Assembly: GCA_004143605.1 (NCBI GenBank)
Contig: AWVY01000018.1
Location: forward strand, 125,047 to 164,351
Origin: Desulforamulus aquiferis
GTDB taxonomy: Bacteria; Bacillota; Desulfotomaculia; Desulfotomaculales; Desulfotomaculaceae
Direction: 5' to 3'
Length of the DNA: 39,305 nucleotides
A program made the translations under genes and the position numbers. A model generated the notes under the pieces. The model was not told the DNA's origin. It worked only from the letters and a program-made list of their open reading frames with translations, and did not search any database. Each line of letters starts with the position of its first letter. Within the stretch, counting starts at the first letter, position 1. Of this stretch, positions 1 through 39,305 are shown in pieces.

Positions 1-1
1 G

Positions 2-289
2 GGGGGCGAGAAGATTGCTGCCATTGGCTGCTCGGTAAAACGCTGGGTAACTATGCATGGCTTTGCCTTTAACGTAAATACCGACCTAAATCATTTTCGG
101 TGGATTAATCCCTGCGGTATTACAGATAGGGGTGTTACTTCACTGCAAAAAATACTGGGTCAACCTGTGGATATTGAAAAGACCTATAGGCAGGTAGCTG
201 AGCACTTTTGCCTGGTGTTCAACTGCAAGCCTAAACTCATCAACCTACAAAAGCTACAAGGGATTTTGGGGGTACAAAACCATGAATAA
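2..289 (+). CDS. lipB: Octanoyltransferase LipB, C-terminal part
   Basis: This is the 3' end of lipB; the open frame runs from the window edge with no start. LipB moves the octanoyl group from acyl carrier protein to lipoate-dependent enzyme domains in the cytoplasm. The visible part carries the family's conserved stretch KIAAIG...[16 protein letters not shown] followed by PCGI, including the lysine normally used in catalysis. Its stop overlaps the start of lipA by 8 bases (282-289), so the two lipoate-synthesis genes are translationally coupled. About 95 residues are visible; the N-terminal half lies outside the window. Confidence 0.93.
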
Positions 290-1136
290 AAGGAAACCTG
301 AATGGCTAAGGGTAAAGCTACAGGGTGCTGAAAAAACCCATGAGGTTAAGGAGATGCTGGATAGATTATCCCTTCATACCGTATGTCAGGAAGCTAACTG
401 TCCCAATCTTATAGAATGTTTCGCCCGCAAAACCGCTACCTTTATGATTTTGGGCAGCATTTGCACAAGAAACTGCACCTTTTGTAATGTAACCAAGGGA
501 CAAACCCAAGCCCTTGATCCAAAAGAACCTGACAATGTGGCTAAGGCCGTTGAGGAGTTGGGTCTTAAACATGCCGTTATTACCTCTGTCACTAGGGATG
601 ACCTGCCGGACGGCGGGGCCCATCACTTTAGCCGAGTTATTGAAAAACTCCGGGCTACCCAGGTCATTGTGGAAGTGTTGGTTCCTGATTTCCAGGGCAG
701 TGGTGAGGCCCTGGCCACCGTCATTAATGCCAAGCCACATATCCTTAACCATAACATCGAAACGGTACCCCGCCTGTATCCTAGTGTCCGCCCTAGGGCC
801 AGTTATGCCCGTTCTTTAGAGCTGATTAAAAGCTGCAAGGAACTTGATAATAGTATTTTTACAAAATCAGGTATCATGGTGGGCTTGGGTGAGCAGGAAG
901 AAGAAGTGATTTCTGTGCTGAGGGACTTGCGTTTAGCCGGCTGTGACCTGCTGACCATAGGACAGTATTTGGCCCCCTCGGATAAACACCATCCGGTGAT
1001 TGAATATATTCATCCTGATTTATTTAAAAGATATAGGGATGTGGCTTATGAAATGGGCTTCAAATACGTGGCCTCCGACCCGCTGGTCAGAAGCTCCTAT
1101 CATGCAGCGGAGGTTGCCGATATCCTTAATAAGTAA
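282..1136 (+). CDS. lipA: Lipoyl synthase (radical SAM)
   Basis: LipA inserts two sulfur atoms into protein-bound octanoyl chains using S-adenosylmethionine and two iron-sulfur clusters. The 284-residue product is full length. The auxiliary cluster motif [12 protein letters not shown] sits near residues 35-46, and the radical SAM motif CTRNCTFC follows near residues 61-68. The C-terminal VRSSYHA segment supplies the conserved serine of the family. The ATG at 282 follows a G-rich ribosome site and overlaps lipB. It is one of the few multi-domain genes here with no frameshift. A hairpin terminator follows at 1154. Confidence 0.97.
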
Positions 1137-1153
1137 GACCCTGACTAAAACTG

Positions 1154-1217
1154 CACCCAATGAAGGCAATGAACTAGTACTGGTTTTATAGTTCAAAGTT
1201 GTCATTGGGTGTTTTAT
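1154..1217 (+). terminator. Rho-independent terminator after lipA
   Basis: A ten-base stem (1154-1163 with 1202-1211, CACCCAATGA/TCATTGGGTG) encloses a second stem, 1170-1174 with 1191-1195. A short T tract follows. Confidence 0.7.
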
Positions 1218-1225
1218 ATAGCTTA

Positions 1226-1679
1226 ACATTTTTTGGAGGCTCAAGATGTGTGCTAAGCAGGAGTTAAAGCAGAAACTTATTCAACACCTGGTTGACTTCG
1301 AAGAAGCTCAAGCTGTTATATTGGATGATTTTTTCCGAAGCCCTCATCCGAACGGGAGGTAATTCAAAAGCTAATGGACAAATATATCAGCCACCTGGAA
1401 ATGCTTATTATTAATATAAATGAAGGCCGGGAGATTGAACTGCCAGTACTAATTGGTGGGCGGTTGGAGCTTAAGGATCGGTTGACCAAAGAGGTGGTAA
1501 AAATAATAGTGGGTTCACCCTATGGGTACGAAGCCCAAGATGGTCACTATCATCTGTCTTGGCTCTCGGAACCGGGTCAGTATCTAATGCTTAAAAGGAT
1601 GACGGAGCAGGTAAAGGTCACCCTAGAAGGCAGGGAGTATTGTGGGTGGGTTACAAATATCAACCATCCGTTTTTATAA
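1226..1679 (+). CDS. GreA/GreB-like protein (frameshifted in this sequence)
   Basis: Reading ATG 1226 and changing frame at the T run near 1330-1335 (one T missing) gives about 151 residues. The N-terminal part is helical (KQELKQKLIQHLVDFEEAQ), with a charged middle. The C-terminal part, LIGGRLELKDRLTKEVVKIIVGSP followed by LSEPGQYLMLKRMTEQVKV, resembles the C-terminal FKBP-like domain of Gre transcript-cleavage factors and their relatives. The acidic tip of a classic GreA coiled coil is not obvious, so it may be a Gre-fold relative that binds RNA polymerase without cleavage activity. The gene lies between lipA and a MarR operon. Family assignment is tentative and rests on the C-terminal half. 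Confidence 0.45.
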
Positions 1680-1709
1680 AGGTAATTGGTATTTATGAGA
1701 GAACAATTG

Positions 1710-1738
1710 TTGCAAAATTAAATAAGTAGTAATATAAT
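1710..1738 (+). promoter_or_regulatory. SigA-type promoter for the MarR gene
   Basis: TTGCAA at 1710-1715 and a perfect TATAAT at 1733-1738 are separated by 17 bases. They lie 36 bases before the GTG start of the MarR regulator. Confidence 0.65.
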
Positions 1739-1773
1739 TGCCATGACAACTAAAATTTTAGAGGGAGATTTAA

Positions 1774-2201
1774 GTGACTTTTAAACTGGATAATAGCCTG
1801 GGTTATCTGTTAAACCGCACAAATACACGGATGAAGAATAATTTATTACACCACTTAAGGGATTATGATGTAACCCCCGAACAGTGGGCAGTCTTAAATC
1901 GTTTATGGGAAAAGGAAGTCATCTCCCCAAAGGAGTTGGCAGAGCTAACCTCTAAGGATCTCCCAACGATAGTCAGAATATTGTCAAAGCTAGAAAAGAA
2001 GGGTTTCATAACAAGGAAAATTAACCCGGAGGATAGTAGGGCGTATTTAATTTTTCTTACTATTGAGGGGAGGGAATTACAAGGTAAACTGACCCCTTTA
2101 GCATTAGAAGCCTTGATAAAGCAACAAGGGGGCTTGATAAAAAACAAATCGAGGAGTTTAAGGTAGTTCTCAATAAAATGTTTGAAAATCTAGACAGCTA
2201 A
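1774..2201 (+). CDS. MarR-family transcriptional regulator (frameshift near the end)
   Basis: A winged-helix repressor of about 142 residues. The GTG at 1774 follows the ribosome site GAGGGAG. Recognition segments are visible: SPKELAELTSKDLPTIVRILSKLEKKGFI (helix-turn-helix) and then the wing with the family motif DSRAYLIFLT. Near 2118 one G appears to be missing. Restoring it continues the C-terminal helix as ATRGLDKKQIEEF and ends at the TAA at 2199-2201. MarR proteins commonly sense drugs or oxidants and control neighbouring efflux genes; the MFS exporter downstream fits that role, though control of it is inferred. Confidence 0.88.
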
Positions 2202-2301
2202 ATTTTTATGTGGCAATACTTGTTCTGACAACAAATTAGACCGTTACCCATTGTTCCTAAAATGAAGTAGTTTAAATTTTCTTAGGGGGGGTAATGAAAA
2301 A

Positions 2302-2382
2302 TGCTTACGACCGAGACGGCATTAGTTTTATTCCTACTAGTTGGCAGTGTATTATATCAAATTGCCAAAAGGTTATCTTAAG
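2302..2382 (+). CDS. Possible 26-residue membrane peptide
   Basis: ATG 2302 lies 9 bases after a run of seven G's that could serve as ribosome site. It encodes MLTTETALVLFLLVGSVLYQ then IAKRLS: a single predicted membrane helix with a basic C-terminal end. It is similar in size and layout to small helper peptides such as KdpF, but no kdp genes are present. An overlapping frame starting at ATG 2294 gives a 38-residue non-hydrophobic peptide and is less attractive because its start is too close to the G run. Unproven. Confidence 0.35.
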
Positions 2383-2403
2383 CAGAGAAAAGGGGGAGGA
2401 ATT

Positions 2404-2634
2404 ATGGTAAGTGCTATAGTTTATAAATTCTCCTATGATGCCCACATAGCTGCTTGTTTTGACCCCGAATGCCTTCGACAAAGTGGATATAAACTTAAGA
2501 AATTTAAAGATGGATATAGATATTACCCTATTGACAGCAACCAAACATATGTAGTTAGAAACCAACAAACCATTGAGCTAGGTGAACATATTTCGACATT
2601 CTATTGGTCAAAACAATATGATGTTTATAGATAA
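2404..2634 (+). CDS. Hypothetical protein, 76 residues
   Basis: ATG 2404 is chosen over upstream alternatives because AGGGGGAGGA lies just before it at good spacing. The product is soluble and rich in tyrosine and lysine (FSYDAHIAACFDPECLRQSG, GYRYYPIDSNQTYVV), with two cysteines near residues 19 and 23. I do not recognise a family. It sits between a MarR regulator and an MFS exporter on the same strand and is probably cotranscribed with the exporter, whose start is 33 bases downstream. Confidence 0.6.
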   Translation: MVSAIVYKFSYDAHIAACFDPECLRQSGYKLKKFKDGYRYYPIDSNQTYVVRNQQTIELGEHISTFYWSKQYDVYR

Positions 2635-2666
2635 TCAGTTATTTAACAAAATATAAGGAGCAATTT

Positions 2667-3836
2667 ATGAGTCAAGGACAGTCTCTATGGACAAAGGATT
2701 TTATCTTAATATGTCTTACCAACTTATTTATATTTACTAGCTTTTATTTTTTGCTTCCTACACTGCCCATATTTGTAACCAATGTTTTGCAAGGCAATGA
2801 GAGCAATGTTGGGTATATAGTGGGAGTGCTTACAATTACAGCAGTTTTGGTTCGTCCAATATCAGGCTATATGTTAGACACAGTAGGTAGAAAGAGTATT
2901 ATACTATTTGCATTGTTGGCCTTTGTACTAACCACACTGGCCTATAATTTAGTAACTAGTTTGGTTATGTTGTTTATGTTAAGGGCCATCCACGGTTTAT
3001 CCTGGGGTTTTGCTACAACAGGGGCTGGAACCATTGCCAGTGATATTGTCCCTGCTTCCCGAAGGGGAGAGGGTATGGGATATTATGGACTAGCCAATAC
3101 ACTGGCTATGGCTGTGGGACCTATTTTGAGTCTTTTTATACTGGCTCGCTTTGGCTTTCATACCTTGTTCACGGCGGGCTCTGTAATAGCGGCATTGGGA
3201 CTGGTATGTGTGCTTACTATCAAGGTATCCGAGGATAATCTTGTTAAAAAGAAAACAAAGCTTACCCTAAATAGCTTTTTTGAACCAAGGGTCTATTCCT
3301 TATCACTGGTAATGTTCTTTGTCACCTTTACCTACGGAGCTATTGTATCCTTTATCACCCTTTACGCAAAGGAACTAAGCATAAGTAATGCCGGGATATT
3401 TTTCCTGATCTATGGTATTTCACTGCTTATAGTCAGGCCCTATGCCGGTAAGGTATTTGATGCCCATGGTCCCAACCGAATTATGGCTATCGGTTTTTTA
3501 GGTATGGCAATTTCCTTTATCTTGCTTTTCTTGGCAAAGGGCTACTTGTTCTTTATTTTATCTGCCGTTACAATGGGCATTGGTTTTGGCATAGTGCAGC
3601 CTACAATTCAGGCTATGGCCATAAATAGGGTTGAACCATATCGTAGGGGGGCTGCAACCGGAACAATTTTAACTGCCCTAGATTTAGGAATAGGGTTAGG
3701 TTCTATGCTGTTAGGTGTGGTTTCTAATAAAATGGGATTGTCTTATATGTATCTAATCTGCAGCTTTATTGCTTTGATTCCGTTCCTGGTATTCTATCGC
3801 CAAGATGCGGTTAAGCCAAGTACACAGTCCACTTGA
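2667..3836 (+). CDS. MFS efflux transporter
   Basis: An intact 389-residue major facilitator protein with about twelve hydrophobic helices. Between helices 2 and 3 it has the MFS signature loop, GYMLDTVGRKS near residues 68-78. The second half repeats the loop as GKVFDAHGPNR. Length and pattern fit drug or metabolite exporters of the DHA1 type; the substrate cannot be told. The start has AAGGAG 8 bases upstream. It follows the MarR gene and two small ORFs on the same strand and ends at a strong hairpin. A MarR-controlled efflux unit is the natural reading. Confidence 0.9.
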   Translation: MSQGQSLWTKDFILICLTNLFIFTSFYFLLPTLPIFVTNVLQGNESNVGYIVGVLTITAVLVRPISGYMLDTVGRKSIILFALLAFVLTTLAYNLVTSLVMLFMLRAIHGLSWGFATTGAGTIASDIVPASRRGEGMGYYGLANTLAMAVGPILSLFILARFGFHTLFTAGSVIAALGLVCVLTIKVSEDNLVKKKTKLTLNSFFEPRVYSLSLVMFFVTFTYGAIVSFITLYAKELSISNAGIFFLIYGISLLIVRPYAGKVFDAHGPNRIMAIGFLGMAISFILLFLAKGYLFFILSAVTMGIGFGIVQPTIQAMAINRVEPYRRGAATGTILTALDLGIGLGSMLLGVVSNKMGLSYMYLICSFIALIPFLVFYRQDAVKPSTQST

Positions 3837-3870
3837 TTAAAAAAATACAATATAAAAATTGTTATAAGAG

Positions 3871-3915
3871 TCAGGCTAGCACCAAGTTGTGCTAGCCTGA
3901 TTTATTGTTTTGGGG
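3871..3915 (+). terminator. Rho-independent terminator after the MFS gene
   Basis: A 12-base perfect stem, TCAGGCTAGCAC/GTGCTAGCCTGA (3871-3882 with 3889-3900), is followed by a T-rich tract. Confidence 0.85.
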
Positions 3916-4036
3916 AGAGCAATATAGCTAGTCTTTATACCCCTATAATTGTTATATATTTTACAAGCGCCTTTGGGTCTATTTATAATTAGTATGTGAA
4001 GTGCAGCACTATCCTAACAAATAGAGGTGATAAAGA

Positions 4037-4210
4037 ATGAGAGCATCAGACATACAACTTTTGGAACTCCGTATAGAGGTAGGAAACCAACGGCTTACGG
4101 ATATGTCAAGTAATTACGGTAAAAACAACCAAAGGGTCAAAAACTACCGTAAAAGACTGGAGAGAATGATTGATCTATTAAGCAAGGTAAAGCATGCCAG
4201 TGCTTCCTGA
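4037..4210 (+). CDS. Small helical protein, possible Spo0E-like
   Basis: ATG 4037 has AGAGGTGA upstream and gives 57 residues ending in TGA 4208-4210. Two amphipathic helices can be drawn, around LELRIEVGNQRL and VKNYRKRLERMIDLLSK, separated by a short polar loop. This is the size and layout of Spo0E-family aspartyl phosphatases, small proteins that dephosphorylate Spo0A in spore formers. However, the usual SQxLD motif is replaced by YRKRL, so the catalytic signature is missing. It could equally be an unrelated small protein. It stands directly before the EamA transporter. Confidence 0.4.
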   Translation: MRASDIQLLELRIEVGNQRLTDMSSNYGKNNQRVKNYRKRLERMIDLLSKVKHASAS

Positions 4211-4241
4211 GTTTACTTAGATTAATCCTGGGGGTATAGGC

Positions 4242-5134
4242 TTGCTTAATGGCTATTATTTCATAATTTTGTCCACCATTGGTTATGCCACACTGCCAAT
4301 ACTTATTAAAATTGGCTATCAACTTAATATGACAATTGATATTCTTTTGACCTTACGCTTTTTTATTGCCAGTATTATTCTGATTGCCATAAGATTTTTA
4401 TAGTAAGAAATAATTATGCCAGTATGAAGGGCCAATTCACAAGATTGATTGTGCAGGGCCTATTATTTTTTGGATGTGCCTATTGTTATACATCGGCCAT
4501 AAAGTATTTGGCGGCATCCATGGCCAGCATTATGCTTTATGCTTATCCAACCATAGTTGTCATCATAACCACCTTTTTTCTAAAGGAGAAAATTGATCTA
4601 AGAAAAATTACTGCGTTGGTTTTATCCTTTATTGGGTGCCTAATGGTAGTAAATATAGTCAATGATCAACTGCAGCTAAGTTGGCAGGGTGTAATGTATG
4701 GTCTGGGTGCGGCCTTAGTATATGCTTTATATATTATAAATGGCCAATATTTGACCTCCCGGTTGGAACCAATAACTATTTCTATTTACGTTATGGTGGT
4801 GTGCAGTATAGCAACTGCCTTAGTTTATCCTCCCATGGGTTTAATTACAAGCAGCTTAGATCTATCTGCCTGGTTGGTGGGGCTAGGAACAGCAGTATTA
4901 TGCTCTGTAATTCCGGCTGTTTTTTACCTGAGGGGAATAGCCATTTTAGGGGCTAGCAAATCGGCTATAGTTAGTACAATAGAACCTGCCATAACAATTA
5001 TGTTGGCCTTTTTGATATTAGGGGAAAGACTTACGGTATTGCAGTTATTTGGGGCGTTTTTCATTATATCAGGAGTGATAATCCTGCAAGCTAGAAAGCC
5101 GCCAGCAAAACAGGCGATCCTAACCAATAGGTAG
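4242..5134 (+). CDS. EamA/DMT-family transporter (one frameshift)
   Basis: About 298 residues with ten predicted membrane helices in two EamA repeats, typical of metabolite exporters of the drug/metabolite transporter superfamily. The TTG at 4242 has GGGGG upstream. The frame breaks at the T run near 4395-4399, where a sixth T restores RFFIVRNNYASMKGQF. Each repeat ends with the expected pattern: SAIKYLAASMASIMLYAYP in the first, and ASKSAIVSTIEPAITIMLAF then LGERLTVLQLFGAFFIISGV in the second. Substrate unknown. It closes the segment before the first chemoreceptor. Confidence 0.85.
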
Positions 5135-5263
5135 ATTCTTGAAATTAATTTGCATATGGAAAATTATCACTTATACCGGGTATAAGCACAATGTATTTTA
5201 CAACAAAGCTAGTGGTTTTTATAATCTAAATTAAAAGTGAATGAAGTAACTTACTGATGAAAC

Positions 5264-5306
5264 AAAAGAAACCAAAAGTCCAAAAAGGGGCTTTTGGTTT
5301 CTTTTG
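5264..5306. terminator. Hairpin terminator, probably bidirectional
   Basis: The stem AAAAGAAACCAAAAG/CTTTTGGTTTCTTTT is flanked by A and T runs on both sides. It lies between the EamA gene and the chemoreceptor. Confidence 0.75.
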
Positions 5307-5399
5307 CAGGAAAATGTCATAATATGTCGAATGATCCATAGACAGCCTAACTTGGTAAAAATTAAAAGTTTATGGCAGTAGGAAGGGGTATTATCAACC

Positions 5400-7337
5400 A
5401 TGAAAAACTTTTTTTTCAATTAAAAACAGGTTATTAGTCCTCTTATTAAGCGTAGCATTGATTCCTACAATTATATCGAGTCTTTATTTTGGGCAATACG
5501 CTTCTAGTATTGTTAAACAGGAGTTCATTAAAAGTACTGACGAACAAATTGAACAGGTTAATAACGCCATCAATATATTCTTTCAAGGCATAAATGAAAA
5601 CTGTCTATTTCTGTCAATGAGTGACACAGTTAAAAGTGCGGATACCTCGGTAACAGCATATATGGATGTAGAAGGAGGGCCAGATGGTCTTATCCAAATG
5701 ACACCTTCATTAAGCAGTGGGGTGGAGAAAAATATTTATGATTTCTATGCTAATTTTGCAGAATCACATCCTAAGACTGCTACGTATATTTGGCAACAAT
5801 TCATGGAGGCTACACCCAATGGCCAGATGGTAAAATAATGAGCCAATATGATCCCAGGGGCAAGCTTTTTTTTAAAACTGGTATGGAAAATGTAGGACAG
5901 GTAGCGAGAACAAAGCCCTATCATTTTCGGCAGACAACGTGTTTTTGGTAAGCACAGTTACAACTATTACTGATAATGCCGGACAAGTTATCGGAGTTCA
6001 GGGTTTAGATGTAAGTTTAGAAAGCATCACAAATATGATTAAGGATATCAAGATAGAAAAAACGGGATACATAATATTAACAGATGGTGATGGAACAATT
6101 ATTGCCCATCCCAAAAAACCGGAAATGAATGGGAAAGAAATAAATGAACTTAACAACGAAAAATTAACTACTGCTCTTACAATGGATTCGGGGGATTTTG
6201 AAACTAAAATTGACGGAAAGGATTGTTATGTAAATACTTACACATCCAATGAGACTGGCTGGAAATTTATCTCTATTGTGGAAAAGTCAGATTTGATGGA
6301 AAAGTTTACAGGCATGGCCATAAAGTTTGTAGGTTTGTTTGTAATAATTATAATACTTATATCAATAATCGCTGTAGTGCTTTCCAACAAAATTACAAAA
6401 CCAATAACTGCATCGGCAGAGTTTGCCCAGGAAATTGCTAACGGCAATCTAAAGGTAGAGTCAATTAAGATTAAAGAAAATAATGAAAATGGCGTCTTAA
6501 TTGATTCCCTAAACAAAATGAGGGATAACCTGAAAGAGGTAATAGAGGGGTTGTATGGTTCCTCGGCGGATTTAACCAAGTCAGCCAAGCAGTTGGCAGA
6601 GCAATCACAACAAACATCGGAAGGATCCTCTGCCACCGCAGCCACGGTTAGTGAGATTGCAATAACTATTGATCAAGTAGCAACAAATGTAAGTCAAGCG
6701 GCTAATTTGTCAGACCAGGTTTCCAAAGAAGCGGAACAAGGCTTTAAAGGTGTAGAAAGAATTACTGCTCAAATGGATTCGATTTCCCATTCAAATAATG
6801 ATGCTACAAATGTAGTAGAAGAATTGGCTAAGACTTTAACCCATGTCAACAAATTTGTAGATTAATCACCAGTATTGCAGAACAGACTAACCTGCTTGCC
6901 CTTAATGCTGCCATCGAAGCAGCCCGTGCAGGGGACCAGGGACGTGGCTTTGCAGTAGTGGCTGAAGAAGTTAGGAAGCTGGCTGAACAATCTGCCAGTG
7001 CTGCAAAGGATATCACTGAATTAATCGGTGGGGTACAGTTAGGGTCCGAAAAGGCTGTTGCAGCAATGTTGGAGGGACGGAGACAAGTTAGTGAGGGAGT
7101 TTTGGTGGTTGAGGAAGTAGGCAATAGTTTTAAAGGTATTACAACTTCTATCGAAGCACTGGTAAAACAAATTCACAGTGTTGCAGCTGCCTCTGAACAA
7201 GTTGCAGCTGGGATACAAAACGTTTCGGCAACCGCCGAGGAACAAACCGCTGCATGGAAGAAATATCTGCTGCCAATGAACAACTTAATTTGATGGCAAA
7301 TAACCTAAATAAATTGGTGGAAAAATTCACTCTATAA
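5400..7337 (+). CDS. Methyl-accepting chemotaxis protein with Cache sensor (several frameshifts)
   Basis: A transmembrane chemoreceptor of about 646 residues when repaired. It has an N-terminal helix ([20 protein letters not shown]), an extracellular dCache domain with a [20 protein letters not shown] segment and SVVTTI-like strand, a second helix near 6310-6395, a HAMP linker, then a signalling domain with the hairpin-tip signature [19 protein letters not shown]. Frame breaks lie at the T run of 5409-5416, near 5800, at 5931, at 6864 and at 7253. All are single-base changes in short homopolymers. The signalling domain would bind CheA/CheW; the Cache domain likely binds a small organic ligand. 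A terminator follows. Confidence 0.88.
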
Positions 7338-7347
7338 TAGATATATG

Positions 7348-7379
7348 ATAAAACCTCCTGGCAAGTCAGGAGGTTTTAT
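7348..7379 (+). terminator. Rho-independent terminator after the chemoreceptor
   Basis: The stem ATAAAACCTCCTG/CAGGAGGTTTTAT has a six-base loop. Confidence 0.85.
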
Positions 7380-7523
7380 CAGTTATTTGGAATAATAATG
7401 TACGAAATTGAATAGGTTAAAGTTTGCAGCTAAATGAATAAAAGAACAACTTACTCTACCCCTGATTTTAGGTATATAGTATACTGTTTAAAAATATAAG
7501 CCAAGAAAAATTGAGGTGATGGA

Positions 7524-8423
7524 ATGCGTTTAGAACAACTATATTATCTTGTTGAGATATATCGATCTAAGACAATATCACTGGCAGCAGAGCGGGCGCA
7601 TATTTCACAACCTGCTCTTAGTGCCTCCATTAGCAAATTAGAGGATGAGCTAGGAGTCCTATTGTTAAAAAGGACAAATCAAGGAGTCTATCCAACAGAG
7701 ATTGGAGAAACCATTATTGAAAAGGCAAAGGATATTATTGAAAGTGTTGAAGAAATAAAGCAGATCGCAAAAATTAATAACATGGAGCTGAAGGGCAATA
7801 TTTCAATGGCCGTGGAACCTGGTGTTAATCTAACCATCATGCCTGAGGTACTTACAAATTTTAAATACAACCATCCAAAGGTAGATATTTTCATAAAAGT
7901 AGGTGAGTCAAACAACATATTGAGGGATATTCAATCGGGTAAGGCTGACTTTGGTATAATTCTGAAGTCAGAGGAGCTTTTGCAGGCGAAGGACATTAAC
8001 CTCAGGGATCTTTTCGTGGATGAGCTAGTATTAATTACAGGCAAGAACAATTCCATTGCTAATAAAGAAACACTAACATTAGAAGAAGCTCTGGCCCAGC
8101 CCGTTGTGTTATATAATACAGAATATGTTACCAACTGTGGAATATCCAGTCTATTAAAGAAATATGGAGATATTAATGTGCTGTTTAGGGTAGATAATCT
8201 AGAGATGCTGGAGAAAATTTTGTTACACAGGGATTGTGTCTCCTTTATACCTAATTTTATGGCCGAAGAATACGCTAAGTTTAATGAGCTGGTAGTAATT
8301 CCTATTAGTGATGTTTCCTTAGATATTACAATCGATATAATATGGTCAAGCCGTCACCATCTCTCTATGGTAGAAAAAGAATTGATAAAGGGAATTAAAT
8401 CTACCTGTTGTGATGTTAATTAA
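7524..8423 (+). CDS. LysR-family transcriptional regulator
   Basis: Intact, 299 residues. Residues 1-60 form the LysR winged helix-turn-helix: MRLEQLYYLVEIYRSKTISL, AERAHISQPALSASISKLED and then LGVLLLKRTNQGVYPTEIG. The rest is a periplasmic-binding-like effector domain. GAGGTGATGGA provides the ribosome site. The upstream 140 bases contain a small dyad, GTATATAGTATAC near 7472, that could be an operator. The next gene on the same strand is the manganese catalase. LysR proteins of the OxyR type often control peroxide defence, but no diagnostic cysteine pair can be assigned here, so the target is inferred from position only. Confidence 0.92.
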   Translation: MRLEQLYYLVEIYRSKTISLAAERAHISQPALSASISKLEDELGVLLLKRTNQGVYPTEIGETIIEKAKDIIESVEEIKQIAKINNMELKGNISMAVEPGVNLTIMPEVLTNFKYNHPKVDIFIKVGESNNILRDIQSGKADFGIILKSEELLQAKDINLRDLFVDELVLITGKNNSIANKETLTLEEALAQPVVLYNTEYVTNCGISSLLKKYGDINVLFRVDNLEMLEKILLHRDCVSFIPNFMAEEYAKFNELVVIPISDVSLDITIDIIWSSRHHLSMVEKELIKGIKSTCCDVN

Positions 8424-8521
8424 TAGATAGTCTAATAATATAAGTCAATCTTTAATAATAGTTTTATATAATCCCCCTTTCTTGGAGATGTTAAATCATA
8501 ATGAAAGGAGGAAGAACAAAG

Positions 8522-9199
8522 ATGTTTTTACATGATAAAAGATTATTGGAGAATGTAAGGGTAGAAAGGCCAAATCCAACCTATGCCGCACTATTATCGG
8601 AACAGTTAGGAGGTCCCCAGGGAGAGTTGAAGGCTGCCATGCAGTACATCTCCCAAAGCTTCAGAATTAAGGACCCGGAGATAAAAGACTTATTTTTGGA
8701 TATTGGTGCCGAGGAACTGAGCCATATGGAAATGGTGGCAACTACCATAAATCTTCTTAATGGGCATGATGTGGCAGGTTCCACTGTTCAAGCGGGACAT
8801 GTTGAAAGTCAGGTACTGTCGGGTCTTTCCCCTATGCTGGTTAATGCCTCAGGTTTTCCTTGGACAGCAGCTTATGTAAATGTAACAGGGGATCTGGCTG
8901 CTGATATTCTTTCAAACATTGCAGCTGAACAAAGGGCTAAAGTTGTTTATGAGTATTTATACCGACAAATCAATGATAGATATGTACGTCATACCATCGA
9001 CTTTTTGTTGAACCGTGAGGAAGCACACAATACCCTGTTCCGCCAAGCCCTTAACAAGGTTCAAAACACAGGTTCGAACAAGGATTGGGGTGTAGACTCA
9101 GACGCCCGTTTGTACTTTAATTTATCTAGGCCCGGGACAAACCACTTTAGCGTCTCTAATCCCCATCACCCGGCATTTCAGAATCCAAACGGACATTAA
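8522..9199 (+). CDS. Manganese catalase, CotJC-like
   Basis: A dimanganese catalase-family protein of 225 residues; members disproportionate hydrogen peroxide or sit in the spore coat (CotJC). Ferritin-like metal ligands are visible in order: Glu in GGPQGELKAA, Glu-x-x-His in EELSHME, Glu in AAEQRAK, and Glu/His in REEAHN. The ATG at 8522 is preferred to 8501 because AAAGGAGGAAG lies about ten bases before it. It is longer than Bacillus CotJC by a C-terminal tail carrying LYFNLSRPGTNHF. No cotJA or cotJB lies next to it. A LysR gene precedes it and a terminator follows. Confidence 0.88.
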   Translation: MFLHDKRLLENVRVERPNPTYAALLSEQLGGPQGELKAAMQYISQSFRIKDPEIKDLFLDIGAEELSHMEMVATTINLLNGHDVAGSTVQAGHVESQVLSGLSPMLVNASGFPWTAAYVNVTGDLAADILSNIAAEQRAKVVYEYLYRQINDRYVRHTIDFLLNREEAHNTLFRQALNKVQNTGSNKDWGVDSDARLYFNLSRPGTNHFSVSNPHHPAFQNPNGH

Positions 9200-9217
9200 G
9201 TAAATATTAGATCTAAT

Positions 9218-9252
9218 AAAAGGCCAGCATTCAGAATGATGCTGGCCTTTTA
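9218..9252 (+). terminator. Rho-independent terminator after Mn catalase
   Basis: A perfect 13-base stem AAAAGGCCAGCAT/ATGCTGGCCTTTT with an eight-base loop. Confidence 0.9.
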
Positions 9253-9336
9253 ACGTATTAAAATTATAAATACTTGCTTTACCTTAGGGAATGTGAACAA
9301 TTGCACTTTTGAAGCTTATTCGTAACATTTAGTTAA

Positions 9337-9366
9337 TTGAAATAATAAGTACTAAAATGTTATAAT
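9337..9366 (+). promoter_or_regulatory. SigA-type promoter for the radical SAM gene
   Basis: TTGAAA at 9337-9342, an 18-base spacer and TATAAT at 9361-9366, 41 bases before the ATG at 9408. Confidence 0.55.
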
Positions 9367-9407
9367 ATTCTTAAATATTTATTTAGCAGACGTAGGGGAG
9401 GACATCC

Positions 9408-10590
9408 ATGAAAAAGATTAACATTCAATCCAAGGAAAATTTGACTGGTGGAAGTATAATAAAAATGAATGAAAATTTATTGCTGCCCGCAGATCAAAGT
9501 GCTACCGAAGCTCTGTTATTGCCAACGGAAGAAGGCTATAAAATTATTCCCCTGCGCCGTGATTTAAAGAAAATTTATATTGAAGTTACAACCCTATGCA
9601 ACTTTAGCTGCACCACTTGTATCCGTAATTCCTGGCAGGACGAGATGGGTATGATGGAGTGGGCTACCTTCGAGAAGCTCCTGCAACAATTAAAGGAACT
9701 GCCAAATTTAGAGTGTGTACATTTTGGCGGTTTTGGTGAACCAATGAGTCACCCTCGGATTTTTGATATGCTGAAGGCCGTAAAGGACCAAGGCCTTCGT
9801 ATTGAAATGATTACCAACGGCTCATTTCTGAATGCCGAGAATATTGAAAAGCTGGTTAAATTGCCCTTAGATGGTATATTTATATCCTTGGATGGACCGG
9901 ACGAGGAAGAATACAATGAGATACGTCAGACTGATATTTCCCCGGTCGTAGCTAACATTAGGCCCTCAACAGCATTAAAGAAGCAGCGCAAAGCAAGCTG
10001 CCGGAGCTTGGTATTGAGTTTGTGGCCATGAAGAAAAATTTTCACAAGTTGACTAAGCTTATTCGCCTATCCCTTGATTTAAAGGCCCGTAAAGTTATAG
10101 TTACAAATGTTCTTCCTTATAATGAAGAAATGAAGGATGAAATACTATATGACCTGGATGATACCTTGATCAATCATGGTAAAGATACCATTTTAGTTGA
10201 TTTGCTGGCGCAGATGCCATACATGAAGATACGCACAGATCGTCAGTGTAAGTTTGTAGAGGATAAGGCTGCAACCATAACCTTCCGGGGAGAAGTGGCT
10301 CCCTGTTATGCCCTGATGCATTCATACCACTGCTTTATTTACGGACGCAAAAAGGAGATCTTACCCTTCTACCTGGGAAATGTCAATGAAAGCACCTTGG
10401 GGGATATATGGATTGACCCTGCCTATGTAAACTTCAGAAATAAACTTAAGGAGTTTAGGTTTCCCTCCTGCAGTGATTGCAAGTACTTAGACGGCTGTTC
10501 CTACACCGACACTAACGAATCCGACTGCTGGGGAAACAATCCTTCCTGTGCAGAGTGTCTTTGGTCCCGCAGCTTATCGCCTGTCCCTAA
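9408..10590 (+). CDS. Radical SAM protein, tungsten-cofactor oxidoreductase maturase type (frameshifted)
   Basis: About 395 residues. The radical SAM cluster motif is CNFSCTTC near residues 64-71, followed by IRNSWQDEMG, GGFGEP and an MITNGS strand. Near 9961-9964 one G is missing from GGG; restoring it joins the two halves through LNSIKEAAQSKLPELGIEF. The C-terminal half has many cysteines for an auxiliary cluster (CSDCKYLDGC, WGNNPSCAECLW). Near 10575 one more base is needed; the protein then ends ...LIACP at TAA 10588-10590, the short Cys-Pro tail I associate with the tungsten oxidoreductase maturase family. The uncorrected frame would run into the terminator at 10667. No aldehyde:ferredoxin oxidoreductase is in the window. 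Confidence 0.68.
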
Positions 10591-10666
10591 ATGGTCAAAA
10601 ATATGGCAGGAGTTTTTGATTAATTGTAGAATAACAATTAAATCAAATTTTAGTCAAGGCAGCGCT

Positions 10667-10703
10667 GGGGCTAGCATCGTTCATTAGATGCTAGCCCCTC
10701 TTG
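10667..10703 (+). terminator. Hairpin terminator after the radical SAM gene
   Basis: A perfect 12-base stem GGGGCTAGCATC/GATGCTAGCCCC (10667-10678 with 10687-10698) with an eight-base loop. The T tract is weak. Confidence 0.7.
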
Positions 10704-10844
10704 AAATAGTAGAGAGGGTAATACTTGTTTATGACTAATTATGTTAAAGGCATAATTTTAGGAAAAATTTGCCTAAAGCTGTTACGAAATCATAATTACA
10801 CAGTCATATATATTTAGTAAATTTAAGTCAAGGGGGGATTTGTC

Positions 10845-12976
10845 ATGTATAAAAAGCTTTTTTCTCTAGTTATGGGGATATTGCTGGTTTTGATGTTCAA
10901 CGGAACAGCATTAGCCTCAGAACCGCGTATTGCCAATCAGCAGGAGGCCATTGAGGCAGCTAGAAAGTTGCTGCCAGATATCGTCAAGGATTATCAACTG
11001 GTGCAGATTACCAGGAGGATGATTACAGGGGTGTAGGGATTTGGTATTTAAGGGCAGATAGACCCCTAAGCAATGGTCGTTATATGCACTTTAGCATTGA
11101 GTTAAATGCATCTAATGGGTCATTAATTAGTTATTATTGTCATGACCAGGAAGAGAATACGGGTGGCCAGCAGGTGATTGACCGTGAACAGGCCCAAGAA
11201 ATTGCTTATAATTTTATTAGAAAAGTGCAGCCAGGGGTTATTAGCCAGCTCAAACTTAATGAGAATAACTCATCCAATTACTACCTGGGTTCAGGTCTGA
11301 ATTTAGGGTATAATTTCCATTGGTCCCGTGTAGTTAACGGGATACCTGTACGTGAGGATGGAATAACCGTTGCTGTTGATGGCATTTCCGCAAAAATAAC
11401 TAATTTTAATTTTAACTGGAATAATAACGTAACCTTTCCTGCTCCCGGTGATAAGCTATTCAAGCCAGAGGAATTAACCAATTTAGTGGCAGATAAGCTG
11501 GGTTTGTATCCTACATATATTAATGAATCTAATAATAATGTTAATCAGACCGCAAAGTTAGTGTACAAAATTAATAGTAATACCTACTTCTTTGATGCTG
11601 TGACAGGAAAACCCGTTGACTATAATGGTAGCAGCAAGGAATTTTCAGAAGCAAAGCTTTATAAGCAAACCTTCGTCCCCGAAATTGGGGGTAGGGCAAT
11701 AACTGCGGAATCCCAAAGTAGTCAGACATTAACCATTGAAAAGGGACAAAGTATTGCCGAAGAATTTTTTAAAAAGCTTGGATACACAGGTAAAGTAGTG
11801 CGCTCAGGTGGTGGCAGTGAATCTGGACCAGGATATCGCATAGATTATTGGAGCTATCGTATAGAAGCAAATGATGGCGAAATATCTTCTGCGGATAGGG
11901 ATGTTAGCATATCCATTGATAGTAGTTCCGGGAGAATTGGTCAATTTAATATTTGGCCTAGAGGAAGCATTGGCAAGTCGGAGAATGCCATAAGCTATGA
12001 ACAGGCCCGAAATACTGCGGAGAAATTTGTACAGAAAGAACTGGGGATAACATATCCGGTAATTTTACAAGAAAGCAATAATCAAATTAATGAATCAGAG
12101 CCTTATACATTTAGCTTTGTACGCCTCTATAATGGTGTTCCCTGTGATTGGAGCTCCATCTATGTTGGGATTGACCGTTATAGCGGAAAACTAGTGAATT
12201 TTCATTCTAGGGCCTTGCCGGTAAGCATTCCCAAGCTAGACAGTATCATTAGTCCTGATGAGGCGGATAAGCTTTTTAGGGAAAATCAGTCCTTTGAGCT
12301 TAGTTATACCTATACCCGGGATAAAAATTACCGACCAACGGGGAATGCACAACTAGTCTATAATTACAATAATTTTGGTAGTGGTATTGATGCTGTTAAC
12401 GGCAAGCTATTATCCAGGGAAAATGTTAATGATAATCTCGCACCCTTTGAAAATCACTGGGCACAGGGACCTCTCAGAATATTAGCCGAAAACGGACAAC
12501 TGCCGGTAAAGGATTTTGATCCGGACAATAAAATTAATCGCCGGGATTCCTTGCGAATTTTGACTTCCCTAAGCCGTTACTATAATGAAGGCATTCAAAA
12601 TCTCAATTTCAATGATGTACAGCCCAATGATAAGGATATCCAAATCTTCAAGCGGGCAGTGGATATGGGCATTATTGAAAATCAGGGAGATTTAAGACCG
12701 GAAGATTCTTTAACTAGGGAGCAATTAGCCGTTTGGCTGGTTCATTGTGTCGGCTATAAAGAAATGGCCAATTTACCTCTAAAAATAGAGGTTCCCTTCA
12801 GTGACATACCAATGGATCACCCCTATAGAAATCATATTGCCATAGCCAATGCCATGGGTATCTTTGTAGGTGATAAGGACGGTTTATTCAATCCCCAGCA
12901 ACAAGTTAGCTGGGCAGAACTGGCCACCGTTGTAACAAGGGTAGCTCCAAGGATAAGTCAGCAGCGATATTTTTAA
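10845..12976 (+). CDS. Secreted PepSY (YcdB/YcdC-like) protein with C-terminal SLH repeats (one frameshift)
   Basis: About 710 residues. A signal peptide spans residues 1-24 (MYKKLFSLVMGILLVLMFNG, cut after ALA). The frame breaks near 11015-11020; one base restores DYRGVGIWYLRAD. The central 450 residues contain repeated PepSY-like units: 'A..IA..F....' helices followed by paired strands such as VNGIPVREDGITVAVD and YNGVPCDWSSIYVGID. The last 190 residues form three S-layer homology segments (ENHWAQGPLRILAENGQLP, FNDVQPNDKDIQIFKRAVDM, FSDIPMDHPYRNHIAIANAM). The protein should be exported and held to the cell-wall polymer. PepSY domains often restrain peptidases, but no peptidase motif is visible. 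Strong ribosome site AAGGGGGGA. Confidence 0.85.
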
Positions 12977-12992
12977 AGTGTTATAATGGAAG

Positions 12993-13034
12993 AAACCACC
13001 CTTCAATGCAAATTGAACCAAGGGTGGTTTTTCT
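12993..13034 (+). terminator. Rho-independent terminator after the PepSY/SLH gene
   Basis: Stem AACCACCCTT/AAGGGTGGTT with an inner stem TTCAAT/ATTGAA, followed by TTTTTC. Confidence 0.85.
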
Positions 13035-13173
13035 ATTACTTAATTGTCGAAAAATGTAATAATTTCCATAAATAAATAGAATATTGACATTGGTAAATAT
13101 TCCATAGATAATCAGCATATGGGTAAGCGAACGATTACTTACCGAATAAGGGGCGAGGGAGGTTGTATAAGTA

Positions 13174-13731
13174 ATGAATATCTATTTAATCAACCAACAT
13201 AATCACATAGAAAAAGATATCTTTCATGGAATTGTGCTCTTATATCAGAATCAAGTGTACTCCCTGGCCTTGCGTTATCTGAAGAATCCACACGATGCAG
13301 AGGATCTTTCTCAGGAAGTGTGGATAAAAATTTATAATAATCTTTCTTTAATAAAGAAAGAAGCTAGTATCAAGTATTGGGTTTTGAATATTGCTAAAAA
13401 TGCTTGTCTAGATGAATTGAGGAAAAAGCAAAGAAAGAAAATACCTTTATCAATTGAATATATGGCAGAAAATAATTATTTCTTAGACAGATGCATCTGT
13501 AGACTTCCGTTACCAGATGAGAAAGCAATCATTAAAGAATCAGCAAAATGCATCCTAAAAAAAGTCGAAACCTTATCGGAGCAACAAAGAAAAGTGATTT
13601 TACTTCGAGAGTATCTGGGTTTTACATATTTAGAGATTTCTAGACTAGAGGGCTGTTCCATCGGTACCGTCAAATCTAGACTCAACAGTGCTAGGAACAT
13701 TTTGAGAAAAAAATTGGCAGAGACCTGTTAG
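13174..13731 (+). CDS. ECF-like RNA polymerase sigma factor
   Basis: Intact, 185 residues. Region 2 covers about residues 18-85 with the polymerase-binding and -10 recognition segment NPHDAEDLSQEVWIKIYNNL and WVLNIAKNACLDELRKKQRKK. Region 4 covers residues 125-183 with LSEQQRKVILLREYLGFTYL and the helix-turn-helix GCSIGTVKSRLNSARNILRK. GAGGGAGG precedes the ATG. Unlike most ECF genes there is no membrane anti-sigma partner downstream; a TetR regulator follows after 16 bases instead. The upstream 140 bases show no clear self-recognised promoter that I can support. Confidence 0.9.
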   Translation: MNIYLINQHNHIEKDIFHGIVLLYQNQVYSLALRYLKNPHDAEDLSQEVWIKIYNNLSLIKKEASIKYWVLNIAKNACLDELRKKQRKKIPLSIEYMAENNYFLDRCICRLPLPDEKAIIKESAKCILKKVETLSEQQRKVILLREYLGFTYLEISRLEGCSIGTVKSRLNSARNILRKKLAETC

Positions 13732-13747
13732 AAGTCTGGGGGATAGT

Positions 13748-14329
13748 ATGACATCAGTATTAATACATCGAAAACTTAGTATTATCATTACTGCTGTTGA
13801 AATAATAGATGAATTAGGGATACAAGGATTGTCAACCAGAGAGATCTCTAAAAGACAGGGAATGTCCGAAGGTGCATTATTTAAACATTTTAAGAACAAA
13901 AATGAATTGCTTTTAGCGGTGTTGGACCATTTTTCTCAATATGATGAGGATATTATTCAATCAACTAAAATAAAAAAGATGAGCCCCTCTGCAGCAATAG
14001 TTTTTTTTATGAAATCTTTTGCTACCTACTATGAAAATTACCCAGCGATAACAGCAATTGATCAATCCTATGATGTTTTACGATATGATCCTCAATTAGA
14101 AGGTAAAGTTAAGGAAATATTTAATAATCGAATAGGTTTTATCAAAGATATGCTTGATAAAGCCCAGGGGGCAGGAGAGATAGCCGCATATGTTAATAGT
14201 GAAAGCCTCTCTGAAATAATCTATGGGTCATATAGCACCCTAGTTTTGAAATGGAGAATAAATAACCGCAACTTTCCTTTAAGAGAGAGGGTTGTCTCAA
14301 CCCTTGAAACAATACTCCAAGCTTTTTAG
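13748..14329 (+). CDS. TetR/AcrR-family transcriptional regulator
   Basis: Intact, 193 residues. The N-terminal helix-turn-helix is clear: GIQGLSTREISKRQGMSEGA then LFKHFKNKNELLLAVLDHFS. The rest is an all-helical ligand domain. It starts 16 bases after the sigma-factor stop, with GGGGGATAGT before the ATG, so the two are very likely cotranscribed. The regulated target is not evident. A sigma factor and a TetR repressor in one operon is uncommon and suggests that a small ligand gates a regulon. Confidence 0.9.
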   Translation: MTSVLIHRKLSIIITAVEIIDELGIQGLSTREISKRQGMSEGALFKHFKNKNELLLAVLDHFSQYDEDIIQSTKIKKMSPSAAIVFFMKSFATYYENYPAITAIDQSYDVLRYDPQLEGKVKEIFNNRIGFIKDMLDKAQGAGEIAAYVNSESLSEIIYGSYSTLVLKWRINNRNFPLRERVVSTLETILQAF

Positions 14330-14458
14330 TGATGTCCTTATTACTATAGATTTTGTATTTACCCTAAAGAGAAAGGACTTGTTTCCGAAAAACTAGTTAA
14401 TTATAAAGATAGAGCTACCAATGGCCAGCGATTATTTAACAACCAGGGGGACTCTATA

Positions 14459-14853
14459 ATGAGGATGTTGATCGCCGAGGATGATTTTGTAAGTAGAGAG
14501 TTTTTGTTTAAGCTCCTTTCACGATATGGTGAGTGTGATCTTGTAGTTGATGGACTTGAAGCATTAGATGCCTATCTTATCGCTGTGAAGGATGAGAAAC
14601 CCTATGATTTAATATGCCTTGATATTATTATGCCAAGGTAGACGGGGTAAAGGTGCTAAAGGCAATTAGGGATTTAGAAAATCAAAAAGGATTTCCCTTG
14701 GAAGGGCGGGCTAAGATTGTCATGACTACGGCCCTGGCAGAAACACAAATTGTACAAAGGGCCTTTGATATTGGCTGTGATGCCTATGCGGAGAAACCTA
14801 TTAATCCAGAAAAGTTTATCGAAGTATTAAGGAACCTGGGAATGGTAGACTGA
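14459..14853 (+). CDS. CheY-like single-domain response regulator (frameshifted)
   Basis: About 132 residues after restoring one G in a GG(G) run at 14637, which rejoins the fragments as MPRVDGVKVL. Acidic pocket EDD at residues 7-9, phosphoacceptor Asp in LICLDIIMP, Thr in VMTTALAE and Lys in YAEKPI are all present, so the receiver domain is complete and there is no output domain. GGGGGACTC precedes the ATG. The next gene, 77 bases on, is a soluble chemoreceptor with a CZB domain. The pair probably works as a local chemosensory or second-messenger module. Confidence 0.88.
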
Positions 14854-14929
14854 TTATAATTTTTTTAGGAGGTGTGATATACCGTAATTTTACTTTGGAT
14901 GATATGAATAACGGGAGGAGCAGCAAGAA

Positions 14930-16120
14930 ATGTTACCTAAATTTTTTTCTTCTTCTAAAAAGGTGGGGATAACGTCAAAAAGCTTTCAAAGTTATGCTGA
15001 TTTTAGTAATGCATTGAACATCTTCTCACTAACCCATACAGAATTAATTTCCTTTAGAGCAATGCTGGCCGTTCAAGAAATCACACACAATACATCTGAG
15101 TTGGCTCCATGAGTGAAGAAATGGCCGCCACAACAGAAGAAGTCTCATCCTCCATTCAAGAAATTAATTCCCATATGCAGGAAACTGCCACCAGCTCAGA
15201 GGATAATGTCAAAAAGATTGAATTTCTAGCTAAGCTGCAGGGCGAAACAAATCTAACCCTTAATGAAATGGTTAGCAATGCCAACCAATTGAGTAGCCAG
15301 ATTGTTTTTATCAATGACATTAGTCAATCCATATCCGACATTGCTGACCAGACTAATCTATTGGCCTTAAATGCTGCAATCGAGGCAGCAAGGCAGGGGA
15401 ACAGGGACGTGGCTTTGCGTGGTGGCCGATGAGGTAAGGAAATTAGCAGACAAGACTAAGGGCGCGGTGGGCAACGTAGCTCAAATAGCTACTGAAATGA
15501 ATGAGAAGGCCAATGTTACTGGTCAAAATGTTAGTAGTGTCAAGGATTCCTTTACTCAGTATATAGATAGTTCTGAAGAGGTAGCTGATACCATAAGGAA
15601 AGGCTCGCGGCAAGTAGATGAATGTGCGGGAATGCTGGAGGCTATATCCAGTGCAGCCCAACAACAGACAGCGGTAGCAGAAAATCTATCTGCAGTGGCT
15701 GAAAACATATCAAAGAATACAGAAACCATAGGTAAATTATTAAGCATGAGGCCGATAATCTTTGCAAAGTATTGACGCCTGCCTTGGTAATATCCGACAG
15801 TCAATCCATGGGCACGGTTTTAGCTGCCGCTTAGTAGACCATGCCAATTTTTTAAGAAAGGTTATGAATGAAGCGGGGCAAGGCAATAGGGTTGCAAGCT
15901 ACACCGAATGTAATTTTGGCAAATGGTATGAAGCAAATAGGAAAGAATACAGTCATATTAAAGCATTTACAGAGGTAGATGAGCCGCACCAAAGGTTCAT
16001 ATTGCAGCAGAAAAGTTATCCCAGGGCTGTACATCGGAAAATGCCCAGGCCCTTATTAACGCATCGGTGGATTTGCTGGGGGTCTTTATCAAATTATATG
16101 AAGAGTTTAAGGACAAGTAG
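14930..16120 (+). CDS. Soluble methyl-accepting chemoreceptor with C-terminal zinc-binding (CZB) domain (several frameshifts)
   Basis: About 398 residues when repaired. No membrane helix is present. The signalling core has the tip signature [15 protein letters not shown] followed, after two restored G's near 15391-15421, by [15 protein letters not shown]. The last 115 residues form a CZB domain: DHANFLRKV, CNFGKWYE and DEPHQRFHIAAEKL supply the three His and one Cys expected to bind zinc. Other breaks lie near 15109, 15746, 15831 and 16000. CZB receptors are usually cytoplasmic and respond to zinc, oxidants or pH-like signals. It follows a CheY-like gene and ends at a terminator. Confidence 0.86.
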
Positions 16121-16142
16121 TATTATTGAGTAAGTACTATCT

Positions 16143-16168
16143 AAAAACCTCCATTCGGGGGTTTTTTG
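16143..16168 (+). terminator. Rho-independent terminator after the CZB chemoreceptor
   Basis: AAAAACCTCC/GGGGGTTTTT stem (one G-T pair), four-base loop, T run. Confidence 0.85.
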
Positions 16169-16177
16169 CTTTTGAGG

Positions 16178-16219
16178 TTGACAAAACTGTTATAACTGTA
16201 TATATTGTATATAGACAGT
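16178..16219 (+). promoter_or_regulatory. Promoter with overlapping GntR-type operator
   Basis: TTGACA at 16178-16183, 17-base spacer, TATATT at 16201-16206. An imperfect dyad, ACTGT...ACAGT with an ATATA-rich centre (16195-16219), covers the -10 region. Such a site is what an autoregulating YtrA-type GntR repressor would use. Confidence 0.55.
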
Positions 16220-16249
16220 AAGTTCGGTGGCTAGAGGGGATGTTAATTG

Positions 16250-16624
16250 ATGAAGATTGTCATAGCCAACTCATCCAATCAACCAATTTATGAGCAAATC
16301 ACTTCTCAAATTAAAGAGTTAATAATGAAGGGTGAACTTAGGGAAGCGGAACCTTTACCTTCCATTAGAAATTTGGCCAAGGAACTACAGATTAGTGTGA
16401 TTACTACCAAGCGTGCCTATGATGAATTAGAAAAGGAAGGGTTTATTGTAACTGTTCCAGGCAAAGGGTCCTATGTCGCTGCTGAAAACAAAGAGCTGCT
16501 GCATGAAAAAAGAATTAAGGTTGTCGAAGAGAAACTTGTTGAAGCAGTGACTGCAGCAAAATCTATTCAGATATCCCTCGGGCAATTACAGGAAATGCTC
16601 AGTCTGCTTTATGAGGAGGAGTAA
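16250..16624 (+). CDS. GntR-family (YtrA-type) transcriptional regulator
   Basis: A 124-residue protein with the GntR winged helix (QPIYEQITSQIKELIMKGEL, LPSIRNLAKELQISVITTKR, DELEKEGFIVTVPGKGSYV) and only a short helical tail. This is the layout of the YtrA subfamily, which represses ABC exporters. The ATG at 16250 is preferred over TTG 16247. The ABC ATPase starts 4 bases after the stop, so the three genes form one operon. In Bacillus such units respond to cell-wall antibiotics; that link is by family only. Confidence 0.9.
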   Translation: MKIVIANSSNQPIYEQITSQIKELIMKGELREAEPLPSIRNLAKELQISVITTKRAYDELEKEGFIVTVPGKGSYVAAENKELLHEKRIKVVEEKLVEAVTAAKSIQISLGQLQEMLSLLYEEE

Positions 16625-16627
16625 AAA

Positions 16628-17487
16628 GTGGAGCCTATTCTAGAAGTGAAAAATCTTTGCAAAAATATCCGGGATTTGGCCTGAAGGATATTAGTTTTAC
16701 TATGCCCAGGGGATATATCATGGGCTTTATTGGTCCTAACGGTGCCGGAAAGAGCACAACCATAAAGCTAATCTTAAATTTGATAAAAAGGGATAGTGGA
16801 GAAATTAAACTCTTCGGAATGGATAACATTCAGAAGGAGCTTGCTATTAAAGATAGAATTGGTTTTGTTTTTGACGAAAATCATTACTATGAAGAGCTAA
16901 ACATCCAGGAGATGAAGAAGATTGTTGCCCCCTTTTATAGGAATTGGGATGAACACACCTTTGCTAAATATTTAGTAGATTTTAATTTGCCCCGTAAAAA
17001 GAAAATCAAAGACTTATCCAAAGGAATGAAGATGAAATTTTCCTTAGCCATAGCACTTTCCCACCAGGCTGACCTTCTGATCATGGATGAGCCAACCTCC
17101 GGGTTAGATCCGGTTGTTAGAAATGAATTGCTGGAGATACTAACCTATTTAATTCAAGATGAGAATAAAGGTATATTTCTTTCTACCCATATTACTTCTG
17201 ATTTAGATAAAATAGCAGATTATATTACCCTTATCAATGAAGGGGAAATTATCTTCAGTACACCTAAGGATGAACTTTTGGACTACCATGGTATGGTTAA
17301 GGGGGGCAAGGATTTATTGGATAAAGAAGTTAGAAATAATTTTATTGGCATTAAGGAGCATCAGTATGGCTTTGAAGGATTAGTAAAGGATCGACAAAAG
17401 GCAAGTAAAGTATTTGAGAAGCATAAAGTTTTGGTAGAAAAGCCAACTCTAGAAGATATCCTGCTTTATTATACAAGGGGGTATTAA
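16628..17487 (+). CDS. ABC transporter ATP-binding protein (one frameshift)
   Basis: About 286 residues from GTG 16628, with GAGGAGGAG just upstream. One A is missing near 16661; restoring it gives NLCKKYPGFGLKDISF. Walker A is GPNGAGKST, the signature is LSKGMKMKF, Walker B is LLIMDEPTSGLDP, and the switch His is in STHITSDLDK. This is the ATPase of the BcrA/YtrB class that pairs with ABC-2 permeases. It lies between its GntR regulator and the permease (3-base gap) and would power export of a peptide or antibiotic; the substrate is not known. Confidence 0.92.
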
Positions 17488-17490
17488 GAT

Positions 17491-18148
17491 ATGTATTATT
17501 TGATATTAAAAGACCTGTTAATTCAGAAAAAGATAATAGCCCTAAGTATTGCCTATGTTATTTTCTTTATTATTGCCATGCAAGGTACTGGATTTGTTAT
17601 GTATGCAACGGCTATAACTGCACTAACCTATATGTTAGTTATGACCTCCTGTGCCTATGATGAAAAAACAGGTCTGACCTTATGCTTAATAGTCTACCCT
17701 TAAAAAGAACAAGTATCGTCATAGCAAAGTATATTTCAATTTTTGTTTATGTTGTTATGGGAACTATTGCTTATGTATTGACAACAACTGTTATTTTTCT
17801 AACTGGTTTACCAATAAAGTATTCTCCAGTATCACTGGAAGGCTTTATAGGAGGTTTATTGTCCATATGCATTATAAATTGTATCTATCTGCCTGCTTCT
17901 TTAAATTTGGTTATCAGAAGTCCAGGATTTTAAATTTTCTTTTGTTTTTTAGTTTTTTCTTTGGCATAACCAGTGTTGTGAATTATTTATTTGTGAATCG
18001 GGAAGCGGCCTGGGCCCAGGGTATAAAGAGTTATTTTCAGACCTATACAGATGGGCAGATTTTAATTTTAGTAATTGGACTAATAATATGTATGCTGACG
18101 GCATCCCTTATTCTATCTATAAAAATCTATAAGAATAAAGACTTATAA
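17491..18148 (+). CDS. ABC-2 type permease (two frameshifts)
   Basis: About 220 residues with six membrane helices. It has the family hallmark YDEKTGLTLMLNSLPLKRTS (after adding one A near 17684) and then PAFFKFGYQKSRILNF (after adding one T near 17900). These motifs mark the ABC2_membrane_5 type of permease that partners YtrA-linked ATPases. It directly follows the ATPase gene. A terminator stands 2 bases after the stop. Confidence 0.85.
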
Positions 18149-18149
18149 C

Positions 18150-18187
18150 AAAAGGTCGGTAATACCAATACCGGCCTTTTTGTTTTT
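18150..18187 (+). terminator. Rho-independent terminator after the ABC-2 operon
   Basis: AAAAGGTCGGT/ACCGGCCTTTT stem with a nine-base loop and a T run. Confidence 0.85.
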
Positions 18188-18245
18188 GAATATAAATACC
18201 ACTTCGGGTAAAGATAACCATAATATTGGACTGTGATGGTGATAT

Positions 18246-19325
18246 ATGAAAACTATATCGAATCGGCAGTTTGCATTTATTGTAATCATCTTTATTTCCT
18301 CCACTGCCGATATATTATTACCCACAATGACAGCAATTCTTGCCGGCCGTGATTCCTGGCTTTCTGTTATATTAGCTGCCATATTTGCCAGTGTAATAGT
18401 GCTAATTCAAGCCAGGTTGGTCCAAAGGTTCCCCGGCAAGTTTTTCCCGGAATATGCAAGGATTTTGCTTGGGCCATACCTGGGCAATTTACTTACGGTA
18501 CTTTATTTACTTTTTCTAATCTATATATCAGCCGCAATAATAGGGGAAATAAATCAAATAAGCAAAACCGTATTCTTTATGCAGACACCGGAAATCATTC
18601 TTGCACTATTACAGACCATAGCTGCAGCTTATGCTGTATTTCTTGGTATTGAGGTGGTTGCCAGGGTTATTGAGGCGGCATTCCCCATAGGCATTTTCGT
18701 TAGGGTAATACTAATATTTGTTGTTTATGGTGATTTAGAGATGAGTCGTTTTCTACCTATTTTTGATCAAGGCTTTATTCCCATATATCAGGGTTCACTA
18801 AGGGTCACGGGATGGTTAGGGGAAAGTATGATCCTTCTGTTTCTTTCCCATCATATACAAAATATAAAGAAAATAGGAAGAACAATGGTACTTTCAATAT
18901 GGTTTGTAGCCTTGATCCTATTATTGGGTTCCCTTTCTATTGCCTACTTTGGACCACAACAGGCTGCCAATATAACCTTTCCCATATTTGAGATTATTCG
19001 AATGTTTGAGGTTGGGGGGATTAGGGGACTGGATTCCTTGATCATGACCTTTTGGTATTCGGCAACCCTCTTTAAAATTATTATTCTTTTTTACATTGTG
19101 GTTATAACGGTAAAAAAGTTAACCAATGGACAGGGTAATACCTTCATCTTTCCAGTAGCACTAGTATTTACAGTGCTGCCTATTATACTTTTTGTGGAAC
19201 TAAGCGGAACCATGGAATTTTTAACAAATACTTGGCCTGGAATGGCTATGACCTTTGAGCTTTTTATCCCGGCACTTCTTCTCCTGGTAGCAATTTTGAA
19301 AAAGCAGCCTAGGGGGGGAGTTTAG
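18246..19325 (+). CDS. Spore germinant receptor B subunit (GerAB-like permease), copy 1
   Basis: Intact, 359 residues with ten predicted membrane helices, of the amino acid-permease-like GerAB family in the spore inner membrane. It opens with ISNRQFAFIVIIFISSTADI and has the family's PEYARILLGPYLGNLL segment near residue 75. It senses or admits germinants together with A and C subunits. It is the first gene of a five-gene receptor operon. The second B gene follows with no gap. The ribosome site is weak (GATGGTGAT), and I could not find a convincing sigma-G promoter in the 60 bases after the previous terminator. Confidence 0.9.
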   Translation: MKTISNRQFAFIVIIFISSTADILLPTMTAILAGRDSWLSVILAAIFASVIVLIQARLVQRFPGKFFPEYARILLGPYLGNLLTVLYLLFLIYISAAIIGEINQISKTVFFMQTPEIILALLQTIAAAYAVFLGIEVVARVIEAAFPIGIFVRVILIFVVYGDLEMSRFLPIFDQGFIPIYQGSLRVTGWLGESMILLFLSHHIQNIKKIGRTMVLSIWFVALILLLGSLSIAYFGPQQAANITFPIFEIIRMFEVGGIRGLDSLIMTFWYSATLFKIIILFYIVVITVKKLTNGQGNTFIFPVALVFTVLPIILFVELSGTMEFLTNTWPGMAMTFELFIPALLLLVAILKKQPRGGV

Positions 19326-19326
19326 A

Positions 19327-20388
19327 ATTAGTTCACATATTCGTATTTCCTCCTGGCAGGCCACTGCTTACATTATTATGTTAATACTACCTACGGCTAT
19401 TTTGTTTGTTCCGTCAATAACGGCCCAAAGTGCTGGGCCGGATGGCTGGGCTTCATTGATTTTAGCCCTTGTTTTTGGACTATTGGTGGCTGTGGTTTCT
19501 TCAAGCTTGGCAATGAAATTTCCCTCCCAAACTGTAATTGAGTATGCCCCAAGATTATTAGGTCCCTATGTGGGCAAATTAGTAGGGTTTATCTATTCCT
19601 TTTATTTTTACTATGTAGGGTACTATGTGTTAAGGCAGTTCGCAGAGGTAATGACCACCGGCTATATGACTAAAACTCCCCTATGGGTACATCTCATAAT
19701 ATTAGTCATGATTGCCTCCTATGCACTATATTTAGGGCTTGAAACCCTTTGTCGGACAAATGCGGTGATTACCATTTTTTTCTGGCAAGCATCTCAGTAA
19801 TTGTTTTATTTGTCTGGTTCAATATTGATTTTGAAAATTTTAAGCCAATACTTGCCACAGCCCCAGAAAAGATTATTCTTGGCTCCCTTTCACCGGGAAG
19901 CTGGTTTGGGGAATGTGCAGTAATATTGATGTTAGCACCTTTTTGGCAGATAAGAAGAAGGCTACCCATATTACTGTTTGTGCTGTAGCAGCGGTATTTT
20001 TATGTATGCTGCTAATAACTGTGGGGGTCATTGGTCTTTTTGGGGCTGAATCAGCTTCTAGAATGGTGATTCCTACTTTTCCATGGCCCGTAATGTAAGG
20101 TTTGAAACTCTTCAGGCCCTTGAAAGGGTTGATGTTTTATTTATGGCTGTGTGGGTTGCAGGAATGATCTTTAAATTGGCTACCTTTTTTTTTCGCAGGT
20201 ACTGCCTTTGCCCAATTGTTTAATATTTCGTCCTATAGGCTACTGATAATACCCGGAGCTGTATTGCTAACAAGCTTAGCCCTTGTGTCCTGGGGTAATA
20301 TAGCAGAACTTATAGAGTTCTCCAGCCAGGTATTTCCAGTGTCTATTTTGTAAATCTTAAGGCAGAGGGGAGGGCAAAGGATGATTAG
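19327..20388 (+). CDS. Spore germinant receptor B subunit (GerAB-like), copy 2 (many frameshifts)
   Basis: A second ten-helix GerAB homologue of about 355 residues, distinct in sequence from copy 1: RISSWQATAYIIMLILPTAI, then YAPRLLGPYVGKLVGFIYSF. Breaks occur near 19785, 19940 and 20082 (each lacks one T), 20186-20194 (one T too many) and 20345-20349 (one T missing). Repaired, it ends at TAG 20386-20388, overlapping the A-subunit start by 8 bases. The start is uncertain: ATG 19378 would remove the first helix, while ATT 19327 sits 7 bases after GGGGGGGAG and would keep it. A start codon may be hidden by another sequence error. Confidence 0.82.
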
Positions 20389-22015
20389 CTATCTTAAAAG
20401 ACTCGGGAAAAAAAGAAGAGGAAAATCCTTGCCCGAGGGTAAGCTGAGCCAAGATAATAGGCAGGATTCAGCAAAGGTTTATTCGGAAGACGAATTAAAT
20501 CAAATAACCTTTACCAAGTCTGTTGAAAAAAATCTTGAATTGGTTAAAGGGATTGTTGGAGCAAATATTGACCTGGTTACTAGAAGGATTAGTCTGGGCA
20601 GAAGTGAAATAGTACCGGCAGTAGTACTGTATTTTGATAATTTAATTGATCCCGCCATTTTAGATCAACATATTATCAGGCCCATGGTACTTGAAGCATA
20701 TAGCTCGGGACTTCACACTGGTCCGGAAATTGCGAGGCAATTGCGCGTAGGAAATCTTATTACCCGGGCAGAATTAAAGGAAATAAATAATTTTAAGGAA
20801 CTAATGGATGGTTTATTAATTGGGGAAATTTTAGTATTAGTTGAGGGCATGGAGCAAGGTCTATTAATAAGCTCTAAGGGTTACAAAAGTAGAGATATTG
20901 CAGAACCAGATTCTGAGCCAGTTGTCAGAGGGCCAAGGGATTCCTTTATTGAGTCTCTAAGCATCAATATTTCCTTAATCAGACGAAGGGTTTTAAGCCC
21001 CAATCTGGTTTTTGAATCAATGAAAATTGGCAGTGTAACCAGAACGAAAGTATGTGTAGCTTATATTAAGGGTGTTTGTTCACCTGAATTGGTAAAAGAA
21101 GTCCAGGATCGCTTAAGCAAGATCGAGATTGATGGCTTGCTTGAGAGTGGATATATTGAGGAATTGATACAGGATGACCCTTACTCGCCCTTCCCCCAGG
21201 TAGGTATTACCGAAAGACCCGACCGTGCAGTTGCCGCAATCTTGGAGGGCAGGGTAATAATCATTACCGATAATACCCCTATGGTTCTAATAGCGCCGGG
21301 AGAGTTATTTTCTTTACTGCAAGCTGCCGAGGATCACTATAATAGATATACCTTTGCTACCTTAGTAAGGGTTATAAGATACATGGCCTTTGTTATGGCA
21401 CTTTTGCTCCCGGCAGCATACATAGCAATTACGAACTATCATCAGGAAATGATACCTACCCAACTGCTGGTTAGCATAATGGCCGCCCGTCTAGGTGTAC
21501 CGCTGCCAGCCTTTTTGGAGGCACTGCTGATGGAGTTTGCCTTTGAACTGCTTAGGGAGGCGGGGGTGCGTTTGCCTAGGCCGGTTGGCCAGGCAGTAAG
21601 TATTGTAGGAGCCTTGGTTATAGGGCAGGCCGCCGTTCAGGCATCCCTGGTTTCGCCGCTGATGGTTATTGTGGTGGCAGTGACTGGTATTGCTAACTTT
21701 ACAATACCTCAATATAATATTTCCTTAGCAGTAAGAACCCTGAGATTTCCCTTAATGTTTTTAGCAGCCTTTCTCGGTTTGTATGGAGTTATGACAGGAT
21801 TGATAATTATACTGCTGCATTTGTTTTCATTAAGGAGTTTCGGAGTGCCCTATATGTCACCAATATCACCCTTTAAGCCCAGTGATTTTAAAGATACCTT
21901 TATAAGGGCACCCAAATGGTCACAAACCAAACGCCCTTCTCAGCTTACCAGCAATTCTCAGCGCATGGCTGCTATGCAAAAGCCGCACCCTCCAGGGAGT
22001 GGAGGTGAGAAATGA
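20381..22015 (+). CDS. Spore germinant receptor A subunit (GerAA-like)
   Basis: Intact, 544 residues. The N-terminal half is soluble (FTKSVEKNLELVKGIVGANI, a helical domain, and VEGMEQGLLISSKGYKSRDI). It is followed by PQVGITERPDRAVAAILEGR and five or six membrane helices including YMAFVMALLLPAAYIAITNY. The C-terminal tail is polar. It assembles with B and C subunits in the spore inner membrane; recent work on the family treats it as forming the ion-channel part. It overlaps the second B gene by 8 bases and the C gene by 4. Confidence 0.95.
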   Translation: MISYLKRLGKKRRGKSLPEGKLSQDNRQDSAKVYSEDELNQITFTKSVEKNLELVKGIVGANIDLVTRRISLGRSEIVPAVVLYFDNLIDPAILDQHIIRPMVLEAYSSGLHTGPEIARQLRVGNLITRAELKEINNFKELMDGLLIGEILVLVEGMEQGLLISSKGYKSRDIAEPDSEPVVRGPRDSFIESLSINISLIRRRVLSPNLVFESMKIGSVTRTKVCVAYIKGVCSPELVKEVQDRLSKIEIDGLLESGYIEELIQDDPYSPFPQVGITERPDRAVAAILEGRVIIITDNTPMVLIAPGELFSLLQAAEDHYNRYTFATLVRVIRYMAFVMALLLPAAYIAITNYHQEMIPTQLLVSIMAARLGVPLPAFLEALLMEFAFELLREAGVRLPRPVGQAVSIVGALVIGQAAVQASLVSPLMVIVVAVTGIANFTIPQYNISLAVRTLRFPLMFLAAFLGLYGVMTGLIIILLHLFSLRSFGVPYMSPISPFKPSDFKDTFIRAPKWSQTKRPSQLTSNSQRMAAMQKPHPPGSGGEK

Positions 22016-23223
22016 TGAAGAAAGCAGTGATAGTGCTGTTTCTGCTTGCAGGTATATTTGTTCAAGGCTGTTGGATCTCACAGAGCCTGAAAGATTGGGG
22101 TTAGTTATGGCTGTGGGGATTGATCAGGATGGAGATGATAAGGTTAAAATAATCTGTGCCGAGGTAAATGTGAGGGGCGTTACTGCAGGAGGAGACGGAA
22201 TGGGGGGGGGTGGAGAACCACCTTTTCACGTTCACACAGGAAGTGGCAGAACAATATTCGACGCCATTAGCAGACTTTCCATGGAGCCGCCTATAGATTA
22301 TTTTTTGCCCATACCCAGGTAATTATTTTTTCCGAAGAGTTGGCCACAACTAAGGGGGTTGAGCCAGTAATTGATTTTTTTGAAAGGAATGAGGAAGTTC
22401 GCCGGAGCACCTGGTTGCTTGTTGCTAAAAAAGGTGAACTTGACGAGATTATTAAAGGTGATTTACCAATAAAAACCAGTAAGGGACAATTCCTAGGAGG
22501 CATTATTGAGCATCTTGATAAGAGTTCCTTTTATGCCCCCAACCGCATGGGAGATTTTATAGAAATGTTTTCAGAGCCAGGCAATGAGCCTTTACTGCAG
22601 GTGTAATGTTAGAAAACATACCTAAGGAGATGAATCCTGCAGCTACTGCCTCACCCCAGAGGCCCCGCACAGCAGACATGCGCATTGCCGATACTGCCGT
22701 GTTCAAAAATGGTAAGATGGTAGGATGGCTTAATGAGCAGGAAAGCAGGGGGCTTTTATGGGTTAAGAACCGGGTTGATGGAGGGATTATTACCTTTGAG
22801 GAAGATGGTCAATTAATATCCCTAGAAATTATTAATGCCGGTTCTCAGGTTAAATCTGAAGTGCAGGAGGGTAGTATTCAAATAAACATTAAGATTAGGG
22901 TAGAGTCCAATATAGGGGAAAGTCAGGCAAAATTGGATTTCAGCAAGCCTGAGGTTATAAAGCTGATAGAGTATTTACAGGGGGAGGAAGTGAAGAGGGA
23001 AGTGTTTATGGCCTTGGATAAGGCCAGACAATACAACTCAGACATTTTTGGCTTTGGCAGAATTATTCATGCAAGAAATCCAGGTTTGTGGAGGGAAATC
23101 AAGGGTGATTGGTATAGCTATTATCCCGACCTAGCTGTGAATGTGGAGGTTGATTCCAAGATAAGTCGTATTGGACTTATCAATAAACCTGCAGAGAAGG
23201 TCAAAGGGGAAGATGATAAATGA
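22012..23223 (+). CDS. Spore germinant receptor C subunit lipoprotein (GerAC-like, frameshifts)
   Basis: About 405 residues. It starts with a lipoprotein signal ending GIFVQGC, then WDLTEPERLGLVMAVGIDQD once one G is restored at 22066. Further breaks lie at the T run near 22300 (restoring DYFFAHTQVIIFSEELA) and near 22602. The C-terminal domain ends with KARQYNSDIFGFGRIIHARNPG then WREIKGDWYSYYPDL, the usual GerAC closing motif. Lipid-anchored to the outer face of the spore inner membrane. It overlaps the A-subunit gene by 4 bases and the next small gene by 4. Confidence 0.92.
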
Positions 23224-23459
23224 CAGGCTCGGTGGTGTTGCTTACATTGTTTTTTTCGGGAGTAATCTACCTTCAAATTAGTCCTTTGCTTAAAAGAAAA
23301 AATTGGAAGGAGATGATTGCCTATCTATCAATAATGGGAGTTGGTATCTTTTACAGTTATGGTTATGTGCTTAATCTGGAAGTTCCCAACCCCACTGATC
23401 TGGTGGAGGCGATATTTAAACCTATGACAAAATTATTAGAAGGATTTTTAGGCAACTAA
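23220..23459 (+). CDS. Small two-helix membrane protein, germinant receptor D-subunit type
   Basis: 79 residues with two membrane helices, about residues 2-23 and 30-51, and a short C-terminal amphipathic part. ATG overlaps the C-subunit stop (ATGA). Position, size and topology match the small D-subunit proteins described for some Bacillus germinant receptor operons, which modulate receptor response. I judge by context and topology, since these proteins share little sequence. The operon ends at a strong terminator just after it. Confidence 0.7.
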   Translation: MTGSVVLLTLFFSGVIYLQISPLLKRKNWKEMIAYLSIMGVGIFYSYGYVLNLEVPNPTDLVEAIFKPMTKLLEGFLGN

Positions 23460-23496
23460 ATTAACTTGGGCTGTATCCCCAGTTAATTTAGTTGGA
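23458..23496. terminator. Bidirectional terminator between convergent operons
   Basis: AAATTAACTTGGG pairs with CCCCAGTTAATTT (one mismatch) around a six-base loop. T-rich on the plus side, A-rich on the other. It serves the germination operon and the minus-strand glutamate synthase-like gene. Confidence 0.8.
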
Positions 23497-24884
23497 TTTT
23501 GTTTGCCCGCTAAAAGCAAAAGCAATGCCCGAAAGTTCCGCCATATCCTTATCCAGGGAGAAAATATCTTCCTTAGAAACTTCTCCTACGGAGCTCTTTC
23601 CCAATGCTTTAACCGCCTCTTCCATTTCATAGACAGTGGACCGTAGGAATCTGGCCAGACTTTTAGCACCTTTATTGATATCAAACTTTCCACTGTACTT
23701 ACCCTCTTGCCAGGCTAACTGGGTAGGAGGTTCAAAGGGAACTACTTTTAAAACCTGGGTATGGGTGGTGGCATAGAGAATGGCTGTCCCTAAATAAACT
23801 GCATCTGCACCAAGGGCCATGATTTTAAGACAGTCACCAGGGGTGGAGATTCCCCCGCCAACTAAAAGGCTTACCCTGCCCTTTAAGTTATTGTGCTCCC
23901 AGAAATTTCCTGCCCTGGCTGCGGCAATGGCTGTTGGAACTCCAAAATCATCCTCCAAGGTGGGTAAGGAGCCGTGAGTTCCTGCTTCAGCCCCGTCAAC
24001 ACTTACGAAATCCGCTCCTGCCTGGACAATTATCCTTAAATCATCTTCCAGATATTTACCGGCACCTATTTTTACTCCTATGGGTACGCCATTTGTTACC
24101 TCTCTTAATTTGCCTATGAGGGCCTTTAAATCTTGCTCCGATTCTATACCTTCTAACCTGTTGTGTATTACCGCATCCTGGCCCCTTTGCAGCCCAAGCC
24201 TGCTACGGAGCTTTTCATTCATATTTTCTGCCTTAAGGGTTTTACCGGCGCCTGCATTTGCTCCCTGGCCGAACTGTATCTCGATGGCATCACTTTGCTT
24301 TAAATATTTAATCTTTTATTCCAACTGATACGGGAGTACTGTAGGATTAAATGCTTAGCAGCCTGTCTTTCCTTTTCCAGCCAAGGGCCAAGGCCGGTAT
24401 TGGTAGATGTTCCGACAGCACTGGCTCCCTTGGCAAAGGCTATTTTGTAGGCCTCAGTAAGGGCAAGTCCATAGGACATACCGGCAACTAAAATGGGAAT
24501 TTTAAGCTTTAGGGGTTTTTTCGCCTTGGGCCCAATTACTACATTGGTGTCAATATTGGTTTCCCTCTTAGTTGGTAACTTGTGTAGCTGGGCTATGTTA
24601 AACATAATTTTATCTAAATAATTATAGCTATTGGGTCCACCAATGGGTCTCTCAATGAAACTATCGGTTTTTGACCTCAATTCGGTTTGTACAAGTTTAT
24701 TAATACCATATCTTTGTATTGATGTGGCAAGCATCCAAAGGTTCTTTTCATATTTGTCCGTGGTAATGTTATAGGTAATCCAGTCTGCCGTATAGTCAAT
24801 GACTTTTCTGGTGAGATATATTCCACCCAGAGCGGAAGCTGTGATTAGTGCAAACTTTGATATTAGGTTATCTTGATCATTCAT
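23488..24884 (-). CDS. FMN-binding glutamate synthase-like protein, YerD type (one frameshift)
   Basis: About 466 residues. An N-terminal hydrophobic helix (FALITASALGGIYL) is followed by a FMN-binding barrel like the central domain of glutamate synthase: IPILVAGMSYGLALTEA, DAIEIQFGQGANAGAG, GADFVSVDGAEAGTHGS and the phosphate-binding GGGISTPGDCLKIMALGADA. One A is missing near 24304-24310. The cysteines that bind the 3Fe-4S cluster in true GltB are absent; that stretch reads PFEPPTQLAWQEGKYSGKFD. There is no amidotransferase domain. It therefore belongs to the YerD-like group of unknown reaction. Strong GGGGAGGTGA site before the ATG. Confidence 0.85.
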
Positions 24885-24993
24885 GTAGATTCACCTCCCC
24901 ATAAAGCTAGTATGAATCCAGTCATGGTTAATTATTAATTAAAAATAAAAAGAGGTATAGAGCGTTAGACGACTCTATACCTTGATAATTTTT

Positions 24994-26824
24994 TTATAAG
25001 ATTCCGTGCAGGCTACCGCCTTTGGCACACAGCCTGTCTACCTTACTGGTTACTTCAGGGGATTCAATTAGAGGCGGTGCATGGTGGGGTTTTAGACGTG
25101 CATCTATTATTAGGGGTCCCATACAACCCCAGTGCTTATACTCTGTAAAGCTATTCACTCCATATACATCATGGGAGGGATTAGATCGGGTAAAGGTGAC
25201 CCAGAGGAAATTGTTTATATGCCGGGCTGCAAATTCGCTGTCTTCGGTGAGTACAATTAGAGCGATATCCTCTGGATAATCTGTTTTAGCTAAATGGTTT
25301 GCCAACTCTTGGGCATCCTTCTCTCCTGTTTTAGTGTCTATGTATGGAGGTGCACTTATCACCACTACACCGGGTAGTGCTAAAGCCGGCCTAGCAAAGC
25401 CGTCCGGCAGTTTTAAATCGCTGCTAAGACTTTTAGCCAAACTGCGTTTCGGTTCTCCAGCAGCAGCTATTACAAGTTTAGAGCCCCGGTTGAAGCCGGT
25501 GCCTGAGTAATCCAGGGTGTCTATGGTGGTCATGGTTTGGAAGTGTAAGTCTCGGCGCCAATCTACCCTTTCCAGCACATGGCTGAAATATGCTTGAATA
25601 TCGTATACGTCCAAACCAGGATGATCCTCTTTGGCAGCAATAAATAGGTATTTAGCCAGGGAGCAGTGTCCAAAGCCCAGGATAGAATTAGCTAAAGTAA
25701 GTATTTCCCGGGGTTCTCTGGGTGCATAGGGAATGAACTGCTCTCTGCCAATGGCTAACAGAAGAGGGTGCACACCGGACGCGTCTACGGCATGGAGAGC
25801 TTCTACGCCGGGGATTGAAGTAGGAACCACTGGGTCTACAATCTCGTGGATCAGTTTTCCAAATACTGTATCCTCCTGGGGCGGTCTTCCTACCACAGTA
25901 AGGGCCAAATGGCATCCTTGCGATGATATACCTGCTCCACATTGAGGTAAGGGAATTCATGGTGGAGGGAATAGTAGCCCAGATGGTCACCGAAGGGTCC
26001 TTCCGGCTTTGTTTTTCCAGGAGTAACAGTGCCAATAATGCAAAAATCCGCGTCTGTTGAAAGGGCATAGCCATTACGATAGGTGTATCTAAATCGACGC
26101 CCTGCCAGGAGACCGGCAAATACCGCCTCCGGTATAGCTTCCGGCAGGGGCATAATTGCAGCCAGAGTATGACTTGGGGGTCCGCCAACAAAGATACTGA
26201 CTTTAAGGGGCTCCCCTTTTTTAAGGGCATTAGCATGATGAAGTCCAATGTCCCGTCTGATTTGGTAATGCAGGCCAATCTCTTTATCTTTAATATACTG
26301 GTTACCCGATAGTTGAACCCTGTACATTCCAAGGTTAGAATGCATGATGCCAGGTCTGAGGGGATCTTCAGAATAGACCTGGGGGAGAAGGATAAAGGGC
26401 CCACCATCTTGGGGCCAGCATTTTACCTGGGGCAGTTGGCTGATAGTTGTTTGTCCATGAAGTACCGGGCCAGAACCAACTTTTTAGGTAGGGCCGTTAA
26501 ACCAGTCATTGATAGACCTGCATATTCCCAGGGACGCCGGATGATTGCCATGGGGTTGGCCGGCACCTGCATAAGCTTCATAACCTTGTCCAGGGTATTC
26601 CTGAAGATGAAGCGAGCCCGCTCCAGGGTGCCGAATATATTTGAGACAGCGGGGAAGGGACTGCCCTTCACCCTCTCATAGAGAATGGCAGGACCTCCCC
26701 TCTGATAGACACGACGATGAATCTCGGCCATCTCCAGATTCGGATCTACTTCTTCCTTTATTCTTACAAGATGACCGTGCCTTTCAAGATCAATAATACA
26801 CTCTTTCATACTTTTATATATCAT
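24994..26824 (-). CDS. UbiD-family prenylated-FMN decarboxylase (two frameshifts)
   Basis: About 610 residues, the long UbiD type. The ATG at 26824 is chosen because AAGGAGA lies 8 bases before it. The protein starts MIYKSMKECIIDLERHGHLV. Breaks lie near 26450 (one A missing, restoring TISQLPQVKCWPQDGGPFIL) and near 25905 (one G missing, restoring DAIWALTVVGRPPQEDT). Family segments include HSNLGMYRVQLSGN, GGPPSHTLAAIMPLPEA, KPEGPFGDHLGYYS and NVEQVYHRKD. UbiD enzymes carry out reversible decarboxylation of aromatic or unsaturated acids with prenylated FMN made by UbiX. No ubiX is in the window. The substrate cannot be told. Confidence 0.88.
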
Positions 26825-27081
26825 CAACAAATTCTCCTTAAGACAGTGGTCAGTAATATATCCCATCATATCTTATCATAGTACAAATAAAAAATGGAAT
26901 GGACCCCATTGGTTATTCGAAAAAGTTGCTGAACAAGGGCCATAGTATATGGAATTCTGAAGAATAGACCTATCTTATAACAAGAGATTGTTTTTTATAA
27001 GGTTTATGTATAAGTAATCTAGTGGAGTAAAAACTATTTCTATGGTTAGATGCCAAATTGAAATAGTAGGGAGGAAAATCA

Positions 27082-27577
27082 ATGCCCCAGGGTGCCACTC
27101 AAACAAAAACCCTAAAGGTGGGAGATAGGGCCCCCGACTTCACCCTTAAGGCGCACGGTGAACGCACTGTTAAGCTTAGTGATTTCCACGGCAAGAAAAA
27201 TGTATTTATTGCTTTTTATCCCCTTAATTGGACTCCAGTTTGAGGATTGCAATTACCTTCATACGAGCAGGACTTATCTCGTTTTGAAGAGTTAAATACC
27301 CAGGTTCTGTATAAGCGTTGACAGCATACCAAGTCATGAAGCATGGCAAAAGTCCATTGGCGGAATAAGCTATCCCCTTTGTGCTGATTTTTATCCCCAT
27401 GGCGAGGTTACCAAGCAATACGGAATACTTCGTGAGGGAGATCCTTTTCCAGGAATTGCAGAAAGGGCATTATTCATTGTTGATAAAGAGGGAATCATTC
27501 GTTTTATCGATGTACACCCAATCGAGAAAAAGCCCAATAATCAGGAGTTATTTGACATACTCAAGTCTTTACAATAA
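27082..27577 (+). CDS. Peroxiredoxin (AhpE-like) with in-frame UGA at the peroxidatic site: probable selenoprotein
   Basis: The ATG at 27082 has GGGAGG upstream. The frame reads [14 protein letters not shown], then [12 protein letters not shown] followed by TGA (27241-27243), and continues in the same frame as [20 protein letters not shown]. In peroxiredoxins the residue after (F/W)TPV is the peroxidatic cysteine, so TGA stands exactly there and most likely encodes selenocysteine. A hairpin 13 nt downstream resembles a bacterial SECIS. A separate two-base gap near 27310 (GGG read as G) must be repaired to give [15 protein letters not shown] and the end at TAA 27575-27577. About 165 residues. 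A further Cys lies in [12 protein letters not shown]. It should reduce peroxides; UbiD stands divergent upstream. Confidence 0.85.
27257..27289 (+). promoter_or_regulatory. SECIS-like hairpin downstream of UGA
   Basis: ACGAG/CTCGT (27263-27267 with 27278-27282) is extended by CTTCA/TGAAG (27257-27261 with 27285-27289) across a small internal loop. The ten-base apical loop, CAGGACTTAT, begins 24 bases after the TGA and carries G's near its 5' side. Spacing and loop fit bacterial selenocysteine insertion elements read by SelB. The fold was made by eye. Confidence 0.6.
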
Positions 27578-27584
27578 TTATCCA

Positions 27585-27620
27585 AAGCCACCTGCTTTTT
27601 TACAGCAGGTGGTCTTTTGA
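27585..27620. terminator. Bidirectional terminator between the peroxiredoxin and DUF4177 genes
   Basis: CCACCTGC/GCAGGTGG stem (27588-27595 with 27605-27612), TCTTTT on the right and an A-rich left flank. Confidence 0.75.
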
Positions 27621-27622
27621 TT

Positions 27623-27763
27623 TTATCTTACAGGTTTTTTAAAATAATGCCATGCCCAAACTACCGTAACAAGCTCCCACCCTTGCTGTCCGTATTCATT
27701 GAGTATTCTAGTTGTACGTCCCCCTGTACCCAAAATCAGCACACATTTATATTCAAATCTCAT
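27623..27763 (-). CDS. DUF4177-like small protein
   Basis: 46 residues, ATG at 27763 with GGGAGGAT just upstream on the minus strand. The pattern MRFEYKCVLI...LNEYGQQGWELVTVV...HYFKKP is that of DUF4177, a small mixed fold with the conserved G(W)EL core. Function is unknown for the family. It is convergent with the peroxiredoxin and divergent from thiM, sharing with thiM an AT-rich region that contains inverted repeats. Confidence 0.75.
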   Translation of the reverse strand: MRFEYKCVLILGTGGRTTRILNEYGQQGWELVTVVWAWHYFKKPVR

Positions 27764-27780
27764 GATATCCTCCCTGTGAT

Positions 27781-27825
27781 CTGATAATTTATAGCATTAG
27801 TATTATTGATTCTATAATTTATCAG
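27781..27825. repeat. Inverted repeat in the thiM/DUF4177 divergent region
   Basis: CTGATAATTTATAG at 27781-27794 pairs with CTATAATTTATCAG at 27812-27825 with a single mismatch. A further CTGATAAAAT lies near 27842. Repeated CTGATAA half sites could be a regulator-binding region, or the hairpin may act in transcripts. No TPP-riboswitch core is present. Confidence 0.45.
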
Positions 27826-27933
27826 AAACTTCCTTTGATAATCTGATAAAATATAAAACATATGATTAAGATAAAGTAATGGATATTGCTCCGCTAGTGA
27901 AGATTAAGTCTAAAAAATAAGAGGTGTTTTTTC

Positions 27934-28723
27934 ATGTATGCTTATGATAGTTTATGGTCTATTCGGCAGGAGGTTAAGAGCAGGAACCCCCTGGTTTGTA
28001 ATCTAACAAACACTGTAGTAACAAATTTTACAGCCAACGTACTTTTAGCTGTAGGGGCGTCGCCCCTTATGTCAGAGGGAGAGCAAGAGGCCCTGGAACT
28101 ATCTAAAATTGTAGATGTATTAGTTCTAAATATGGGTACGCTACACCCAAGACAAGTGGAATACTTTTTAAAGGCAGGTAAAGCAGCGAATGAGGAGCAT
28201 AAGCTGGTTGTTTTTGATCCGGTAGGAATTGGTGCCACCTCTTATAGAAATCAGACTGCTAGTGACATTATCAATCAGGTTAAACTAGATTTAGTAAGGG
28301 GTAATTATGGGGAAATCAGCTTCTTAGCAGGCATTTCAGGACAGACAAAGGGTGTTGATAGTGTAGGTAGTGAGATTAATATAGAGAATATTACTAATTT
28401 AGCTAAGCAAAGGGGAATTTTGATAGCAGCCACAGGGACGGTTGATTATGTGACCGATGGTCAAAGGACCTTTTCTAATAAGTCCGGGCATGCACTTCTT
28501 CAGCTGGTCACAGGGACAGGCTGTGCCCTAAGTTCCTTAGCTGGGGCCTTTATGGCTGTTTCAGAGGACAAAGCCCTGGGAGTTCTAGCGGCTTTAGCCT
28601 ATTATGGGGCTGCTGCTGAAAAGCAGCTGCCAATAGTCAGGTCCTGGTTCCTTTGCAGTGAATTTCCTGGATGCCTTACATAGTCTTAAATTTGAGGAGT
28701 TCAAACAAATCATGAGTAATTAA
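27934..28723 (+). CDS. thiM: Hydroxyethylthiazole kinase (frameshift near the end)
   Basis: About 263 residues. ThiM phosphorylates the thiazole alcohol in thiamine salvage. Typical segments: [20 protein letters not shown] near the N-terminus, [28 protein letters not shown], and the catalytic loop [17 protein letters not shown]. Two bases are missing near 28620-28642; with them the protein ends [20 protein letters not shown] and stops at TAA 28721-28723. No thiE or thiD is adjacent, so this is probably a stand-alone salvage gene. Confidence 0.92.
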
Positions 28724-28751
28724 ATGGAAAATGCAGAGGGGCAGTGATGAT

Positions 28752-30924
28752 TTGGAAAACTATATAAAGACCGGCAAAATTCAAGTATCCCAGGTCCTTT
28801 TTGACTTTGTTAATTTAGAAGTTCTTCCTGGCAGTGGCCTGGACAGGGAAAGTTTTGGTCTGATTTAGAATTATTGATTAGCGACCTGACCCTGCAAAAT
28901 AAAAATTTATTAGCCCGTAGGGACGAGCTGCAGGGCCAAATAGACACCTGGCACAAGAAAAACCAGGGAAACTTTGATTTTACAGAGTACAAAGAGTTTT
29001 TAAAGGGCATCGGTTATCTAGAACCTGAAGTGGGAGATTTTACAATTACCACCCAAAGGGTAGACAGTGAAGTTGCAGCACAAGCTGGTCCCCAATTGGT
29101 GGTTCCTGCGACAAATGCCCGTTATGCCATCAACGCTGCCAATGCCAGGTGGGGTAGTCTTTATGATGCCCTTTATGGAACCGATGCCATTAGTTATGAG
29201 GGGGCTGAGTGCGGGAAGGGATATGATCCTGTTCGAGGGGAAAGGGTAATAGCCTTTGCAAGGGATTTTTTAAATCAGACAGTACCCTTAATGGAGCAGT
29301 CCCATAAAGAGGTGATTCAGTATATCATCTCAGGGGCAAAACTAAAGGCTAAACTTGGAAACGGTGAAATCACTGAGCTTAAGGATAATTCAAAATTTGT
29401 GGGCTATCTGGGCAGCCGGAAGCGCCTACGGCTATATTATTCCAAAATAATGGGCTCCACTTTGAAGTTCAAATTGACAGAAACCACTCGATCGGTAGAG
29501 ATGATAAGGCTGGGGTAAAGGACATACTAATGGAAGCTGCCCTAACCACCATTGTTGATTGTGAAGATTCGGTAACAGCCGTAGATGCAGATGATAAGGT
29601 GCTGGTTTATCGTAATTGGTTGGGGCTAATCAAGGGAGACCTAAAAGCTACCTTCAAAAAGGGTGACCAAGGGATCGTCAGGAACTCAGCCCAGATCGCA
29701 GTTATAACTCTCCTGCTGGAGGGGAAATCAAGCTAGCCGGACGTTCCCTCCTATTGGTTAGGAATGTTGGACATCTAATGACCATAAACGCTGTGCTGGA
29801 TCAGGATGGCAAGGAAGTGCCGGAAGGAATTTTAGACGGTGTTTTTACAAGCCTAATTGCCAAACATGATCTTTTAGGTAACAGCAAGTATAAAAATTCT
29901 CGGCAAGGCTCCATATACATAGTTAAGCCCAAAATGCACGGCTCAGAGGAAGTGGCCTTTGCTGATAAACTTTTTGCGCGGATTGAAGACATGCTGGAAC
30001 TGGCCAGGAATACTATAAAAATCGGTGTTATGGATGAAGAACGCCGGACAACCTTGAATTTGAAGTCCTGCATTAGTAAAGTTAAGGAAAGGGTTGTTTT
30101 CATCAACACTGGATTTTTGGATCGCACCGGGGATGAAATACATACTTCTATGGAAGCAGGACCCATGATTCGTAAGAACGAAATGAAAAACTCCAAGTGG
30201 CTGCAAGCTTATGAACAGTGGAATGTGGATGTGGGCTTAGCATGTGGTATGCAAGGGAAGGCCCAGATAGGGAAAGGAATGTGGGCCATGCCGGATCGCA
30301 TGGATGATATGGTTAAGCAAAAGGCCGGCCAGCTATTAGCCGGGGCCAACACGGCCTGGGTACCTTCACCAACCGCAGCACCTTACATTCATTGCATTAC
30401 CATCAAATTAATGTACCCGAGGTTCAGAAAAAACTGTCAGGGAAATTCCAGGCTTCCTTGGATGATATCTTACAGATACCTGTGACTAATGACCCTAAAT
30501 GGAGCAGTGAGGAAATCCAGCAGGAATTGGATAACAATGCCCAGAGTATATTAGGCTATGTAGTTCGCTGGGTGGAGCAGGGTATCGGCTGCTCAAAGGT
30601 GCCAGATATAAATAATGTAGGCTCATGGAGGACAGGGCTACGTTGCGAATTTCCAGCCAGCATATGGCCAATTGGCTGTATCATGGTATTTGTACCGAGG
30701 AACAGGTATTAGAGACATTGAAAAGAATGGCCAAGGTGGTGGATGAGCAAAATGCAGGTGATCCTTTCTACCGCCCCATGTCTAAAGACTATAATAATTC
30801 TGTGGCCTTCCAAGCTGCATGTGACCTTGTATTCAAAGGCCGGGAGCAGCCAAATGGCTATACTGAGCCAATTTTGCACCGCAGGCGTGCAGAGGCGAAG
30901 GCCAAATTTGTCACACAATGCTAG
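28752..30924 (+). CDS. glcB: Malate synthase G (several frameshifts)
   Basis: About 725 residues, the usual length of malate synthase G, which condenses glyoxylate and acetyl-CoA to malate. The TTG at 28752 with GAGGGG ten bases upstream is my start; ATG 28731 is possible. Family segments are strong: [113 protein letters not shown] and [14 protein letters not shown]. Breaks near 28855, 29447, 29684, 30385 and 30620 each lack one base. No isocitrate lyase is in the window, so glyoxylate may come from glycolate or glycine-type metabolism. Confidence 0.93.
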
Positions 30925-30932
30925 TTAGAGAT

Positions 30933-30966
30933 AGGCCCCTAATGTCCTAGGATATTAGGGGCCTTG
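30933..30966 (+). terminator. Hairpin after malate synthase
   Basis: Perfect stem AGGCCCCTAAT/ATTAGGGGCCT, ten-base loop; the T tract is weak. Confidence 0.65.
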
Positions 30967-30981
30967 CTGTGCAGAGGATAG

Positions 30982-31343
30982 TCATCTTTTTATCTTTTGC
31001 TTGTTGTAGCCCTTATTATTATAAGGCTAAGTTTTGCCAGCCACTCTTCCTCCAGTTTTGAAACTGCATCCCGCCATTGTTCCTTTGCTATTTCCTCAGG
31101 GTTAATAGTCTCTAGAATATCAAAGGTGAAGGCATCCTGACCAAATAAATGCCAATCTTCCTGCAATTTAATATTTCGATGAACCCTGTAATTTAGTTGA
31201 AAACGGTGGCTATTAAAACTGCCTGGCAGATTCAGACTGCCACCAATAAAAATTTTACCTGTTTTCTGATTCTTTATTTGATATACTCCCATGGGACGGG
31301 TACTTTGCTTATAGTTTAATATAAGTTCTCTTCTATTGCTCAA
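30982..31343 (-). CDS. GIY-YIG nuclease-like protein (frameshift near the end)
   Basis: About 120 residues. GVYQIKNQKTGKIFIGGSLN carries the GIY-YIG strands in the form GVY...IFIG, followed by an Arg (SHRFQLN), a His, and DWHLFGQDAFTFDILETI, all standard in the small GIY-YIG family. One G is missing near 31015; the corrected tail reads LRPYNNKGYNKQKIKR and stops at 30982. TTG 31343 with GGAAG nine bases upstream is the better start; TTG 31352 is too close to that site. It follows the DUF2087 gene and is probably cotranscribed with it. The DNA target and the role are unknown. Confidence 0.75.
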
Positions 31344-31380
31344 AATATTCAACTTCCTTTTTTATTATTTAGGGTTACAT

Positions 31381-32138
31381 CTACAATTTAACCCAATACA
31401 AACTACCGTCTTGGGTTCGCTCCATAAACCCATAATCTATTAAATTACGACGGAGTAAGACATAGTCGCTATAGTATTTTTTTAAAATCTCATTAACTTC
31501 TTTTTCAGCATAGGTCTTATCAACATCAAAGCTTTTTATAAGATGCCTTAATATTACAACCCTCTTTTTCTCCTTCAGTGGATATAGTTCAAGGGGACCA
31601 TGGAGTCCTTGTTTAAAATAAGCCCCTAATATTTTTTTGCTGTCTTCCTCGGTGATAGCAAAACGGTCATCTACCATCTTGGTGTTCCTCGGGATTTCAA
31701 TGAAGGAACTCTTTTTTGGAACCCTCTCACCTAGCAATTCCATAATGGCCAGGAATATTTTTGCTTGCTTCTGCTTTTCCCGCAGGCTGAAGCGATGATT
31801 GCGAATGGTGGAGGTGCTATTGCTGCCAATTGCTTTAGCTACCTCATTATCACCATTGCCATCATAGAAAAGTTCAAGTATTGTTTTCTGGTGGTCCGTT
31901 AGACCTGTTAATTTTTTATCCAGATTAAGGAGAAAGTGAAATGTAGACTTATGCTCCTGCTGGACGTGGATATGGATAATTTTTTAGCTTCGTATAATTG
32001 GCCGTCACTTGGATAAATTACACCATCTAAAAAACTTCTCCCGCAAATGAGACAAATAAATTCATCAGCCTGCTGTAGGAAACCCTTTTTAATGTCCTGA
32101 AGGGAGGCTTGCCAAAACAGTTCGGAAATATTATTCAT
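31381..32138 (-). CDS. DUF2087-containing transcriptional regulator (one frameshift)
   Basis: About 252 residues. The N-terminus carries a short cysteine pair (FICLICGRSF), then an acidic and helical part. The middle has a LuxR-like helix-turn-helix: LTDHQKTILELFYDGNGDNE and VAKAIGSNSTSTIRNHRFSL. The C-terminal 90 residues match DUF2087: LELYPLKEKKRVVILRHLIK then YAEKEVNEILKKYYSDYVLL and RRNLIDYGFMERTQDGSLYW. One A is missing near 31983, restoring EAKKIIHIHVQQEHKSTFHF. It heads a two-gene unit with the GIY-YIG gene. Its targets are unknown. Confidence 0.78.
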
Positions 32139-32296
32139 TTTGTAAACACCTCTTATAATTATCTACTGAGCTCATAGATATAATATTATTATGTTTGTAA
32201 AAAGTCAAGCCAATTTTAAAAGTATCTACGATATAACTAGACGACAGCAAAAAACGTCTGGATAATAATCAGATACAATGGGCTGTTTTAGAGTAT

Positions 32297-32330
32297 AAAA
32301 AACCCTGTGCCAATATACACAGGTTTTTAC
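32297..32330. terminator. Bidirectional hairpin terminator
   Basis: AAAACCCTGTG/CACAGGTTTTT stem flanked by A and T runs. It lies just after the stop of the minus-strand TRASH-domain gene. Confidence 0.75.
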
Positions 32331-32626
32331 TCAAGCTTGATAACTGTCAATAAATTTTTGCCTGCAGTCCCAACTGCAAAAATAATGTTCTTTATCGTCT
32401 TTACTTAAAATATAGGCCTTATTCCTAGGGATAGCACAGCCACATATGTTGTCTTGGACCATTTCTACTACTTCCTTTTCTGCTGGTTCTTCTATTTTAA
32501 TTTGCTTAAGCTCTTCTTCCTTGCTTGGGTGGCCTTTTTGATCCGGGATAGCTCAAATAACCGGAATACGCTTCTCACAATCATAAAAATAAACAATAAA
32601 CTCAGGACATTCAAAACAACTTCCAT
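32331..32626 (-). CDS. Small membrane-anchored TRASH/YHS-like metal-binding protein (one frameshift)
   Basis: About 98 residues. One N-terminal membrane helix (VVLNVLSLLFIFMIVRSVF), then a charged linker with the frame break near 32520. The C-terminal domain reads NICGCAIPRNKAYILSKDDK followed by EHYFCSWDCRQKFIDSYQ. The spacing CxC...FCSxxC is that of TRASH/YHS domains, which bind metal through cysteines and occur in copper and other metal-handling proteins. AAGGAG stands 11 bases before the ATG at 32626. It is easy to miss because of the frameshift and small size. Function is unknown. Confidence 0.7.
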
Positions 32627-32668
32627 CTCTCCATCCACTCCTTAATCTTAATTTTTAAATATCTAAAT

Positions 32669-33103
32669 TTAATTATTTTTCAAGGATCTTAAAACCATCT
32701 GATAGGCCCCTTTAATCATATTTAATTCTTCTTCTGACAGGTTTTTAAAACGGTCAAACAGCAGCTCTAATCTTTTGGTGTCTATTTCATCTAGTACCTT
32801 GAAGCCCTTTTGGGTTAGTTTAAGCCAAACGATTCGCCGATCCTTTTCACTTCTTACCCGCTCAATCCAATCATTTTTATAAAGGCGGTCTAAAATCGTT
32901 GTGGTGGCGGCTGGCGATATACCCAGTATATGGGCTATGTCTGCAGCCTTGCAGTTCTCATTAGTACTAATTAGTTTTAGTAATACAAACTGGCTAGGAG
33001 TTATAGTATGATGCAACAATTCTTTGACCTGGCAATTGTTCTCAATTGTAATTTTTTCATATAAATTATCAATTTCAATGACAATTTTTTTCTTATCTAC
33101 CAA
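32669..33103 (-). CDS. MarR-family transcriptional regulator
   Basis: Intact, 144 residues. HTH and wing are clear: ITPSQFVLLKLISTNENCKA, ADIAHILGISPAATTTILDR, LYKNDWIERVRSEKDRRIVW. AAGGAGATAAAAAA provides the ribosome site. It is transcribed divergently from a second MarR gene and the ABC exporter operon, sharing a 222-base region with promoters on both strands. It could regulate either side. Confidence 0.92.
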   Translation of the reverse strand: MVDKKKIVIEIDNLYEKITIENNCQVKELLHHTITPSQFVLLKLISTNENCKAADIAHILGISPAATTTILDRLYKNDWIERVRSEKDRRIVWLKLTQKGFKVLDEIDTKRLELLFDRFKNLSEEELNMIKGAYQMVLRSLKNN

Positions 33104-33133
33104 TTTTTTATCTCCTTGAAATTTATTAATGTG

Positions 33134-33163
33134 ATTATAAACAAGGATATATACTTATGTCAA
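33134..33163 (-). promoter_or_regulatory. SigA-type promoter for the minus-strand MarR gene
   Basis: On the minus strand TTGACA (33163-33158), 18-base spacer, TATAAT (33139-33134), 31 bases before the start at 33103. Confidence 0.6.
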
Positions 33164-33232
33164 TTAATAATTAATATAATTAACTATTTTGTAAGGGTAA
33201 CAATAAAAGTTAAAAGTGGAAAAAAACAAAAA

Positions 33233-33276
33233 TTGAACATTGTAAAGGACAGGAATATAATTAGGCTACCTAATTA
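33233..33276 (+). promoter_or_regulatory. Promoter and MarR-type operator for the ABC exporter operon
   Basis: TTGAAC at 33233-33238, 17-base spacer, TATAAT at 33256-33261. A perfect palindrome TAATTAGG-CTA-CCTAATTA (33258-33276) overlaps the -10 and the likely start point, the classical place for a MarR repressor. Confidence 0.7.
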
Positions 33277-33325
33277 ATTTTATTACTAACAATAGTAAAT
33301 TAGCTCAAAAGATTGGGGTGGAACA

Positions 33326-33783
33326 ATGGTCTTAAAGGCGGGTTCTACAGGAGAAAAACTATTTAACTCATTTATGCAGTTCAAAAAAGCAGATTGGCAT
33401 CAAAATACCATTGATGGATGCAGGTATAGTGAGATTAAGGTATTATTTTGCATAAAACAAGGAAGTAAATCCCATGCATCGGAAATGAAGGTATCAGACA
33501 TTAGTAAGTATCTGAAGGTAACTGCTCCAACTATTACTCAATTAATAAAGAGCCTAGAAGCCAAGGGATTGGTGGAGAGAAATATTGATCAGACGGATAG
33601 ACGGGCAGTGCGGATTAAGCTCACAAGCCAGGGGAGAAGATTACCGAGAGGGCTGAGAATGCTTTTTATACCTCCTTTAATGGTTTAGTTGAATATTTAG
33701 GAGAAGAGCAAAGCAATCAATTGGCGGATTTATTATCTAAGGTTTTTACCTACTTTAAAGAGCAGGATAATAGGATCATTTAA
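33326..33783 (+). CDS. MarR-family regulator of the ABC exporter (one frameshift)
   Basis: About 152 residues. Winged helix: VSDISKYLKVTAPTITQLIK then LEAKGLVERNIDQTDRRAVR. One G is missing near 33638; restoring it gives GEKITERAENAFYTSFNGLV and the stop at TAA 33781-33783. GGGGTGG precedes the ATG. The ABC exporter begins 26 bases later, so this is almost certainly its local repressor, acting at the palindrome upstream. This gene arrangement is common before BmrA/YheI-type exporters in Firmicutes. Confidence 0.88.
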
Positions 33784-33809
33784 GGCCACTAGATGGAGAT
33801 GATAAAAAA

Positions 33810-35537
33810 GTGATAAAGCTGCTGAGGTTACTTAAACCCTATAAATTTCATATTGCCCTTGTGTTGGTTCTTATTTTTTTACAATCTCTTTCCGATTTAT
33901 ATTTACCTACTTTAATGTCGGATATTGTTGATATAGGGATTGTAAAGGGAGATACACAATACATTATCAAAATTGGTACTCTAATGCTATTAGTTACCGC
34001 CTTGGGTACATTTTGTTCCATAGTAGCAAACTTTTTTCATCCAGGGTATCAGCGGGCTTTGGCCAGAATCTTCGTGCCAGAGTCTTTACCCATGTTGAAA
34101 TTTTTCTTTACAGGAGTTTGATAAGCTGGGGACAGCATCCCTTATTACCAGGACAACAAATGATATTACACAAATCCAACATGTCCTTGGTATGATGCTG
34201 CGGCTGATGATCATGGCTCCCATGTTATGCATTGGCGGAATCATCATGGCTGTATCCATGGATGCACAGCTTTCATTAGTTTTGGTGGTGGTTATTCCCT
34301 TTCTTGCTGTGGCTATATTTGTGGTTGCTCCAAGGGGATACCTTTATTTAAGGCCATGCAGCTTAAACTTGATAAATTAAATTTAGTTTTGCGAGAGGGA
34401 CTTATTGGCATTAGGGTGATTCGCTCCTTTAACAGAACCGATTATGAAAGCAAAAGATTTAATGAAGCAAACCAGGAGCTTACAAATACAGCCATAAGGG
34501 TAAATAGGATTATGGCATCTATGATGCCGCTGATGATGTTGGTACTTAACTTTTCAACCATAGCTATTATTTGGTTCGGTAGTATACGAATAGATAACGG
34601 AAACATGCAGGTGGGCGCTTTAATGGCCTTTCTTCAATACGCCATGCAGATTTTATTCTCACTATTGATGGTTTCCATGATGTTTGTGATGATTCCCAGG
34701 GCCTCGGTATCTGCTGCTAGGATTAATGAGGTACTGGATTTGACTTCATCCATAAAGGATCCAGTTTATGTTATTGAACAGGTATCTTCCCAAAAAGGCT
34801 ATGTAGAGTTTAAAGATGTTGCCTTTAGCTATCCAGGGGCAGAAGAACCTGCCCTTGCAAACATTACCTTCACCACCAAACCAGGTGAAATCACGGCAAT
34901 TATCGGTGGGACAGGCTCTGGAAAAACCACATTGGTTAACCTTATTCCTAGATTCTATGATGTTGACAGCGGCAGTATCCAAGTTAATGGCGTAGATATA
35001 AGGGAGATGTCCCAGGAAAGTTTACGGGCTAAAATTGGGATTGTACCACAAAAGTCAGTGCTGTTTACAGGTACCATCTCGGACAATATTCGTTATGGGA
35101 ATGAAGCTGCCCTGGATGAAGAAATAAAGCAGGCAGCTCAAGTGGCACAGGCATCAGAATTTATTGATGGTATGAAGGATGGTTATGACTCCATGATCTC
35201 CCAGGGGGGAACAAATATTTCTGGTGGTCAGAAACAGCGTTTATCCATCGCCCGGGCCTTGGTGAGAAAACCAGAAATCTATATCTTTGACGATAGTTTC
35301 TCCGCCCTTGATTATAAAACCGATGCAAGATTGCGGGACGCTCTAAGAAAAGAGATCATTAATTCCAGTGTGCTGGTTGTTGCCCAGAGAGTAAGCAATG
35401 TAAGGGATGCAGATCAAATTATTGTACTAAATCAGGGTAGAATTGTGGGGAAGGGTAAGCACCAGGAGTTGATGGAAAACTGTGAGGTATACAGGGAGAT
35501 TGTCTTCTCGCAGATTTCAGAGGAGGAGATCGCTTGA
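33810..35537 (+). CDS. ABC multidrug-type exporter, subunit 1 (three frameshifts)
   Basis: About 576 residues: six membrane helices, then an ATPase domain. Walker A is GGTGSGKTT, signature ISGGQKQR, and Walker B IYIFDDSFSALD, where the usual catalytic Glu is Asp. That substitution marks the degenerate-site subunit in heterodimeric exporters such as TM287/288. Breaks near 34028, 34109 and 34331 each lack one T and fall inside the membrane domain (restored NFFSSRVSAGFGQNLRARVF and FSLQEFDKLGTASLITRTTN). GTG 33810 is the start. Subunit 2 overlaps the stop. Confidence 0.9.
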
Positions 35538-37399
35538 GTAGAAAAGATAGAAAGCAGCGGCTTGGTGGAGGGGCTTTGGGACATGGGTTTGGCCCTCAGG
35601 TAACCTTACCCGCCAAAAGGCAAAGGATTTTAAGGGAACACTCAAAAGGCTGTCGATGTACCTTAAACCATATAAATATCAGTTTTTAGCTGTTTTTTTA
35701 GCCGCTGTCCTTAGTACCGTCTTTAATATTTTTAGCCCCAAAATACTGGGTCAGGCTACCACCAAACTTTTTGAAGGCATTATGCTGAAAGCCCAGGGGA
35801 TACCAGGGGCTAGGGTTGACTTTGATTTCATTACTCAAATACTAATAACTTTAGTATTCCTTTATCTATTTAGCTCTCTCTTTAGCTATATTCAGCAATA
35901 TATTATGGCAGGAGTTGCCCAGAAAACTGTCTATAACCTGCGTAAGGAAATAAATAGCAAGCTTTCCCGGCTGCCCCTTAAATACTTTGACGCCCAAAAA
36001 CATGGTGAAATCCTGAGCAGGGCTATTAACGATGTAGATAATATCAGCACAACCTTACAGCAGAGTTTAGTGCAAATTACTACCTCTGTGGTTACCCTTG
36101 TGGGTATAACTGTGATGATGTTAACTATTAGCCCGGTAATTACCCTTGTCTTGATTGTTACGCTACCCCTGAGTTTTATTGTCACCATGTTCATTGCCTC
36201 CCGTTCTCAAAAATATTTTATGGGACAGCAAGGGGCATTAGGAGAGCTTAATGGCCACGTTGAGGAAATGTATACAGGCCACCAGGTAATTAAGGCCTTT
36301 GGGCATGAAGATAAATCTGTACAGCAATTCAAGGAGATTAATGAAAAACTGTATAACTCAGGTTGGAAGGCCCAGTTATATCCGGCATCATCATGCCCTT
36401 GATGAACTTTATTAATAATATCGGCTATGTAGTAGTTTGTGTCATGGGAGGGGTAATGGTTACAAGAAGGGCTATTGAAATTGGAGATGTTCAAGCTTTA
36501 TTCAATATACCAGACAATTTTCCCAGCCAATTACCCAGGTGGCTAACATTGCCAACGTGATCCAATCCACCATTGCATCTGCTGAGCGTGTTTTTGAAAT
36601 TATTGATGAGCAAGAAGAAATTGATGAGCCAAGCAAGGTACAAATAAAAGCACCCAAGGGAGAGGTTGCCTTTGAGAAGGTTAAATTTGGTTATAAAGAA
36701 GATGAGATCCTAATTAGGGATATGAATCTTGAAGTTAAGCCAGGCCAAACCATCGCCATAGTTGGACCCACCGGTGCAGGGAAAACAACCTTGATCAACC
36801 TGCTTATGCGTTTCTATGAAATAAGTGAAGGTAAGATAACGATTGATGGAGTTAATATTAAGGATCTGAAGCGGGGTGAACTGCGTAGCATGTTTGGGAT
36901 GGTGCTTCAAGACACCTGGCTATTTAATGGGACAATTAAGGATAATATTGCCTACGGTAAGGAAGGGGCAACTGAAGAAGAGGTTGTTTGGGCGGCCAAG
37001 ACTGCCCACGCGGATCATTTCATTAGAACCTTGCCTAATGGCTATGATACGGTGTTGAATGAAGAGGCCTCTAATATATCTCAGGGGCAAAAACAGCTCC
37101 TAACCATAGCCCGTGCTCTCCTTGCCGATCCTGCTATTTTAATATTAGATGAAGCTACCAGCAATGTAGACACCAGAACAGAGGTGAATATCCAAATAGC
37201 TATGAAAGAGCTAATGAGAGGCAGGACCAGCTTTGTCATTGCCCACAGGCTATCCACCATTCGCGATGCAGACTCAATTATTGTCATGAATAATGGGGAA
37301 ATTATTGAACAGGGATGCCATGATCAACTTATTGCTAAGGGTGGTTTTTATGCTGACCTTTACAATAGTCAGTTTGCCAGGGGGAATCTGGCAGGATAA
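35534..37399 (+). CDS. ABC multidrug-type exporter, subunit 2 (three frameshifts)
   Basis: About 622 residues. TTG 35534 overlaps the subunit 1 stop and has AGAGGAGGAG upstream. A glycine-rich N-terminal lead is followed by six membrane helices and the ATPase: Walker A GPTGAGKTT, signature ISQGQKQLL (not the usual SGGQ), and Walker B ILILDEATSNVD with the catalytic Glu present. The mixed signature and intact Glu complement subunit 1, giving one active and one degenerate ATP site. Breaks near 35620, 36380 and 36500 each lack one base (restored PAKKAKDFKGTLKRLSMYLK, QFISGIIMP and QAFIQYTRQFSQPITQVANI). Substrate unknown. Confidence 0.9.
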
Positions 37400-37406
37400 C
37401 TTTGAA

Positions 37407-37458
37407 ATTAAGACTGCCGTCAAAACCCTTCGGTTAGACGGCAGTCTTAATTTTTTTC
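37407..37458 (+). terminator. Rho-independent terminator after the ABC exporter
   Basis: Perfect 15-base stem ATTAAGACTGCCGTC/GACGGCAGTCTTAAT and a run of seven T's. Confidence 0.92.
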
Positions 37459-37579
37459 ATAAGTATTTCAAAAACCTTACATTTTTACAAATCGACAAAA
37501 AGTTAATATTTAGTTAACGAAATAATGGGCTAACAATGGTAAAATATTCTATGTTACAAGAAATGTGGGGTGACTGTAG

Positions 37580-39187
37580 ATGAAACTTTTTAAAGAAAAG
37601 AAATTAAACATTGGTTCAAAGTTAATGCTAATTGGTCTAATACCTGTGGTTCTATTCATTTTTTTAAATCTCTTCCTCATTATTCCGGAGTTGAAGAAGG
37701 ATATTTTTAATGAAAAGGACTTGCAGATTAAGGAGTTGGTAGAATCCGGATATTCTATCCTTGAGCATTATCAAAGCCTAGAGCAAAACGGTACATTAAG
37801 CAGGCAAGAAGCCCAGGAACATGCTATGGCAGCAATTAAGAAAATGAAGTATGGTGAAGACGGCTACTTTTGGATAGATAACACTGACTATGTTGTGGTT
37901 ATGCATCCCGTTAGTCCCCAACTAGATGGAACGAATCGATATGAGACTAAGGATGCTAAAGGTAAGCTGCTGGTAAGGGAATTTGTTGATGGTGCGGTGA
38001 AGAACCAGGCTGAAGGTTATTTTGCAGATTTTTGGTTTCCTAAACCCGGTACAACCGAGGCTTATCCCAAAAGAGGTTACCACAAGCTTTTTGCTCCCTG
38101 GAACTGGATAATCAGTACAGGAATATATGTGGATGATGTGGACAGTATCATAAATAAAAAATTATCGCTATCGTAATCATAAACTTGTGGTTGCCTGTTG
38201 ACCATCCTCCTAATATACTGGTTTTCTAAAGTGGGAATTATTAATCCCCTACATTCCGTTCTTAATAAGCTGGGGGACATGTCTAAGAATGGCGGTGATT
38301 TAACCCAAAAAATTGTAATAAAAAATAATGATGAGTTGGGTGATCTCACCCGGGCAATGAATGATATGACCGAAAGCTTCAGGCAGCTAATGGTAGAAGT
38401 CCTGCAGAAAGCTCAAACTGTGGCAACTGCATCGGATCAACTGTCCGCCAACTCACAGCAGACCTCTGCAACCATAAGTGAAATGACCGCCAGCGTAAGT
38501 AATGTTGCAGAAAGGGCTGAGGAAGTGGCAGCCAACACCCAGAAAATAGATGAAGCAGCTAAAAAGGCCAATCAATATGCTGACATGGGAGCAGAGGGTA
38601 TAGATAAAATCCATGTTCAGATGGGATCAATTGAAAAATCCACAGCAAGTGTAAATACCGTGATCAATAATTTAAACAATACATCTAGCCAGGTTACCCA
38701 GATTGTAAGCCTTATCAATAGCATTGCAGAGCAAACCAATCTACTTGCCTTAAATGCTGCCATTGAGGCAGCCAGGGCTGGAGAACAGGGCCGTGGCTTC
38801 GCAGTGGTGGCGGAAGAGGTAAGAAAGCTGGCAGAACAGTCTGCCGGAGCTTCTAAAGAAATCTATACTCTCATCAGCAATATGCAAAATGACTCCCTGA
38901 AGGCCGTTGAGGCAATAGAGAGCAGCACCCAGGATGTCAGAACTGGTATCCAGGTCATTGGAGAAGTTGGCGATCAATTTATGAATATCATAGAAACAGT
39001 TAAGGGCCTAGCAGCAGGAACCCAGAGGGTAACGGCGGCCATTGATGAAATAACCCAGTCGGTTCAAAATGTAGCAGCCATGTCTGAAGAACAGACAGCG
39101 GCCATGGAGGAAGTGGCATCTTCAGTGGAGGATTTAGCTAGTATGGCAAACTCCTTAGAGAATATGGTAAATAAATATAAGCTGTAA
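37580..39187 (+). CDS. Methyl-accepting chemotaxis protein with single Cache sensor (frameshifts in the second membrane helix)
   Basis: About 536 residues. N-terminal helix LMLIGLIPVVLFIFLNLFLI. The extracellular sCache-type domain has KYGEDGYFWIDNTDYVVVMH, GTNRYETKDAKGKLLVREFV and FAPWNWIISTGIYVDDVD. The second helix near 38165-38225 is broken by small indels but reads on as TILLIYWFSKVGIINPLHSV, then HAMP and the signalling domain with [20 protein letters not shown] and [20 protein letters not shown]. The C-terminus is EEVASSVEDLASMANSLENM. GGGGTGACTG precedes the ATG. It probably senses small carboxylates or related metabolites, as many such Cache domains do. Confidence 0.9.
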
Positions 39188-39305
39188 AGACAGAAAAGGG
39201 GCATCGGTGGATGCCTCAGGCTGTTGTAAAGATATAACTGGGTTTTAATAATCCCGAGCAGCGAAATTCGGAGCAGTGGAAACAGCGCTTCGCGAAGCTG
39301 AGGAT
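39188..39305 (+). other. Structured intergenic sequence at the window edge, not identified
   Basis: GGCATC/GATGCC closes a GGTG loop at 39200-39215. Further on lie a repeated GAGCAG element and the perfect palindrome GCTTCGCGAAGC near 39285. This suggests a structured leader or RNA gene whose rest lies outside the window. It fits no riboswitch consensus I can recall well enough to name. Confidence 0.3.

Follow-up and report, generated by a model that had tools for sequence, protein, structure and literature searches.

PrxU is a peroxiredoxin (Prx) that carries selenocysteine (Sec) at its peroxidatic site, and the NCBIfam model NF040737 (PrxU) presumably stands for the Eubacterium acidaminophilum enzyme. 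AhpE of Mycobacterium tuberculosis (structures 1xvw, 4x0x and 5id2) is reportedly reduced by mycothiol and mycoredoxin 1 (Hugo et al. 2014, cited in PMC10950700). Sec-containing Prx proteins with a TxxU motif and a PF00578/COG1225 domain are treated as an established family in the relevant sections of several papers (PMC13188914, PMC9312934, PMC1088965, PMC1794560, PMC5029168), one of which counts 91 proteins from 78 organisms (PMC5029168). Annotation programs are described as taking UGA as a stop only, hence the wide misannotation of selenoproteins (PMC1088965).

Here we describe a gene in a 39,305-nucleotide stretch of Desulforamulus aquiferis DNA (the window) that very probably is functional and specifies an AhpE-like peroxiredoxin with Sec as the peroxidatic residue. 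It has the PF00578 domain, the PxxxTxxU motif and the in-frame TGA of the TxxU family, and the genome has Sec genes; nothing excludes membership, and the gene joins this known selenoprotein family as a further member, one that falls in an AhpE-like clade. AhpE itself is the nearest relative of known structure by profile and by the fold predicted for a close relative, the difference being that the predicted Sec replaces the peroxidatic Cys. A Sec peroxiredoxin gene is thus recovered from a noisy assembly with the support of comparison. The strongest argument for it is the TGA shared with related genes, and the weakest is the hairpin that follows the TGA.

A peroxiredoxin frame containing TGA

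The frame starts with ATG at 27082 and contains a TGA, a stop codon under table 11, as residue 54 of a 74-residue reading, within PLNWTPV-U (the TGA translated as a residue). This is the peroxidatic position, as the original prediction had stated, and its further claim of a peroxiredoxin-like frame beyond the TGA is borne out by about 20 matching residues before the match leaves the frame near 27303–27310. Pfam AhpC-TSA (PF00578, cut-off 26 bits) matches in two pieces in two frames, the first with one TGA inside (Table 1). The gene end predicted at 27577 is correct (TAA at 27575–27577), but it is reached only by joining the second frame from 27308.

Table 1. Coordinates of features in the window and at related loci (L numbers).
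Feature	Location	Strand	Basis or remark
Shine-Dalgarno-like GGGAGG	27069..27074	+	7 bases 5' of ATG; sequence
Peroxiredoxin N-terminal part, codons 1-74, TGA read as Sec	27082..27303	+	PF00578, 52.8 bits
TGA at peroxidatic residue (PxxxTxxU)	27241..27243	+	same column TGA in 15/15 nearest loci
Putative bacterial SECIS hairpin, apical loop 27268-27277	27255..27292	+	minimum-energy fold; z -0.45, not significant alone
Reading-frame change, most likely assembly indel	27303..27310	+	frame reading; Pfam pieces; selA comparison
Peroxiredoxin C-terminal part, second frame, TAA included	27308..27577	+	PF00578, 44 bits
Glutaredoxin-reductase fusions	L060:1677-2924; L061:1616-2875; L063:1340-2599; L064:1611-2870		upstream of Sec peroxiredoxin
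Chloroflexota Sec peroxiredoxins with C-terminal glutaredoxin domain	L073:3001-3753; L076:3001-3759

Conservation of the TGA and the selenocysteine machinery

The first 75 residues served as query in a search for related loci across named genome contigs, and the best 80 of 397 loci were kept. The scan pattern specified Cys at the TGA site, so the scan was not tilted toward TGA. Among these best 80 of 397 loci, the codon at the TGA column is TGA in 35, TGC in 35 and TGT in 10. The 15 nearest of the 80 (L057–L071), which are 63–81% identical to the query, have TGA without exception. They come from separate projects, belong to Bacillota and Acidobacteriota and include cultured isolates, among them Schinkia azotoformans LMG 9581 and Ammoniphilus resinae DSM 24738. 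Judged from these sequences, the TGA is beyond chance. The anaerobic Firmicutes in which the original prediction had set Sec peroxiredoxins are too narrow a frame for this gene type, whose nearest relatives are Bacilli and Acidobacteriota. Residue conservation runs on across the TGA in all 15. A plain stop, with or without a downstream restart, is what table 11 would make of the codon, giving short products; however, the thioredoxin fold would be cut at its active site in either product, and with conservation passing through the codon in all 15 nearest loci this reading is scarcely credible.

An error of sequencing or assembly, the true codon being TGT or TGC in an ordinary Cys peroxiredoxin, might be entertained for an assembly with as many frame breaks as this one (selA in four pieces, UbiD in three and malate synthase in several). 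Against it stand the Sec machinery of the genome and the TGA of all 15 nearest loci from separate projects, and because of the latter an error at the TGA appears very unlikely; we regard the Cys reading as highly improbable. The original prediction had named TGT or TGC at 27241–27243 as the finding that would overturn it, and this judgement of that finding draws on the relatives.

The window belongs to an assembly (G000) of 3.57 Mb that is 72% complete. A tRNA-Sec lies at C56:20646-20738 (63.4 bits, cut-off 47; called tRNA-SeC, anticodon TCA). The same contig holds SelA (best piece 283.7 bits, cut-off 267.9) and SelB (best piece 284.5 bits, cut-off 242.25), and SelD is found on contig C24 (361.9 bits, cut-off 125). 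All four insertion genes, selA, selB, selC and selD, whose absence was to count against the original prediction, are therefore present above cut-off in the same assembly. Since the nearest relatives have the same TGA and the genome holds the Sec machinery, the TGA is almost certainly a Sec codon on comparative grounds, and the protein would contain Sec. The tRNA-Sec was also sought in 30 genomes from the 80 loci (21 TGA, 9 Cys). It is above cut-off in 20 of the 21 TGA genomes (L066 being the exception) and in seven of the nine Cys genomes (all except L072 and L117), and because most Cys genomes have it too, it fails to discriminate between the two sets.

Further TGA codons were seen in passing. 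In the selD gene (G000:C24:2798-3720, L025), the matched frame contains a TGA, and SelD may be a selenoprotein too. One selA piece (G000:C56:46414-46899, L021) has a TGA inside, possibly through a frame break. TGA also stands at the peroxidatic column in L105, L115, L127, L037, L038, L047 and L054, other peroxiredoxin-like subtypes by eye, whose hosts are Myxococcota, Acidobacteriota and members of the window's own phylum. A gene of Microcystis phage MaAM05 (MW495066.1:40544-40990) is annotated as a selenocysteine-containing peroxiredoxin, with 37.6% identity to L057.

RNA structure downstream of the TGA

Bacterial SECIS elements as a rule have a G within the first two bases of the apical loop. 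The loop of the minimum-energy stem in the window, CAGGACUUAU, starts 24 bases past the TGA and has GG at loop positions 3–4. The original prediction was right about this location and about a G in the loop, but not about the value of the hairpin as evidence. Its stability corresponds to a z of −0.45, 58 of 200 shuffles folding equally well, and to a z of −0.02 against synonymous codon shuffles. The hairpin is no better than chance and by itself no evidence for Sec; as proof of Sec it is ruled out. A G at loop position 1 or 2 is seen in just one fold of the window, and that fold belongs to another hairpin 37 bases away. The original prediction had also proposed comparison with a SECIS model, and an Rfam search of the window and of the site gave no match.

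Taken together, the TGA homologues form more stable folds than the Cys homologues against synonymous shuffles, with a mean z of −1.46 (n=36) versus −0.41 (n=45); the Mann–Whitney p of 1.7e-5 for this comparison is optimistic since the sequences are related. The mean z is −1.94 for the nearest 18. Among 20 near TGA sequences, 14 have a fold at or near the minimum whose loop starts 23–27 bases after the TGA with a G in its first two bases; L067, L068 and L079 have no fold with such a G, and in L070 and L071 it occurs in another hairpin. RNAalifold on 20 sequences gave no consensus pairs. In the pair counts for the named structure, 67.5% of cells are paired versus 65.5% in shuffled sequences (71 of 500 shuffles reach the observed value), and 35–52% with the structure slid, with no clear covariation. 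Seven column pairs were examined, of which two stood out in the TGA set, at 16/20 (fraction 0.031) and 11/20 (fraction 0.028). They were dropped as SECIS support, the first pair standing out in the Cys set too (0.006). In the favoured reading the window copy would have a working SECIS, with the hairpin as the candidate.

Integrity of the reading frame

Frame breaks are common in the G000 assembly. Within the window, the glutamate-synthase-like gene (23488–24884), UbiD (24994–26869) and malate synthase G (28874–30924) are all split, each across at least two frames, a pattern that indels in the assembly would produce. The selA gene, in pieces here, is a single frame in each of eight same-genus genomes (8/8), and for this reason the break at 27303–27310 is probably an assembly indel. 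If the break were real, the gene would be a pseudogene or a decaying copy of a Sec peroxiredoxin. Such a copy would account for the frame change itself and for the ordinary hairpin, and the lack of a near copy in the eight same-genus genomes searched (8/8) is as for a recently acquired gene. The likewise broken selA speaks against decay, however, as do the family's conserved residues, kept in both halves, and the good ribosome site. We consider a pseudogene unlikely, and a working gene interrupted by an assembly error is the reading followed below.

Relationship to AhpE and PrxU

The closest described families were compared by profile and by fold. AhpE structures are the top matches (1.6e-40) to a profile built from 22 sequences. 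A structure model of the relative L059 (pLDDT 91.7) has AhpE as its first 11 PDB matches (TM 0.89–0.90, 38–39% identity), followed by the 2-Cys peroxiredoxin 5zte (TM 0.86, 42% identity), whose closeness to AhpE in this predicted-fold search counts against an AhpE-like 1-Cys label. Ten of the 15 nearest proteins lack Cys entirely, as in the 1-Cys type; the window protein (in its second half), L058, L059 and L065 have one further Cys. The AhpE-like label of the original prediction is thus supported by the relatives' alignment and the modelled fold of L059, the material on which it was tested in place of the broken window protein.

The two window pieces and the six relatives tested all stay below the cut-off of every NCBIfam model. 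With PrxU NF040737 (233 positions, cut-off 270 bits), scores were 38.2 and 20.9 bits for the window pieces and 68–92 for the six relatives; with Prx-SUH NF045827 (cut-off 298 bits), the second half of the window gene scores 28.4 bits and the six relatives 37–54. Elsewhere in the phylum, genes in other genomes (L038, L047 and L054) resemble PrxU on visual inspection (FYPGDFTFVU).

Distribution of the gene

In a tree of 84 proteins (L071 left out as a duplicate and four of the loci L028–L056 included), the window protein clusters with nine Bacillota TGA rows (support 100/96), its placement within the group being weak (90/57). The next starred set comprises 40 rows from several phyla, 20 with TGA and 20 with Cys. 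The TGA/Cys label changes seven times on the tree, at least four times by starred branches. The reading of the relatives' proteins that gave the Cys counts covered plus-strand hits, and its repeat on both strands over loci L028–L056 returned 28 of 29 (no match for L055, no codon for L056).

The search of eight same-genus genomes gave three weak matches only, at 33–35% identity. On inspection, two of them (L046 and L053) proved to be CxxC proteins that look ResA-like and are not peroxiredoxins; the third lies at G003:C1:2676579-2676740. Such a scattered distribution suggests that the peroxiredoxin gene was gained horizontally or lost repeatedly. At 71% identity to its counterpart in two genomes of the same genus, the neighbouring thiM argues for the contig being native. 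Around thiM in those two genomes, DNA similarity to the window is found at thiM alone, plus short pieces elsewhere, and since it is essentially restricted to thiM the arrival of the peroxiredoxin gene could not be dated. A DNA search of plasmids with the window gene gave no match, and plasmid protein matches to L057 number 421 records, all below 60% identity. In a 16S comparison, the 15 matches listed show 84–85% identity across the full length, and three further records lie in bands above 90%.

Neighbouring genes and proposed function

Genes for glutaredoxin (Grx) and for PrdB-like proteins were sought within flanks of up to 3 kb. Directly upstream of the peroxiredoxin gene, four of the 15 nearest loci (L060, L061, L063 and L064) have a Grx fused to a thioredoxin-reductase-like flavoprotein, with PF00462 and PF07992 domains in L060 and L061 and assigned in L063 and L064 by 94–95% similarity; in two more (L059 and L065), the upstream gene encodes a glutaredoxin-like protein by itself. 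In two Chloroflexota loci the Grx domain forms the C-terminus of the peroxiredoxin itself (L073, PF00462 39.1 bits; L076, by similarity). Weak reductase matches also lie near two Cys loci (L072 and L075).

Ten of the nearest 15 loci have a PrdB/GrdB-like gene that begins no more than about 270 bases downstream (L057:3527-4228, L070:3554-4267, and those of L059, L062, L065–L069 and L071). In nine of these genes a TGA of their own was read at a UPxC or UPxxC site; the gene of L067 is cut by the contig end. The three PrdB-like proteins tested are above the PF07355 cut-off and score 156–194 bits, under the 300-bit PrdB cut-off, and so cannot be taken as established proline reductases. Beside L077 the PrdB-like gene occurs in a Cys form; at the 45 Cys peroxiredoxin loci, no match was obtained within the flanks examined, the weak reductase matches at L072 and L075 apart.

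The window gene has other neighbours, the UbiD pieces divergently upstream and thiM downstream, with no Grx-reductase or PrdB-like gene adjoining. In the 72% complete G000, no match to a PrdB-like gene was obtained in a search run without a positive control, and reductases without a fused Grx were the only ones found, the best being 36% identical (C18:119909-120808); the Grx part alone gave one 27% match.

The likely function is peroxide reduction by the selenol. SelB and Sec-tRNA would read the TGA at 27241, guided by the hairpin just 3' of it. The selenolate would then attack H2O2 or an organic peroxide and be oxidised to a selenenic acid, to be returned to the selenol by an external thiol donor. 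The donor is most likely a protein of the glutaredoxin or thioredoxin type, fed by a flavin reductase. We infer this type of donor because Grx is adjacent or fused in relatives, whose gene neighbourhood points to an electron path from flavin reductase through glutaredoxin to the selenol and indicates an unexpected partner, the PrdB-like selenoprotein. More tentatively, and at somewhat worse than even chances in our estimation, the AhpE-like Sec peroxiredoxin may lie at the centre of a so far unrecognised peroxide system that is based on selenium and found in Bacilli, Acidobacteriota and Chloroflexota, working with Grx (separate, reductase-fused or Prx-fused) and with a second, PrdB-like selenoprotein whose job is not proline reduction; lacking such neighbours, the window organism would then have just the peroxidase, probably acquired through horizontal transfer.

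Some Prx gene pairs have been named before, namely SELENOW-like with Prx and AhpD-like with Prx-like (PMC13188914, operon section), and ten Prx/SelW pairs are given in PMC2398784. A Prx–PrdB pairing is not named in that operon section or in the corresponding part of PMC2398784, and a literature search found no title on it. In the Sargasso Sea set, PrdB genes number 42 and Prx genes 43, according to the section of PMC1088965 that gives the counts; should the Prx–PrdB pairing extend beyond the loci studied here, it might be relevant to the similarity of these two numbers.
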